Shown here: positions 1 through 64,000 of the stretch, in pieces
Position numbering within the stretch: position 1 is the first letter of the stretch
How the letters are laid out: every line of letters begins with the position of its first letter
Origin: Candidatus Tectimicrobiota bacterium
GTDB lineage: Bacteria; Tectomicrobia; Entotheonellia; Entotheonellales; Entotheonellaceae
Assembly (NCBI GenBank): GCA_026005175.1
Contig: BPKO01000011.1
Coordinates: 1-64,000 of the forward strand
Length of the DNA: 64,000 nt
Reading direction: 5' to 3'
Made by a program: the position numbers and the translations under genes
Notes under the pieces: model-generated
The model's database searches: none
The model's input: only the letters and a program-made list of their open reading frames with translations
What the model was told of the DNA's origin: nothing

Positions 1-1205
1 CATGCGCGTGAACTTGCGCCCCAGGGCGCGGGCGATCGACTGCCCCAGGCTGGTCTTGCCCACCCCCGGCGGCCCCACGAAGCACAGAATTGCCCCCATC
101 GCCGTACCCCGCTCTTCGGCTTCGGGGGTGCCGCGCTCGCGGATCAGTTTGCGCACCGCCAGGTACTCCAGGATGCGATCCTTGACTTCCTGCAAGTCGT
201 AGTGGTCTTCGTCCAGCACGGCACGGGCATGGTGGATGTCGAGCTGGTCGGTACTCAGCACCTGCCAAGGCAGCTCCACCAGCCAGTCGAGGTAGGTCTT
301 GATCACCGAGTATTCCGCGGCCTGCGACGGCATCCCCTCCAGGCGGCGCAGCTCCCGCAGGGCCTGCTCGCGCGCGCCTCCTCGGACATGCCGGCAGCCT
401 CGATTTTCTTGCGGTACTCCTCGACTACCGCGTAAGTCTCATCAGCTTCCCCCAGCTCGCGCTGGATGGCTTTGAGCTGCTGGCGCAGGAAGTACTCGCG
501 CTGCGCTTTGTCCATCTCTTCTTTGGCTTCGGAGCGGATCTTCTGCCCCAGGGCCAGCAGCTCGCGCTCGCGCGCCAGGTGGCGGATGAGCAGGCGGAAT
601 TTCTCCTTGACGTCATCGGCTTCCAGAATCGCCTGCCCGTCAGGGATCTCGAGGCGCACGTTGGCAGCAATCAAGTAAGCCAGGTAGCGCGGGTCTTTTA
701 CCTGCGCCAGGAAGTCGCCCACTTCTTTAGGCATGTGCGGCGACAGTGCCACCACTTCCAGCGCCAGGTCGTGCAGGCTGCGCTGCAGTGCTTCCAGCTC
801 GAGGTCGCTCTCCACCACGTCGGGGGCCAGGGCAATGCGCGCCCGCAGGTAGGGCTGCGTGCTCACCCACTCTTCGATGCGGAAGCGCTCCAGTCCCTGC
901 ACCACCACCTGCAGCGAGCCGTTGGGGGTGCGCGCCACGCGCTGGATGAGGGCCACCGTGCCCGTTTCGTACACCTGCCCGGGCATGGGCTCTTCAATGG
1001 AGCTGTCTTTCATGGCCACCAGGCCGATGAGGCGATCGCCCTGCAGGGCATCTTCTACCAGCTTCACCGAGCGCGGGATGCCCACCGCCAGGGGCAGCAC
1101 CGAGAAGGGATAGGCAATGGTGTTGCGCAGCGGCAAAATGGGCAACTCGCGCGGAATGGTGGCGATGCGAGAAGCGTCGTCGTCAGGCTGCATGAACTGC
1201 GCCAT
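1..1205 (-). pseudogene. lon: Lon protease, 5' part, frameshifted and cut by the window edge
   Basis: ATP-dependent serine protease of the cytosol. The start is the ATG at 1205, preceded by a strong AAAGGAGGTG ribosome site; a GTG 9 bases upstream would overlap that site. The first ~275 codons are the Lon substrate-binding N domain (RELPILPLRNTIAYPFSVLP) and helical linker. Near 380 the frame breaks, and the protein resumes in another frame ([19 protein letters not shown]) to the Walker A loop GPPGVGKTS at about 50-80. The rest of the AAA module and the Ser-Lys protease domain lie outside the window. Conservation on both sides of the break suggests a sequence error. Confidence 0.9.
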
Positions 1206-1242
1206 GGCTGTCACCTCCTTTCGGTCTTGTGAGCGGGTTCAG

Positions 1243-1780
1243 TCAAGCCGCAAAAAGGGGTAGCGCTGCCGGTCCTCGCGCGTCCCACAAGGACAGGCCG
1301 GCGCGGCCGCCAACGGTCTCCACGACGAGGACCACGTCGGGGTCGGTAAAGCGGACACGGCTGGCGTGGCCGGCCTGCGCCAGCGCCTCCAGGAGCGCTT
1401 CGGCCAGCCGCTTCTCGGCTTCTTTGCTCGACAGCTTGCCCTTGAAGCCGCGGCGGTGAACGCGGATGTGAAAGCTCTTGCCCGCCACCTGCGGCGCAAA
1501 GGCGACGATGGCCTCGCACGCCCTTGCGCTCGAATTCTTCCGCCGTCTGAAACGTGAAAGTATGGCTCACCGGCACCACGCGCGCCAGAAGGCGCGGCAC
1601 CTGAGGGTCCTCGTGGTACCAGGCGCGCAGCGTCTCCATGAACTGGTGCGGATCCTCGACGTTCATCACCAGCACGTTGAAGAAGTCCGTGCGACGCACA
1701 GGGCCCAGAGGCGCCAGCAGCTGGCAGGCCCTTTGAAACGCGCGTTCCTGGAGACTGACCACCACGTTCCAGTCCTGCAT
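1243..1780 (-). pseudogene. THUMP-domain RNA-binding protein, frameshifted
   Basis: Small THUMP-type protein; such domains bind RNA, usually in tRNA modification enzymes. Start ATG at 1780 (MQDWNVVVSLQ) follows GGAGGA by 7 bases. The first ~85 codons run to FTFQTAEEFERK, then the frame changes near 1500-1530 and continues as AGKSFHIRVHRRGFKGKLSSKE through DPDVVLVVETVGGRAGLSLW, typical THUMP strands. It ends 38 bases upstream of lon, so it probably leads a short transcript into lon. No methyltransferase domain is present, so this is a stand-alone THUMP protein. Confidence 0.75.
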
Positions 1781-1864
1781 GCCGGATCCTCCACGATGGC
1801 GCGCCTTTCCGGCACAATCATAGCCCGCCAGGGGGGAGGGCGCCAAATCGCGGCCAGCGCGCGC

Positions 1865-2592
1865 TCAGCGCAGCAGTTGCTGCAAGGTCAGGGCGTTGCG
1901 CACCGCATAGCCGGCCTCGTCGTTGTCGAAGAAGACGTACCCGTCCCTCCCCGCTTCTTGCCACTTTTGCAAAGTGCGTGCCCACCACCCCAGAGTGGCC
2001 TCGTCGTAGCAGCCCTGGTAAGCCCCGCCAGGGCCGTGCAGGCGCACGTAAGCAAAGTCGGCAGTGCACACCAGCGGCGTGCGAAACCCTGCCAACTCGA
2101 AGATGCAAAAGGCCACGTTGTGGGCTTGCAGCAGCGCGTAGACGGCCTCGTTGTGCCAGCTGGGGTGGCGAAACTCGAAGGCGTGGCGGTATGCCGGCGG
2201 CAGGCAAGGCGAGAAACGCCGCCAGCCGCTCGCGGTGGCAGGCAAAGCGCGGCGGCAGCTGCCACAGAATCGGCCCCCAGCTTGTCGCCAAGGGCCTGCA
2301 CGTGGGCGAGGAAACGTCTGCAAGGGCTGGGCGCAGTTGGCTAGGCGGCGGCGGTGGGGTAAGCACGCGCCAGGCCTTGACGGCAAAGCAGAAGCCCGCA
2401 GGCGTCTGGGCGTGCCAGGCAGCAAAGGCCTCTGGCGAAGGGAGGCGATAAAAGCTGTTGTTGAGCTCTACGCTGGCCAGGTGGCAGGCGTAAAAGCGCA
2501 GCCACTCCCGGCTGGGCAGCCCGGGGGGGATAGAAGGGGCCAACCCAGTGGCGGTAGTGCCAGCCAGAGGTGCCCACCCAGATCCTGGCCAT
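1865..2592 (-). pseudogene. DUF72 family protein, multiply frameshifted
   Basis: Member of the DUF72 (YecE-like) TIM-barrel family of unknown function. Family blocks are spread over at least three frames: MARIWVGTSGWHYRHWVGPFYPP from 2592, then SVELNNSFYRLPSPEAFAAW, then PILWQLPPRFACH, then FEFRHPSWHNEAVYALL and GYVFFDNDEAGYAVRNAL to the stop at 1865. Breaks fall near 2525 (a 7-G run), 2350, 2285 and 2210. All family blocks are present in order, so either the sequence is poor here or the gene is a recent pseudogene. An alternative start lies at 2613. Confidence 0.8.
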
Positions 2593-2676
2593 TGCTGCAT
2601 CAAGGTAGCACACCCGCCACCCGCCGTGCCTAGAGGGACTCTTCAGCCGCTGGAGGGTCTCTCATACTCCCTCACC

Positions 2677-5113
2677 CTAGAGCGTGCCGTCGCCGAGTGG
2701 GCCTTGCAACAGCAGCGCCGCGGCGGCGTAGAGGCCGCAGGCCAGGACGATGACGGCGGCAAAGCCAAAATGAATGGCCAGCAAAGTGGCCAGCACGGCG
2801 CCCCAGCACCGAGGCACAGCCGTTGATGCCCCAGGCCCAGGGCAGCCAGGCAGGCACCGCGGCGGCCACGCGGGCCAGCCCCAGGGGAAAAGGCATGCCC
2901 ATGCAGAAAGCCAGCGGGGCCAGGCTGGTCAGGGTAAGTAGCCCCTTAAGGGAGAGCGGCCAGGCTAGGGCGCGGGGCTGCAGCCAGGGCAGCAGCCCCA
3001 GCAACAGCAGTGCCAGCCCTGCGCTGGCTCCCGCTGCCAGGGCAAGGGGCCGGCCCAGGCGGGCAGCAGGGAGACGCTGCACCACGCGGGCGGCGTAGCG
3101 GCTGCCCAGGCCGGCAAAGGCAAGAAAGGCCACCAGCACCACGGTGACGGCATAGAGGGGATGGCCGAGGAAGAGGGGCCAGGCGCTGCATAAAGGCGAT
3201 CTCCAGAAACAGGAAGGCCAGCCCCAGGGCGGTAAAATAGCCGGCAAGGCGCCAGCGTTGGCGCCAGCCGGCACCGTGCTGCAGCAGGGCCAGGGGGCAA
3301 AGAATGAGCCCTGCGCTCGCCCCCACCGCCTGCACCAGGGTGGCCACCAGGACGAGGTAGCCCCACTCCAGCAGCACCGCACTCCCCTGGCCGCGCCGGG
3401 CAAGCAGGTCGGGCAGCGCTTGCCACTTGAAGAAGTGGAAAAAGTAAGGGCGCACGTCGCGGGCCGGGGTCAGGGAAAAGCGGTAGCGGCGCAGAAAGCC
3501 CCGGCGCCCGCCCCCGGCCAGGGGCGCGGGCACCGAGAAAAAAAGACGGGCTCGGCAAGCACGACAAAGCGGTTGGCCTCTGCCGCCGGCATGCCAGGGT
3601 AGTAGGCGAGGTCAAAGCCGCGCGTGGCACAAAACCTCCGCAAGGCGGCGATGTCCGCCGCCGTCAGCGGGCCGTTTTTTACCAGCAAGGTGGTGGTCTG
3701 CCAGCTGCGCACCAGCGCCACCTGCTGCGCTGCGGCCGGCACGCCCAGCTCCTCGAGGGCCACGAGGGCGGTGAGAAACAGCTTCAGGCTGTCGCGCGGG
3801 GGCAGCTTGAGCCATCGGGTGACGGCCAGCAGGCCCCCGGGATGCAAGTGGCGCAGGTAGTCCTGGAAGGCCTCCACGGTATAGAGATAGGTCTCGTGCA
3901 GGGCGTACACCCCGGCGGCCGCCACGCCAAAGGCATCCAGCAGGCTCAGCTGAATGAGGTCGTAGCGCTGGCGGCTGCGGGCCACAAAGGCGCGCGCCTC
4001 GGCCACGTGTACCCGCACTTGGGGGGCGTCGTAGAGGCCGCCGGTAAACTCGGCAAACGGCCCCCGCACCAGAGCCACCAGCTGCGGGTTGAGCTCCACG
4101 GCGTCAATGCGGCGGGCGCCAAAGTAGCGCGCCTGCAGCACGTCGGTGCCGCCGCCGGCCCCCAGCACCAGCACGTGCGGGCGCTGCAGCAGCTGGTAGG
4201 GCAGGGCGGTAGGCAGGTACTCAAAGTAGGCCAGCGCCTCGCGCCGGCCGCGGTCGCGGGTCAGCACCCCGGCCAGCTCGCCGTCGACAAACACGCCTAG
4301 CTGCTCGGGGGGCTCCACCGGGCTGTGCAGGCTGAGCCCCGGGGCATAGCGAAAGGGAATGGCAGGGCTGCGCACTACCGCCAGGACGCCCAGCGGGCTG
4401 AAGCGCTCGCTGACCACCGCGGCGCCGGGCAGGCGCAGGGCCTGCGGCAGCCCCTTGTACGGTGACAGGCGTGGCTCCAGCCAGGCCCGCGGCCAGGCGC
4501 TGGGCAGGGCCAGGCCACCAAAGACGAGCAGCAGGCCCAGCCACCAGGTTCTTGCCGGCGCCGCCTCCAGTGCCACCAGGGCCGCAGCCACAAACCCCAG
4601 GGCGCCCAGCAGCGGCAGGCACCGCGCTGGCGGTAGCACGTACAGCGCCAGGACGATCCCCAGCGCCCCACCGGCCGCCCCCAGCAAGTCAAAGGCGTAA
4701 AGTTTTGCCACTTGTTCGCGAAAGACCTGCAGGGTCAGGCCGATGCACGTGGCGGCGCACAGAAAGGGCACGCTGAGCAGCAGGTAGAGAACACCCAGGG
4801 ACAGCCAGGGCCGCCAGTCCCAGGCCAGCTCCAGGGCGTTGAAAGGCAGGCGCTGCGCCAGCGCAAAGCTGCCCACCGCACTGAGGCCAAAGAGCACGGC
4901 GCCGCCGCTAAAAACGGCGCTCCAGCGCGGCAGCAGCCAGGTGCGTCCCAGGGTGAGCAGGGTGCCGCTGGCGCCGTAGCCCAGCAGCGCCAGGCTGATC
5001 ACCATGTAAGCAAAGTGGTGCCACTGGAGGAGGGAGAACAGGCGCAGGAGCAGGATTTCGTAGCCCAGGGTGGCGGCCGAGAGCAGGGCCACTGCCTGAC
5101 GCGTCAGGCGCAT
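2677..5113 (-). pseudogene. Membrane-embedded spermidine synthase-like methyltransferase-fold protein, frameshifted
   Basis: Large protein of about 810 residues with N-terminal membrane helices ([32 protein letters not shown] and others), a central spermidine-synthase-like Rossmann domain ([40 protein letters not shown]), then more helices. The ATG at 5113 overlaps the pcm stop as TGATG. The frame breaks at the A run 3538-3544, again near 3190 and near 2800; reading across them gives LLAIHFGFAA then QGPLGDGTL and a stop at 2677. Polyamine synthesis is not proven; such membrane SpeE-like proteins are mostly uncharacterised. Confidence 0.75.
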
Positions 5114-5869
5114 CAGGAAGGCCTCTGCAGGGGCACAAACGCCACGGGCAGCAGCTGGCGCAAGTGCACGCGGCCCTGGGGCGTTTTTTTCCACCAACAC
5201 GAGGTGCTGCACGAGAAAGGGGCCGCCCACGGGGATGACCATGCGGCCGCCGGGCTTGAGCTGCCTGAGCAGCGGCGGCGGCACGTGGCTGGCTGCCGCG
5301 GTGACGATGATGGCATCGAACGGCGCGTGCTCTTCCCAGCCGTAGTAGCCGTCCCCGACGCGCACGCGCACGTTGTCGTAACCCAGACGCGCCAGGCGCG
5401 CCTGCGCTTGCGCCGCCAGCTGCGGAATGATCTCCACGCTGTAGACGTCCCGCACCAGCTCGGCCAGCACCGCCGCCTGGTAGCCCGAGCCGGTGCCCAC
5501 TTCCAGCACGCGGTCCTCCGGCCCTACCGCCAGCAGCTCGGTCATCACCGCCACGATGTACGGCTGGGAAATGGTCTGCCCGTAGCCGATGGGCAAGGGC
5601 CGGTTGCGATAGGCCAGGTGGCGCACCGATTCGGGAACGAACAAGTGCCGCGGCACGCGCTGCAGCGCTTGCAAAACCGGCGGCGACAGGGCGGCAAAGC
5701 CCAGCAAGGCCCGCGTCTGCCGCACCTCGGCGGCCACCTCGCGCACCATGCGCAGCCGCTGCTCCCGGTAGGCCTCGGGCGTCGCCGCCCCGCTCTTGCC
5801 TCCCAGCAGAACCAGCAGCACCACCAGCGGCACGAGCTCTCGCACGCCCCCTTCCCTCCTCCTCCCCAT
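5113..5869 (-). pseudogene. pcm: Protein-L-isoaspartate O-methyltransferase, exported form, late frameshift
   Basis: SAM-dependent repair methyltransferase for isoaspartyl residues. N-terminal Arg/Gly then a hydrophobic stretch ([19 protein letters not shown]) suggests a signal peptide and a periplasmic enzyme. Family motifs follow: [21 protein letters not shown], the SAM loop [34 protein letters not shown] and [13 protein letters not shown] 7-T run at 5184-5190 shifts the frame; with one base fewer the tail reads [22 protein letters not shown] and stops at 5113, overlapping the next start. As written, the frame instead runs on into the downstream gene. Confidence 0.85.
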
Positions 5870-5907
5870 TTTCTCCCCTTCCCCCGCCCTGTCAATGGCC
5901 CCTGAAG

Positions 5908-5940
5908 TGACACATTGTCATCAAACTGGACATCTTGTCA
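5908..5940. promoter_or_regulatory. Paired TGACA-N3-TGTCA inverted repeats
   Basis: Between pcm (leftward) and the gene at 6026 (rightward) lie a perfect TGACA-CAT-TGTCA (5908-5920) and an imperfect GGACA-TCT-TGTCA (5928-5940), with starts 20 bp apart, which puts both on one DNA face. The same arrangement occurs at 22908-22941. It looks like binding sites for a dimeric regulator; the regulator is unknown. Confidence 0.5.
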
Positions 5941-6025
5941 GTTCCAAGCAGGAGGGAAGGAGCCCTTGACGCGGCGCGCTTCTGGTACAACCTTTGCTTT
6001 AAGAGAAGGCGCGAGGAGGAGGGTC

Positions 6026-8708
<2,683 letters not shown>

Positions 8709-8724
8709 TGACAGGCGCTGCTCA

Positions 8725-9150
8725 TCAGTCCTTTGGCGGATGCCAGCCTGCTTCTATCCATTTGCGACGCACCATCTCAGCAACCAGATTGTTCAAGTTG
8801 AGCGCTATCACGGTTGCACGCCCACAAGCGGTGCGACCAACGATGTACAGCCCCTTTTCGCTCCATCGAAAATGGCGTGACCAACGCTGCTTACGCGGGT
8901 TGAACAAGCGCACTCGCCGTCCTGTCAGCGGATCACGCCCGTGCGTCTGGGTGCCTTTGTAATGGTTGCAGAGCCGACAGGCTAACCACAGATTGTCCTC
9001 GTCATCCGTACCGCCCCGTGCGGTTGGGAGGATATGATCGATTTCCAAAAACCACAGCACGTATTCCTGAGGGGCGCGGCAGTAACCGCAACGGTTGCCA
9101 GCCTGCTGTCGCACCCGTTTCTTTACCTCCTCGGGAATAGAAGCGCTCAT
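8725..9150 (-). CDS. HNH endonuclease
   Basis: A 141-residue HNH nuclease. N-terminal helix, zinc cysteines CGYC, then FLEIDHILPTARGGTDDEDNLWLACRLCNHYKG, which holds the catalytic DH, the Asn and the CxxCN of the beta-beta-alpha-metal fold. The C-terminal ~65 residues (LFNPRKQRWSRHF, YIVGRTACGRATVIALNLN) resemble the extension found in stand-alone HNH proteins paired with a small upstream gene. Its start overlaps the upstream stop by ATGA, so the two are translated together. The role could be homing, defence or DNA processing; the flanking ligA repeats favour homing. Confidence 0.85.
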   Translation of the reverse strand: MSASIPEEVKKRVRQQAGNRCGYCRAPQEYVLWFLEIDHILPTARGGTDDEDNLWLACRLCNHYKGTQTHGRDPLTGRRVRLFNPRKQRWSRHFRWSEKGLYIVGRTACGRATVIALNLNNLVAEMVRRKWIEAGWHPPKD

Positions 9151-9536
9151 GGGGACAGGGGCTCACGCAGTCCCCGCTGCACGGCCTCTGCTAGCGCTTC
9201 AGCCTGCCGCAACAGCTTCGCTTCGTAGAGCTGCATCAAGGACAGCAGTTCCGTGCGCTCTTGTTCTGTGAGCGTTCCCGCCTGCTGCTTATCGAGCAAT
9301 CGGCTCAGACGGCGGTTTTGCGATGGGGTAAGCCGCAGCTTCGTCAGTTTCAGCACTTCGGCATCGGAGAGTTCCGAAACCGGGCGGCTTTCTCCCAGTA
9401 CGACGTCCAAGGGTGGCAGCGCCAGGGCAACCGCCTCCGCCAGCACTTCCCGCACATCGCGGCATGCCAGTGTGGCCAGCCGTTCGGCACGGCTCAGAAG
9501 GTCATCGGGGAGTTCCAAGGTCACTTGTCGGCTCAT
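9147..9536 (-). CDS. Small helical partner of the HNH endonuclease
   Basis: A 129-residue protein of unknown function. It begins MSRQVTLELPDDLLSRAERLA, which resembles the ribbon-helix-helix start of antitoxin-like DNA-binding proteins, and continues with charged helices (LTPSQNRRLSRLLDKQQAG, LLSLMQLYEAKLLRQAEALAEA). The ATG at 9536 follows AAGGAGG closely. ATGA overlap with the HNH gene shows an obligate pair. It could guide or restrain the nuclease; nothing in the sequence decides this. Confidence 0.7.
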   Translation of the reverse strand: MSRQVTLELPDDLLSRAERLATLACRDVREVLAEAVALALPPLDVVLGESRPVSELSDAEVLKLTKLRLTPSQNRRLSRLLDKQQAGTLTEQERTELLSLMQLYEAKLLRQAEALAEAVQRGLREPLSP

Positions 9537-9711
9537 TGCCCCTCCTTACATCAACCGGGGGATGCTCTTCTCGCACGACGCAGCCTATGGCGGTATAATT
9601 CGCCCATGTAGGCATCATACGTACAGTACAGGAATATACACAGAGGCCTGATTCCGCTACCAGTTTCCCGTGCTGGACGTGAGTATAGCGGGCTTTCGCG
9701 CCGCTTTGCGC
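9537..9711. other. Non-coding right part of the HNH module
   Basis: About 175 bases without a convincing gene, clearly richer in A and T than the surroundings between 9590 and 9650. A TATAAT lies at 9594-9599 on the plus strand but has no -35 partner at the right distance. The promoter of the HNH pair must lie here on the minus strand. From about 9682 the sequence can be read as a ligA-like tail (SIAGFRAAL) leading into repeat copy B. Confidence 0.45.
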
Positions 9712-9774
9712 CGCCGCCTGAGGCAGGCCCTGCTGGCCGCCGGGGTACAAATCGACGAACCGGGACGCTGATGA
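9712..9774 (+). repeat. Relic of a ligA 3' end, copy B of the direct repeat
   Basis: Matches 8649-8711 at 53 of 63 bases without gaps. Translated, it reads a tail ending AAGVQIDEPGR with the stop TGA at 9769-9771, which overlaps the NUDIX ATG as TGATG. Similarity to the ligA tail continues more weakly upstream to about 9682. No ligA gene precedes it, so it is a fragment. Confidence 0.8.
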
Positions 9775-10202
9775 GCCGCACCGTTTTCGAGTTCTCCGCC
9801 GGCGGCGTGGTGGTCGACGGCGAGCGGGTCTTGCTGGTGCGCACCACCACCCTGCGGGGCAAGCGCGTGTGGACGTTTCCCAAGGGGCTGATCGAAGCGG
9901 GGGAGGCGCGCCAGCAGGCAGCACGGCGCGAGGTGGAAGAAGAGACCGGCTACCGCTGCGAGGTGGTGGCCGAGCTGCCGGCGTCGCGCTACTGGTTCCA
10001 GCGCCGCGGCGAGCGGGTGCGCAAGACCGTTTACTGGTTCCTCATGCGCCCGGTGCAAAAGGTGGGCGAGCACGACGCGGAAATCGAAGCCGTGGCCTGG
10101 GTGCCGCTGGCCGAAGCAGCCCGCCGCCTCTCTTACACCGCCGACCGCCGCCTGCTGCGTCTGGTGCAGCAACGCCTGGCGGGCGGCGCCGCAGGCCCTT
10201 AA
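9771..10202 (+). CDS. NUDIX hydrolase
   Basis: A 143-residue pyrophosphohydrolase. The NUDIX box is complete: GLIEAGEARQQAARREVEEE followed by TGY, with the metal-binding REVEEE. The protein begins FEFSAGGVVVDGERVLLVRT, common in housecleaning NUDIX enzymes acting on nucleoside or dinucleoside polyphosphates; the substrate is not predictable. The ATG overlaps the stop of the ligA relic, which suggests it was once coupled to ligA. Its stop overlaps that of rtcA on the other strand. Confidence 0.9.
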   Translation: MSRTVFEFSAGGVVVDGERVLLVRTTTLRGKRVWTFPKGLIEAGEARQQAARREVEEETGYRCEVVAELPASRYWFQRRGERVRKTVYWFLMRPVQKVGEHDAEIEAVAWVPLAEAARRLSYTADRRLLRLVQQRLAGGAAGP

Positions 10203-11281
10203 GGCGCGCCGCGCGCTTCGCCTGTTGCCAGCAACGCCGCGGCAGGAAACGGCGTGGTGCTGGTAAGGCGCAGCCAGCCCGGCGCTCCCAGCGCGCCGCG
10301 GATGTCGATTTCCACCGGCAGGAACTGGCGGATCACCTCGGCGTTGGTGAGCAGGTGCTGGGTGACGCGCGCCGTCGTCAGTTCGGACGTGCCGGGGGCA
10401 AAGGCCAGAGGCAGCAGCAGCTGGTCGGCAAGGAACTCGTCCACCGCCGCCTCGCTATGCAAAAACGCCAGCAGCTGCTCTACTGCCTCGTCGGCGACGC
10501 GCTCCGCCGGCTTGCCTCGCTCTCCCAGCGCGTAGTAGCAGCAGCGCGCGTGCTCGAACTGGGCCAGCAGCAGCAGCAGGGTGCCCTTGCCGCGCGCCGG
10601 CAGCCGCACCACCTCGATATCCACCTCGCGGCAGTACGGCGCCAGGCGCTGCAGCGCCTGCAGGCGCTGCCGCTCGGCAATGCTGAGGTCGAGGTTGGCC
10701 ACTGCCGACAGCCCCCGGATGCCAAGCAGCCGCCCCCGCACCGTCAGCTGCAACGGCACCAGGCGCGCCACCGGCCGGATGTGGGCCCGCACGCGGCCGC
10801 CGCCCTGGGGGTAAAAGCCGGCCAGCTCCAGGCGTAGCTCGGCGTCGCAGCCCAGGCGCCGCATGAGCGGCAGCCAGTGCAGCTCCAGGTAGTGGTGGCA
10901 GGGGCTCCAGGGCACGTGCGTGCCCCCGGTCAGGGTGAGGTGCGAGGGCTCTGCCGCAGCGCTCAGGGGCAGGAAGACCGTTTGCAGCACCAGCGAGGTG
11001 GCCCCCGCGGTGCCGATGTCGAAGCGAAAGGTGCCGCCACGCCGGCCGCGGGGCACGAAGCGCAGCGCCTGCGAGCCCAAAAAGGCCCCTTCCACCTCGG
11101 CCTCCCCCACCGCCGCTGCTGCCTGTACCGCCTGCAGGTGCTGGGGCATGAGGCCGGGCTTGGGACGGCGGGCCCGGATGTTGATGAGGTGCACGGGGGT
11201 GCCGGTGAGCAAAGACAGCGTCAAGGCACTGCGCAGGATTTGGCCGCCGCCTTCGCCGCGGGCGCCATCGATCTGCAGCAT
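10199..11281 (-). CDS. rtcA: RNA 3'-terminal phosphate cyclase
   Basis: Converts RNA 3'-phosphate ends to 2',3'-cyclic phosphates using ATP. The start at 11281 (MLQIDGARGEGGGQILRSALTLS) is the family N-terminus; an in-frame start 33 bases upstream adds an unrelated stretch. Visible signatures are RPKPGLMPQHL, GGTFRFDIGTAGATSLVLQT, ELAGFYPQGGGRV, EFLADQLLLPLA and the VTQHLLTN segment with the histidine that is adenylated. It is 360 residues, slightly longer than the usual ~340. No rtcB or rtcR neighbour is present, so its damage-repair context is not shown here. Confidence 0.93.
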   Translation of the reverse strand: MLQIDGARGEGGGQILRSALTLSLLTGTPVHLINIRARRPKPGLMPQHLQAVQAAAAVGEAEVEGAFLGSQALRFVPRGRRGGTFRFDIGTAGATSLVLQTVFLPLSAAAEPSHLTLTGGTHVPWSPCHHYLELHWLPLMRRLGCDAELRLELAGFYPQGGGRVRAHIRPVARLVPLQLTVRGRLLGIRGLSAVANLDLSIAERQRLQALQRLAPYCREVDIEVVRLPARGKGTLLLLLAQFEHARCCYYALGERGKPAERVADEAVEQLLAFLHSEAAVDEFLADQLLLPLAFAPGTSELTTARVTQHLLTNAEVIRQFLPVEIDIRGALGAPGWLRLTSTTPFPAAALLATGEARGAP

Positions 11282-11340
11282 AGGCCGTGGCCCAAAGCAA
11301 AGAAGGGATTGCACCGCGGTGCAATCCCTTGCGTCCCAAG

Positions 11341-11415
11341 CGGGGCCGACGAGATTCGAACTCGCGACCTCCGGCGTGACAGGCCGGCGTTCTAACCAGG
11401 CTGAACTACGACCCC
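11341..11415 (-). tRNA. tRNA-Asp (GTC)
   Basis: Folds on the minus strand: acceptor GGGGTCG with CGGCCCC, D arm GTTC/GAAC, anticodon stem CCGGC/GCCGG with loop CTGTCAC (anticodon GTC), five-base variable loop, T arm GCGAG/CTCGT with loop TTCGAAT, discriminator G. CCA is not encoded. It follows tRNA-Val by 13 bases and probably shares its transcript. Confidence 0.95.
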
Positions 11416-11428
11416 GACGATCAATGCA

Positions 11429-11501
11429 TAGGCGGGACAGGGCTCGAACCTGTGGCCTCCGGCTTGTAAGGCCGACGCTCTCCCAGCTGAGCTACCCGCC
11501 C
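11429..11501 (-). tRNA. tRNA-Val (TAC)
   Basis: Folds on the minus strand: acceptor GGGCGGG with CCCGCCT (one G-U pair), D arm GCTC/GAGC, anticodon loop CTTACAA (anticodon TAC), T arm ACAGG/CCTGT, discriminator A. CCA is not encoded. A strong promoter lies just upstream. Confidence 0.95.
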
Positions 11502-11513
11502 TCCGACATAGGG

Positions 11514-11542
11514 ACTATAGCCAAGAGCCAGAGGTCTGTCAA
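11514..11542 (-). promoter_or_regulatory. Promoter of the tRNA-Val/tRNA-Asp unit
   Basis: On the minus strand TTGACA (11542-11537), a 17-base spacer and TATAGT (11519-11514) form a near-consensus housekeeping promoter ending 12 bases before the tRNA-Val 5' end. Confidence 0.75.
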
Positions 11543-11580
11543 GGCAAAGCGTTTTAAGGCCTGCGAAGGGCCTCTTCGCC

Positions 11581-11609
11581 TTGACAGGCCCTGCCCTGGC
11601 AGGTACAAT
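11581..11609 (+). promoter_or_regulatory. Promoter of the B12-mutase/meaB operon
   Basis: TTGACA (11581-11586), a 17-base spacer and TACAAT (11604-11609) form a near-consensus promoter 60 bases before the gene at 11670. It is divergent from the tRNA promoter, and the two -35 regions lie in an inverted repeat (CTGTCAAGGC near 11536 and GCCTTGACAG near 11578). Confidence 0.75.
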
Positions 11610-11669
11610 CGGCCGCAGCGACAGATGACCAGGGAGACGGGAGCGCCTTGCTGAGCAGGAGGACGGGGG

Positions 11670-12077
11670 ATGGCCACCGAGCGCAAGATCCGGGTGCTGC
11701 TTGCCAAGCCGGGCCTCGACGGGCACGACCGCGGCGTCAAAGTGCTGGCAATGGCCCTGCGCGATGCGGGCATGGAAGTGATTTACACCGGGCTGCGCCA
11801 GACGCCGGAGCAGATCGCCGCGGCCGCCATCCAGGAAGACGTGGACGTGGTTGGCTTGAGCTGCCTCTCCGGCGCCCATAACGTTCTCTTTCCCCGCGTG
11901 GTGGAGCTCCTGCGCGCCCAGGGCGCCGACGACGTGCTGGTCATCGGCGGCGGCATCATCCCGGAAAGCGACATTCCCGAGCTCAAGGCCAAAGGCATCC
12001 AGGAGATCTTTGGCCCTGGCGCTTCCATCGCCGACATCATCCGCTACATCCAAGAACACGCCCCCAAGCGCTCGTAG
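11670..12077 (+). CDS. Methylmalonyl-CoA mutase family, cobalamin-binding small subunit
   Basis: A 135-residue stand-alone B12-binding domain. The DxHxxG motif that supplies the cobalt-ligating histidine is present ([14 protein letters not shown]), followed by [10 protein letters not shown] and [11 protein letters not shown], which hold the nucleotide tail. Such subunits pair with a separate catalytic subunit in acyl-CoA mutases (methylmalonyl-, ethylmalonyl- or isobutyryl-CoA type); that subunit is not in the window. The next gene is the mutase chaperone meaB, which supports the call. Ribosome site GAGGACGGGGG. Confidence 0.93.
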
Positions 12078-12114
12078 CCATCCGCGTTTCTTCTGGCGCG
12101 TACAGGCGTTGACG

Positions 12115-13092
12115 ATGGAGACGCAGACGACGGTGGAACTCGTCGAGAAGATGCTGGCTGGCGACCCGCGCGCGCTGGCCCGCCTGATTTCGCAAGTAGA
12201 ACGCGGGGACGTGGAAGTGCCGGAAATCATGCAGCGCATCTATCCGGCGCTGGGCCGCGCTTACTGCGTGGGCATCACCGGGCCTCCGGGCGCCGGCAAG
12301 AGCACCCTGACCGACAAGCTCACCGAGCTGGCCCGCCGCGAGGGCAAAACCGTGGGCATCATTGCCGTCGATCCCACCAGCCCCTTCAGTGGCGGCGCCC
12401 TGCTTGGCGACCGCGTCCGCATGCAGCAGCACTTCCTCGACGCCGGCGTGTTCATTCGCAGCATGGCCACCCGCGGCAGCCACGGCGGCTTGCCGCAGAC
12501 GGCGCGCGGCGTCATCAAGCTGCTTGACGCCGCGGGCCGTGACCTCATCTTCGTCGAAACGGTGGGCGTCGGCCAGACGGAGCTCGACATTGTGGAAACC
12601 GCCGACACCGTGGTGGTGGTGCTGGTGCCAGAAGCGGGCGACGCCGTCCAGACCATGAAGGCAGGGCTGATGGAAATCGCCGACATCTTCGTGGTCAACA
12701 AGGCCGACCGCGAGGGCGCCGAGCGGCTGCAGCGCGAGCTGCGCCTGCTCGTCGACATGCACGCCCAGCGCAACGGCTGGCGCATCCCGGTACTGGCCAC
12801 CGAGGCGCCCAAAGGGGTGGGGGTGGAGGCGCTTTACGCCGCCATTGCCGCCCACCGCCAGGCGCTGCAGGAAAGCGGTCAGCTGGCGGCGCGGCGCCGT
12901 GCCCACCGCCGCAAGGAACTCCTCGACTTGCTTCAGCACCGTCTGCTCGCTGCGCTGGTGGCCCAGCTGGAGAAGGACCGCGTGCTGCTGGCACTCGTGG
13001 AGCAAGTGCAGGAAGGCGTGCTCGATCCCTATTCGGCCGCGCAGCAGATCCTCAAAGACAGGGAGGCGCTATGGCACTCACCGAACAGCTAG
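12115..13092 (+). CDS. meaB: MeaB-type G3E GTPase, chaperone of B12-dependent mutases
   Basis: GTPase that loads and protects adenosylcobalamin in acyl-CoA mutases. At 325 residues it has the family length. Walker A is GPPGAGKSTLTDKL, base-switch region VDPTSPFSGGALLGDRVRM, FIRSMATRGSHGGL, Walker B FVETVGVGQTELDI, and the guanine motif NKAD. The C-terminal dimerisation arm is present (RRAHRRKELLDLL). The ATG at 12115 is chosen because sequence before it lacks family resemblance. The end overlaps the next gene by 22 bases, so the unit is an operon. Confidence 0.95.
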   Translation: METQTTVELVEKMLAGDPRALARLISQVERGDVEVPEIMQRIYPALGRAYCVGITGPPGAGKSTLTDKLTELARREGKTVGIIAVDPTSPFSGGALLGDRVRMQQHFLDAGVFIRSMATRGSHGGLPQTARGVIKLLDAAGRDLIFVETVGVGQTELDIVETADTVVVVLVPEAGDAVQTMKAGLMEIADIFVVNKADREGAERLQRELRLLVDMHAQRNGWRIPVLATEAPKGVGVEALYAAIAAHRQALQESGQLAARRRAHRRKELLDLLQHRLLAALVAQLEKDRVLLALVEQVQEGVLDPYSAAQQILKDREALWHSPNS

Positions 13093-14447
13093 CCCAGCTC
13101 ATCGTCAGTACCTCGTACGAGCAGCTCCCCGCCGCTGCCGTCACCCAGGCCAAACGCGCATTTCTCGACACCATCGGCGTGACGCTCGCCGGCCACCGCG
13201 AAGAAGCCGGGCGCCTCATCACCGCCTGGGTGAAGGAAGCGGGCGGCTGCCAGGAAGCCACGGTGCTCGGCACCGACCTGTGCACCTCCCCGGCCCTGGC
13301 GGCGCTGGCCAACGGCACGCTGGGCCACGCCCTCGACTTTGACGACGTCACCGCCCACATGCGCGGCCACCCCAGCGTGCCGGTGCTGCCGGTGGCCCTG
13401 GCCCTGGGCGAAGCCCTGGGGGCAAGCGGCACCGAAGTGATCACCGCTTACGTGCTCGGCGTGGAAGTGGAAGCCAAGCTGGGCAAAGCCATGGGCTCGG
13501 CCCTGCCGCGCCACGGCTGGCACCCCACGGCGGTGCTGGGCACGTTTGGCGCCGCGGCGGCGGCGGCCAAGCTGCTGGGCCTCGACGTGCAGCAGACGCA
13601 GATGGCGCTGGGCATTGCCGCTTCCAAGGCGGCCGGGCTGCGGCGCAACTTCGGCACCATGACCAAGCCGCTGCACGCCGGCGAGGCAGCGCGTGGCGGT
13701 CTGGAAGCCGCCCAGCTCGCCCAGCGCGGCTTCAGCGCCGACCCCGAGATCCTGGAAGGGCGCTTTAGCTTCTTTACGACGTTTGTGGGCGAGGGGGAGT
13801 GCAAGCCCGAGGCGGCAGTTGAAGACTTCGGCCAGCCTTACGAAATCGTCTCGCCCGGGCTGGGAGTCAAGCCGTATCCTTCTTGCCGCCAGACGCATCG
13901 CGCCATCGACGCTATGCTTGCCCTGGTGCAGGCGCATGGGCTCAAGCCCGAGGCGGTGAGCGAGATCGTCTGCCAGTGCAGTGCCGTGCTGCTCGACTTC
14001 CTCATCCACCACCGCCCCACCACCGGGCTGCAGGGCAAATTCAGCATGGAGTACTGCCTGGCCGCGGCGCTGGTTTACGGCCGCCTGGGGCTCGAGCAGT
14101 TTACCGACGCCAGCGTGCAGGATCCGCGCGTGCAGGCGCTGATCCCCCGCGTGCGCCTCGAGCACCCCGACGCCGAGCGCCCCGACTGGGAAGGCAAGCA
14201 GGCCGACGTGGTGGAGGTGGTGCTGCACGACGGCCGCCGCCTGCGCCAGCGCGTCGAGGTGCCCAAAGGCGACCCGCAGCAGCCCCTGACGTGGGAGGAG
14301 CTGGTGGCCAAGTTCCGCGACTGCACCACCAGCCTGCTCAGCGAGGCCCAGGTGGCAGCGGCGGTGGAGCAAATCGCCCACCTCGAGGAGTTGGCGGCGC
14401 TGCCCTCGCTGCTCGACAACCTGACGCCGGCACAGGCGCTGGTGTGA
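13071..14447 (+). CDS. MmgE/PrpD family protein
   Basis: A 458-residue member of the 2-methylcitrate dehydratase/cis-aconitate decarboxylase superfamily. Visible blocks are AFLDTIGVTLAGHREEA, HALDFDDVTAHMRGHPSVPVLPVALALGE, GWHPTAVLGTFGAAAAAAKLLGL, ASKAAGLRRNFGTMTKPLHAGEAARGGL and VKPYPSCRQTH. GGGAGG precedes the ATG. Placed behind a B12 mutase subunit and meaB, it may act on a branched dicarboxylic acid in propionate-like metabolism, but most PrpD-like proteins outside the methylcitrate cycle have unknown substrates. No prpB or prpC is present here. Confidence 0.9.
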   Translation: MALTEQLAQLIVSTSYEQLPAAAVTQAKRAFLDTIGVTLAGHREEAGRLITAWVKEAGGCQEATVLGTDLCTSPALAALANGTLGHALDFDDVTAHMRGHPSVPVLPVALALGEALGASGTEVITAYVLGVEVEAKLGKAMGSALPRHGWHPTAVLGTFGAAAAAAKLLGLDVQQTQMALGIAASKAAGLRRNFGTMTKPLHAGEAARGGLEAAQLAQRGFSADPEILEGRFSFFTTFVGEGECKPEAAVEDFGQPYEIVSPGLGVKPYPSCRQTHRAIDAMLALVQAHGLKPEAVSEIVCQCSAVLLDFLIHHRPTTGLQGKFSMEYCLAAALVYGRLGLEQFTDASVQDPRVQALIPRVRLEHPDAERPDWEGKQADVVEVVLHDGRRLRQRVEVPKGDPQQPLTWEELVAKFRDCTTSLLSEAQVAAAVEQIAHLEELAALPSLLDNLTPAQALV

Positions 14448-14450
14448 GCC

Positions 14451-14693
14451 ATGCCCCGGCGCTCGCGGCCACAGACCATCGAGTACGCCTTTCGCTTTGC
14501 CGGCGGCAGCGAGGCCGAACGGGCGCGCATGGTGGAGATGATCCGCGTTAACCTGGAAGCGCTCTTGCAGCGGGTGGTGCTGACGCACGAGGGGCGGCCG
14601 GTGGTGGTTGACGGCTTTCGCCTGCGCGACGACCCGTCGACCACCTACCCCCTTTCCCTGCCAGAGGCCGCGCCGCAGCCCCCCAATCCCTGA
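14451..14693 (+). CDS. Small protein of unknown function
   Basis: An 80-residue frame starting 3 bases after the PrpD-like stop. It begins basic (MPRRSRPQTIEYAFRFAGG) and has an amphipathic middle (EAERARMVEMIRVNLEALLQRVV). No family is recognised. Tight spacing, codon use like its neighbours and the absence of a competing frame support a real gene translated with its upstream neighbour. Confidence 0.55.
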   Translation: MPRRSRPQTIEYAFRFAGGSEAERARMVEMIRVNLEALLQRVVLTHEGRPVVVDGFRLRDDPSTTYPLSLPEAAPQPPNP

Positions 14694-14701
14694 GAAAGCA
14701 C

Positions 14702-14730
14702 GCCGGCAGCCTCAAGCGAGGCTTGCCGGC
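14702..14730 (+). other. Stable hairpin between the PrpD unit and the crotonase gene
   Basis: Stem GCCGGCA-GCCTC with GAGGC-(T)-TGCCGGC around the loop AAGC. No T run follows, so it is not a classic terminator; it may mark a transcript end, a processing site or a folded leader. Confidence 0.45.
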
Positions 14731-14782
14731 ATGCCCGAACCCGGCAGCCGCCCCTGGCTGCCCTGCGCTGAGGAGGAACGCC

Positions 14783-15583
14783 GTGAGCTACCAGGAAATT
14801 ATCTACGAGGTCGAGGACCGCGTGGCCACCATTACCCTTAACCGCCCCGAGACGCTCAACGCCTTTACCGAGACGATGATCCAGGAGTGGGCCGACGCCT
14901 TGCAGCGAGCCCAGCGCGACGACAACGTCTGGGTGGTGGTGGTGACCGGCGCTGGCCGCGGCTTTTGCTCTGGCGGCAACGTCAAAGGCTTTGCTTACGC
15001 CGCCGAGCAGGAGGCCCCGCCGCTGCATACCCAGCGCAACCACATGCGCTACGGCGTGCATCAGGTGCCGCGAGCAGTGGCGCAGCTCGACAAGCCTTAC
15101 ATTGCCGCCGTCAACGGCCCGGCTGCCGGGGCGGGCATGGACATGGCGAGCATGGCCGACATCCGCATCGCTTCCGATCGCGCCAAGTTCGTCATGAGCT
15201 ACATCAACATGGGGCTGGTTACCGGCGACGGCGGCGCTTACTACCTGCCGCGTATCGTCGGGCTGAGCAAGGCCTACGAGCTCATGTGGTTCGGGGAACC
15301 CATCGATGCCTACGAGGCCCTGCGCATTGGCTACGTCAGCCACGTGGTGCCGCACGAGCAGTTCCCGCAGTTTGTCAAGGACTACGCCCGCAAGCTGGCC
15401 AGCAAGCCCCCCATCGCCGTGCAGCTCATCAAGCGCGCCGTGCGCAAAGGGCTGAGCACCGACCTCGACAACACCCTCGACTTTCTCGAATGGGCCATGC
15501 TCATCTGCCGCAGCACCGAGGACGCCAAGGAAGGGCCGCGGGCCTGGCGCGAGAAGCGGCCGCCGGTGTTTACCGGCCGCTAG
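14783..15583 (+). CDS. Crotonase family (enoyl-CoA hydratase/isomerase-like) protein
   Basis: A 266-residue crotonase-fold acyl-CoA enzyme. The GTG at 14783 follows GAGGAGGAACGCC. The oxyanion-hole segments are visible: GRGFCSGGNVKGF and AAVNGPAAGAGMDMASMADIRIAS. The two glutamates of classical hydratases are replaced: the first position reads GMDM (Asp), and the second lies in YINMGLVTGDGGAYYLPRIVG, which has an Asp in TGDGG as dienoyl-CoA isomerases do. It may therefore be an isomerase, hydrolase or lyase rather than a hydratase. It stands alone, convergent with the next gene. Confidence 0.88.
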   Translation: MSYQEIIYEVEDRVATITLNRPETLNAFTETMIQEWADALQRAQRDDNVWVVVVTGAGRGFCSGGNVKGFAYAAEQEAPPLHTQRNHMRYGVHQVPRAVAQLDKPYIAAVNGPAAGAGMDMASMADIRIASDRAKFVMSYINMGLVTGDGGAYYLPRIVGLSKAYELMWFGEPIDAYEALRIGYVSHVVPHEQFPQFVKDYARKLASKPPIAVQLIKRAVRKGLSTDLDNTLDFLEWAMLICRSTEDAKEGPRAWREKRPPVFTGR

Positions 15584-15589
15584 AGGCCT

Positions 15590-16513
15590 CTAGCGGAAGA
15601 ACGCCGCGCGGTCCTGGCTGTGGATGAGGAAAGTGCGGCTCTGCCCCTCGCGCATCACTTCCAGGGCGATCTGCGCCCCGGCGCGGTGCTGCCACAGGTG
15701 GCGGTAGAACTCGGGGCGGGAGTCGACTTCGTAGCCGTTGATGCTGACGATGATGTCACCGGGCTGCACGCCGGCCCGTGCCGCCGGCCCGCCGGGAATG
15801 ACGCCGAGAATGGCCAGGCCGCGCGGGGAGGGCATGGGGTAAAGGCCCAGCCAGGCGCGGGGAACGCGGCTGCGCACGCGACCGTAAACGAACAGCTCCT
15901 CTCGGATGCGGTAAAAGGCATCGAGGGGAATGACCATGGTCCAGTCCTTGAGCGCCCCCAGGTTGAGGGACACCACCCCCACCAGGGTGCCGGCGCGCGT
16001 CACAAAGGCGCCGCCGCCAAACCCCGGATTTTCCGCCGTGGTGAGGATGGCCCGCTCGAGCATGTACTCCCAGTAAGCGTCGAAGGGACAGAGGGCGGTG
16101 ATGACACCCTCGGTGACGGCACGCTCCGTGGCCCCGGTGCTGGCGAGAATAAACCCGCTCTGCCCGGGCGCCAGAGCATTGGGGTCGCCCAGGGGCATGG
16201 GGGCCGGTGGGTGCAGGTCGGCCTGCAACACCGCCAGGCCGCTGTCAAAGTCGAGGTCGAGCAGGCGGGCGGCAGCGCTCTCCCCGCTGGGCAAGGTGGC
16301 ACGAATGTGCCTTGCCCCCAGCACCACGTAGCCCACCGTAAGGATGTGGCCGGCTGCGTCGATGACGGTGCCCGACCCCATACGCTCGGTGCCCAAAATG
16401 GCCGCCGAGGGATGGTCGGCAGGAATGCGGACTTCGAGGTGCACGGTGGCCGGCAGCAGGCGGTGCAAGAAGGGATAAAAGCCGTTGGCCGCCGTCGAGT
16501 ACCCGCCGTTCAC
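15590..16513 (-). CDS. HtrA-like trypsin fold plus PDZ protein with catalytic residues missing
   Basis: A 307-residue protein: trypsin-like domain (about 15-205) then PDZ (about 215-300, AILGVIPGGPAARAGVQPGDIIVSINGYEV). In active HtrA enzymes the His lies in TNNHVV; here the block is GSGTVIDAAGHILTVGYVVLGA, with Tyr instead of His. The Ser motif GNSGGP is replaced by NPGFGGGAFV. Only the Asp region (DFDSGLAVLQ) looks normal. It should not cleave peptides and may be a scaffold. No signal peptide is seen. GTG at 16513 overlaps the upstream stop as GTGA. Confidence 0.85.
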   Translation of the reverse strand: MNGGYSTAANGFYPFLHRLLPATVHLEVRIPADHPSAAILGTERMGSGTVIDAAGHILTVGYVVLGARHIRATLPSGESAAARLLDLDFDSGLAVLQADLHPPAPMPLGDPNALAPGQSGFILASTGATERAVTEGVITALCPFDAYWEYMLERAILTTAENPGFGGGAFVTRAGTLVGVVSLNLGALKDWTMVIPLDAFYRIREELFVYGRVRSRVPRAWLGLYPMPSPRGLAILGVIPGGPAARAGVQPGDIIVSINGYEVDSRPEFYRHLWQHRAGAQIALEVMREGQSRTFLIHSQDRAAFFR

Positions 16514-16974
16514 CGCCAGCCCCTCCTGCCTGCCGTTGCTTCTCCGCCCCGCCCGTAGCCTGCCCGCGACGGAGCCGCAGGTGGCACCGCGCGGCGGGCC
16601 ACCAGGAAGGCATCCAGAATGGCGTAGAGCCACACCAGCGGCGCCAGCACCTTGCCCAGCGGCCAGGCAAACGTGAGCACGGCCACCGCGCCGAGGGCAA
16701 GCAGCAGCAGGCCCTTGCCCAGCTGGCCGTTGTAGAGCTGCCCCAGGCCGCAAACAAGCGACAACATCGCTGCCAGCCAAGGGCGCCAGGGGCTGTGGTG
16801 CGGTGGCGTCTCGTCAAGGACCAAGGGGGGCGGCGGCGCCACCTGCACCTTGCCCAGCGAGGCAGAAACGGCGTAGAGCACCCCTGGCGGCAGGGCGGCC
16901 CCGCAGTGGGCGCATTCTGGCTGCACGTCGGCAAGCACCGCGTGGCAGGCAGGACAGTGCACGCGAATGGCCAT
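16510..16974 (-). CDS. Zinc-ribbon, TM2-like membrane protein
   Basis: A 154-residue protein. The N-terminus is a rubredoxin-like zinc ribbon (CPACHAVLADVQPECAHCGA, two CxxC pairs). After a proline-rich linker come two hydrophobic helices in a TM2-like pattern (AAMLSLVCGLGQLYNGQLGKG, then LAPLVWLYAILDAFLVARR). It overlaps the inactive HtrA-like gene by GTGA, so the two are translated together and may interact at the inner membrane. Function unknown. Confidence 0.75.
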   Translation of the reverse strand: MAIRVHCPACHAVLADVQPECAHCGAALPPGVLYAVSASLGKVQVAPPPPLVLDETPPHHSPWRPWLAAMLSLVCGLGQLYNGQLGKGLLLLALGAVAVLTFAWPLGKVLAPLVWLYAILDAFLVARRAVPPAAPSRAGYGRGGEATAGRRGWR

Positions 16975-16986
16975 GGGCTTCCCCTC

Positions 16987-18156
16987 TCAGGCCACCACCC
17001 CCTGGCGCCTGAGCTCCTCGATTTCCGCCTCGCTGTAGCCCAGCTCCTGCAGCACCTCCACGGTGTGCTCGCCCTTTTCCGGCGTTGGGGTGCGCACGCT
17101 CCCCGGGGTGCGGCTAAGCGTCACCGGCACGCCCAAGACCTCGATGCGGCCCAGCTTGGGGTGGTCGAGGGGCTGGGCGATGCGCAGGTGGCGCACCTGG
17201 GGATCGGCAAAGGTCTGGTCGATGGTATAAATCGGCCCGCAAGGGACCCCCGCCGCGTTGAGCAGTTCGACCCACTCGGCGGCGGGGCGCTGCTGCAGGC
17301 ACTCGGTGATAATGGCGTTGAGTTCGTCGCGGTGCTGCTGCCGGTGCTGCGGCGTGTCAAAGCGCGGGTCAGTGATCAGGTCTTCGCGTCCCAGCGCCTT
17401 GCACAGGCGGGCATAGGTCTCCTGCCCGGCCACCGCGATGTTGATGTAGCCGTCGCGCGTGGGATAGGCGTTGGTGGGCACGGTGGTGGGGTGGTTGTTG
17501 CCCACCTGCTTGGGCACTTCGCGGGCAATGAGCCAGCGCGTGGCCTGGAAGTCGAGCATCTGCACCATGGCCTCCAAAAGGGAAGTGTGCACCCACTGCC
17601 CCTCGCCGGAGGCTTCGCGCTCGTAAAGCGCAGCCAGGATGCCGATGGCCAGGAACATGCCGGCACTCAAGTCGGCGATGGGAATGCCCACGCGCATCGG
17701 CCCGCGGCCCGGCTCGCCGGTGATGCTCATCAGGCCGCCCATGCCCTGGGCGATCTGGTCTACCCCGGGGCGCTGGGCATAAGGGCCGCTTTGGCCAAAG
17801 CCGGAGATGCTGGCGTAGATGAGGCGTGGGTTGAGGGGCCGCAGCGACTCGTAATCGATGCCCAGGCGGTACTTGACGTCGGGGCGGTAGTTCTCGACCA
17901 GCACGTCGGCCCCTTGCACCAGGCGCTTGAGGATCTCTTTGCCGCGCTCGTGCTTGAGGTTGAGCACCATGCTGCGCTTGTTGCGGTGCAGGTTCTGAAA
18001 GTCGTAGTGGTGCCGCCCAAAGCCTTCGTGCTCATGCGGGTTTTCCACTTTGATCACCTGCGCCCCGAGGTCGGCCAGGTGGCGGACGCACGTGGGCCCG
18101 GCGCGCACGCGCGTCAAGTCGATGATTTTCACGCGGGCAAGCGGCAGCTGCGGCAT
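16987..18156 (-). CDS. CaiB/BaiF-type (class III) CoA-transferase
   Basis: Transfers CoA between carboxylic acids through an aspartyl-CoA. The 389-residue length is typical. Visible blocks: KIIDLTRVRAGPTCVRHLADLGAQVIKVE, NLKHERGKEILKRLV, YASISGFGQSGPYAQRPGVDQIAQGMGGLM, and the catalytic aspartate in VGIPIADLSAGMF. The substrate cannot be read from the sequence. The neighbouring crotonase and mutase genes suggest activation of a branched or aromatic acid. It ends 12 bases before the zinc-ribbon gene, so a three-gene unit is possible. Confidence 0.92.
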   Translation of the reverse strand: MPQLPLARVKIIDLTRVRAGPTCVRHLADLGAQVIKVENPHEHEGFGRHHYDFQNLHRNKRSMVLNLKHERGKEILKRLVQGADVLVENYRPDVKYRLGIDYESLRPLNPRLIYASISGFGQSGPYAQRPGVDQIAQGMGGLMSITGEPGRGPMRVGIPIADLSAGMFLAIGILAALYEREASGEGQWVHTSLLEAMVQMLDFQATRWLIAREVPKQVGNNHPTTVPTNAYPTRDGYINIAVAGQETYARLCKALGREDLITDPRFDTPQHRQQHRDELNAIITECLQQRPAAEWVELLNAAGVPCGPIYTIDQTFADPQVRHLRIAQPLDHPKLGRIEVLGVPVTLSRTPGSVRTPTPEKGEHTVEVLQELGYSEAEIEELRRQGVVA

Positions 18157-18258
18157 CGGCAGTCTCCTCTGGCGTCAGCAGTTGGCCCCCAGGGCCGTGG
18201 TGTCTTTCTTCTCTAGGTACGCAATGCCCGGCACGGTGTCAAGGCACGGCGGGCGAGC

Positions 18259-18702
18259 TCAGCGGCCGGTGCTGCCAATTCCCCCCGGACCCCGAGAGGT
18301 GGCAGAGAGGGCCTCAGGGGGCACGCAGCGCAGCGTCACCCGGGGCACCGGCAGCACCAGGAGCTGGGCCAGGCGCTCGCCGCGGCGCAGGTGCTGGGGG
18401 TAAGGCGAGCCGTTGAAGACCAGCAGCTGCACCGAGCCGCGGTAGTCGGCGTCGATCACCCCGGGGTGAACAATCAGGCCGCGCGCAAAGACCGAGCTGC
18501 GCCCCAGGATCTGCCCGTACCACCCCGCAGGCAGCTGCAGGGCGAACTCGAGGTCAAGGCGCTCCTGCTGCTGCGGGGCGAGCCGGTAATCCCGCGGCAG
18601 GGCGAGGTCAAAGCCAGCGTCTGTGGCGTGGGCCTTGCGCGGCACGATGGCCTGCGGCGTCAGCGGCGCCACCAGCACTTCCAGAGTTGCATCCCCCACC
18701 AC
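18259..18702 (-). CDS. dut: dUTP diphosphatase
   Basis: Hydrolyses dUTP to dUMP. All five trimeric dUTPase motifs are seen in 147 residues: ATDAGFDLAL, GRSSVFARGL, GVIDADYRGSVQLLVFN, ERLAQLLVLPV and the glycine-rich C-terminal RGPGGIGSTGR. The start is a GTG at 18702 (or the next GTG), 6 bases after AAGGAG. Upstream in-frame sequence to 18888 lacks similarity and is excluded. Confidence 0.92.
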   Translation of the reverse strand: MVGDATLEVLVAPLTPQAIVPRKAHATDAGFDLALPRDYRLAPQQQERLDLEFALQLPAGWYGQILGRSSVFARGLIVHPGVIDADYRGSVQLLVFNGSPYPQHLRRGERLAQLLVLPVPRVTLRCVPPEALSATSRGPGGIGSTGR

Positions 18703-18774
18703 CCTCTTCTCCTTGGCCGAGGTCCGCTGTTGCTTTGAGCATACCACGGGCAGGCGGCAGGCGCCACGCCGGGG

Positions 18775-18804
18775 GTGACAGGGGCTGCGGCGCTTGGCTA
18801 TGAT
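18775..18804 (+). promoter_or_regulatory. Promoter candidate for the diheme cytochrome c gene
   Basis: GTGACA (18775-18780), an 18-base spacer and TATGAT (18799-18804), 35 bases before the ATG at 18840. Each hexamer is one base off consensus. Confidence 0.5.
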
Positions 18805-18839
18805 AGCATACAACGCAGCCAGCAGAAGGGAGGCCACCA

Positions 18840-19712
18840 ATGCGACTGTGGGTCGTGGTGCTGGGCGTCGTTCTTGGAGGGAGCGCATTGGCAGGTGTCG
18901 CCGACGACCAGGCGCTCATTGCACGGGGCAAGTACATCTTTGCCGCCGCCGGAGGCTGCGGCTGCCACACGCTCAAAGGCGGGGCCATCAACGCCGGAGG
19001 GCGCAAGATCCAGGGGCTTTTTGGCACCGTGTACAGCACCAACATTACCCCTGACGTGGAGACGGGCATCGGCGGGTGGACCTACGAGCAGTTTAGCGAC
19101 GCCATGCGCTACGGCCTGCGCCCCGACGGCTCGCGCCTCTTGCCGGTGATGCCCTATCCCTCGTTTCGCCTCATGGCCGAAGAAGACATGCGGGCGCTGT
19201 GGGCCTACTTGCGCAGCCTGCCGCCGGTGCGCCAGAAAAACAAGGGACGGCGGGTCAACATCCCCTTCCTCAACCTCTTCCTGGCCGCCTGGAACCGCAT
19301 TTACGGCGGCCAGGGCACCCCTCCGGCCACCGCCCCCGCGGCGGGCGTCGAGCGCGGCAAGTACCTGGTGTGGCACGTGGCGCACTGCGGGGAGTGCCAC
19401 ACCCCGCGCCTGCTCAGCGGTGCCCCGGACCTGTCGCGCTTTCTTGCCGGCACGGCCAACGGCCCGGAAGGCGCCGTGGTGCCCAACATCACGCCCGATC
19501 CCGAAACCGGCATTGGCCGCTGGAGCGACGACGAGCTCGTCGACTACCTGCGCACCGGCATCAAGCCCGACGGCGATAACGCCCAGGGCCTGATGCAAGA
19601 AGTCATCGAGGGCACCACGGCGGGCTACAAGGACCTCACGGAAGCCGACTTGCGCGCCATCGTCGCTTACCTGCGCACCGTGCCACCTATTGTCAACAAA
19701 GTCTCGCGCTAG
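18840..19712 (+). CDS. Exported diheme cytochrome c, first heme site atypical
   Basis: A 290-residue periplasmic electron carrier. Signal peptide MRLWVVVLGVVLGGSALAG. Two cytochrome c domains follow. The second has a normal heme site, CGECHTPRLL (about residue 180). The first reads AAAGGCGCHTLKGG, giving C-G-C-H with one residue between the cysteines instead of two. Each domain has a matching ITPD.ETGIG.W segment and a distal YLR.LPP motif, as in the cytochrome subunits of periplasmic dehydrogenases. AAGGGAGG precedes the ATG. Its redox partner is not in the window. Confidence 0.88.
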   Translation: MRLWVVVLGVVLGGSALAGVADDQALIARGKYIFAAAGGCGCHTLKGGAINAGGRKIQGLFGTVYSTNITPDVETGIGGWTYEQFSDAMRYGLRPDGSRLLPVMPYPSFRLMAEEDMRALWAYLRSLPPVRQKNKGRRVNIPFLNLFLAAWNRIYGGQGTPPATAPAAGVERGKYLVWHVAHCGECHTPRLLSGAPDLSRFLAGTANGPEGAVVPNITPDPETGIGRWSDDELVDYLRTGIKPDGDNAQGLMQEVIEGTTAGYKDLTEADLRAIVAYLRTVPPIVNKVSR

Positions 19713-19805
19713 GCCGAAATGATCGCCACCGGCCCGCGCCCTTACCGCGGGCACGGCTCATCTGCCACGCCGTTTTGCCGATAAGGAGAGCGAAGGAGGG
19801 GCAGC

Positions 19806-22106
19806 ATGGGTGCCGTCGTGCTCGTCTCTTTGCTCATCCGTCTGGTGGCGCTGGGATGGTCGCTGGTGCTGCTGCGTCGCTGGCGCGATAGGCGCCTGGC
19901 CTGGCTCAGCGGCTTGCTGGTGCTTGCTGTCCTGCGTCAGGGGTGGACTTTGGCAGCGGGTGTGCCGCCACTTGCGGAACTGCCCGGGCTCGTCCTCAGT
20001 CCGCTGCTGCTCTTGGCCACGCTTTGCCTGGCGCGCTTCTTGACGGTGCACCACGCAGCCCATGTGGCCCTGCAAGAGAGCGAGGCGCGCTACCGCCACC
20101 TGGTGGAAAACAGCCTCGGCCTCATCTGTACCCACGCCCTGGATGGTACCCTGCTCACCGTCAATCCGGCTGCGGCACAGGCTCTGGGCTACACCCCGCA
20201 GGAGCTGGTAGGGAAGAATTTACAGGAACTGCTGGCGCCGGCCGTGCGTCACCTCTTTCCCGCTTACTTGCAGCGCATACGCGAGCAGCCCAGCGACAGC
20301 GGCTATATGCGCGTGGTGACTAAGGCCGGCGAGGAGCGCATCTGGCTTTACCGCAACGTGCGCATCGACGATGCGGGCCGCGAGCCATACGTTCTCGGGC
20401 ACGCCCTCGACGTCAGCGAGCGCGTGCAGGCAGAGCGCGCTCTGGCGCTGCGCGTGCGGCAGCTGGAAGCAGTGCGGCAGGTGAGTATCGAGCTAACCCA
20501 GGAGCTGGACCTCTCCCGGCTGCTAGAGGCCATCGTGGCGCGGGCCATCGAGCTGGTAGAGCCGGCCACCGAGGGCGCGGTGTGCCTCTGGGACGAGGAG
20601 AAACAGGCGCTGATCCCGCGGGCCTGGCGCGGCTACGGCGACTGGCTGGGCCGCGTGCAGGTGCGGCTTGGCGAAGGGGTGGTAGGGGTAGTTGTTGCCC
20701 GCCGCCAGGGAATGGTGGTCAACAACTACCGCGAGCTCCCTCACGCCCATCCCTTGCTGCTCGCCCACTCTCCGCACACCGCGGCGGTCGCCGAACCGCT
20801 GCGGTGTCGAGAGCGGGTGGTAGGGGCTATCATTCTCACCAATGCCGGCACCGGCCATCCCTTTGCCGAGCCCCACCGGGAAATCCTGGGGCTCTTTGCT
20901 GCCCAGGCCGCAGTGGCCATCGAGCAGACCCGCCTATTCCAGGAGATCCAAGCCTCGCGGGACTTCCTGCAGGCCATTACGCGCTGCTCTCCCGAAGCCA
21001 TTGTCACCACCGACGTGCGCGGGCGACTCACTTACGTCAGCCCCGGTGCCGAGACCCTCTTTGGCTACCGAGCCGAGGCCATTTGCGGGCAGCGCCTGGC
21101 CGACTTCTGCCGTGGCGGCCACGAGGAGGCGCGCCGCGTGATGGCGCAGTTGCGGCAAAACGAACAAATACGGGATTACGAAACGGCGGTGCGGACCAGC
21201 GACGGCCGCTGGGTAGAGGTGAGCTGCTCGATTGCCCTGCTGCGCAGCAGCGGCGGGGAAGTCATGGGCACCCTCACCGTAGCCAAAGATGTGACAGCGC
21301 GCAAGATCCTCGAGCGCCAGCTGCGGCAAGCGCAGAAAATGGAAGCCATCGGCACCCTGGCCGGCGGCATTGCCCACGAGTTCAATAATCTGCTGGGAGC
21401 CATCCTGGGCTATGCCGAACTGGCCCTCCTCGAGCTGCCGGCCAACAGTTCTATTGGCGCTCACTTGCGCCAGATCTTCACTGCCGGCTCGCGGGCTCGG
21501 GAGCTGGTGCAGCAGCTCCTTACGTTCAGCCGCGACACGGAACAAGAGCGCCAGCCGGTACGGCTGCACCTGCTGGTACAGGAAGCCTTGTCCTTGCTGC
21601 GGGCTTCCCTGCCTGCCACCATCGCCCTGCGCCACCAGGTGTGCACCGAAGACGACCTGGTGCTGGCCAATCCTGTGCAGTTGCGGCAGCTGCTGCTCCA
21701 CCTGGCCAGCAACGCCCAGCACGCCATGCGGCACGGCGGCGGGGTACTCGACATCACCCTGGCACCAGTGGATGTTGACGCCGCCTTTGCTGTTCAGCAT
21801 CCGCCGCTCAAGCCCGGCCCGCACGTGCGCCTTGCCGTGCGCGACACCGGCCACGGCATCGAGGCAGCACTGCTCGAGCGGATTTTCGAACCCTTCTTCA
21901 CTACCAAGGAGGTGGGGGAAGGCACCGGCATGGGACTGGCCCTGGTCCACAGCATCGTCGCCCGCCACCAGGGAGCGATCACCGTGGAGAGCACCCCAGG
22001 CCGCGGCACGCAATTTACCGTCTACTTGCCGCGGCTGACAGCTGCCGCCGTCGCAGCGAAGGAAGTACCGCAAGTGCTCGCCAACGGGACCCCTGCCGCC
22101 TCGTAA
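19806..22106 (+). CDS. Membrane PAS-GAF-PAS sensor histidine kinase
   Basis: A 766-residue kinase. Two or three N-terminal membrane helices (to about residue 80), PAS (about 90-200, YRHLVENSLGLICTHALDGTL), GAF (about 220-375), second PAS (about 380-495, ITRCSPEAIVTTDVRGRLTYVSPGAE), the phospho-acceptor His524 in LAGGIAHEFNNLLGAILGYAEL and the ATPase domain (DTGHGIEAALLERIFEPFF, GTGMGLALVHSIV). The GAF and second PAS closely resemble those of the kinase at 23107, so part of one gene was copied from the other. The partner regulator may be the orphan receiver at 26594. Confidence 0.93.
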   Translation: MGAVVLVSLLIRLVALGWSLVLLRRWRDRRLAWLSGLLVLAVLRQGWTLAAGVPPLAELPGLVLSPLLLLATLCLARFLTVHHAAHVALQESEARYRHLVENSLGLICTHALDGTLLTVNPAAAQALGYTPQELVGKNLQELLAPAVRHLFPAYLQRIREQPSDSGYMRVVTKAGEERIWLYRNVRIDDAGREPYVLGHALDVSERVQAERALALRVRQLEAVRQVSIELTQELDLSRLLEAIVARAIELVEPATEGAVCLWDEEKQALIPRAWRGYGDWLGRVQVRLGEGVVGVVVARRQGMVVNNYRELPHAHPLLLAHSPHTAAVAEPLRCRERVVGAIILTNAGTGHPFAEPHREILGLFAAQAAVAIEQTRLFQEIQASRDFLQAITRCSPEAIVTTDVRGRLTYVSPGAETLFGYRAEAICGQRLADFCRGGHEEARRVMAQLRQNEQIRDYETAVRTSDGRWVEVSCSIALLRSSGGEVMGTLTVAKDVTARKILERQLRQAQKMEAIGTLAGGIAHEFNNLLGAILGYAELALLELPANSSIGAHLRQIFTAGSRARELVQQLLTFSRDTEQERQPVRLHLLVQEALSLLRASLPATIALRHQVCTEDDLVLANPVQLRQLLLHLASNAQHAMRHGGGVLDITLAPVDVDAAFAVQHPPLKPGPHVRLAVRDTGHGIEAALLERIFEPFFTTKEVGEGTGMGLALVHSIVARHQGAITVESTPGRGTQFTVYLPRLTAAAVAAKEVPQVLANGTPAAS

Positions 22107-22111
22107 GCGCG

Positions 22112-22771
22112 TCACACCAGCCGCTGCTCGAGGGCCACCTTGATGGCCTCGCGCTGGCTGCGTACCCCCAGCTTGCGCAGGATGGCCTGCAGGTGGTTGC
22201 GCACCGTGGCGTAGCTGATGCACAGCGTGTCGGCAATGTCGCGCGCCGCCCGCCCTTGCACCAGCAAGTAGAGCACCTCTTTCTCGCGCGCCGAGAGAGG
22301 GGCCTGGCCGGGCGCCAGGCCCGGCAAGGTACGAGGCAGGGTGGTTTGCGGCTGCGGCAGGCGCGCCGCAGCGCAGACGATCTGGTCGACGAAGGTTTCG
22401 TAGCGCAGCTGGTGGGTGGCGTCACGGAAGAGGTGAATGGCGGTATAGACTCCGGTGGGACGCGGCGGCACCACGACGCTGACGTTGAGCAGGATGGTCT
22501 CGCCGCCCTTGGTGCGGCTCAGGACGTTGTATGTGGGGACCGGCTCGTGGCGCTGCGCTGCCAGCATCACCGGGCACTCGGGCAGGCACTCGAGACAGCC
22601 GGGGCGGGGCTCGCCGCGGAAGACCTCGTGACAGGCCCGCCCCAGCACCTCCTCGGCCCGGTAGCCCATGATGCGCTCCGCCGCCCCGTTCCAAAAGACA
22701 ATGCGCTGCGCCGCATCCACGGCATACACGCCGTCTGCCGTGTGCGCCAGGACCGCCAGCACCTCGTCCAT
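22112..22771 (-). CDS. PAS-LuxR transcription regulator with cysteine cluster
   Basis: A 219-residue soluble regulator. The PAS domain (about 1-125) begins LAVLAHTADGVYAVDAAQRIVFWNGAAERIMGY and carries CHEVFRGEPRPGCLECLPEC, four cysteines that could bind a metal or Fe-S cluster, plus one His. The C-terminal LuxR-type helix-turn-helix (LSAREKEVLYLLVQGRAARDIADTLCISYATVRNHLQAIL) binds DNA. No receiver domain is present, so it senses directly. The ATG at 22771 follows GAGGAGA. A paralog at 33269 leads the benzoyl-CoA-reductase-like operon and shares an operator core. Confidence 0.9.
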   Translation of the reverse strand: MDEVLAVLAHTADGVYAVDAAQRIVFWNGAAERIMGYRAEEVLGRACHEVFRGEPRPGCLECLPECPVMLAAQRHEPVPTYNVLSRTKGGETILLNVSVVVPPRPTGVYTAIHLFRDATHQLRYETFVDQIVCAAARLPQPQTTLPRTLPGLAPGQAPLSAREKEVLYLLVQGRAARDIADTLCISYATVRNHLQAILRKLGVRSQREAIKVALEQRLV

Positions 22772-22852
22772 ACCCAGCTCTCCTCTGGTTGCCGCCCTCC
22801 CACCCCTTCCACCTCTGGAGAGCCAGCAAGAATTCTGCCATAGCACGGTAGC

Positions 22853-22870
22853 ATAATGCATCTGCATTAT
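22853..22870. promoter_or_regulatory. Palindrome overlapping the -10 of the PAS-LuxR gene
   Basis: Perfect 8-bp arms ATAATGCA/TGCATTAT around TC. The minus-strand TATAAT (22871-22866) lies over its right arm, so protein bound here would block that promoter. The core TGCA-N2-TGCA recurs before the paralogous regulator at 34054-34063. Confidence 0.55.
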
Positions 22871-22907
22871 ACAAGGGCAGGTAACTTGCGCAGAGGACCT
22901 CGCATGA

Positions 22908-22941
22908 TGACAGATTGTCTACCCGATCTGACACCCTGTCA
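22908..22941. promoter_or_regulatory. Paired TGACA-N3-TGTCA inverted repeats
   Basis: TGACA-GAT-TGTCT (22908-22920) and a perfect TGACA-CCC-TGTCA (22929-22941), starts 21 bp apart, between the divergent PAS-LuxR and hybrid kinase genes. Matches the arrangement at 5908-5940. Confidence 0.5.
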
Positions 22942-23106
22942 GCAGGAGGCGTGTGCGATGTCCCATTTCTTTGTATTTGCAGCGGGGCGAAAAGAGGCGT
23001 AGCATGCTGCTACGGGCTGGGCCGTGACCTAGGCTCGCTTCACTTTCTCCAGCCGCGGGCGGAAGCCAGCGCTCTGCAACGGCAGGAAGAGCTTCTGGAG
23101 GTGGGT
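22942..23106 (+). other. Leader of the hybrid kinase gene
   Basis: Non-coding stretch of about 165 bases completing a 335-base intergenic region. It includes a 7-bp hairpin CGTAGCA/TGCTACG with loop TGC at 22998-23014. In-frame codons run through it, but the predicted residues resemble no domain, so the start at 23107 is preferred. Confidence 0.4.
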
Positions 23107-26100
23107 ATGGACGAGACAAAAGAGCAGCTCACCGCGGAGCTGGTGCAGCTCCGCCAGCGGCTGGCAGCCCTGGAGGCCGTTGAAGCAGAGCGCCTCCGGG
23201 CAAAAGCGGCTCTGGCTGCCCGCATCGAGCAGATGGAGAGGCTACAGGCGGCGACGGCGGACATCACACGGGAACTGGAGCTGGCTGCGTTGCTGCGGCT
23301 TATCGCGCAACGCGCCGTAGATCTGCTTACGGCAGCCACTTCTGGCGTGGTGTACCTCTGGGACGAGGCAGCAGCCCTGCTGACCCCCCAGGCCTGGCCC
23401 GGCCAGGCGGCGCCCTATGCGCACCCTTTCCTCGGGGCTACGGCCGTGATAGCGGAGCCGCTGCTGGCGCGTGACCAGCTCGTCGGCGTGCTGATCCTGA
23501 GCAACGAGGGGACGCAACAGCCTTTTTCGGCGCAGGACGGCGAACTCCTGGCCCTGTTTGCGGCGCAGGCGGCCATCGCGGTTGCCAACGCCCGGCTCTA
23601 CGCAGAGGTGAGGAAGAGCGGGGACTTTCTCCGCTCCATTGCCGAAAACTCGGCAGATGCCATCGTTACCACGGACATGCGCGGCCGCATTACGTACTAC
23701 AGTCCCGGAGCCGAGGCACTCATCGGCCACCGGGCTGACGAGATCCTCGGCCGGCGTGGGGCCGACTTTTACCGTGGGGGGGTGGACGAGGCGCGGGCCA
23801 TCATGCAGCGGCTGCAAGCCGAGGAACGGCTCAGAAACTACGAGACCGCCTTGCGGGCCCGAGACGGCCGCTGGGTGGAGGTCAGCTCTTCCATCTCGCT
23901 GTTGCGCGACATAACTGGCGCGGTGGTCGGGACGCTGGCGATTTTCAAGGATGTTACTGCGCACAAGCAAGCGCAGGAAGAGCTGCGCTTGGCCAAAGAA
24001 CAGGCCGAGGAGGGCCAGCAGCTCATCGCGCAGCTTTACCGCACTGCCATTGCCATGCAGGCCTCCCAGGAGCCAGCGGAGCGGCTCCAGGCTTTCATCC
24101 GGGGGGCGCACGAGGTCATCGGCTTCGACCGTGGCGCCATCTTGCTTGCCACGCCGGACAGCGCCCGATTCGAGCTGGTAGCTACCTACGCCGCGGCCGG
24201 CGAGGACCTCCCGACCAGCCTTCCCCTGTCCGAAGCGGCTGGCCCCTACTACCAGGCCTTCCACACCCGCCGCCCGGTGGTGGTCCTCCAAGAGGACGAC
24301 TTGCGCGGCGTCCTGCCCATGGATCCCGCCCTCTGGCGGGACCGGCCAGCGTTTCGCAGCAACCGGTTCGTCATCGTGCCGCTACTGGTGGGGGAGCGGG
24401 CCATCGGCGTGGCGGGCTTTGACAACAAGACCAGCGGGCGGCCGATCCCCCCCGCCAGCATCGAACCCTTTATCCTGCTCTGCCAGCAGTTCGCTACCGC
24501 CCTTGAGGAGGCACGCCTCGCTGCCGAGACCCGCGCCCGCGAGCGGGAGGCCAGCCAGCTCTACGCCATTACGGCGCAGCTGGCCTCGAGCCTGGACATG
24601 GCCCAGGTGCTTGGTGTCATCACGGAGAGCGCAGTGGAACTGTTGGGGTGCGACGCCTCTGCCATCATGCGCTACGACGAGACGCGCGGCGGGCTGACCA
24701 TCGTCCAGGGACATCGTGTGGCTCCGGAACTGGATGCCGGCATCTGTCCCAAGCCGGGAGAAGGCGTGGGCGGCCGCGCTTTCCAGGAGCGCCGCCCTGT
24801 CTGGTCCCGCGATATCCAGACCGACACGACGCTGACGTATGCCGAGGCGACCAGAAGCGCGGTCGCCGCCGCAGCGGTCCGCGCCGTCCTGGCCGTGCCC
24901 ATCCTCATCCGCGCGGAAGTTTACGGCGTCCTGCTGGTCTACTTCTTCACCCCGCACGACTTCACGTCCAGGGAAGTCCAGCTCCTCTCCACGCTCGCCG
25001 GTCAGGCGGCGATCGCGATCGGCAACGCGCGCCTCTTTGCTGCTTTGCAGCAGGCCAAGGAAGCGGCAGAGGCCGCCAGTCAGGCCAAGAGCACGTTCCT
25101 GGCCAACATGAGCCACGAGCTGCGCACACCGCTCAATGCCATCATCGGCTACAGCGAGATGCTGCAAGAAGAAGCTGCCGAGCTGGGCCATGCGCACTTC
25201 GTCCCCGACCTGCAGCGCATCCACGCGGCGGGCAAGCACCTGCTGGCGCTCATTAACGACGTCCTCGACCTGGCAAAGATCGAAGCCGGCAAAATGGACC
25301 TCTTCCTGGAGCGCTTCGACGTTGCCGCCGTGCTTCAGGAGGTGGTTGCCACTGTGCGCCCCCTGGTAGAGCAGAATGCCAATACCCTGGTGGTGCAGGC
25401 AGACGGCGAGCTGGGTACCATGCAGGCCGACCTCACCAAGGTGCGCCAGGTGCTGTTCAACCTGCTCAGCAATGCCTGCAAGTTCACCACCCAGGGCACC
25501 ATCACCCTTGCCGCCGCTCGCCGTGCCGCAGCGGGCACGGACTGGCTCACCTTCCGCGTTGCCGATACCGGTATCGGTATCGCCCCAGAGCAGCTCGACA
25601 GGCTGTTTCAGGCCTTTTCGCAAGCCGACGCCTCGACCACCCGCCGTTACGGCGGCACGGGGCTGGGGCTGGCGATCAGTCAGCGCTTTTGCCAGCTTAT
25701 GGGCGGAGCGATCACCGTCACCAGCACCCCGGGCCAGGGCTCGACTTTCACGGTGCGGCTGCCGGCCGAGGCAGGGGCGCCGGCAGCCCCGGTGGCGGAT
25801 CTTTCGGCCCCTCCTGTGGCCGCAGAGGCGCCTGCGGTGCTGGTCATCGACGACGACCCGACGGTGCACTTCCTCATGCAGCGCGTCCTCAGCAGGGAAG
25901 GGTTGCGCGTGGCCACTGCGGCGAGCGGCGCAGAGGGGCTGCGGCTGGCCAGGCAGCTGCATCCGGCGGTGATCACCCTGGACGTCTTAATGCCGGGCAT
26001 GGACGGCTGGGCGGTGCTGGCGGCGCTCAAGGCCGATCCTGCCCTGGCGGCCATCCCGGTGATCATGCTCACGATGGTGGACGAGCAGCACCTGGGCTAC

Positions 26101-26625
26101 GCTCTGGGGGCAGCGGCGTATCTCACCAAACCCGTCGACCAAGAGCAGCTGGTTGCCGTCTTGCGCCGGTACCGCTGCGCGCAGCCACCCTGCCGGGTAC
26201 TGGTGGTAGAAGACGACACGGCACTGCGGGCGCTGCTGCGACGCACGCTGGAAAAAGAGGGCTGGACGGTGCACGAGGCCGGCGATGGGCGGGCGGCGCT
26301 GGCGCAGCTGGCGAGGCAGCGGCCGGAGCTCATCGTGCTAGACCTGATGCTGCCCGAGATGGACGGCTTTGCCTTTCTTGAGGCGCTGCACCAGCAAGCG
26401 GCCTGGCGTGCGATCCCCGTGGTGGTGGTGACGGCAAAAGACCTGATGCCTGACGACTACCGGCGCCTCAGCGGGGCGGTGGAACGGATCCTGCACAAAG
26501 GCACCACCAGCCAGGAGGAGCTGCTGCGCCAGGTGCGCGACCTGGTGGTTGCCGCCATGCGGCCAAGACGCTCGGGGACAGAGGATGCTGGCGATGACGA
26601 AGCTTCTCCTGGTCGAGGACAATGA
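23107..26625 (+). CDS. Soluble GAF/PAS hybrid histidine kinase with two receivers
   Basis: A 1172-residue kinase without membrane helices. The ATG at 23107 ([19 protein letters not shown]) starts a coiled coil and has GGAGG just upstream. Then GAF, PAS ([24 protein letters not shown]), two further GAF domains, phospho-acceptor His670 in [23 protein letters not shown], ATPase domain ([31 protein letters not shown]), and two receivers ([26 protein letters not shown] and [26 protein letters not shown]). It overlaps a separate receiver gene by 32 bases. Suggests a phosphorelay ending in the cyclase at 26968. Confidence 0.93.
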
Positions 26626-26971
26626 GCCAAGCCGCGACATGCTGGCACGGCGCCTGGCGCGGCGCGGCTACCAGGTGGTCAGCGCCGCCGACGGAGTTCA
26701 GGGGGTGCAGTTGGCGCAGACCGAAGCGCCGGACTTGATTCTGATGGATATGAGCCTGCCAGGGCTCGATGGCTGGGAAGCGGTACGGCAACTCAGGGCG
26801 GCGCCCGCGACGCGTGCCATCCCGATTATTGCCCTTACGGCCCACGCCATGGCGGGCGACCGGGAGAAAGCGCTGGCGGCGGGCTGTGACGACTACGACA
26901 GCAAGCCCGTCGACTTTGCGCGGCTTCTGGCCAAGATCGAGGCGCTGCTCGCCAGGGAGGGTCCGGGATGA
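26594..26971 (+). CDS. Single-domain response regulator (CheY-like)
   Basis: A 125-residue receiver: acidic pocket [13 protein letters not shown], phospho-acceptor Asp in [16 protein letters not shown], Thr in IIALTAHAM, and the late Lys in YDSKPVDF. No output domain. The ATG at 26594 lies inside the end of the hybrid kinase; its stop overlaps the cyclase start by ATGA. It probably shuttles phosphate between the kinase and the cyclase. Its alpha-1 region is nearly identical in DNA to that of the following receiver. Confidence 0.9.
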
Positions 26972-28395
26972 CCACCCACCAGGGGACCCTGCTTGTTGTC
27001 GACGATAATGCCCTCAACCGCGACATGCTGGCGCGGCGCCTGGCGCGGCGCGGCTACACCGTGACCGTGGCCGCAGACGGCCAGCAGGCCCTGCAGCTGC
27101 TGGAGGCACAGCGGTTCGACCTCCTCCTGCTCGACGTCATGATGCCCGGCCTCAGCGGCCTCGACGTCCTGCGGCTGCTCCGCCAGCGCTACGCAGCCGC
27201 CGAGCTCCCGGTGATCATGGCCACGGCAAAGGACCAGAGCAGCGACATTGTCACAGCCCTGCAGCTTGGTGCCAACGATTACGTGACCAAGCCTCTCGAC
27301 TTTCCCGTGGTCTTGGCCCGCATCGAGACCCAGCTTGCCCTCCGGCGCGCAATGGCAGAAGTGCAGCGGCTGGCAGCACAGCTCGAGCAGCGCAACCGGT
27401 TCATCCGCCAGACTTTTGGCCGCTACCTGACGGACGAGGTGGTGGCCAGCCTGCTCGACGCCCCCGGCGGGCTGCAGCTGGGTGGGGAACGCCGCACCAT
27501 CACCATGCTCATGGCCGACCTGCGCGGCTTCACGGTGCTGGCCGAGCGGCTGGCGCCAGAACAGGTGGTGGCCATGCTCAACCGCTACCTGGGCACCATG
27601 GTCGAGGTGATCACCCCGTACCAGGGGACCATCGACGAGTTCATCGGCGACGCCATTTTCGTCCTCTTTGGCGCCCCCGTCTGGCGCGCAGACGACGCCC
27701 GCCGCGCCGTGGCCTGCGCCGTGGCCATGCAGCTGGCCATGGCGTCGGTCAACGCCCGCAACCGCGCCGAGGGACTGCCTGCGGTCGCCATGGGTATCGG
27801 CGTGCACACGGGGGAAGTCGTGGTGGGCAACATTGGCTCGCCCAAGCGGGCCAAGTACGGAGTGGTGGGCAGTCACGTCAACCTCACCTCCCGCGTCCAG
27901 GCCCATACGGTAGGAGGCCAGATCCTGATCTCTGCCGCCACACGGCACGCTGCGGGTCCGCATGTCATCACCGCCGGGTGCTGGCAGGTCGATGCCAAAG
28001 GGTTTACGCAGCCCCTCACGCTCTACGAGGTGCGGGGCATGAGAGGGGAGGATCCCCTCTTTCTCCCCGCAGAACAGGAGGTGCTCGTGCCGCTGCCGCG
28101 GCCACTCCTTGTGCACTATACCCTTCTTGAGGAGGACCGTCTCGGCACCGCGACCTGCACGGGTCGCCTGGTGGCGCTGTCGCAGCAAGGGGGGGAGATC
28201 TGCTCGGAGAGCCCGGTGGCGCTCTGGAGCAATCTCAAGATACGGCTGACAGGCGCCAACGGTGAAGAGCTCCCGGGCGACCTCTACGCCAAGGTGCTGC
28301 GGTACCTGCCGCAAGGGGAAGCAGGGTTCTACGCCCGCTTTACCGCCGTGCCGCCAGAGGTTGCCGCCTGCCTGCAGCGCCTGTGCGGCGCGTAA
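26968..28395 (+). CDS. Receiver plus class III adenylate/guanylate cyclase with PilZ-like tail
   Basis: A 475-residue output protein. Receiver (1-125; VVDDNALNRDML, LLLLDVMMPGLSGLD, TKPLDF), a short helix, then class III nucleotide cyclase (about 165-345): TMLMADLRGFTVLAERL carries the first metal Asp, IDEFIGDAIFVLFGAP the second, followed by GIGVHTGEVVVGNIGSPKRAKYGVVGSHVNLTSR. The C-terminal ~100 residues (VPLPRPLLVHYTLLEEDR, GEICSESPVALWSNLKIRL) look like a PilZ-type barrel. Phosphorylation likely controls cAMP or cGMP production. Confidence 0.9.
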   Translation: MTTHQGTLLVVDDNALNRDMLARRLARRGYTVTVAADGQQALQLLEAQRFDLLLLDVMMPGLSGLDVLRLLRQRYAAAELPVIMATAKDQSSDIVTALQLGANDYVTKPLDFPVVLARIETQLALRRAMAEVQRLAAQLEQRNRFIRQTFGRYLTDEVVASLLDAPGGLQLGGERRTITMLMADLRGFTVLAERLAPEQVVAMLNRYLGTMVEVITPYQGTIDEFIGDAIFVLFGAPVWRADDARRAVACAVAMQLAMASVNARNRAEGLPAVAMGIGVHTGEVVVGNIGSPKRAKYGVVGSHVNLTSRVQAHTVGGQILISAATRHAAGPHVITAGCWQVDAKGFTQPLTLYEVRGMRGEDPLFLPAEQEVLVPLPRPLLVHYTLLEEDRLGTATCTGRLVALSQQGGEICSESPVALWSNLKIRLTGANGEELPGDLYAKVLRYLPQGEAGFYARFTAVPPEVAACLQRLCGA

Positions 28396-28402
28396 GCCTG
28401 CG

Positions 28403-28427
28403 CCGTCTGAAACGTAGACGGGCTTTT
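28403..28427 (+). terminator. Terminator after the kinase-cyclase operon
   Basis: Stem CCGTCT/AGACGG (28403-28421) followed by GCTTTT, between convergent genes. The stem is short, so strength is uncertain. Confidence 0.5.
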
Positions 28428-28438
28428 GCCCACACTGG

Positions 28439-28867
28439 CTAGATAACCCGCCGGTGCAGGAGCGAGTAGTAGCGAAAGCGGCCGGGCATGTGCGAGCCCA
28501 CCGAGCCCAGGACGAGGGCAGCCAGCAGCAGCCAGAGGCGCTGCTCCCAGAAGCGGGCCACGGCAGCGATGAGCACCAGCTTGGCCAGCACCATGACCCC
28601 CTTGCCCTGGTAGAGCCACTTGCAGCTGCTGTAGAGCTCGAGGGCGATGAGGCCAGCGCCGCTGGCGATGCTCAGGTAGAGCCAGGGCAAGAGGCGCGCG
28701 GCCGGCACGGCAAAGGCGTGGCCGCCCAGTAAGAGGCTAAAGGCGGCAATGTGGACAGTGCGCAGGGCGATGCTGATGGCGCGGGCGTAAGGCAGCACGC
28801 GTGGCGGCTCGGGAAAGAGCAGGCGCTTCCAGGCACGCTGCGGCACGGCTTGCATCTGCTGCTCCAT
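28439..28867 (-). CDS. Four-helix membrane protein at the end of the reductase operon
   Basis: A 142-residue inner-membrane protein with about four helices (IALRTVHIAAFSLLLGGHAF, LLPWLYLSIASGAGLIALEL, GVMVLAKLVLIAAVARFW, LWLLLAALVLGSVGSHMPG). Histidines in RTVHIAAF and GSVGSHMPG could ligate heme, but that is a guess. The ATG at 28867 overlaps the upstream stop as TAATG and follows AAGGAG. It belongs to the benzoyl-CoA-reductase-like operon and could link the complex to the membrane. Confidence 0.7.
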   Translation of the reverse strand: MEQQMQAVPQRAWKRLLFPEPPRVLPYARAISIALRTVHIAAFSLLLGGHAFAVPAARLLPWLYLSIASGAGLIALELYSSCKWLYQGKGVMVLAKLVLIAAVARFWEQRLWLLLAALVLGSVGSHMPGRFRYYSLLHRRVI

Positions 28868-29097
28868 TAGCGCTCCTTTCGCCGCGTGTACAGCGTCACG
28901 TACTGGCGACACGCCAGCAGCTGGCAGTCGCGGCACGCCGGTCCCAGCTCCGCTGGGGTCAAAGGTTCGGCGTGCACCTCGTAGCCCAGCGCCTCGTAAA
29001 GGGCGATAGCTTCCCTTGCCCGCTCGGGATCGGCAATGAAGCGCCGCTGCCAGCCCGCGGCGGCCAAGCGGGCTGCGGCTTCTGGTTCGGGGAGCAT
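28867..29097 (-). CDS. Small three-cysteine protein in the reductase operon
   Basis: A 76-residue protein of unknown family. It has a helical first half (PERAREAIALYEALGYEVHAEPL) and a cysteine knot ACRDCQLLACRQYVTLYTRR with Cys55, Cys58 and Cys63. It sits 14 bases after the activator ATPase gene and is coupled to the membrane gene by TAATG. It may bind iron or zinc and help electron transfer or assembly of the reductase. Its position in the operon supports a real gene. Confidence 0.65.
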   Translation of the reverse strand: MLPEPEAAARLAAAGWQRRFIADPERAREAIALYEALGYEVHAEPLTPAELGPACRDCQLLACRQYVTLYTRRKER

Positions 29098-29111
29098 GGG
29101 CTTCTCCGACC

Positions 29112-29948
29112 TCAGGAAGCAGGGGTGAGGCGGACGGCCTGCCTGGCCGCCTCTTGCTGGCGCCGCTGCCAGCGCTGCAGGCCCAGCAGCGCTGCCCCCA
29201 GGGCAGGAACGAACTGCACCAGCTCGGGTGGGGGGACGTGCACCGGTCCTTTGAGCTGGGCCTGCACCACTCGCACCATGGTTTCAAAGCGCATGATGCC
29301 GCCGATAAGGGTGTAGGCGGGCTCCATGCGCACACGCTTCATGAGCTGCAGCGAGCGGTCCACCAAGGAGACGATAGCCCCGTGCAGGATGTCGGCCGGG
29401 GCACTACCCTGGGAGAGGTGGTTAATGACTTCGGACTCGGCAAACACGGCGCACACCCCAGAAATGGGCACCGGCTTTTTGGAAGTCGCCACCAGGGGGC
29501 CGATGTCCTCGGTGGTAAAGCCCATGTAGCGGGCCGTCTTTTCCAGAAAGGCGCCGGTGCCGGCGGCGCACTTGTCGTTGAGGCGAAAGGCCTTAACTTT
29601 GGCGCCCTGGTCCAGGCGGCTGGCCTTCATCGTCTGGCCGCCCACGTCGAGCACGGTACGGGTGTCGGGAAAGAGAAACGTGGCGCCGCGCGCGCTGGCG
29701 GTGAGGTCGGTCACCTGCACGTCGCGAAACGGCACTTGGTGGCGGCCAAAGCCGGTGGTGACCAGGTAGACGACCTCCTGCTCGTGCAGCTCGGCCTGCG
29801 CCAGGGCACGGCGGTAGGCACGCTCGGCGGCCTGCGCCAGCCGGAAGCCGGTAGGAACCATGGCCTGCGCCACGAGGTTGCGGTGCTCGTCAAGGATCAC
29901 CGCTTTGGTGTAAGTTGAGCCCACGTCGATGCCTGCGATGTAGCTCAT
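29112..29948 (-). CDS. BadF/BadG-type ATPase, activator subunit 2 of a benzoyl-CoA-reductase-like enzyme
   Basis: A 278-residue ASKHA-fold ATPase that drives electrons to a low potential using ATP. Phosphate loops [16 protein letters not shown] and [11 protein letters not shown]; cysteines in [20 protein letters not shown] and [11 protein letters not shown], which in this family bridge one [4Fe-4S] cluster between two subunits; adenosine motif IGGIMRF. Its ATG at 29948 overlaps the sister subunit stop as ATGA. Two different ATPase subunits, as here, are typical of class I benzoyl-CoA reductases, while 2-hydroxyacyl-CoA dehydratases use one as a homodimer. Closest in order to BzdQ. Confidence 0.88.
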
Positions 29949-30765
29949 GCGCCGTCCTCCGCTGCGCCGGCCGGAACCCGCCGGGCCAGGATGTGGTCCA
30001 GGGCAAACAGGGCGGCCCCCAAAGCGCCCATGAAGTGCGAGTCGTCGCTGACGTTGAGCGGCAGGCCCAGCTGCTGCTGCAGGACCTGCACCATGGCTTG
30101 GTTGCGCGCCACGCCGCCGGTAAACGTGACTTCCGCCTCGATGCCGACGCGGCGCAGCAGCGCCAGAGAGCGGGCAGCAATGGCGTGGTGCACGCCGAGC
30201 AGGATGTCCTCCAAGCGGCGGCCGCGCCCTAGCCAGGAGAGCACTTCCGACTCGGCAAAGACGGTGCAGGTGGTGCTGATACGCACCGGCCGCTCGCCGC
30301 GCAGGGCGGTGGGGCCCAGCTCGTCGAGGGGCAGCTCCAGGGCGGCGGCCGCCGCGCCCAGGAAGCGCCCCGTGCCTGCCGCGCACTTGTCGTTCATGCA
30401 GAAGTCGACGATCTCGCCGCTGGGCGTGACGCGGATGGCCTTGGTGTCCTGCCCACCCATGTCCAGCACGGTGCGCGTGCGCGGGAAGAGGTGCACGGCG
30501 CCGCGGGCGTGGCAGCTGATCTCCGTCACCTGCGTAGTCCCCGAACTCCACGCTGGTAGCGGCCGTAGCCGGTGCCCACCACGTACTCCACCTCTTCTTC
30601 GCCCAGGCCGGCCTGCGCCAGCGCCTGACGGAAGGCCTGCTCCGCCGCCAGGGTGACGTTGGCACCCGTGTCGATGAGCACCCGGCTGACGAGGCGCCGC
30701 GCTTCGTCGAGAATCACCGCTTTGGTCTGCGTCGAGCCCACATCCACACCGGCGGCATAGGCCAT
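29945..30765 (-). pseudogene. BadF/BadG-type ATPase, activator subunit 1, frameshifted
   Basis: Second ASKHA ATPase of the complex. The ATG at 30765 overlaps the upstream stop as TGATG. It starts [21 protein letters not shown]; after GTGYGRYQ the frame changes twice near 30535-30555 and resumes as [19 protein letters not shown]. Cluster cysteines are in [13 protein letters not shown] and [12 protein letters not shown]; the adenosine motif is TGGVARN. Deleting two extra bases restores [16 protein letters not shown]. Corresponds in order to BzdP. Confidence 0.85.
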
Positions 30766-32075
30766 CAGCGTTCCCTCCCTTGCAGGGCGGCTTGCTGCTT
30801 GCGCGCCGCCATGCCCTCGAAAAAAGCATCGATGCGGTTTTTGAGCTGCGCCTCGGAAACCACCCGCCGGTCCATCATGTCCGACTCGATGAACAGGCTG
30901 GAAACATCACGGCTGGCCATGAGCACCCGGCGGTTGTCGGCCAGCCCCGTGGAGACGGTGCGGCAGCTCTTGATAGGATGGTAAACCACCCCGTCCACGC
31001 CGTAGGGGTCGATGAGCTCGACCAGCATGCGGTCGGAGTAGAACATGCTGTCCATGGCATGGCGCACGCTGATGAGCACCCCTTCGGCCAGGCTCTCTAG
31101 GGGTCGCTGGAGATCGTAAGTGTAGCCCAAGTTGACGCCGCCGGCGGCAAACCAGAGGTACGTCGAGTTGACGAAGACCCCGCCGTGCTCGGCGAACATC
31201 TCGTTGAAGCGCCGGAAAATGGGATAGCAAGGCACGCCGACGAACACCAGGCGAAAGCGCTCCTCGTTAACGGTGCCAATGCCGTGGGCGGCTTTGTATT
31301 CGAGTTCCTCCACCAGACGGGCGAAGTACTGGCTGCCTTCGGCGGTACCGCGGAAGCCGTTGCTCACCCCCAAGTAAATGGTGCCGTCGGTAACGGCGTT
31401 GAAGACCGCCGGCCGGCTCTGGTTGAGCGCTAGCACCCGCTGCCAGCCCTGGCTCATGGCGTTGGCATGGGCCATCACCTCGCGCAGGCGGTCGATGTCA
31501 AAGCGCTTGCCGGTGAGCCGCTGGCACAGGGCGATGAGCTCCTCGAGCTGCCCCTGCACGTAGCGGCGATCGCGCTCGAAGTCGGGATCGCCCGGCCACG
31601 ACAGCCGTCCAGCCTGCCGCGTGCCGGGAATGTCAAGGACGAAGATAGGGATGCGGTAGAGGCGCTCCCAGATCTCCGCCCACTTGATGTACGTGTTGCA
31701 AGCGTTGGTGAGCACCGCCAGCGTCGGCTTGGGAATGCGCCCCATGGGGTGCTGGCCGCCGCGCAGCTGCAGCGCCACGTCGGCTTTGACGTAGCCGCAG
31801 ATGTCGGGTGAGTAGCCGTAGTCCTCGGCCTCGTTCAAGTACTCGTGGGCCACGTGGCGCACCGCCGTCTGCAAGGAGTTGATTTCGGGAAAGACCACTG
31901 GCAAGTCGAACGTGCGCAGGATCTCGGTCATGCTGCCCATGACAAAGACATAAGCGGCGTGGCCACCCTCGGCGGCCACCGCGTCGAGCTGCTGGAACCA
32001 CTGGCGGAAGAGCTGCGCGCCTTCGACGTTGCCCCGCCCCACCAGGGCGGGATGGTCGTGCGTTGCCGTGGTCAT
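30765..32075 (-). CDS. Benzoyl-CoA-reductase/2-hydroxyacyl-CoA-dehydratase type subunit, larger
   Basis: A 436-residue HgdB/BcrB-family subunit that holds an active-site [4Fe-4S] cluster. Conserved blocks: [41 protein letters not shown], the cysteine in [42 protein letters not shown], and [18 protein letters not shown] near the end. The length matches BcrB/BzdO. The ATG at 32075 follows GAGGGAG. The unbroken frame appears to continue upstream into the neighbour only because that gene is frameshifted. Confidence 0.9.
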
Positions 32076-32086
32076 ACGTCGCTCCC

Positions 32087-33255
32087 TCAGGCAAAAAGAA
32101 GGTTTTCTACGAAGGTTTCCAGCTGCAACCCAAGGTGGTCGAAGCTGGTCATGTTCTCCTCGAACTCGCTGACAAAATAGGGAATATTGGCCTCGTCGAG
32201 GGCACGGGTGTAAGCCACCTGCTCTTCTAGCCCCGGCTCGCACATCTTGGCGGCGGTAAGGATCGCCGCTTCGGCGCGGGCGGCCCGGGATGCGCGCGAG
32301 CAGCATGTGCTCCTTGGGTTTGCGCGCGTCGTGCTGCACCGGGCTGTACGTGGACTGCTCGAGGTAAGCGCGCGCCAAGTTGGTGAGGGGATCGCCTTCC
32401 AGGGGGACGTCGCCGACGATCCAGCGCAGGCCGATGAGCAAGTCGTCATCCACCACGTAGCAGGACTGGGCAATGGTGTGCAGCATGTCAAGCGGCGGCT
32501 GCTCGCAGAAGCCCCCTTCGAAGACGACGCGGATCTTGTCCTGCGGCTTGGCAGGGCGCGCCTCGATGAGCGGCAGCATAGCGCGCAGCAGGGCATTGTG
32601 CTCTTCGCGAGGGATCATGCCGCCAATGGCCATGAGCACGTAAGCCTCGTCCACTGCCAGCCGCCAGGGCGTGGTCGCGCTTGATGGCGTAGAGCTGGCG
32701 CAGCAAGGCGCGGTTCTCGTTGAATACCGCCAGCGAGCGGCGCAAGTCCTCATCGCGCACGGGGCGGCCGGCCACCGCCTCCACGTCGCGCTGGAGGCGG
32801 ACGTACTCCTCGCGCAGATACGTCAGGGCGTGGGCGGAGTTGGCGTTCTGCGGCAGGTAGAGGATCTGGCACGGGTACGTCGTGTTGCGGCCCCACACCG
32901 CAGCGAGGTTGCGGGCGGCGTCGCAGATGGGGTGGCTGACAAACATGTCGAGCACGAGGCGGCCGCTGAGCACCAGCTCCAGGGAGGTCTTGAGAATCGA
33001 GCACAGGTAAGAGCCAAAGCGCGAGTCGGCGTGCAGCGGCTCCAGGGGGGCACCGCGGATCTTAAGGGGCAGCATGCCGGCAGCGTGTACGATTTCTTCG
33101 GGGAAGTAGACCTGAAAGTGGCCGACCACTTTGCCTCCCGCCTCGCGCCAGCGGCGCACCGTGGGCAGCGCCGGGTCCTCCACCACGTCGCGGCACAGCC
33201 GCAGGACTTCCTCCAGAGGTTTGTCTTGCCACGCCGGCAGGGTGGACACGGCCAT
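32087..33255 (-). pseudogene. Benzoyl-CoA-reductase/2-hydroxyacyl-CoA-dehydratase type subunit, smaller, two frameshifts
   Basis: About 390 codons, matching BcrC/BzdN. First part (from 33255): VGHFQVYFPEEIVHAAGMLPLKIRGAP, FGSYLCSILKTSLELVLSG, DMFVSHPICDAARN. The frame breaks near 32660 and resumes [54 protein letters not shown]. It breaks again near 32285 and ends [48 protein letters not shown]. All active-site cysteines are preserved across frames, so the breaks are probably errors. It starts 13 bases after the PAS-LuxR gene. Confidence 0.87.
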
Positions 33256-33268
33256 CGTTTTTCTCCCC

Positions 33269-33919
33269 TTATACCAGGCCCTGTTCCAGCGCCAGCTTCA
33301 CCGCCTGGCGCTGGCTGTGCACGCCCAGCTTGCGCAGGACGTTTTGCAGGTAGTTGCGGACGGTGGCGTAGCGCAGCCCCAGGGCGGCTGCCATCTCGCG
33401 CGGCGCCTTGCCTTCCACCAGCAAGTACAACACGGCTTTTTCGCGCGGCGTCAGCGCCACCCCCAGCGGGCGGCGTGCCCCCAGCAAGGGGGTGCGCGGC
33501 AGCGGCAGGCGCTCGGCCTCGCGCAGGATCTGCTCCACGAAGGCCTCGTACTGCAGCTGCGGGGTGACGTCGCGAAAGAGGTGGATGGAAGCCAGAGCGC
33601 CGCTCTGCGGCGGCGGGACGATGACGCTGACGTTGAGCAGCACGGTGCGCCCGTCCTTGGTCTGGGTGAGCACGTTGTAAGCTGGGGGAAGCTCTCCCTG
33701 GGCGACTGCCCGCTGCACCGGGCAGTGCGGGCCACATAGCAGGCAGCCCGGGCGCGGCTGCCCTTGCACGATCTCGTGGCACGGGCGGCCGCAGACTTCG
33801 CTGGCCGTGTAGCCAAGGAGGCGCTCGGCCGCGGCGTTCCAGAAAACGATGCGCTGCCGCCGATCCACGGCAAACGCGCCGTCGGCGGTGTGGGCCAGGG
33901 TGGCCAGGACCTGCTGCAT
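33269..33919 (-). CDS. PAS-LuxR regulator with cysteine cluster, first gene of the reductase operon
   Basis: A 216-residue paralog of the regulator at 22112. PAS (LATLAHTADGAFAVDRRQRIVFWNAAAERLLGY) with the cysteine set in CHEIVQGQPRPGCLLCGPHC, then LuxR helix-turn-helix (LTPREKAVLYLLVEGKAPREMAAALGLRYATVRNYLQNVL). The cysteine spacing is identical in both paralogs. The ATG at 33919 follows GAGGAGGA. The reductase genes follow within 13 bases, so it is likely their redox- or oxygen-responsive regulator. Confidence 0.9.
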   Translation of the reverse strand: MQQVLATLAHTADGAFAVDRRQRIVFWNAAAERLLGYTASEVCGRPCHEIVQGQPRPGCLLCGPHCPVQRAVAQGELPPAYNVLTQTKDGRTVLLNVSVIVPPPQSGALASIHLFRDVTPQLQYEAFVEQILREAERLPLPRTPLLGARRPLGVALTPREKAVLYLLVEGKAPREMAAALGLRYATVRNYLQNVLRKLGVHSQRQAVKLALEQGLV

Positions 33920-34052
33920 CGCCGCGCTTCCTCCTCCCGGGCCGCCTCCTGCCCTGCCCTGTCGCGCCGCAGCCCACAGGCAGCCCTTGCTCCTGTGAGT
34001 ATAGGAAGCCAACTGTCCTCGCGGAATCCGCCATCTGCTTCAAATTGTCCTG

Positions 34053-34064
34053 GTGCACTTGCAC
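34053..34064. promoter_or_regulatory. Palindrome upstream of the PAS-LuxR/reductase operon
   Basis: GTGCA-CT-TGCAC, with the core TGCA-N2-TGCA shared with 22857-22866 before the paralogous regulator. A possible minus-strand -10 TATACT lies at 34003-33998, about 50 bases closer to the gene. Confidence 0.45.
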
Positions 34065-34086
34065 TAGACCCCGGCAGCGGGAGGGC

Positions 34087-34833
34087 TCAGCCTCGGGGCG
34101 GGCGCTGCCCGTTGCGCCGCTGCCTTGCACCGGCCAGACCGGCCAAGCCAGCGCCCAGCAGGAGGAGCGTTGAGGGCTCGGGGACGGGCGTGGCGATCAC
34201 CTGCACGTTGTCAAGGGCCCAGGGCTCGTCGTAATACCCGTTGTACCATTGCCCCGGCTGCGTCACCCCGCCGATGAACGAGAGGACCAGGTCGCCCCCG
34301 GCATGGGTGAAGAGAAAGGAGAGGCTGTAGCGCCAGTTTGGCACCGGCGTGCCAAAGGCAGAAGAAATATCAAGCACCCCCACGCCGCTGGCATCGGTGC
34401 CGGCCGGCGCCAGCGGGGCCTGGCCTCCCAGTGGCGTGGCCAAGGTGAAGCCCTGGGAGATGCTGACGCCCCCACAGCACGTGGGGACCCCGCCAAAGGT
34501 GGCGTGGACAAAATTCGTCCCGTTGATTTGGAAAGTAAAATAGTCTGGGCCGCAGCAATGTTCGCCATTGGCGTCCCAGGTATTGAAGATAAAGAAGTCA
34601 AAGCTGACGGTATACTGACCAGGGGCAAGCCCGGGAAGGACCAGCTGGACGTGCTGGTTGTGGTTGAACACGCCCAGTACTGTCTCGCCGGCGTTGTCGG
34701 TCGTCCGGAAGGTATAGTTCCACCCCGTCATGTCCGGAGTGCCCTGAAAGTCGTTGCTGTATACCGGCGCGGCGCTGGCGGTGCTCCCCAGCAGGAGCAC
34801 CGCACCGGCCAGCCATCCCAGAATACGCTTCAT
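34087..34833 (-). CDS. PEP-CTERM sorted exported protein
   Basis: A 248-residue secreted protein. Signal peptide MKRILGWLAGAVLLLGSTASAA, then a beta-rich domain (FYIFNTWDANGEH-like stretch with paired cysteines HCCGPDYF and PTCCGGV). The tail has the sorting signal PVPEPSTLLLLGAGLAGLAGARQRR: PEP motif, hydrophobic helix, basic end. Exosortase would remove it and anchor or release the protein. No exosortase is in the window. The ATG at 34833 is 8 bases after GGGAGG. Likely a surface or matrix protein; the ligand is unknown. Confidence 0.85.
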   Translation of the reverse strand: MKRILGWLAGAVLLLGSTASAAPVYSNDFQGTPDMTGWNYTFRTTDNAGETVLGVFNHNQHVQLVLPGLAPGQYTVSFDFFIFNTWDANGEHCCGPDYFTFQINGTNFVHATFGGVPTCCGGVSISQGFTLATPLGGQAPLAPAGTDASGVGVLDISSAFGTPVPNWRYSLSFLFTHAGGDLVLSFIGGVTQPGQWYNGYYDEPWALDNVQVIATPVPEPSTLLLLGAGLAGLAGARQRRNGQRPPRG

Positions 34834-35136
34834 GGCCATGCCTCCCTCGTGCTGCGTGTCTTTAGGCAGGGCGGCAAAGCAAACCCCATGCCAGAGCCAC
34901 CCAAGTCCACTTGGCCGCGCCGCCTGGCCAACGCAGCGGCCAGCGCGGGGGGGCTGACCCGCGAACAAGCGCCGCAGGGGCCTCAACCGCGAGACGACCG
35001 TCGCAGGCTTGCGAAGAAGCCAGCCAGGTGGGCCTCTCTTGACACGGATGTCACCACGTGCTAGCAAAAGGGCCAGAAAACACGGCCAAGGCCCGTGGTG
35101 AGGGCTCTTTTCTGGCAACGCAGAGGAGGGGCGAGG
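34834..35136. other. Divergent intergenic region before the peptide-type transporter
   Basis: About 300 bases without a convincing gene. TTGACA at 35039-35044 followed after 17 bases by TAGCAA is a weak rightward promoter for the binding-protein gene at 35137. I see no clear leftward promoter. Confidence 0.35.
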
Positions 35137-36776
35137 GTGAAGGCTGGCAGGTTTGGCTGGATCGCGGCAGTGGCGATGATGCTACTGGCAGCCTGGGCTG
35201 CTTTGGCCCAGGAGCAAAAAGGGACCCTGGTGGTGGCCCTCGACACCCTGGGGGCGCAAACCATGGACCCCATTCTCGAGACCCGGGGCCCCCGCACGCC
35301 CACTACCAAGCGCCGGTGTTCGATGCCCTGGTGGGCTTTAACTACGAGCGGGGTGGCATCGGCCCAGGGGTGGCCGAGCGCTGGGAGCCCGGAGACGACG
35401 GCGAAAGCTGGATCTTTTACCTGCGCAAGGGCCTGCGCTGGCACAACGGCGATCCGGTGACCGCCCACGACGTGAAGTTTAGCCTCGAGCGCACCATGTC
35501 GCCCGAGTCGATCGCCTCGCGAGCCGCCGCCTTGCGCCGCAACGTCAAGCGCATCGAGGTGATCGACGACTTCACGGTGCGGGTGTACACCAACGGCTAC
35601 CAGCCTTACTTCCCGGCCAACTTGAGCCGGGCGGTGTTCCAAGAGGGGCAGCTGATGCCCAAAAAGTACATCGAGACCGTGGGCGTGGAGGAATTCCGCC
35701 GCCGCCCTGTGGGCAGTGGCCCCTGGAAGTTCGTGCGCAGCGTGCCCGGCGACCGCATCGAGTACGAAGCCGTAGACTACCCGCACTGGCGCGGCACGCC
35801 CCACTTCAAGCGGCTCGTCATCTTGCTGGTTCCCGAGGAGAGCACCCGCGTGGCCATGGTCCGCACCGGGGAAGCCGCCATTGCCAGCATCAGCCCCGAG
35901 TCGATTCGCGAAGTGGAAGCGGCAGGGCTGAAAGTGGTGGCGGTGCCGGGCACCATGCAGGCGATTTACCAGTTCTACGGCCTCTACCGCCCCGAGTTTC
36001 GCAACTCGCCGCTTGCCGACGTGCGGGTGCGCCAGGCCCTCTCCCTGGCCATCAACCGCCAGCAGATCATCGACCACGTCATGTACGGCTACGCCCGCTG
36101 GCCGCTGCCGTTTGCCGTCTTCCGCTACAGCGTCGACACCGACATCGCCCGCTGGGAAGCCTGGGCGCGCGAGGCGCTGCGCTACGACCCGGCGCGCGCC
36201 AAGGCATTGCTGGCAGAAGCCGGCTATCCCAACGGCTTTGCCCTGACGTTTGTCAACACCGCCTTGCCGGGCACGCCTTTCATGTTCCAGATTGGCGAAG
36301 CGGTGGCCGACTTCTGGACCAAGCTAGGACTGCAGGTGACCTTGCGGCACGTCGAGTGGGGATCGTACCAGCCCATGCAGCTGGGCGAGCAGAAGGGACT
36401 GGCGGGAAATGCCTCGATGTTTCGCACCGCCGGCCGCCCGGTGGCCGCGGCCCGCTACTACGGGGCTTTTCACAGCAAGAGTGCCCACCACCTCTTTGGC
36501 GACCCCGAGCACTGTGACTCCCTGTGCCAAGAGTTCGACCGCCTGCACCTGGAGGTGGTGTCAGAGCGCGACGACGCCAAGCGCGCCGAGAAGACCAACC
36601 GCATGATCGAACTCGTGGCCAACACCTGGATTGCGGTCCCCATCCTCGAAGGCATGGGTTACTGGGCCGTGAACCCCAACAAGGTGGGCTTTTTCAACCC
36701 CATCCCCGGCCGCCACGAGCTGGGGGACGTGTTCGAGCGCATGCCGCGTCCCGAGGAGCGTCCCTGGCCAAAGTAG
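35137..36776 (+). pseudogene. ABC transporter substrate-binding protein, family 5 (DppA-like), frameshifted
   Basis: Periplasmic binding protein of about 545 codons. The GTG at 35137 follows GAGGAGG and begins a signal peptide (VKAGRFGWIAAVAMMLLAAWAALAQ). The mature part starts KGTLVVALDTLGAQTMDPI. The frame breaks in the C run near 35290 and resumes PHAHYQAPVFDALVGFNYE, WEPGDDGESWIFYLRKGLRWHNG, DVKFSLERTMSPESIAS and DVRVRQALSLAINRQQIIDH, standard family-5 blocks. One missing C would explain the break. First gene of a transporter operon whose enolase-family member hints at an acid substrate rather than a peptide. Confidence 0.87.
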
Positions 36777-36793
36777 GCGGGCGCGGCAGCGGC

Positions 36794-36821
36794 GGCGCCG
36801 CGGCATGCGTGCCGCGGCGCC
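36794..36821 (+). other. Hairpin between binding-protein and permease genes
   Basis: Perfect 12-bp stem GGCGCCGCGGCA/TGCCGCGGCGCC with loop TGCG, no T run. Such hairpins after binding-protein genes usually protect that part of the mRNA and raise binding-protein yield over permease. Confidence 0.6.
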
Positions 36822-36845
36822 AGAACCCCGGGCGAGAGCAGTGCC

Positions 36846-37763
36846 ATGCAGCGGTATATTGTCCAGCGCTTCGTGCAAGGTCTGTTCCTCTTGGTACTGG
36901 TGGCGGCCGTGGTCTTCTTTCTGGGGCGGCTGACCGGAAACCCGGCCGATCTCATGCTGCCCGAGGACGCCACCCCCGAAGACCGGGCGGCGTTGATTCG
37001 CACCCTGGGGCTGGACCGCCCCTACCACGAGCAGTTTCTCATTTTTATCGCCAATGCCCTGCGCGGCGACCTGGGGGAATCGATTCGCTACCGGCGCCCG
37101 GCGGTAGCGCTCTTCTTCAGCCGCCTGCCCAACACCCTGAAGCTCGTCCCCCCGGCCATGGCGGTGGCGCTGGCGATGGCCATTCCCCTGGGGGTGCTCT
37201 CGGCTGTTTACCGCGGCACGCTGCTGGACCGCCTCGCCGGGGTGATTGCCGTTTTGGGCCTGGCTACGCCCAACTTCTGGCTTGGCATCCTGCTCATTTA
37301 CATTTTCAGCGTGCAGCTTGGCTGGCTGCCCTCGGCCCGCATGGGTGGCATCCGCCACTACATCCTGCCCACCATCACCCTGGGGACGTTTCTCGTTGCC
37401 GGGCTGATGCGGTTGATCCGTTCGAGCATGCTCGAAGTGCTCGACAGCGAGTTCGTGAAGCTGGCCCGCATCAAGGGCCTCTCCGAAACGGCGGTGATCT
37501 GGCGGCACTGCTTGCGCAACGCCCTCATCCCGGTGCTGACGCTGGCCGGGGTGTTCCTAGCTGCCCTGGTCACCGGCGCCATTGTCACCGAGACGGTGTT
37601 TGCCTGGCCGGGTATCGGCCGCCTGACGTTTGAGGCGGTCATTTTTCGCGACTACCCGCTCTTGCAGGCGGTGGTGATTCTGGACGCGGTGCTGGTACTG
37701 TTCATCAACCTGGTGGTCGACGTCCTTTACGCGTACATCGATCCCCGTATCCGTTACACCTAA
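36846..37763 (+). CDS. ABC transporter permease, DppB type
   Basis: A 305-residue inner-membrane permease with six helices. N-terminal MQRYIVQRFVQGLFLLVLVAAVVFFLGRLTGNPADL is the family start. The cytoplasmic coupling motif is EFVKLARIKGLSETAVIWRHCLRNALIPVLT. Forms the channel with the next gene and is powered by the two ATPases at 39811 and 40785. Confidence 0.93.
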   Translation: MQRYIVQRFVQGLFLLVLVAAVVFFLGRLTGNPADLMLPEDATPEDRAALIRTLGLDRPYHEQFLIFIANALRGDLGESIRYRRPAVALFFSRLPNTLKLVPPAMAVALAMAIPLGVLSAVYRGTLLDRLAGVIAVLGLATPNFWLGILLIYIFSVQLGWLPSARMGGIRHYILPTITLGTFLVAGLMRLIRSSMLEVLDSEFVKLARIKGLSETAVIWRHCLRNALIPVLTLAGVFLAALVTGAIVTETVFAWPGIGRLTFEAVIFRDYPLLQAVVILDAVLVLFINLVVDVLYAYIDPRIRYT

Positions 37764-37777
37764 AGGAGGTACGGCGA

Positions 37778-38668
37778 GTGCTGAAGACGCCGCCACAACG
37801 CGTCGAGCCCCCCCTGGCAAGGCAAGAACCCGGTCCGCGTGGGCGCCGCTCGCTTCCCTGGACGTCGCTTTTCATCATTGCCGCCATGGTGTTCGTCGCC
37901 CTCTTTGCGCCCCTGCTCACCCCGCACTCTCCCATCGACCAGTCGCTGCCCAACAAGCTGCGGCCGCCTTTCTGGCAGGAAGGCGGCACGCTTACTTACC
38001 CGCTGGGCACCGACACCTTTGGCCGCGACATCTTCACCCGTCTCTGCTACGGGGCGCGGGTGAGTCTGCTGGTCGCTGCCTGCGCCCTGCTGGTGGGAGG
38101 CGGCGTGGGGCTGGTGATCGGCATCCTGGCAGGGTATCTCGGCGGCCGCGTCGACAGCCTGCTCATGCGCCTTGTGGACGCCGCCCTGGCTTTTCCCACC
38201 ATTCTCTTTGCCCTGCTTTTGGCGGTGACCATGGGGCAGGGGTTGCGCACCCTGGTGATCGCTGTCAGCCTGATTCTGTGGGCCCGCTTTGCCCGCGTTA
38301 TCCGTGGTGAAGTGCTGGCCCTCAAGACGCGCGACTTTATTGCCCTGGCCACGGTGCACGGCTGCTCGCACCTGCGCATCATGGCCGTTCACATTCTTCC
38401 CAACGTGCTCAACACCTTCGTGATTCTCCTTACCTTGCACGTAGGCGTGGTGATCCTGGCCGAGGCGTCGCTCAGCTTCCTCGGCGCCGGCATTCCGCCG
38501 CCCATGCCTTCCTGGGGGCTGATGGTGGCAGAAGGCAGAGGCAAAATCGCCAGTGCCTGGTGGATTTCGCTGCTGCCCGGGATCGCCATCACCCTGGTGG
38601 TTTTGGCCTTCAACCTGTTTGGCGACTGGCTTAGAGACCGCCTTGATCCCAAGCTGCGCCAGCTCTAG
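37778..38668 (+). CDS. ABC transporter permease, DppC type
   Basis: A 296-residue permease. GTG at 37778 follows AAAGGAGG. It has the usual N-terminal helix (FIIAAMVFVALFAPLLTPHSPIDQ), HPLGTDTFGRDIFTR-like block (PLGTDTFGRDIFTRLCYGARVSL), and coupling motif DFIALATVHGCSHLRIMAVHILPNVLN. Partner of the DppB-type permease 14 bases upstream. Confidence 0.93.
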   Translation: MLKTPPQRVEPPLARQEPGPRGRRSLPWTSLFIIAAMVFVALFAPLLTPHSPIDQSLPNKLRPPFWQEGGTLTYPLGTDTFGRDIFTRLCYGARVSLLVAACALLVGGGVGLVIGILAGYLGGRVDSLLMRLVDAALAFPTILFALLLAVTMGQGLRTLVIAVSLILWARFARVIRGEVLALKTRDFIALATVHGCSHLRIMAVHILPNVLNTFVILLTLHVGVVILAEASLSFLGAGIPPPMPSWGLMVAEGRGKIASAWWISLLPGIAITLVVLAFNLFGDWLRDRLDPKLRQL

Positions 38669-38695
38669 CGCAGCGCGCCTCAGAAGGAGTCCGCT

Positions 38696-39814
38696 ATGCA
38701 GATTCGACGGGTCACGGCAACCACCTTGCGGGTTCCGGTAGCGGTGCCGCTGCTCACCAAGCAGCTGCACCCTGGCGTGGTGCTGGTCACGGTCGACACC
38801 GACCAGGGGCTCACCGGTTACGGCCTCACCAGTTCGCCCATGCTGAGTGCGGTGGCGGCGTTTATCAACACCGAAGCGGCGCCGCTGCTCGCGGGCCAGG
38901 ATCCCCTCCGTACCGAGCGCCTCTGGACGCAGCTGTTCTGGAGCTTCAACCAGCGGGCGCAGACCGGGGTGTGGAGTTCGGCCATCAGTGCCATCGACAT
39001 CGCCCTCTGGGACCTCAAAGGCAAAGCCTTGGGGCAGCCGGTGTGGCGGCTGCTGGGCGGCGCCCAGAATCCGGTGCCGGCTTACGTCACCTTTGGCTTG
39101 CCCGAGTACGACCAAGACCAGCTCGTGGAAGCGGCCCGCATGTGGGTCAGCCAGGGGCACCGGCGCCTCAAGATGGTGGTGGCGGTGCGGGGGTACCAAA
39201 ACGGCCGCGTGAGAGGGCCGGCCGACACGCCGGAAGTCGACGCAGCCCGCGTGCGGGCGGTGCGCGAGGCCGTAGGCGACGATGTCGAGCTGATGATCGA
39301 CGCCAATTACATGTTCTCCTATCCCCACGCGCTGCGCCTCTGCAAGCTCTGCGAGCCTTACCACCTTGCCTGGTTTGAAGAACCGGTGGCGCAAAACGAC
39401 GCCCTCTTGCTGGCGCAGCTGCGGCGGCAGACCACCATCCCCATTGCGGCTGGCCAGAACGAGGGCCACCGCTTCCGCCACCGAGAGCTGCTCCTCCACC
39501 AAGCGGTGGACTTCCTGCAGCCCAATGTCGTTCACGGGGGCGGCTACACCGAATGCGCCAAAGTCGCCGGCATGGCGCAGGCGTTCAACGTTCCCATTGC
39601 CAACGGCGGCGGGTGGCCGCACCACAACATGCACCTCCAGGCAGGCCTGGCCAACGGCACGCGGGTGGAGTTTCACTACGTCATGTGGAAAGTGGGCGAG
39701 CTGCTCTTTCGCGATCCCCCAGCGCCCGTAGAGGGCTGGGTGACCCTGCCCGACACCCCGGGGCTGGGGCTTGATCCCCGGCCGGAGGCGCTACAGGAGT
39801 ACCGGGTGTCATGA
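38696..39814 (+). CDS. Mandelate racemase/muconate-lactonizing (enolase superfamily) enzyme
   Basis: A 372-residue alpha-beta barrel enzyme that abstracts a proton next to a carboxylate. Metal ligands: Asp in ELMIDANYMFSYPHAL, Glu in HLAWFEEPVAQND, Glu in IAAGQNEGHRF. The catalytic-base strand reads RRLKMVVAVRG, with only the first Lys of the usual KxK pair. A late His is in IANGGGWPHHNMHLQAGLANG. It may be a sugar-acid dehydratase or racemase. It lies inside the transporter operon and ends in ATGA overlap with the ATPase gene, so it probably acts on the transported substrate. Confidence 0.9.
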   Translation: MQIRRVTATTLRVPVAVPLLTKQLHPGVVLVTVDTDQGLTGYGLTSSPMLSAVAAFINTEAAPLLAGQDPLRTERLWTQLFWSFNQRAQTGVWSSAISAIDIALWDLKGKALGQPVWRLLGGAQNPVPAYVTFGLPEYDQDQLVEAARMWVSQGHRRLKMVVAVRGYQNGRVRGPADTPEVDAARVRAVREAVGDDVELMIDANYMFSYPHALRLCKLCEPYHLAWFEEPVAQNDALLLAQLRRQTTIPIAAGQNEGHRFRHRELLLHQAVDFLQPNVVHGGGYTECAKVAGMAQAFNVPIANGGGWPHHNMHLQAGLANGTRVEFHYVMWKVGELLFRDPPAPVEGWVTLPDTPGLGLDPRPEALQEYRVS

Positions 39815-40788
39815 GCCAGGCGCCGCTGCTGGAGGTGCGGGACTTGCACACGTACCTCTTCCCGCGCCGCGGCGTTATCCGGGCCGTGGATGGGGTAAGC
39901 TTTACCCTGCACCGTGGCGAAACGCTGGGGCTGGTGGGCGAGTCGGGCTGCGGCAAGACGATGACCGCCTTGTCGCTCCTGCGGCTGGTGCCGCAACCAG
40001 TGGCGCGTATCGTCAAGGGAGAAATCTGGCTCGAGGGCGAGGACCTCCTGCAAAAGAGCGAGCGAGAGATGCGCCGCATTCGCGGGCGCAAGATCGCCAT
40101 GATCCTGCAAGACCCGCAAACCTCGCTCAACCCCGTCCTCACCGTGGGTACCCAGCTCATCGAGGCCCTGGCCTTGCAGGGGCGAGAGGCCTCGTCACGC
40201 CTGGTAGCCCGCGCCGTAGAGCTGCTGCAGCGGGTGCGCGTGGCCGATGCGGCGCGCCGCTTGCGCCACTACCCGCACCAGCTCAGCGGCGGCATGAAAC
40301 AGCGGGTGGTGGGGGCCATTGCCATGGCTGGCAACCCCCAGGTGCTTATTGCCGACGAGCCCACCACGGCCCTTGACGTCACCATCCAGCTCCAGTACCT
40401 CAACCTGCTCAAGGAACTGCAAGCCCAGACGGCAATGGCCTTGCTGTTCATCACCCACGACTTTGGTGTCGTGGCCCACACGTGCGATCGCGTGGCCGTT
40501 ATGTACGCCGGCCGCATTGTGGAAAGCGGTCCGGTGCGGGCGGTGTTCAACCGCCCTGCCCATCCTTATACGCAGGCGCTGATCGCCGCGGTCCCCAGCC
40601 TGGACGAGCCCGTTGAGCGCCTCGACACCATCGAGGGGCAGCCGCCGGCGCCGGAAGCCTTTCCTGCCGGCTGCCGCTTTCATCCGCGCTGCCCTTATGC
40701 CGAGCCGCGCTGCCACCAGGATTACCCGCCCACGCTGCCCGTGGCCGACGGCCACACCGCGGCCTGCTGGAGGCTGGCTGCCCCATGA
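39811..40788 (+). CDS. ABC transporter ATPase, DppD type
   Basis: A 325-residue ATPase. Walker A GESGCGKTMTALSLL, Q-loop MILQDPQTSLNPVLTVG, signature LSGGMKQRVVGAIAM, Walker B VLIADEPTTALD, H-loop FITHDFGV. The C-terminal oligopeptide-transporter extension has cysteines in GCRFHPRCPYAEPRC. Starts in ATGA overlap with the enolase-family gene and ends overlapping the DppF-type gene. Confidence 0.94.
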   Translation: MSQAPLLEVRDLHTYLFPRRGVIRAVDGVSFTLHRGETLGLVGESGCGKTMTALSLLRLVPQPVARIVKGEIWLEGEDLLQKSEREMRRIRGRKIAMILQDPQTSLNPVLTVGTQLIEALALQGREASSRLVARAVELLQRVRVADAARRLRHYPHQLSGGMKQRVVGAIAMAGNPQVLIADEPTTALDVTIQLQYLNLLKELQAQTAMALLFITHDFGVVAHTCDRVAVMYAGRIVESGPVRAVFNRPAHPYTQALIAAVPSLDEPVERLDTIEGQPPAPEAFPAGCRFHPRCPYAEPRCHQDYPPTLPVADGHTAACWRLAAP

Positions 40789-41756
40789 GCGCGCCGCTGC
40801 TGCGGGTAGACAACTTGCGCAAGTACTTTCCGCTTACCCGCGGGGTGCTGCTGGCACGCACCGTCGGCCACGTGAAGGCTGTCGATGGCGTCAGCTTTAC
40901 CATCAACGCCGGCGAAACCCTGGGGCTGGTGGGCGAGTCAGGCTGTGGCAAGACGACGACGGCCCGGCTCATTCTGCGCCTCGAGACGCCCACCAGCGGG
41001 GAAATCTTCCTCGAAGGCAAAGCCGTCCACGCATTACGCGGGCGGCAGCTGCGGGCGTACCGCACCCTGGTACAGGCGGTGTTCCAAGATCCCTGGTCTT
41101 CGCTCAATCCGCGCCTGCCCGTTGGCAAAATCATCGCCGAGTCCCTGGTGGTTAACCGCTGGGGCAGCCGGCAAGCCATCGCGCGGCGCGTCGAAGAGCT
41201 GCTGCTGCAAGTGGGACTGCGCCCCGAACACGCCCGCCTCTATCCGCACGAGTTCAGCGGCGGGCAGCGCCAGCGCATTGCCCTGGCCAGTGCCCTGGCC
41301 TCGTCCCCGCGCCTGGTGGTGCTCGACGAGCCGGTGTCAGCGCTCGACGTCTCCATCCGCGCCCAGATCCTGAACCTGCTCAAGGACCTGCAAGCCCACT
41401 ACCGGGTGGCCTATCTCTTGGTCGCCCACGACCTGGCCACCATCCGCTACCTGGCGCATTACACGGCCGTGATGTACCTGGGGCAAATCGTCGAATACGC
41501 CCCCACGGCAGAGCTCTATCGCCACCTGCGCCATCCCTATACGCAGGCCCTCTTCTCGGCGGCCCTTCCCAACCATCCCGACAAGAAGCGCGCCACGGTA
41601 GCCTTGTCGGACGAGGTCCCCTCGCCGCTCAATCCGCCTCAGGGCTGCCGCTTTCATCCGCGCTGCCCCCACGCCACGGCCACCTGCGCGCGCCTCGAAC
41701 CCCCGCTGCGCCCCGTAGCTCCCGAACACCTGGTGGCCTGCCACCTCTATTCCTGA
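40785..41756 (+). CDS. ABC transporter ATPase, DppF type
   Basis: A 323-residue ATPase. Walker A GESGCGKTTTARLIL, Q-loop VFQDPWSSLNPRLPVG, signature FSGGQRQRIALASAL, Walker B LVVLDEPVSALD, H-loop LVAHDLATI, and C-terminal GCRFHPRCPHATATC. Last gene of the transporter operon. Confidence 0.94.
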   Translation: MSAPLLRVDNLRKYFPLTRGVLLARTVGHVKAVDGVSFTINAGETLGLVGESGCGKTTTARLILRLETPTSGEIFLEGKAVHALRGRQLRAYRTLVQAVFQDPWSSLNPRLPVGKIIAESLVVNRWGSRQAIARRVEELLLQVGLRPEHARLYPHEFSGGQRQRIALASALASSPRLVVLDEPVSALDVSIRAQILNLLKDLQAHYRVAYLLVAHDLATIRYLAHYTAVMYLGQIVEYAPTAELYRHLRHPYTQALFSAALPNHPDKKRATVALSDEVPSPLNPPQGCRFHPRCPHATATCARLEPPLRPVAPEHLVACHLYS

Positions 41757-41834
41757 GCCCATACGCCCTTGACAGCGCGGGGCAGGCGTGGCACAAGGGC
41801 GGCCACAGCCCCTTTGCCCACGAGGAGATCCGCC

Positions 41835-42721
41835 ATGCGCTTTGGCATCGTGTTGCCCATCTGGCAGCTCTCCCTGGCCGAGGCCACCACCCTGGCCCTC
41901 AAGGCCGAGGAGCTCGGCTTCGACGGCGTCTTTGTCCCTGACCACATCCTGGCCAAGCCGGCCACCACCCAGCACTACGGGCCGTCGTGGCCCGACCCCT
42001 TCGCCTTGCTGGCCTACTTTGCTGGGCGCACGCAGCGCTTGCAGGTGGGCACCAGCGTCGTCGTCCTGCCTTACCGCCACCCGCTGGTGACGGCCAAAGC
42101 CGCTGCGACGGTGGATCAGGTGTCGGGAGGGCGCTTCGTTTTTGGCGTGGGCGTGGGCTGGGATGCCGAGGAGTTTCAGGACTTGGGGCTGCCCTTTGCC
42201 GAGCGCGGGGCGATGACCGACGAGTACCTGCGCATCATCAAAAGCGCCTGGAGCCACGACACGCCGCATTTTGAGGGCCGTTACTTCCGCTTTGGCGGCG
42301 CCACGTTTGCCCCGCGGCCGCAGCAGCAGCCCGCACCGCCCATCTGGGTTGGTGGCGCACCGGGGACGCTCTCTTCACCGGCCCTGCGCCGCGCCGCTAC
42401 CCTGGGGGATGCCTGGCACCCGCTTGGCCTCAGCCTCGACGACTTGGAGCGCGGCGCCGCGCGGCTGGCCGAGCTGGCCCGTCAGGCCGGCCGCGCGGGA
42501 GCCGTGGGCCTGGCCCCGCGCCACCTGCTCCAGTTCACCCCCGCGCCACAGGGCAGCGGCCGGGCGGCGTTTGCGGGCACGGCCGAAGAGGTGGCAGCCG
42601 ACGTGCGCCGGGTGGCTGCCTTGGGCGCCGACTATCTCACGTTTGACTTGCCCCGCACCGGGGTGGCCGACATGGTGCAGACGATGGAGCGCTTCGTGCG
42701 CGACGTCAAACCGGCGCTGGA

Positions 42722-42725
<4 letters not shown>
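41835..42725 (+). CDS. LLM-class oxidoreductase, probably F420-dependent
   Basis: A 296-residue luciferase-like barrel enzyme. ATG at 41835 follows GAGGAG. Family blocks: MRFGIVLPIWQLSLAEATTLALKAEELGFDGVFVPDHIL, LQVGTSVVVLPYRHPLVTAKAAATVDQVSGGRFVFGVGVGWDAEEF and a family C-terminal segment. F420 use is inferred from resemblance; FMN is possible. Its stop overlaps the hybrid kinase stop in a shared CTAG. The substrate is unknown. Confidence 0.87.
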
Positions 42726-45496
<2,771 letters not shown>

Positions 45497-45653
45497 GCAA
45501 GGCCCCTTCTTGCAGGAGCGGCGACGTGTTCCCCTCTCCTTATCGGCCCGCCAAGCAGCGGGCTTTAAAGCGGTCAGGAAAAGACCGCGGGCCAGCGATG
45601 CCCTCCGGGCGGGAAAACCATCTGGAGGAATGACGCGCAGGGGCCTGGGTGGC
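45497..45653. other. Intergenic stretch between the hybrid kinase start and livF
   Basis: About 157 bases between two leftward genes: livF ends at its right edge and the kinase starts at its left edge. It must hold the kinase promoter, but I see no clear -35/-10 pair and no terminator with a T run. Confidence 0.3.
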
Positions 45654-46351
45654 TCACACCGCCAGGTAGGCGCGGCGCACTTCCTCGTTGGCAAGAAACT
45701 CCTGCATATGGCCCTGGTAGCGCACCGTGCCCTTTTCGAGCACGTAGACGCGCGTGCCCAGCTCGCTGACAAAGCGCACATTTTGTTCGGCCAAGAGCAT
45801 GGTCATCCCGGCGGCACGCAGCCGCTGCAGCTGCTCCTTGAGGGTGCGCACGATCACCGGCGCCAGGCCTTCGGAGGGTTCATCAAGCAGCAGCAGCTCC
45901 GGGTTGCCCATGAGGGTGCGGGCGATGGTCAGCATTTGCTGCTCGCCGCCACTCAGGTAGCCACCGCGGCGGTGCCACAGCTGCCGCAGCTGCGGGAAGA
46001 GCTCGCACACCCGCTCCTCGTCCCACACCACCTCCTGGCCGTCGCGGGCCCCGGCTTGCGCGCCACCGCCAGGTTCTCGCGCACCGTGAGGTTGGGAAAA
46101 ATGCGCCGCTCCTCGGGCACGTAGCCGATGCCCAGGCGGGCAATGGCAAAAGGCGGCAGCCCGACCAGCTCCTGACCGCGATAGGTGATGCGGCCCGAGC
46201 GCGGCGGCACCAGCCCCATGATGCTGCGCAGGGTGGTGGTCTTGCCGGCGCCGTTGCGCCCTAGCAAGCAGACCACCTCGCCGCGCTCGACGTCCAGGGA
46301 GAGGTCAAAAAGCACGTGGCTCTCTTCGTAGTAAGTGTTGATGCGATGCAC
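45654..46351 (-). pseudogene. livF: Branched-chain amino acid type ABC ATPase LivF, frameshifted
   Basis: ATPase of a LIV-type importer. First part: INTYYEESHVLFDLSLDVERGEVVCLLGRNGAGKTTTLRSIMGLV to GYVPEERRIFPNLTVRENLAVARKPG. The frame breaks at GGGGCCC near 46050 and resumes VWDEERVCELFPQL, then signature YLSGGEQQMLTIARTLMG, Walker B LLLLDEPSEGLAP, H-loop LLAEQNVRF. The first in-frame start is a GTG at 46351; an ATG at 46367 with a good ribosome site is one base out of frame, so there may be a second indel in its C run. Confidence 0.87.
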
Positions 46352-46378
46352 TTCCAGCAGGGGCCATGGCCGCCTCCC

Positions 46379-47124
<746 letters not shown>

Positions 47125-47128
<4 letters not shown>

Positions 47129-48099
47129 CGCTTCCTCCACCACGCCAGGCGCGCCAGCAGCCCCGCAAAGCCCTGCGGCGCCACCAGGATTACTGCCACC
47201 AGAATCGCCCCCATGACCAGCGGCCAGTACACCGGCCAGCGGCTGGAGACAAACGTCTCGAGCAGCTTGAAGCCCACCGCCCCCAGCAGCGGGCCGCTGA
47301 AGGCGTGCATGCCGCCCAGCAGCACCACCACCAGCGGCTCAAAGGACTTGTTGAAAAACGCCAGGTCAGGAAAGACGCTGCCGTTGAAGAAAGCAAACAG
47401 CGCCCCGGCCAGGCCGGAAAAGAACCCTGAGAGGACAAACGCCCACAGCTGGTGGCGCTTGACGTGCACGCCGATGTAGCGCGCCCGCCGCGGGTTTTCG
47501 CGAATCGCCTTGAGGGCATAGCCAAAGGGGGAGCTGACAATCGCGTAAAGCGCGGCCAGGCCCAGCGCCGTCACCGCCAGCACGAAGTAGTAGTAGGCAA
47601 TCGGCGACTTGAGAAACGCCGCCGGCCAGATGCCCAGCAGGCCGTTGTCGCCCCCGGTGAAGCTGTACCACTTGAAAATCACGGTAAAGACGATCTGGGC
47701 AAAGGCCAGCGACAGCATGGCAAAGTAGACTGCCGTCAGGCGCACGATGAAGAAGCCAAAGAGCAGGGCGCCGGCCGCTGCCACAAACGGCCCGGCGGCC
47801 AAGGCAGGCAGCATGGGGAAGCCGGCTTTTTTGACCAGCAGCGCTGCGCCGTAAGCACCCAGGGCAAAGTAGGCGGCGTGGCCAAAAGAAACCATGCCGC
47901 CGTAGCCCATAAGCAGGTTGAAGGCAGCGGCAAAGAGGGCAACGATGGCCATCTCGGTGAGCAGGAAAACGTAAAACGTGGACAGGAAGTGGGGAATCAC
48001 CACCAGAAACGCCCCCAGCAGCACCGCCCACAGCTGCAGCCGCACCTCGACCAGGGGCAGAGGCAGCGGCAAGCGGCCGACCATCTCACGCCATTGCAT
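47125..48099 (-). CDS. livM: Branched-chain amino acid type permease LivM
   Basis: A 324-residue permease with about eight to ten helices. Family markers: AAAFNLLMGYGGMVSFGHAAYFALGAYGAALL and the coupling region FGYALKAIRENPRRARYIGVHVKRHQLWAFVLSGFFSGLAGAL, then HAFSGPLLGAVGFKLLE. Forms the channel with LivH, 15 bases upstream. Confidence 0.93.
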
Positions 48100-48114
48100 C
48101 GTCGTTCTCCTGTC

Positions 48115-49029
48115 TCACTCTTCAGGCCGCCCCAGCAGTCCCCAGGGGCGCACGATGAGCACCACGGCCATGAGGGCAAAGAGCAGGACGATGGAAATCG
48201 CCGGGAAGATAAGGATGCCAAACGACTGCAGCTGGCCCACCAGCAGGGCGCTGATGAGGCTGCCGGCAAAGCTGCCCAAGCCGCCAATTACCACCACCAC
48301 GAAGGCGTTGATGAGCACCTCGGCGTCCATGCCCAGAGCCACCGCCACCACCGGTGCGGCCAGTGCCCCGCCCAGGCCAGCCAGCCAGCTGCCCAGAATA
48401 AAGACCTGGGTGAAGAGGCGCGACACGTCCACCCCCAGCGCCCCCAGCATGTCGCGGTCCACGGTGGCGGCGCGCACCAGCATGCCCCAGCGCGTGCGGT
48501 AAAAAACCAGCCCCAGGGCAAGGGCAATCAGCGGCCCCAGGATGAGCACCAGCAGGTAATAGGTGGGAAAGGGCTGGCCAAAGATGTCAAGCGACCCGGC
48601 CAGCGCGGTGGGCCGCGGCACGGTGCGGTTCTCCGGCCCCCAGACCATCAGCACCAGGGTGCCGATAATAAGGATGAGGCCAAACGTGAGCACCAGCTGC
48701 AGCAAGTGCTCGCGCCGGTAAATGCGGCGTAGCAGCGTCACTTCGATGAGCCCTCCCAGAGCGGCCACCGCCAGCGAGGAAACGAGCAGCGCCACCCAGA
48801 ACCACAAGGGGTGGCCAGGGAAAAGCGACACCAGGGAGGACATCAGATAAGCGGCCACCATGTAAAAGGCGCCGTGGGCCAGGTTGACGATGCGGGTGAC
48901 GCCAAAGATGAGGGACATGCCCGCCGAGACCAGGAAGAGGAACATGCCCACGCTCAGTCCGCTCATCACCTGCACCAGGATGAGGGGGCCGTTGGTGATC
49001 CAGGGAAAAAGCTGCTGCAGAAAGGCCAT
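48115..49029 (-). CDS. livH: Branched-chain amino acid type permease LivH
   Basis: A 304-residue permease. Markers: MSGLSVGMFLFLVSAGMSLIFGVTRIVNLAHGAFYMVAAYL, the coupling segment WGMLVRAATVDRDMLGALGVDVSRLFTQVFILGSWLAGLGGALAAP and VVVVIGGLGSFAGSLISALLVG. It begins 60 bases after the binding-protein gene, across a hairpin. Confidence 0.93.
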   Translation of the reverse strand: MAFLQQLFPWITNGPLILVQVMSGLSVGMFLFLVSAGMSLIFGVTRIVNLAHGAFYMVAAYLMSSLVSLFPGHPLWFWVALLVSSLAVAALGGLIEVTLLRRIYRREHLLQLVLTFGLILIIGTLVLMVWGPENRTVPRPTALAGSLDIFGQPFPTYYLLVLILGPLIALALGLVFYRTRWGMLVRAATVDRDMLGALGVDVSRLFTQVFILGSWLAGLGGALAAPVVAVALGMDAEVLINAFVVVVIGGLGSFAGSLISALLVGQLQSFGILIFPAISIVLLFALMAVVLIVRPWGLLGRPEE

Positions 49030-49049
49030 AGGGGCTCCTTCGCAGGGGC

Positions 49050-49078
49050 CGCGGGGCCAGCGGCCCGCTGGCCCCGCG
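49050..49078 (-). other. Hairpin between the LivK-like and LivH genes
   Basis: Perfect 13-bp stem CGCGGGGCCAGCG/CGCTGGCCCCGCG with loop GCC and no T run, placed like the hairpin at 36794 in the other transporter. Probably an mRNA-stabilising element that raises binding-protein output. Confidence 0.6.
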
Positions 49079-49088
49079 AGGCCTCAGC

Positions 49089-50348
49089 TTACTTTTTCTG
49101 GGCGGCAAGGCGCAAGCGCTTCACTTCCTCGCAGCTGCGCACGATGTCCTTGCCGTGCGTCTCCTCCACTTCGGCGAGAACCGGCCGCCCTTCGGGGTTA
49201 ACGCGCACGATGCCCGTCCACTGCGGCGGTAGGGCCTGGTGGTCGCAGCCGCGCATGATCACCGTCCCCCAGGGGAACTCCATGGTAAAGCCCTCGTCAA
49301 GAACGCCAATGACTTTGGCGTGGTCGGTGCTGCCGGCACGCTTGATGGCCTCGGCAATGATGTAGGCGGTGGCGTAGCCCCAAGTGGCGCCCAGCTTGGG
49401 TTCCTTGCCTTTGGACCACGCCATATAGCGCTTCACCCAATCGAGCAGCTCGGGATGAAGCGTTTGCAGGCCGGCGTCATACCAGGCAAAGCCCGTGGTC
49501 ACGGCGCCGATGGGGGCATCCTTGCCCAGCGGGTCGAGCTCGTCGGGATTGCCCACCGAGGCGCTGAAGAAGTGCAGCTTGTCAAAGAGGCCAAAGGGCT
49601 TGGCCTGCTTCACAAAGGCGATTTCCTGCGAGCCCCACAGGCCGCTGAAAAAGGCCTCGGCCCCTGACTGCAAGAGGGCGGTGATGTACGAGCTGTGGTC
49701 GCTCTCGCCCAGCTTGGGCCAGTTTTCCTTGAGCACTTGCACTTCCGGTTTGAGCTGCTTCAGGTAGTCCCAGAACTCCTCCCACAGGTTGTGGCCGTAC
49801 TCGTAGTCCGGGGAGATGTGCGCCCACTTGGTGTACGGATACGTGGCGGCACGCTTGGCCAGGGCACGCACGTACTGGTTGGTGTTGTTGGTGGTGTGGG
49901 CGATGTAAGGATGGCCGTCGTCCCAGGTGAGGCGCGAGCTCTGGCAGTGGGTGGCAAAATAGAGGAACCGGCTCTCCCGCGCCCAGGCCGACAGCGCCAG
50001 GCCCACCGAGCTGCTGATGCAGCCGGCCAGAAAATCGACGCGCTCCTGGAACACCAGCTCTCGCGCCGCTTTTACGGCCTCGTCAGGGCGCAGCTTGTCG
50101 TCGCGGAACACGAACTCCAGCGGCCGCCCCAGCACGCCGCCCGCGTCGTTGATTTCTTTGAGCGCCATTTCGATGCCTTCCCGGTAGGGGAAGGTGTAGA
50201 CGGTAGCCAGGCCGCTGTAAGAGTTGATTTCTCCGATGCGAATGGGCGTCTTACGGGCCGCCAGGGCCACGCCGGCACTACCCAGGACAAAAGCCACCAG
50301 CACTGCCACCCCGACCACACGCCACAATGTGCCATGCTTGCTGGGCAT
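49089..50348 (-). CDS. Branched-chain amino acid/amide type binding protein (LivK-like)
   Basis: A 419-residue periplasmic binding protein. The ATG at 50348 follows GAGGAG and starts a signal peptide (LWRVVGVAVLVAFVLGSAGVALAA). Mature start KTPIRIGEINSYSGLATVYTFPYREGIEMALKEINDAGGVLGRPLEFVFRDDKLRPDEAVKAARELV is the type I fold, with SSSVGLALSAWARESRFLYF and HISPDYEYGHNLWEEFWDYLK. The ligand could be an amino acid, amide or aromatic acid; the family is broad. Promoter candidate at 50484-50511. Confidence 0.92.
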   Translation of the reverse strand: MPSKHGTLWRVVGVAVLVAFVLGSAGVALAARKTPIRIGEINSYSGLATVYTFPYREGIEMALKEINDAGGVLGRPLEFVFRDDKLRPDEAVKAARELVFQERVDFLAGCISSSVGLALSAWARESRFLYFATHCQSSRLTWDDGHPYIAHTTNNTNQYVRALAKRAATYPYTKWAHISPDYEYGHNLWEEFWDYLKQLKPEVQVLKENWPKLGESDHSSYITALLQSGAEAFFSGLWGSQEIAFVKQAKPFGLFDKLHFFSASVGNPDELDPLGKDAPIGAVTTGFAWYDAGLQTLHPELLDWVKRYMAWSKGKEPKLGATWGYATAYIIAEAIKRAGSTDHAKVIGVLDEGFTMEFPWGTVIMRGCDHQALPPQWTGIVRVNPEGRPVLAEVEETHGKDIVRSCEEVKRLRLAAQKK

Positions 50349-50483
50349 AGGCGTTCTCCTCTTCCACACGCCCGGCGCGCTCACCGCGCGTGTGCCAGAT
50401 GCTTCTCTTGCCCCACGGCGGGGCGCAGCACGCAGGCCGTCTGCCCAAAGGCTGCATGGCCTTGTGCTGCGTGAAAGCACCCC

Positions 50484-50511
50484 AGTATAGCGAGGGAGGA
50501 AAGAAAAGCAA
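50484..50511 (-). promoter_or_regulatory. Promoter candidate for the liv operon
   Basis: Minus-strand TTGCTT (50511-50506), 16-base spacer, TATACT (50489-50484), about 135 bases before the ATG at 50348. The -10 is one base off consensus; the -35 is weak. Confidence 0.4.
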
Positions 50512-50529
50512 GCCCCTGCCTTTTTGCCG

Positions 50530-50868
50530 TCAGGGATCGGGAGTAGACCGGCGCAGGTGGGCAAAGAGCCCGTGCCAGCGGCTCAGGGGGTTGCCGTACC
50601 TGGCCCGCAGTTCCAGAATGCCGGCCGGCGGCGCCGCAGCAGGCGGCGGCGGGGGCAAGGGCAGCACGGGGTTGGGGTCGCGCGGCGGGGCAGGCAAGAG
50701 CGGCGGGCGCAGCAGCTGGGGAGCGTGGCGCTGCAAGAAGGCGCGGCGGGCACAGCTGTGGCTTTCGCGTAGCAGGAGCAGGCAGAGCGAACCGCGCGGG
50801 TTGGCGCGGCGGCAGCGGTAGCAGAGGCGCTCGAGCTGGTGCTTGCTGACAGAGGGGGCGGACGTCAT
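50530..50868 (-). CDS. Small cysteine- and proline-rich protein of unknown function
   Basis: A 112-residue frame. ATG at 50868 follows AGAAGGAG by 9 bases. The first third has basic and cysteine residues (HQLERLCYRCRRANPRGSLCLLLL, SHSC), the middle is proline-rich (LPLPPPPPAAAPPAG). No family is recognised. A good ribosome site supports it, but composition bias means it could be a chance frame. Confidence 0.45.
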   Translation of the reverse strand: MTSAPSVSKHQLERLCYRCRRANPRGSLCLLLLRESHSCARRAFLQRHAPQLLRPPLLPAPPRDPNPVLPLPPPPPAAAPPAGILELRARYGNPLSRWHGLFAHLRRSTPDP

Positions 50869-50984
50869 AGCGGCAGGCTCCTTCTGCCTGGGGGTGATAC
50901 CTCATGCTACTCAAGAAAGCCCCGGAGGACAAGAGAGGCAGCGGCACTGACTTCCCCTAGCGCATTTGCATCAGAACGTGCACC

Positions 50985-51014
50985 TTGACAAGGCTTTGCC
51001 GCTGCCTCTACTGT
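50985..51014 (+). promoter_or_regulatory. Promoter candidate for the acyl-CoA dehydrogenase gene
   Basis: TTGACA (50985-50990), an 18-base spacer and a weak TACTGT (51009-51014). CGCATTTGCA at 50961-50970, just upstream, is one base off the TGCA-N2-TGCA core seen before the PAS-LuxR genes. Confidence 0.35.
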
Positions 51015-51054
51015 GCAGCATGCGGCCAGCGGCAAAGCAAAAGAGGAGCAGGCC

Positions 51055-52216
51055 ATGGATTTTGCCTTCAGTCCCGAGCAGGCGATGATTCGGCAGGCCA
51101 TCCAGGAGATTGCCCGCCAGTACGGGCGCCCTTACTGGCTGGAAAAAGCCCGCCAGGAGGCCTTTCCCCAGGCGCTGTGGGCCGAGCTCGGCCGCCACGG
51201 CTACCTGGGGCCTCCTGGTTCCCGAAGCGTACGGCGGTGCGGGGCTGGGCATGGTGGAGATGACCGCCTTGCTCGAAGCCATGGGGGAGCAAGGCATTCC
51301 CCTGCTCTTTTTGGTGGTAAGCGCGGTGATGGGGGTGATTGCGCTTCGCAAGCACGGCAGCGAGGCGCAAAAGCAGCGCTACTTGCCGCCGCTGGCGCGG
51401 GGGGAAAGCAAGCTCTGCTTTGCCATCACCGAGCCCACCGCGGGCTCCAACAGCTTTCGCCTCACCGCCTTGGCGCGCCGCGACGGCGACCGCTACGTGC
51501 TCAACGGCCAGAAGGTCTTTATTTCCGGAGCCAACGAGGCCGACGCCCTGCTGGTGGTGGCGCGCACCACCCCTTACGGCGAGGTGCGCGACAAGCGCCA
51601 GGGGCTCTCCCTCTTCCTGGTGCCCACCAAGAGCGCCGGCGTGACGCTGCAGGCGCTTGACGTGCAGATCCTGCACCCGGAAAAGCAGTTCAGCGTCTTT
51701 TTTGACGAGGTGGTGGTGCCGCGCGAGGCGCTGCTTGGGGAAGAGGGCCAGGGCTTTCGTTATCTCTTTGATATTCTTAACCCGGAGCGCATCAGCGGCG
51801 CGGCGACTGCCGTGGGGCTGGGGCGCCTGGCGCTGGAGAGGGCGGTGCGCTACGCCCGCCAGCGGCGGGTGTTCGACGTGCCCATCGGGGCGCACCAGGG
51901 GCTGCAGCACCCGCTGGCCAAGGTGAAGGCGCAGCTGGAGATGGCCAGCCTCATGGCCTACAAGGCTGCCTGGCTCTTCGACCAAGGGCTGTCTGCCGGG
52001 GCAGAAGCCAACATGGCCAAGTTTGCCGCTGCCGAGGCAGCCATCGAGGCCTGCGATCTGGCCATGGAAGTGCACGGGGGTAGCGGCTTTACCGCCGAGT
52101 GCGACCTCATCACCCTGTGGCCGTACGCGCGCTTGCTGCGCACCGCCCCGGTGAGCCGCGAGATGATCCTCAACTACATCGGCGAGCACGTCCTTGGCTT
52201 GCCGCGCTCGTACTAG
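51055..52216 (+). pseudogene. Acyl-CoA dehydrogenase, frameshifted
   Basis: FAD enzyme that makes an alpha-beta double bond in acyl-CoA. ATG at 51055 (MDFAFSPEQAMIRQAIQEIARQYG) follows GAGGAG. After GRHGYLG the frame breaks near 51210 (a GGGGCC run) and resumes LLVPEAYGGAGLGMVEMTALLEAMG. FAD and substrate blocks follow: LCFAITEPTAGSNSF, YVLNGQKVFISGANEADALLVVART, RISGAATAVGLGRLALERAVRYARQR, CDLAMEVHGGSGFTAECDL. One inserted or missing base explains the break. The position of the catalytic base is not clear by eye. Unit of its own before the MarR gene. Confidence 0.88.
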
Positions 52217-52234
52217 GAAGGCCGCGGCAAGGGG

Positions 52235-52280
52235 TTGACCAAGCAAGCTGTCCCGGTTATTATTTAGGAGTCCTAAATAA
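52235..52280 (+). promoter_or_regulatory. Promoter and autoregulatory operator of the MarR gene
   Basis: TTGACC (52235-52240), 17-base spacer, TATTAT (52258-52263). A perfect palindrome with 10-bp arms TTATTTAGGA/TCCTAAATAA around one G (52260-52280) overlaps the -10 and the start of transcription, as expected for MarR self-repression. Confidence 0.75.
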
Positions 52281-52293
52281 AGGCGAGGATCCC

Positions 52294-52947
52294 GTGACTT
52301 CTGAAGCCCAAGAAACGGCAGGACAGCGGGTGCTGGCGGGCCTGGTCAGGCTCAGTCTGGCCCTGAAGAGCCGCGCCTGGCAGGCGCGCGGCCGCCACGG
52401 CCTGACCCCGACCCAGGGGCAGATCCTGGTCCTACTGCACCAGCAAGGGCGCGACTTGCGCCTGGCCGAGGTGGCTGCCGCCCTGGCGGTGCAGCCGGCC
52501 ACCGCCAGCGAGGCGGTGCAGGCGCTGGTGCGCAAGGGGCTGGTGCAGAAGCGCCGCGCCCGCGGCGACGCGCGCGCCGTGGCCCTCACCCTGACCCCGG
52601 CCGGACAGCGCCTGGCCGCGGCGGTGGCCGACTGGCCCGACGTCTTGCTCGCCGCCGTGGAGACCCTCTCCCCCGAGGAGCAGGCCGTCTTCCTGCGAGC
52701 CCTCAGCAAGATGATCCGCACCCTGCAAGTGCGCGGCCAGATCCCCGTGGCCCGCCTGTGCGTCACCTGCCGTTTCTTTCGCCCCTACGTCTACGCCGAT
52801 CCGCAGCGGCCGCACCACTGTGCCTTTGTGGACGCGCCGTTTGGCGACGGGGCGCTGCGCCTCGACTGTCCCGACCACCAGGCGGCCACCCCCCACGAGG
52901 CGGCGCGGCTGTGGCAGGCCTTTGTGGCCGGCGGCCAGGCCCCGTAG
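52294..52947 (+). CDS. MarR-family regulator with C-terminal cysteine domain
   Basis: A 217-residue regulator. GTG at 52294 follows GGCGAGG. Winged helix (about 25-145): HGLTPTQGQILVLLHQQGRDLRLAEVAAALAVQPATASEAVQALVRKGLVQKRRARGDARAVALTLTPAG. Unlike plain MarR proteins it has a ~65-residue extension with four cysteines, ARLCVTCRFFRPYVYADP, HHCAFVD and LRLDCPDH, which may bind Fe-S, zinc or heme. The operator over its own promoter suggests autoregulation. It probably controls the cytochrome P460 gene 50 bases downstream. Confidence 0.88.
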   Translation: MTSEAQETAGQRVLAGLVRLSLALKSRAWQARGRHGLTPTQGQILVLLHQQGRDLRLAEVAAALAVQPATASEAVQALVRKGLVQKRRARGDARAVALTLTPAGQRLAAAVADWPDVLLAAVETLSPEEQAVFLRALSKMIRTLQVRGQIPVARLCVTCRFFRPYVYADPQRPHHCAFVDAPFGDGALRLDCPDHQAATPHEAARLWQAFVAGGQAP

Positions 52948-52997
52948 GCGCGGGACCTCGCCAAAGCAAAACGGCTCGCTTGCAAGGAGGACTCCCG

Positions 52998-53480
52998 ATG
53001 CGCCGCTTGCTCGTCTTGCTTGCCGCTTTCGCCCTGTTCGCTCCCCTGGCGCTGGCCGGTAGCACCGCCCGCCCGGTGCGCTACCCCGAGGGCTACCGCG
53101 CCTGGACGCACGTCAAGTCGATGGTCATCCTTCCTGGCCACCCCCTCTACGACGCCTTTGGCGGCATCCACCACATCTACGCCAACCCTGCTGCCCTGGA
53201 AGCCCTGCGCCGTGGCAGTCCCTTCCCCGATGGCGCCGTGCTGGTCTTTGACCTCCTGGAAGCCCGGCAGGAAGAAGGGGCGATCGTGGAAGGGGCGCGC
53301 AAAGTGGTGGGGGTGATGGAGAAGCACGCCCGCGACTTTGCCGCCACCGGCGGCTGGGGCTTTGAGGCCTTCAAAGGCGACACCCGCCAGCGCCTGGTCA
53401 CCGACCCGGCCAAGGCCTGCTTTGCCTGCCACGCCGCGCAGCAGGCCAGCGACTACGTCTTTAGCCGCTTCCGCCCGTAG
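52998..53480 (+). CDS. Cytochrome P460/c'-beta family protein
   Basis: A 160-residue exported cytochrome. Signal peptide MRRLLVLLAAFALFAPLALAG; AAGGAGG precedes the ATG. Family blocks YPEGYRAWTHVKSMVI, DAFGGIHHIYANPAAL, FPDGAVLVFDL and the C-terminal heme site KACFACHAAQQASDYVFSRF. True P460 enzymes oxidise hydroxylamine and carry a Lys-heme crosslink; c'-beta relatives bind NO. Which type this is cannot be settled by eye. It follows the MarR gene and may respond to nitrogen oxides. Confidence 0.88.
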   Translation: MRRLLVLLAAFALFAPLALAGSTARPVRYPEGYRAWTHVKSMVILPGHPLYDAFGGIHHIYANPAALEALRRGSPFPDGAVLVFDLLEARQEEGAIVEGARKVVGVMEKHARDFAATGGWGFEAFKGDTRQRLVTDPAKACFACHAAQQASDYVFSRFRP

Positions 53481-53489
53481 CGCCGGGGG

Positions 53490-53515
53490 AAAAGGGGCGC
53501 CCCGCGGGGCGCCCC
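53490..53515 (-). terminator. Terminator of the LLM gene at 53525, possibly shared
   Basis: Perfect 11-bp stem GGGGCGCCCCG/CGGGGCGCCCC (53494-53515) between convergent genes. On the minus strand the stem is followed by TTTT (53493-53490); on the plus strand no T run follows. Confidence 0.65.
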
Positions 53516-53524
53516 TGCGGCCGC

Positions 53525-54580
53525 CTAGCGCCGCAGCTGCGGCATCACCTTGGCGGCAAGCAGCTCCATGCTGCGCAGCACTTTTTCGTGCGCCAGGCCG
53601 CCAATGCGGATCCAGGCCAAATAAAGGTCGATTCCCGTCTTCTCCGCGATGTCGCCAATGCGGTCCACCACCTGCTGCGGGCTGCCGCAGACCACCGCTC
53701 CGCCTTCTACCAGCTGCTCCCAGGCAACCGAAGTGACAAAATCCCGCGCCAGGGTATAGTACTCGTAGGTGGGGATAGGGGGATGGCCGGGAGGTGGCGC
53801 CACGTACTTGCCGAAGGTGTGATACCACCAGAGCACCGGCTGGGCGAAGTCGCTGAGCGCCTCCTGGGTGCTTTCGGCCACGTACGTCATCACCAGCCCG
53901 CCGACCCGGTACTGGGCGGGATCGCGCCCCGCTTGCTGCAGCGCTTCTCGCCAGGCGTTGATCTGGGCGATGCCGCGCTCGACGTTAAAGCCAAAGACCG
54001 GAGCACACAGCAAATTGAAGCCGTAGCGGCCGCAGAGGGCAAAGGTCTCCTGCGACAGCGCCGCCATCCAGATGGGCGGGTGCGGCTTTTGCAGCGGCTT
54101 GGGGCGCACGCTGAGGTCGTGGATGCGGTAAAACTCGCCCTCAAAGCTAAAGCGCTCCTCAGTCCAGGCCTTGACCAGCACCTCTACCCCTTCGTGGAAG
54201 ATCTGGCGCGAGCGGCTTTGCTCCACGCCGTAGCCCTGGAACTCGTGGGGCTGGTAGCCGCGCCCCAGCCCCAGCTCGACGCGGCCGTCGGACATGAGGT
54301 CAAGCATGGCGTAGTCTTCTGCCACCCGCACCGGGTGGTTGAGCGGCAGCACCACCACCCCGGTGCCCAGGCGCAGCCGCCGGGTGCGCGCCGCCACGTA
54401 CGCCAGGGTGACCACCGGCGTGGCACAGTAGCCGTACTCGCTAAAGTGGTGCTCGGCTGGCCACACCGAATCAAAGCCGTAGTCCTCGGCGCGCACCATG
54501 ATGTCGAGCTGCTCGTCAACGATTTGCTTTTCCGAGCGCCCCATGGGGTGCTCGAACAGGTGCAGCATGCCAAACTGCAT
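53525..54580 (-). CDS. LLM-class flavin- or F420-dependent monooxygenase-like protein
   Basis: A 351-residue luciferase-like protein. ATG at 54580 follows AGAGGAGG. Blocks: LDIMVRAEDYGFDSVWPAEHHFSEYGYCATPVVTLAYVAARTRRLRLGTGVVVLPLNHPVRVAEDYAMLDLMSDGRVELGLGRGYQPHEF, the bacterial luciferase pattern, and PKPLQKPHPPIWMAALS. Closer to the EHHF luciferase group than the LLM protein at 41835, so FMNH2-dependent oxygenation is possible. Substrate unknown. Confidence 0.87.
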   Translation of the reverse strand: MQFGMLHLFEHPMGRSEKQIVDEQLDIMVRAEDYGFDSVWPAEHHFSEYGYCATPVVTLAYVAARTRRLRLGTGVVVLPLNHPVRVAEDYAMLDLMSDGRVELGLGRGYQPHEFQGYGVEQSRSRQIFHEGVEVLVKAWTEERFSFEGEFYRIHDLSVRPKPLQKPHPPIWMAALSQETFALCGRYGFNLLCAPVFGFNVERGIAQINAWREALQQAGRDPAQYRVGGLVMTYVAESTQEALSDFAQPVLWWYHTFGKYVAPPPGHPPIPTYEYYTLARDFVTSVAWEQLVEGGAVVCGSPQQVVDRIGDIAEKTGIDLYLAWIRIGGLAHEKVLRSMELLAAKVMPQLRR

Positions 54581-55109
54581 CGGCCGCCTCCTCTCTTCGT
54601 GCCCTTCGTTTGCCTCAACCCGCTTCCCCAGTCCTTCCTGCCAGAGGTGCCCCCCCTTGCAGGCGGCCCCCAGGCCCCTCTTTTCCCAGCACCTCGCCCC
54701 TCAGGGACGCGCGGCAAGCAACGTCGCTCTTCCGCGCAGGTCCCAGTGTCGATCTGGCGCAGCCAAAACCAGCGCCTTCTGCACGCTGCCACATGGTAAT
54801 GCAGCGGGCGGCTGCAAACAACGCACGTCCTGTCGGCCGACAGCTCCCAGAAAACAGAAAAATGCCAGAAATTTCCGCCCTTTGCTGCCGGCAGTGAAGC
54901 ACCTGCCAGGAAGCAAAATGGTCCAATTGCATCGCTCAAGGCGGCAGATACGGCCAGGGAAGGCGCGCGTTGGTCGAGAAGGCTCTTGACGTCGCCGTTT
55001 TTGAGCGTACTGTGGTACGGGCCGGTTCCGTGTCGCGTCCGCGTTGGCCCTGCGGACGCGCTGGGTGGCATCGCTTAGGGTAAAATGACGTCCGGCAAAG
55101 GAGAACCTA
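54581..55109. other. Long divergent intergenic region between the LLM and nitrilase genes
   Basis: About 530 bases without a convincing gene on either strand, locally less GC-rich than its flanks between 54780 and 54920. It holds an inverted repeat at 55034-55060, a TTGACG near 54984, and TAAAAT at 55081-55086 close to the nitrilase start, but no complete promoter. A small RNA or short peptide gene cannot be excluded. Confidence 0.4.
55034..55060. promoter_or_regulatory. Inverted repeat before the nitrilase gene
   Basis: Perfect 9-bp arms CGCGTCCGC/GCGGACGCG separated by 9 bases, 50 bases before the ATG at 55110. Either an operator or a leader hairpin. Confidence 0.4.
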
Positions 55110-56171
55110 ATGGGCGACACCTTTCCCACTTTCCGCGCTGCGGCGGTGCAGGCCGCGCCCGTTTTTTTGGACCGTGAGGCCACGGTGGAAAAAGCCTGCG
55201 CGCTTATTGCCGAAGCGGCGCGGGGCGGCGCGCAGCTGATCGCTTTTCCCGAGGCCTACATCCCCGGCTATCCTTACTGGATCCGTCTCGACAACCCCTT
55301 TAAGACCACGCCCTTTTTCGTCGAGCTCGTCAAGAACGCCGTCGAGGTGCCCGGTCCGGCCACCGCCCGCCTGGGCGAGGCGGCCCGACAGGCCGGGGCC
55401 TACGTGGTGATCGGCGTTAACGAGCGCTCGCCCCACACCCCGGGCACCCTGTACAACACCAACCTCGTCTTTGGCCCCGAAGGCACCCTGCTCCTTAAGC
55501 ACCGCAAGCTCATGCCCACTTTTGCCGAGAAGCTGGTGTGGGGGCTGGGCGACGGCACCTCACTGCGCGTCCTGGAGACCCCCCTTGGCCGCCTAGGCAC
55601 CCTCATCTGCGGGGAAAACGCCAATCCTCTGGCGCGCTTTGCTCTGCTGGCACAGGGCGAGCAGGTGCACGTGGCCAACTACCCGGCGCTGCCAGGCGGC
55701 GATGCCGGCGGCTACGACTTGGGCAAAGAAATCGAGCTGCGCGGCGCCACCCACGCCTTTGAGGGCAAGGTCTTCACCATCGTCGTCTCGGGGGTAATCG
55801 ACGAGCGCGTGGTGGCTGCGGTGGCCGACAGCGAGGAAAAGCGGCGGCTGATGGGCGGCCCGCCGCGCAGCTTTACCGGCATCTTTGCCCCGGGCGGCCG
55901 CCTGTGCAGCGCCACCGTGCCGCCGGGCGAAGAGGGCATCGTCTATGCCGATTGCAACCTGGAAGCCCTCGTCGTGCCCAGGCTCCGCCACGATGTGGCC
56001 GGCCACTACAACCGCTTCGACCTCTTCTCCCTGTGGCTCAACCGCACGCCGCAGCAGCCCCTGTACGAACACGGTGGCGAGCGGCCGCCGACGCTGCCAG
56101 CGGCCGAGTCCGAGGTGATGGCGCTGCTGCGCGCCATCTTGGCCCGCCTGGAGGAGCGCGTTCCAGCCTAG
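55110..56171 (+). CDS. Nitrilase-family hydrolase
   Basis: A 353-residue C-N hydrolase. AAAGGAG precedes the ATG. The catalytic triad is visible: Glu in IAFPEAYIPGYPYWIRL, Lys in LLKHRKLMPTFAEKLVWG and Cys in GTLICGENANPLARFALL. The CGEN context and the length are those of true nitrilases, which turn a nitrile into acid and ammonia, rather than amidases (usually ~270 residues). Such enzymes act on aromatic or aliphatic nitriles or on cyanide; the sequence does not decide. It stands alone with its own upstream region. Confidence 0.92.
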   Translation: MGDTFPTFRAAAVQAAPVFLDREATVEKACALIAEAARGGAQLIAFPEAYIPGYPYWIRLDNPFKTTPFFVELVKNAVEVPGPATARLGEAARQAGAYVVIGVNERSPHTPGTLYNTNLVFGPEGTLLLKHRKLMPTFAEKLVWGLGDGTSLRVLETPLGRLGTLICGENANPLARFALLAQGEQVHVANYPALPGGDAGGYDLGKEIELRGATHAFEGKVFTIVVSGVIDERVVAAVADSEEKRRLMGGPPRSFTGIFAPGGRLCSATVPPGEEGIVYADCNLEALVVPRLRHDVAGHYNRFDLFSLWLNRTPQQPLYEHGGERPPTLPAAESEVMALLRAILARLEERVPA

Positions 56172-56204
56172 CGCGCCGCCTGCTTTCCCGCTTCTGTCAG
56201 CTTT

Positions 56205-56246
56205 TTGCGCCAGCGCAAAGAGGCTTCCCCGCACCGGAACTATCTT
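56205..56246 (+). promoter_or_regulatory. Crp/Fnr-type box and promoter of the hemerythrin-Mrp-NnrS operon
   Basis: Perfect TTGCG-N4-CGCAA (56205-56218), the TTG-N8-CAA form bound by Crp/Fnr proteins such as FNR, DNR and NnrR. TATCTT at 56241-56246 would place transcription start near 56253, putting the box centre about 41 bases upstream, the class II activator position. The regulator gene is not in the window. Confidence 0.6.
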
Positions 56247-56329
56247 TAAGTCCGTGACGCGGCCAACGTCCTGGTGCAGCGGGCAAAGGGGCTCTTGCGC
56301 CAGGCCCTGGCGAGCGCGGAGGAGAGGCC

Positions 56330-56764
56330 ATGAAGCTCACCGATGCCCTGCGCGGCGAACACGGCGTATTTTACGCCCAGTTTGCGCACCTTCAAGAACA
56401 GGCGGCGGCCCCGGCCCAGGTGCGCGAGCAGGTGGCGCTGCTGGCCGCCGCCTTGCAAACCCACGCCCGGCTGGAAGAGGAGCTGCTCTTTGCTGCCCTC
56501 GAACCGCATCTGGGCCCCATGGGGCCGCTGGCGGTGATGCGTATGGAACATGACGAGATCGATACCGGCTTGGCCGCGCTGCAACAGGTCGAGGAAGCAA
56601 AAGCGGCCCGCCAGCAGCTAGAGCGGCTGCTGCAGCTGGCCCGCGAGCACTTCACGAAAGAAGAGCACGTGCTTTTTGCGCTGGCCGAGCAGTATCTGGA
56701 TGGTAAAGCGCTCACCCGCCTTGGCGAGCAGTGGGCCGCCCGCCGCGGCGTTCATCTGGCCTGA
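56330..56764 (+). CDS. Hemerythrin-like (HHE) diiron protein
   Basis: A 144-residue four-helix protein. Iron-ligand candidates are in order: His11 (EHGVFYAQF), HARLEEELLF, EHDEIDTGL, HFTKEEHVLFALAEQY. HHE proteins bind O2 or NO, or help repair or sense Fe-S clusters. It is first in an operon behind a Crp/Fnr-type box. A GAGGAGAGG ribosome site precedes the ATG. Confidence 0.9.
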   Translation: MKLTDALRGEHGVFYAQFAHLQEQAAAPAQVREQVALLAAALQTHARLEEELLFAALEPHLGPMGPLAVMRMEHDEIDTGLAALQQVEEAKAARQQLERLLQLAREHFTKEEHVLFALAEQYLDGKALTRLGEQWAARRGVHLA

Positions 56765-56779
56765 GAAAGGAGGACCCTG

Positions 56780-57082
56780 ATGACGCAGGAAGAGGTCCTA
56801 AACGTCCTGCGGCACGTGATCGATCCCGAGCTGGGGATCAACGTCGTCGACCTTGGGCTCGTCTACAGCGTTGATATCCAAGACGGCCACGTGCGAGTGG
56901 CAATGACCATGACCACGCCGGCCTGTCCCTTGCACGACTACTTGCTGCAGGCGGCAGAAGCCGCCCTCTGGCAGCACCTACCGGAGGTGCAGTCGGTGCA
57001 CGTCGAGCTGGTGTGGGATCCGCCCTGGCAGCCCACGATGATGTCGGAGGCGGCCAAGCGACAACTGGAGGTAGCGCGATGA
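56780..57082 (+). CDS. DUF59 (MIP18/PaaD-like) metal-sulfur cluster assembly protein
   Basis: A 100-residue DUF59 protein: VLNVLRHVIDPELGINVVDLGLVYSVDI and VAMTMTTPACPLHDYLLQAAEAAL, with the family DPE and the TPACP cysteine. DUF59 proteins act in Fe-S cluster maturation. AAAGGAGG before the ATG; its stop overlaps the Mrp start by ATGA, matching the common DUF59-Mrp partnership. Confidence 0.92.
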   Translation: MTQEEVLNVLRHVIDPELGINVVDLGLVYSVDIQDGHVRVAMTMTTPACPLHDYLLQAAEAALWQHLPEVQSVHVELVWDPPWQPTMMSEAAKRQLEVAR

Positions 57083-58146
57083 CCCTCAAGGACCGCATCT
57101 GGCAGACGTTGCGCACCGTCCCCTACCCCGGCTACAGCCGCGACGTGGTCTCTTTTGGGCTGGTGCAGCACGTCGCCGCCTGTGGCGAGGCGGCCACCGT
57201 GACCCTGGGCATCGGCCACCTGGCCCCCGAGACGCGGGAGGCCATCGTGCAGGCGGTGCGGGAGGCGGTGCTGGCCTTGCCCGAGGTACAGACGGTGGAG
57301 ATCAAAGTGGCGCGCCCGTCGGCAGCACGGGCCCAGACCGCGGAAGCCCCGGCCTGGCGCAGCGAGATCGCCCGCGTGCTGGCCGTGGGCAGCGGCAAGG
57401 GCGGAGTGGGCAAGTCGACGGTGGCCGTCAACCTGGCCGTGGCCCTGGCCCGGCGCGGCAGCAAAGTGGGGCTGCTCGACGCCGACGTCTACGGCCCCAA
57501 TGCCCCCCGCATGCTGGGCGTGGAGCGCCTGCCGGCCAAGAAAAACGGCCGGCTGGTGCCGGCAGAGGCCTACGGCGTCAAGCTCATGTCGCTGGGCCTG
57601 CTGACCCCGGCCGAAACGCCGGTGATCTGGCGAGGACCGATGGCCGACAAGCTGCTGCGGCAGTTTCTAGGCGGTGTCGCCTGGGGTCCTCTCGACCTGC
57701 TGGTCGTTGACTTGCCGCCGGGCACGGGGGACATCGCCATTTCCATTGCCCAGCACGCCCATCCCGACAGCGCCCTGGTGGTGGTGACGCCGCAGGCCGT
57801 GGCCACGGACGACGCCCGCAAAGCCATCGCCATGTTCCGCCGCCTGCGAGTGCCGGTGCTGGGGATCGTCGAGAACATGAGTGCCTTTGTCTGCCACGTC
57901 TGCCAGACCCCGCACCGCCTCTTCGGCGAGGGCGGTGGCGCCCAGCTCGCCAGCGCCACCGGCGTCCCTTTTCTCGGCGAGGTGCCCCTGGAGCCGGCGG
58001 TGCGCGCCGGCGGCGATACGGGACAGCCGGCCGTCCTGCAGCCTTCGTCGCTGGCCGGCGCCGCCTTGGACCGCATTGCCGCGCGCCTGGGCCGCACCCT
58101 CATGGCCGAAACGGCCCGCCGTCCCGCGCCAACCATCCACCAATAA
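57079..58146 (+). CDS. mrp: Mrp/NBP35-type Fe-S carrier ATPase
   Basis: A 355-residue Fe-S cluster carrier. N-terminal ~95 residues are a second, degenerate DUF59-like domain. Then the deviant Walker A GSGKGGVGKSTVAVNLAVAL, LLDADVYGPNAPRMLG, VDLPPGTGDIAISIAQ, and the cluster-binding CxxC in FVCHVCQTPHRLFGEGGG. It is likely to load clusters into client proteins of this operon or generally. Confidence 0.94.
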   Translation: MTLKDRIWQTLRTVPYPGYSRDVVSFGLVQHVAACGEAATVTLGIGHLAPETREAIVQAVREAVLALPEVQTVEIKVARPSAARAQTAEAPAWRSEIARVLAVGSGKGGVGKSTVAVNLAVALARRGSKVGLLDADVYGPNAPRMLGVERLPAKKNGRLVPAEAYGVKLMSLGLLTPAETPVIWRGPMADKLLRQFLGGVAWGPLDLLVVDLPPGTGDIAISIAQHAHPDSALVVVTPQAVATDDARKAIAMFRRLRVPVLGIVENMSAFVCHVCQTPHRLFGEGGGAQLASATGVPFLGEVPLEPAVRAGGDTGQPAVLQPSSLAGAALDRIAARLGRTLMAETARRPAPTIHQ

Positions 58147-58180
58147 AGGCCCTGTGGGCCTACGTAGAGGAGACAAAGCG

Positions 58181-58900
58181 GTGAGTACGGTAAGCGAGGC
58201 CATCCGCCAGCACCACGCCCAGCTTATGGAGACGCTGCGCACCCACCTCGAGGCCCTGAGTGCGCCGCAGCCCGCGGGCGACGCCGCCGCCTTGCTGCGC
58301 TTTCTCAAAACCGAGCTGCTGCCCCACGCCCAAGGGGAAGAGCGCCACCTCTACCCGGCGCTCGAGCCGGTGCTCAAGACCCACGGCGACGCCACCGCCA
58401 CCATGCGGGTGGACCACGAATACATTACGGCGTATATTCGGCAGCTGGAAGAGACGGTGCAGGCCCTGCAGCAGGCCGCCGCCCAGCAGGCGACGCTGCA
58501 AGCGCAGCTGCAGCGCCTGCTGTGGCAGCTCGAAGGGCTGCTGCGCGTGCACCTGGAGAAAGAAGAGCGCGTCTACTTGCCCCTCTTTGCCCAGCACCTC
58601 CCGGAAGCAGAGCAGCAGCGGGTGCTCGCCGGCATGCACGCCGCCTACGGGGAGCCTGAGGAAAGGGCAGAGACGGTGCTCGACGTGCGGCCGCTGCCGC
58701 CGGCACAGCGCCACGGGTTGATCTTCGAGACCTTTGCGCGTTTGCAGCCTGGAGAAGCCTTCGTGCTGGTTAACGACCACGACCCCAAGCCCCTTTACTA
58801 CCAGTTCCTCCACGAAAAAGCGGGGCAGTTCTCCTGGGAGTACGTGGAGCAGGGGCCGGAGGTGTGGCGGGTGCGTATCGGCCGCACGGCGGCAAGCTGA
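58181..58900 (+). CDS. Hemerythrin plus DUF2249 protein
   Basis: A 239-residue protein. GTG at 58181 follows GAGGAG. N-terminal HHE domain (1-155): HHAQLMETLRTHLEAL, HAQGEERHLYPAL, VDHEYITAYI, HLEKEERVYLPLFAQHL. C-terminal DUF2249 (165-235): VLDVRPLPPAQRHGLIFETFARLQPGEAFVLVNDHDPKPLYYQFLHE. DUF2249 domains are frequent in NO-respiring and denitrifying bacteria. The pairing suggests NO or O2 sensing or iron trafficking. Confidence 0.9.
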   Translation: MSTVSEAIRQHHAQLMETLRTHLEALSAPQPAGDAAALLRFLKTELLPHAQGEERHLYPALEPVLKTHGDATATMRVDHEYITAYIRQLEETVQALQQAAAQQATLQAQLQRLLWQLEGLLRVHLEKEERVYLPLFAQHLPEAEQQRVLAGMHAAYGEPEERAETVLDVRPLPPAQRHGLIFETFARLQPGEAFVLVNDHDPKPLYYQFLHEKAGQFSWEYVEQGPEVWRVRIGRTAAS

Positions 58901-58913
58901 GGAGACAAGGACC

Positions 58914-59759
58914 ATGGAGCTCGTCACCGCATGGCTCGAAGCGCTGCGCTGCCAGCTGGCGGAGCGTTCTTTGCCTGTTACCGAGGTGCGCGTGGGGGTG
59001 TTTTACACTGCGGCGCGGCTGGCCAGCGGCCACGTGGGGGTGGCCTTTACCCCCCGCGACTTGCACGACACGGTGTGCTGCCCGCGCTCGGCGGCGGCGG
59101 CGCCGGCCGCTGGCCGCCTGGCAGGGCAGGAGGCCTGGGCGCTGGCGCGCGATGCCCTGGCGCCGGCGCCGCTGCGGCGGGCGGTGGGCGTGGCGGTGCT
59201 CAACGCCCTGTCGGCCCTGGCCATGGAAGAATACGGGGTGCCCGGCGGAGAGGTGATTCCCGACCTCGATGCCCTGGCCGCCGCCGGGGTGCAAGCCGGC
59301 GACCGCGTGGCGCTGGTGGGGGCTTTCACCCCGTTTATCAAAGCCCTCAAAGGGCAGGTGGGTGCCTTGTGGGTGATCGACAAGCACCCAGAGGCGCTGA
59401 AAGCCGAGGAGCAGCCGCTGTGGCGGCCGCCCGCGCAGGCTCCGGAAGTGCTGGCGCAGGCCGACGTGGCGCTCATCACCGGCTCGGCCCTGGTGGAAGG
59501 CGGGCTGGAAGGGCTTCTTGACGCCGCGCGCGGCGCGCGCACCGTGGTGCTGGCCGGCCCTACGGCCTCTCCCTGGCCGCCGCCGTTTTTTGCCCGCGGC
59601 GTGCACATTCTGGGCGGCCTGCGGGTGCGCGACGGCGAGCGGCTGCTGCAGCTGGTGAGCGAGGGCGGCTCGGGCTACTTCTTCGACGAGGCGGCGCAAA
59701 AAGTCTGCATGGTGCGCCAGGACAAGGCAGCAGGCCTCCTCCAGCGCGTGCGCCGATGA
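58914..59759 (+). CDS. DUF364 (putative heavy-metal chelation) domain protein
   Basis: A 281-residue protein. The N-terminal part (DUF4213-like) holds VGVFYTAARLASGHVGVAFTPRDLHDTVCCPRS with two adjacent cysteines, then AVGVAVLNALSALAM. The C-terminal DUF364 has GDRVALVGAFTPFIKALKG, DVALITGSALVEGGLEGLLDAAR, VVLAGPTASPWPPPFFARGV. The domain is thought to bind metal, on structural grounds only. ATG at 58914; stop overlaps the next start as ATGA, so the cluster is one operon. Confidence 0.85.
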   Translation: MELVTAWLEALRCQLAERSLPVTEVRVGVFYTAARLASGHVGVAFTPRDLHDTVCCPRSAAAAPAAGRLAGQEAWALARDALAPAPLRRAVGVAVLNALSALAMEEYGVPGGEVIPDLDALAAAGVQAGDRVALVGAFTPFIKALKGQVGALWVIDKHPEALKAEEQPLWRPPAQAPEVLAQADVALITGSALVEGGLEGLLDAARGARTVVLAGPTASPWPPPFFARGVHILGGLRVRDGERLLQLVSEGGSGYFFDEAAQKVCMVRQDKAAGLLQRVRR

Positions 59760-60118
59760 TCCACGTCCGTCGCGTCTACGACCCGCCGGCCGCCGGCGAG
59801 GGCCGGCGCTTCCTGGTGGAGCGGCTGTGGCCGCGGGGGGTGCGCCGCGACGCCCTGCAGCTTACCGCGTGGCTCAAGGAGGTGGCGCCCAGCCCAGCGC
59901 TGCGGCGCTGGTTTGCCCACGATCCGGAAAAGTGGGAGGCCTTCTGCCAGCGCTACACCGCCGAGCTGGACGCCAACCCGGCGGCGTGGCAGCCCCTGCT
60001 GGAGGCGGCCCGCCAGGGTCCCATTACGCTTCTTTACAGCGCCCGCGACCGCGAGCACAACAGCGCCGTGGTCCTCAAGGCTTACTTGCAGGCCAAGCTA
60101 AAGCAGGAAGGGCGATGA
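59756..60118 (+). CDS. DUF488 family protein
   Basis: A 120-residue DUF488 protein: VRRVYDPPAAGEGRRFLVERLWPRGVRRDALQLTAWLKEVAPSPALRRWFAHDPEKWEAFCQRY and ITLLYSARDREHNSAVVLK. The family is often near heme or nitrogen-oxide genes but has no proven activity. Coupled on both sides by ATGA overlaps. Confidence 0.88.
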   Translation: MIHVRRVYDPPAAGEGRRFLVERLWPRGVRRDALQLTAWLKEVAPSPALRRWFAHDPEKWEAFCQRYTAELDANPAAWQPLLEAARQGPITLLYSARDREHNSAVVLKAYLQAKLKQEGR

Positions 60119-61547
60119 GCGAGCACGCGGCGTCGAGCGGCGCAGCCGGCGAAACGCAGCCGCGCCCGCGCCATGCCGAGTTCTACAGCGGCTACGTGTG
60201 GGCAGCCCTGGCGCTGGCTCTAGGGGTGGGCTTTGCGCTGGGTGCCCACATGGCCATGGTGCTGGGCCTGGGGTTGCCCCTGGGGCGCGGCTTTGCCAGC
60301 TTCGTGCAGACTCATGGCCACGTGCAGCTGGTGGGCTGGACCGGCCTCTTTGTCATGGGGGTTAGCCTCTACTTCGTGCCGCGCATGGCCGGGGTGCCGC
60401 TGGCGCAGCCGCAGTGGCCCACCTTGGCCCTGTGGCTGGTGGCCGGCGGGCTGGGGCTGCGCAGCATCGGCCAGGCGCTGGCGCCGTACTTGGTAGGAAA
60501 GCCGGCCTTGGTGCCTGCGCTGTGGCTGGCAGCCGCTTCGGGGGTGCTTGAGGCAGCCGGCATCCTGCTCTACGTGGTGCTGCTGCTGCGCGTCGTCGCC
60601 GCCGCTGTTCATCCGGCAGAGCGTCCCGGCCTGCTGCAAGTGCGGCCGTACTTTGCGCTCATGCTCAGCGGCTGGGTGCTTTACGCCCTGCTCAACGCCG
60701 CGCTGCTGGTGGCCATGGCGGCGGCGCGGCAGGTGGTGGTGGCCCCGGCCTGGAATCGCCTGGCGATAGAAATTTTTCTCGGCTTCGTGCTGCTGCCGGT
60801 GGCGCTGGGCGTGTCGGTGCGCACCTTTCCCCTTTACTTGCGCCTGCCGGCGCCCACCTGGCCGGTGCGGGGCACCGCATACGTGTACGCGGTGGCCTTG
60901 CTCCTGCAGCTACTGCCGGCGCTGCCGGGGCTGCCGGCGCTACCGACCGTGGCGGCGCTGGGCCTGCTGCTGCGGGGCGGCGTGCTGTTGTGGTTTGTCT
61001 GGCAGCTCGACGTGCTCACCCGGCGGCGGCCTCCCTGGACGGTACAGCGTAAGCTGCATCCGGGGCCGCAGCGGCGCCCCACGCGCCCGGGGCTGGCCCG
61101 ACTACGGGGAGTTTGGCCGCTTCGAGCGGCTGCTGTACGCCGCTTACGTCTGGCTGGTCCTGGCAGCGGTGGGAGAGATGGCAACGGGCGCCGCAGCCCT
61201 TTTGGGCAGGCCATCGCCGGTGCCCGAAAGCGCCGTGCGCCACCTCTACCTGCTGGGCTTTATTACCCTGCTCATCTTGGGCATGGCGGTGCGCATGCTG
61301 CCCCGGCTTTTGGCACCGGCGCCAGGTGGCCAGCCCGGCGCTGGTGGAGGCCAGCTTCTGGCTGGGCAACGGTGCCGTGATAAGCCGCGTGCTGCTCTAC
61401 GTGCTGCCTGCCGGGTGGTGGCCGCCGCTACACGACGCGGCGCGCCTGGCCTTTGCTTTTTCCGGGCTGCTGGGCATGGCAGCGGTGGCCTGTCTGGCGC
61501 GCAACCTCTGGCGTACCGCCCGCGGGGAAGCGGCCGCCAGCGCGTAA
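60115..61547 (+). pseudogene. NnrS-like multi-helix membrane protein, two frameshifts
   Basis: NnrS proteins are heme- and copper-containing membrane proteins that protect against NO and related stress. ATG at 60115 overlaps the DUF488 stop. The N-terminal part has YSGYVWAALALALGVGFALGAHMAMVLGLGL, FVQTHGHVQLVGWTGLFVMGVSLYFVPRMAG, and helices with many histidines. The frame breaks near 61085 and resumes DYGEFGRFERLLYAAYVWLVLA and ESAVRHLYLLGFITLLILGMAVRMLPRLL, then breaks again near 61315 and ends VEASFWLGNGAVISRVLLYV. All helices survive across frames, so errors are likely. Confidence 0.82.
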
Positions 61548-61558
61548 GGAGAGCGAGC

Positions 61559-62070
61559 GTGCGCCTTCTCTATTTGCTGTCGGTGTGGCTGCACTTGCTG
61601 GCCGCAGCGGTGTGGATTGGCGGCATGGCCTTTCTCACCCTGGTGCTGGTGCCCATCGTGCGGCAGCCCGAGCACCGGGCGCAGGCGCCGCTGCTCATGC
61701 ATCGCACCGGCCGCCGCTTCCGCACCGTAGGCTGGACGTGCCTGCTGGTGCTGTTCTTTACCGGCCTTGTCAACCTCGTCTATCGGGGGCTCTTCTGGGC
61801 CGGCGAGCGGCCCTCTGGCGCTGCTGCAAGGGGCCTGGGGACACCTGCTGCTGCTCAAGCTCCTGCTGGTGCTGGTGATTTTTGTCCTCAGCGCCTTGCA
61901 CGACTTCTGGCTCGGCCCGCGGGGCCCCACGGCGCTGGGGCGCGCCAACCCCGCAGCGGCGGCTGCCGAACGGTGGCGGCGCCGTGCTTCCTGGCTGGGG
62001 CGCTGCACCCTGCTCTTGCGCCCTGGCGGTGGTGGCGTTAGGGGTACTGCTGGTGCGCGGCGGGCCGTGA
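61559..62070 (+). pseudogene. CopD-like membrane protein, two frameshifts
   Basis: About 170 codons. GTG at 61559 follows AAGGAG and begins LLYLLSVWLHLLAAAVWIGGMAFLTLVLVPIV, the CopD-type start with the conserved WLH..AA.WIGG. Then RTVGWTCLLVLFFTGLVNLVYRG. The frame breaks near 61805, resumes LALLQGAWGHLLLLKLLLVLVIFVLSALHDFWLGP, breaks near 62020 and ends LALAVVALGVLLVRGGP. CopD proteins move copper across the inner membrane; copper supply would fit NnrS and oxidases. Confidence 0.75.
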
Positions 62071-62075
62071 GGGGC

Positions 62076-62795
62076 TCAGGAGGGGCGAGACAGGCGGTAG
62101 GTGCGCTCAAGCTCGCTCAGGCGCGGGATGAGCTCGGAGTGGGCTTGCACGTGGAAGACGTAGCGCGGCACGTCGCGAGTGGTGCGTGCCATAAACGGCT
62201 CGCCCCAGAAGCTAAGGAGGGCTTCAGTGCCCCGCTCGGTGTCGGCAAGAATAAACGACACGCTTTCGTGCAAGCGGCACCAGTGGGGTTCGCGGACTTT
62301 GCCGTGTCCGGTACAGGCTTGCACTTTGGGCAGCACCTCCTCGTACCAGAGCGCCCTTTCGCCCTCATCGGCGATGAACTGCACCGCGGTGACGTGCGGG
62401 TTTTCGATGGCCGGCCGCAGCAAGGTGTCGAAGAGGGCCTGGGGTTTGAACATCAGCAGGCAGACGTTGAACCAGACCATGTCGCCGCGAGCGCGCTGGG
62501 CAAAGCGGGCACTGGCCGGCCGCAGCTGCCGCGGCCCGATCAGCACTACCTCAGGCGCGCGCAGCGCTGCCTGAATGTGGGTGACAGCGGTGGCAGTGCG
62601 CTCGGCGAGGGCCAGCGCCCGCTCGCGCTCTCCTTCGCGCCGCAGGTCGCGGAGAAAAAGCAGGGCGAGCAAGACCAGGGCGATGGAGAGGAGGATCTCG
62701 GCTTCGATGACGTGCAAGAAGTGCAGGAGCAGGGCAATGACGGCGGCCACGATGCCGGCGACGGCGTCCCAGTCGAGCTTGAGCAGGCGTTCCAT
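62076..62795 (-). CDS. Membrane-anchored protein of unknown function
   Basis: A 239-residue protein. Two N-terminal helices (DAVAGIVAAVIALLLHFLHVI and AEILLSIALVLLALLFL), a coiled segment (GERERALALAERTATAVTHIQAAL) and a soluble alpha/beta domain (VWFNVCLLMFKPQALFDTLLRPAIENPHVTAVQFIADEGE, PHWCRLHESVSFILAD, EPFMARTTRDVPRYVFHV). The last part recalls the phospholipase-D-like or haloacid-type C-terminal domains found after membrane anchors, but no catalytic motif is clear. Convergent with the CopD-like gene. Confidence 0.7.
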   Translation of the reverse strand: MERLLKLDWDAVAGIVAAVIALLLHFLHVIEAEILLSIALVLLALLFLRDLRREGERERALALAERTATAVTHIQAALRAPEVVLIGPRQLRPASARFAQRARGDMVWFNVCLLMFKPQALFDTLLRPAIENPHVTAVQFIADEGERALWYEEVLPKVQACTGHGKVREPHWCRLHESVSFILADTERGTEALLSFWGEPFMARTTRDVPRYVFHVQAHSELIPRLSELERTYRLSRPS

Positions 62796-62831
62796 AGCAG
62801 TCCCTTCTGCGGGTGACCGTACCCTCCTGAG

Positions 62832-62853
62832 CCGTATCGTATACGCGATACGG
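62832..62853. promoter_or_regulatory. Palindrome between divergent membrane-protein genes
   Basis: Perfect 8-bp arms CCGTATCG/CGATACGG around TATACG, with a nested CGTATACG. It lies 37 bases before the leftward gene and 36 before the rightward one, so one dimeric regulator could control both. Confidence 0.5.
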
Positions 62854-62888
62854 GCGCCAAGGACAACCCCGGCGAGGAGAAGACCGTG

Positions 62889-63974
62889 ATGGCGCTGCGG
62901 GAAAAAGTTCGCTTGCCGCTGATGGCCACCGCGCTGCTATCCCTGCTGGCGGCGCTATGGGCCGGCCTGCTGCGCCTGGGCTGGCCGCTGCCCCTGGCCT
63001 CCACCTCCCTGCCGGCGGGGCACGGCCCGCTGCTGGTGGGCGGCTTTCTGGGCACGCTTATCGGCGTTGAGCGTGCCGTGGCTTTGGGGAAAGCGTGGGC
63101 GTACGGCGCGGCGGCGTGCAGTGCCCTGGGTGCCTTGGCCCTGCTTGTGGGGCTGCCGGCGGCGCCGCTGCTAACCCTGGGCAGCGCCGGCCTGGTGGCC
63201 GAGCTCGTCTGGCTCCTGCGCCGCCAGCCGGGGCTGGCCATGGCCACCATGGCGCTGGGCGCGCTCGCCTGGCTGGTGGGCAACGCCTTGTGGCTCTGGG
63301 GCTGGCCACTGTTTCGCGTCGTGCCCTGGTGGCTGGGCTTCCTGGTGCTCACCATTGCCGGCGAGCGGCTGGAGCTTAGCCGCCTGCTGGCTTTGCCAGG
63401 CAGCGCGCGGCTGGCTTTTGCCGCCGCCGTGGGCTTGATCCTGCTGGGGCTGCTCCTCTCCCTGGGGCAAGCCGCCGCCGGGGTGCGCCTCCTCGGGGTG
63501 GGGTTGCTCGCCCTGGCCGTCTGGCTTTGGCGCTACGATGTGGCACGGCGCACGGTCCGCCAGCAGGGACTGACGCGCTACATCGCCCTCTGCTTGCTCT
63601 CTGGCTACGCCTGGCTTGGCCTGGGTGGCGCGCTGGCCCTTTACGCCGGTGCCGTAGCCGCCGGGCCCCGCTACGACGCCGTTCTTCACGCCGTTTTTGT
63701 CGGCTTTGTCTTTGCCATGATTTTTGGCCACGCCCTGGTCATCTTCCCCGCCGTGCTCGGCCGGCCGCTGCCTTACGGGCCGCACTTTTTTGCCCCCCTC
63801 GTGCTGCTGCACGCTTCGCTCCTGCTGCGCCTGGCCAGCGACCTGGGCGGCTGGGGCGCCGGGCGGCAGTGGGGTGGGCTAGGCAACGCCCTAGCCATTG
63901 CCGGGTTTTTGGGGCTGGTGGGGCAAGCGGTGCGCCGCGGGGGCCGCCTCACCCCGGCCCGCCTTCGCCGCTGA
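62889..63974 (+). CDS. NnrS-like multi-helix membrane protein
   Basis: A 361-residue integral membrane protein with about twelve helices. ATG at 62889 (a GTG lies directly before it) follows GAGGAG. Motifs: HGPLLVGGFLGTLIGVERAVALG, LTIAGERLELSRLL, and the histidine pair in DAVLHAVFVGFVFAMIFGHALVIFPAVLGRPLPYGPHFFAPLVLLHASLLLR. The His pattern resembles NnrS and heme-binding membrane proteins. It is intact, unlike the NnrS-like gene at 60115, so it may be a second copy with a related role in NO stress. Cofactor binding is inferred. Confidence 0.78.
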   Translation: MALREKVRLPLMATALLSLLAALWAGLLRLGWPLPLASTSLPAGHGPLLVGGFLGTLIGVERAVALGKAWAYGAAACSALGALALLVGLPAAPLLTLGSAGLVAELVWLLRRQPGLAMATMALGALAWLVGNALWLWGWPLFRVVPWWLGFLVLTIAGERLELSRLLALPGSARLAFAAAVGLILLGLLLSLGQAAAGVRLLGVGLLALAVWLWRYDVARRTVRQQGLTRYIALCLLSGYAWLGLGGALALYAGAVAAGPRYDAVLHAVFVGFVFAMIFGHALVIFPAVLGRPLPYGPHFFAPLVLLHASLLLRLASDLGGWGAGRQWGGLGNALAIAGFLGLVGQAVRRGGRLTPARLRR

Positions 63975-64000
63975 GGCCTGCCTGGGACGCCCGGGCTTCC

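Follow-up and report, generated by a model that had tools for sequence, protein, structure and literature searches.

A probable nitric oxide defence and metal-centre maintenance operon behind an NnrR/DNR-type operator that also precedes nosZ

Gene content and layout of the locus

The window, the whole 64-kb stretch of DNA analysed here, carries a co-directional run at 56330–62070 that encodes six intact genes followed by an NnrS-like and a CopD-like gene (Table 1). The products of the six intact genes (HHE, DUF59, Mrp, HHE-DUF2249, DUF364 and DUF488) each score above the respective Pfam cut-off. ATGA overlaps are found at 57079, 59756 and 60115, the remaining joins being gaps of 13–34 nt, and no strong plus-strand promoter was found within the gene run, where the fourth gene contains a single 9/12 match. 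An earlier note on this DNA had described eight genes on one strand joined by ATGA overlaps or short gaps; the direction, the joins and six intact genes agree with this, but the NnrS-like and CopD-like genes are frameshifted and contain no intact ORFs, each extending across two or three frames.

Table 1 Features of the operon and its surroundings (positions in the window).
Feature	Position	Strand	Basis or remark
Putative NnrR/DNR-type operator TTGCGCCAGCGCAA, followed by AGAGG (CAAAGA extension)	56205–56218	+	Sequence match
-10-like hexamer TATCTT	56241–56246	+	Sequence and geometry only
HHE hemerythrin-like di-iron protein, 144 aa	56330–56764	+	PF01814, 66.9 bits
DUF59/MIP18-type Fe-S assembly protein	56780–57082	+	PF01883, 82.8 bits
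Mrp/ApbC/NUBPL Fe-S carrier ATPase, N-terminal DUF59 and NUBPL/ParA	57079–58146	+	PF10609, 307 bits
HHE-DUF2249 fusion, 239 aa	58181–58900	+	PF01814, 74.0 bits; PF10006, 108.3 bits
DUF4213-DUF364 protein, putative metal chelation	58914–59759	+	PF04016, 129.9 bits
DUF488-N3i, Pfam 'inactive DUF488-N3 subclade'	59756–60118	+	PF22752, 159.7 bits
NnrS-like polytopic membrane protein	60115–61545	+	Frameshifted near 61090 and 61330; PF05940, 26.3 bits (middle fragment)
CopD/DUF4149-like membrane protein	61557–62070	+	Two frameshifts, one near 61815 and one close to the C-terminus
NnrS2, 362-aa 12-helix membrane protein	62886–63974	+	Predicted heme-copper oxidase/NOR fold

Both broken genes yielded fragments just below the Pfam cut-offs (NnrS-like, 26.3 on a single fragment of the frameshifted gene, against 28 bits for PF05940; CopD-like, 29.7 against 32.1 bits for PF05425). 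An intact homologue tiles across the NnrS-like reading frames, and an intact CopD-like homologue at locus L102 scores 49.9 bits, above the CopD cut-off. As nosZ and GAPDH are also split in the same assembly, sequencing or assembly error is likely, and the frameshifts are probably assembly errors. The NnrS2 gene lies outside the range of the earlier note (56205–62070); a reverse-strand gene separates it from the operon, and it has no operator box of its own.

Soluble proteins of the operon

The 144-aa HHE protein displays the full pattern of four histidines and two glutamates (H11, H45, E49, H78, H107, E111), which is common to the homologue at locus L081, and its nearest solved structure is YtfE. 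The di-iron ligands are likewise complete in the HHE domain of the DUF2249 fusion, and these two domains are the only HHE domains found in the genome. The DUF59 protein contains the conserved TPACP cysteine and has SUF_assoc as its best NCBIfam match, below the cut-off of that family. Mrp carries both the P-loop GKGGVGK and a CxxC motif (CHVC), the latter missing from its relatives in L081 and L102. In the DUF364 protein, the DUF4213 and DUF364 domains are both above cut-off, with 3l5o and 3npg as relatives in the PDB.

NnrS2 and the heme-copper oxidase fold

NnrS2 has no match in Pfam or NCBIfam. An AlphaFold2 model (pLDDT 95.6) matched cbb3 CcoN (Z 28.9) and cNOR NorB (Z 26.5) over its whole length, and the predicted model has the 12-helix subunit I fold, so that NnrS2 is confidently predicted to have a heme-copper oxidase/NO reductase fold. 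It is alike subunit I of these enzymes in its 12 helices and whole-length match, and unlike it in sharing only about 13% identity and being about 100 residues shorter. Only H46, H268 and H282 are invariant histidines among 33 NnrS2 sequences; none lies in helices 6 (142–167) and 7 (172–191), where heme-copper oxidases and NORs hold CuB or FeB by three histidines, and NnrS2 thus apparently has no copper site.

Operator box and promoter

The TTGCG-N4-CGCAA box, described as perfect in the earlier note, is exact at 56205–56218. The surrounding TTTTGCGCCAGCGCAAAG at 56203–56220 fits the NnrR operator consensus, ctTTGcgnnnncgCAAag, published for denitrifier regulons (PMC1274295). Its proposed class II position also agrees with the geometry: the box centre (56211.5) lies 29.5 nt before TATCTT, which places it at -41.5 provided that transcription starts near 56253, as implied by this -10-like hexamer. 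The same type of box, TTGCGTCGGCGCAA, is located upstream of norE in B. diazoefficiens, where norE is about 105-fold NnrR-dependent (PMC6710368).

The box is expected by chance 0.17 times per 64-kb window. It is not enriched genome-wide (five sites, and five for a reversed control), which counts against a role in NO defence, and its significance therefore rests on position and conservation. Besides the operon box and the nosZ box described below, three perfect boxes were found, two inside genes (a tig-like gene and an ABC permease) and the third where no genes were called with confidence. A second genomic near-match, C14:63921, was rejected as it lies inside a GAF-protein gene.

Conservation of the gene neighbourhood

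Taking the HHE-DUF2249 protein of the window as anchor, we surveyed 98 loci, which are not independent, and compared families within 4 kb of the anchor (near) with those at 4–10 kb (far). Strong near/far contrasts were obtained for NnrS2 (47/5, i.e. 47 of 52 homologues near), DUF59 (41/2), NnrS (29/2) and Crp (15/1), and Mrp and HHE (each 7/0) were only found near. DUF488 was weakly enriched (9/3), and DUF364 (3/0) occurred in only three of the 98 loci (L100, L101 and L102), each time tied to the HHE-DUF2249 module. The clustering suggested from the window alone was thus recovered for DUF59, NnrS, Mrp, HHE and DUF364, more weakly for DUF488, but not for CopD (6 near, 7 far), which was consequently dropped as a core member. 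DUF364 genes on plasmids were set aside as not belonging to this module, those from Paracoccus being surrounded by siderophore-type iron transport and methanol dehydrogenase genes and those from Azoarcus having unrelated surroundings; viral contigs with DUF364 were not found.

The gene order HHE-DUF59-Mrp-HHE-DUF2249 is kept in L081 and L102, and the operator is conserved: the pattern TTG-N8-CAAAGAC has 14 sites in the survey loci, compared to 1.4 on average when the pattern is permuted, with none of 299 others reaching 14. Together with the near/far contrasts, this makes a mere chance grouping of housekeeping and stress genes with no common role highly improbable, and we regard that explanation as already disfavoured, even counting in its favour the lack of clear enrichment for CopD and, to a lesser degree, DUF488, the rarity of DUF364 and the broken ORFs at the 3' end.

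Regulator and link to nosZ

The earlier note had called for the Crp/Fnr regulator to be sought in the genome. Two genes with a Crp/Fnr HTH, and no more, passed the cut-off: a CRP-like one (SRETMTR) and an Fnr-like one (TLYTVSR). The latter, on contig C6, is the sole Fnr-type gene detected in the genome and lies 1.3 kb from a 14-mer identical to the operon box, which precedes a clade II nosZ operon (G000:C6:121744; NosZ identified through matches in NCBIfam and the PDB). Its recognition helix (..TVSR..) has a tyrosine where Fnr has a glutamate, and it contains no cysteine for an Fe-S cluster, so a heme-type sensor is likely. Elsewhere, relatives of this regulator adjoin the module, and the same box is present there in a form extended to CAAAGA. 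A Crp relative and a box ahead of module genes tend to occur together (5/10 loci, against 2/88; Fisher p = 7e-5). The regulator is probably of the DNR/NnrR kind and probably also controls the nosZ operon; the operon studied here and the nitrous-oxide reductase genes are apparently induced jointly. The nosZ operons of eight related genomes have no such box, which counts against this reading.

An NsrR/Rrf2-type gene was found within 4 kb of the anchor in nine loci, all distinct from those with relatives of the C6 regulator, and in none further out. The module hence adjoins two unrelated regulators of NO-sensing type, both kinds being known for NO sensing, and in widely differing bacteria related gene sets are found beside regulators of the NO type. 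The signal sensed by NsrR is NO rather than oxygen. These neighbours argue against a general low-oxygen (FixK-like) regulon whose proteins mainly serve anoxic respiration and Fe-S supply, with NO a side issue, though the best match, in L100, ties NsrR (125.6 bits, cut-off 182) with RirA. Such a regulon would agree with the likeness of the box to FixK2 boxes, TTG(A/C)-N6-(T/G)CAA (PMC6710368), with a regulator that has no Fe-S ligands, with the oxidases of the genome (cbb3, two aa3-type and one B-type subunit with HPIVY) and with nosZ being itself an anoxic gene. However, a perfect box is missing from the cbb3 operon, and proteins of the HHE and NnrS families already figure in known NO regulons (PMC1274295); we therefore consider this reading unlikely.

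Complete NosZ is encoded in four of the five genomes with the closest modules. This co-occurrence would also suit a maturation and sensing system that serves a single respiratory enzyme, either NosZ or a molybdenum reductase; such a role has been proposed for Thermus DrpA/DrpB (PMC6282519). In the Thermus locus L080, genes for DUF2249, DUF1858-DUF2249, protoglobin and DUF59 proteins follow narI and the gene of a nitrate/nitrite transporter, and denitrifying haloarchaea induce DUF2249 genes by up to 8.65 log2 (PMC11218638). The modules nevertheless lie outside nar and nos operons (module and nosZ being about 9 kb apart in L102 and on separate contigs in G351 and in the genome of the window), several module-carrying genomes show no complete NosZ, and the window genome has no narG match above cut-off, making dedication to a single enzyme quite improbable.

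Proposed function

We propose that 56205–62070 is an NO-defence and metal-centre maintenance operon whose regulator, a Crp/Fnr protein of the DNR/NnrR kind without cysteines, probably controls nosZ as well, a reading to which we assign a probability of roughly 0.74. The idea of a nitrosative-stress and metal-centre repair unit, already put forward from the window alone, thus gains from the survey clustering, the regulator and the box shared with nosZ, but does not extend to CopD. Further observations count against it. The NnrS-like and CopD-like ORFs are broken, CopD lacks enrichment near the anchor, and the survey loci share an anchor taken from the window itself. The HHE-DUF2249 gene is absent from three further members of the host's family (the relatives covered being these three and one of the host's class), and it is not apparent where the NO would come from, as neither NirK nor a NOR candidate was found in the 77%-complete assembly and D1-type (NirS) matches are weak only.

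In the mechanism that we infer, NO or nitrosative conditions would activate the regulator, probably through a heme-type sensor, which would then bind TTGCG-N4-CGCAA at -41.5 and recruit RNA polymerase as a class II activator for co-transcription of the run. The two di-iron HHE proteins may bind or remove NO or help repair nitrosylated iron centres, DUF59 and Mrp (Fe-S carrier, P-loop, CxxC) would rebuild and deliver Fe-S clusters, the NnrS-like protein and the downstream NnrS2 may hold heme and limit NO damage at the membrane, and released metal may be bound by DUF364. More speculative, and rather doubtful, is NO handling in N2O reducers without a classical NO reductase, in which HHE-DUF2249 would be the soluble partner of a CuB-less NnrS2, the two jointly binding, scavenging or turning over NO, with DUF364 and DUF59-Mrp recycling the released iron.

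To our knowledge, DUF2249, DUF364, DUF488-N3i and NnrS2 have no settled function. The operator, regulator and neighbourhood tie them to a probable NO response in N2O reducers, giving each a testable role, and this link would predict which bacteria tolerate NO while consuming N2O. NnrS2, with a predicted heme-copper/NOR fold apparently minus the copper site, also bears on the building and reuse of that superfamily.

Comparison with known systems

The HHE proteins resemble YtfE/RIC (ScdA, DnrN) in their four-helix domain and complete di-iron ligands. The 144-aa protein differs from them in consisting of the HHE domain only, without ScdA_N, and in scoring far below the RIC cut-off (27 against 204.7 bits); a separate DUF1858-like protein adjoins the HHE gene in L081 and L102 but not in the window. 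The DnrT-regulated Thermus drpAB locus, a proposed nitrate sensor whose DUF2249 proteins DrpA/DrpB, when lost, leave nitrate reductase made but inactive (PMC6282519), similarly brings together DUF2249, DUF1858, DUF59 and a protein with weak heme-copper likeness at a single site devoted to nitrate respiration. Unlike the window, it is linked to nar, and HHE, Mrp and DUF364 were not detected there.

The closest parallels are the NnrR/DNR and NsrR regulons of denitrifiers, which include nnrS, dnrN/ytfE and COG4309 (PMC1274295). Shared traits are the operator consensus, the NnrS and hemerythrin-like members, an adjoining NsrR- or Crp/Fnr-type regulator, and the presence of the same box sequence ahead of nos genes. 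In contrast, the window joins HHE, DUF59, Mrp, DUF2249 and DUF364 in one operon, its host apparently does not belong to the taxa studied there, and DUF364 and NnrS2 are not named among the regulon members in the part of that study considered (PMC1274295). The operon is thus best read as an addition to the known NnrR/NsrR regulons, as a new variant of them.

Composition and integrity of the unit

Both strands were read over positions 55110-63974. The earlier note had described eight co-directional genes, of which six stand as intact + strand ORFs with clear Pfam families: HHE, DUF59, Mrp (DUF59 and NUBPL ATPase), HHE-DUF2249, DUF4213-DUF364 and DUF488-N3i. Neighbouring genes overlap at ATGA or stand 13-34 nt apart, and no strong + strand promoter that would split the cluster was found inside it. 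The NnrS-like and CopD-like genes, on the other hand, are recognisable solely as fragments in different frames, tiled by intact homologs from other genomes. Since nosZ and GAPDH are also broken in this assembly, an indel or assembly error is the economical explanation, with real decay as the alternative. The nosZ gene is clade II-like; its coding sequence is spread across several frames and contains an in-frame TGA.

Features in and around the unit, and loci elsewhere
Feature	Position	Remark
Nitrilase-family protein	55110-56171	Ends 33 bases before the box; outside the unit
Box TTGCGCCAGCGCAA	56205-56218	Exact match
Implied -10, TATCTT	56241-56246	
Reverse-strand gene	62076-62795	Between CopD and NnrS2; 239 aa, hydrophobic N-terminus, no Pfam match
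Inverted repeat CCGTATCG-N6-CGATACGG	62832-62853	Perfect, 8-bp; upstream of NnrS2
NnrS2 (NnrS-like protein)	62886-63974	Beyond the cluster of the earlier note, after the reverse-strand gene
nosZ	L019:9991-12025	Same genome, contig C6; split
GAPDH	L055:10103-11213	Split
Longer version of the module	L100:9052-20090	Headed by a divergent NsrR/RirA-like gene
Thermus brockianus plasmid drp locus	L080:12225-15790	Adjoins nar genes

An operator shared with nosZ

The perfect TTGCG-N4-CGCAA box claimed at a class II position proved exact, its centre lying 41.5 bases upstream of the start site implied by TATCTT. Chance matches are expected at 0.17 per window of this size and, as perfect sites numbered five genome-wide against five for a reversed control, site frequency is uninformative on its own. 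The argument rests instead on sequence content: two of the five genomic sites, the unit box and CTTTGCGCCAGCGCAAAG, agree at 17 of 18 bases, spacer included. The latter is placed 246 bases upstream of the start of nosZ, which matches in PDB and NCBIfam identify as a nitrous-oxide reductase gene and which is followed by nosD. The box consensus is that of NnrR according to Rodionov et al. 2005 (PMC1274295), and the strongly NnrR-dependent norE of Bradyrhizobium is preceded by a TTGCG-N4-CGCAA site (PMC6710368). In eight other genomes with complete clade II NosZ, the nosZ genes showed no box, and the shared operator is thus established for the present genome only.

Conservation of the module

Searching 84,980 species genomes with the HHE-DUF2249 protein as anchor yielded 80 loci, to which 18 were added from whole-genome relatives; outer flanks (>4 kb from the anchor) served as internal control (counts near/far). 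The proposed association held for DUF59 (41/2), NnrS (29/2), Mrp (7/0), HHE (7/0) and DUF364 (3/0), but not for CopD (6/7), which was rejected as a conserved member. Further counts were 47/5 for NnrS2, 15/1 for Crp, 4/0 for DUF1858, 9/3 for DUF488 and 0/1 for nitrilase.

Gene order is preserved in the closest relatives: DUF1858-HHE-DUF59-Mrp-HHE-DUF2249-NnrS2 in locus L081 (genome G351; Crp, CopD and DUF488 divergent), and the same order preceded by DUF364 in L102, from a bin labelled Armatimonadota (Crp and CopD divergent). Loci L100 and L101 carry HHE-DUF2249-DUF59-DUF364, with NnrS2 further along. The longer L100 version also contains ferredoxin, PAS, cupin, CopD-like, HHE, NDH-2, DUF488 and a weakly COX1-like gene. 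The drp locus of T. brockianus additionally encodes a protoglobin-domain protein and, between DrpB and DUF59, a protein of 144 aa that is weakly COX1-like.

Boxes upstream of module genes share a CAAAGA extension in L081, L103, L113, L137, L141 and L174, and a box is also present in L135. The survey DNA contains 14 matches to TTG-N8-CAAAGAC, compared with an average of 1.4 for 300 permuted patterns, of which only TTG-N8-CAAAGAC itself reached 14. The half-site of L113 is of TTGAT type, showing that the operator varies.

Regulators and the inducing signal

In the genome, two genes with a Crp-type HTH score above the Pfam cut-off. One, on contig C4, has a CRP-like recognition helix (SRETMTR). 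The other, on C6 and 1.3 kb from the nosZ box, supplies the Crp/Fnr regulator sought in the earlier note: its helix, TLYTVSR, retains the Ser-Arg pair seen in Fnr-like proteins, and its lack of cysteine rules out an Fnr-type Fe-S cluster. We infer that this candidate activator binds the box. In the survey, boxes were present in 5 of 10 loci with a relative of the C6 regulator and in 2 of the 88 that lack one (Fisher p = 7e-5; loci not independent).

The divergent Rrf2-family gene of L100 scored 125.6 bits for NsrR (cut-off 182) and a similar 125.2 for RirA, so that NsrR and this iron regulator appear inseparable by sequence match alone. Used as a query, it found such a gene in nine survey loci, in every case no more than 4 kb from the anchor, with no hits in the outer flanks; four, including its own locus, are at least 45% identical and the others distant. 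The in silico case for an NO signal is strongest here, the same module being flanked by two unrelated regulator families known for NO sensing.

Neither NirK nor a NOR candidate was found in the 77% complete assembly, and NirS-type matches were weak only; this bacterium is perhaps an N2O reducer meeting NO produced by other organisms. Leaving aside the split copy, a complete clade II NosZ is encoded by 8 of the 29 genomes that carry all or part of the module, and 4 of these 8 are among the five whose modules are closest.

NnrS2 and the soluble proteins

NnrS2 matched nothing in Pfam or NCBIfam; profile comparison supported a distant tie to an NnrS-like alignment (92%). Its AlphaFold2 model, from a 33-member alignment (pLDDT 95.6), resembles heme-copper oxidase subunit I across the whole length (cbb3, Z 28.9, 350 residues, 3.5 Å; cNOR, Z 26.5 and 25.2). 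Only H46, H268 and H282 are invariant histidines. By position, H46 (helix 2) and H268 (helix 10) would suit one bis-His heme; helices 6-7 have no invariant His, making a normal CuB or FeB site unlikely. The inverted repeat upstream is possibly the operator of another regulator.

The CxxC motif of Mrp carries an Fe-S cluster. Both P-loop and CxxC are present in the window Mrp. In L081 and L102 the P-loop alone is kept and CxxC is gone, and Mrp may therefore not act as a carrier in every module. DUF364, with solved relatives 3l5o and 3npg, is described by Pfam as putative heavy-metal chelation.

Comparison with known systems

The interpretation as a nitrosative-stress and metal-centre unit holds, with two genes broken, CopD not conserved, NnrS2 added and a regulator identified. 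DUF2249 is tied to denitrification in PMC6282519, PMC11218638 and PMC1274295; no comparable link of DUF364 or DUF488 with NnrS and hemerythrins was found in the open-access papers searched. Both HHE domains keep the pattern of four His and two Glu that they share with di-iron repair proteins, although neither HHE protein qualifies as RIC, by architecture or by score. The unit is a previously undescribed form of the known NnrR/NsrR regulons.
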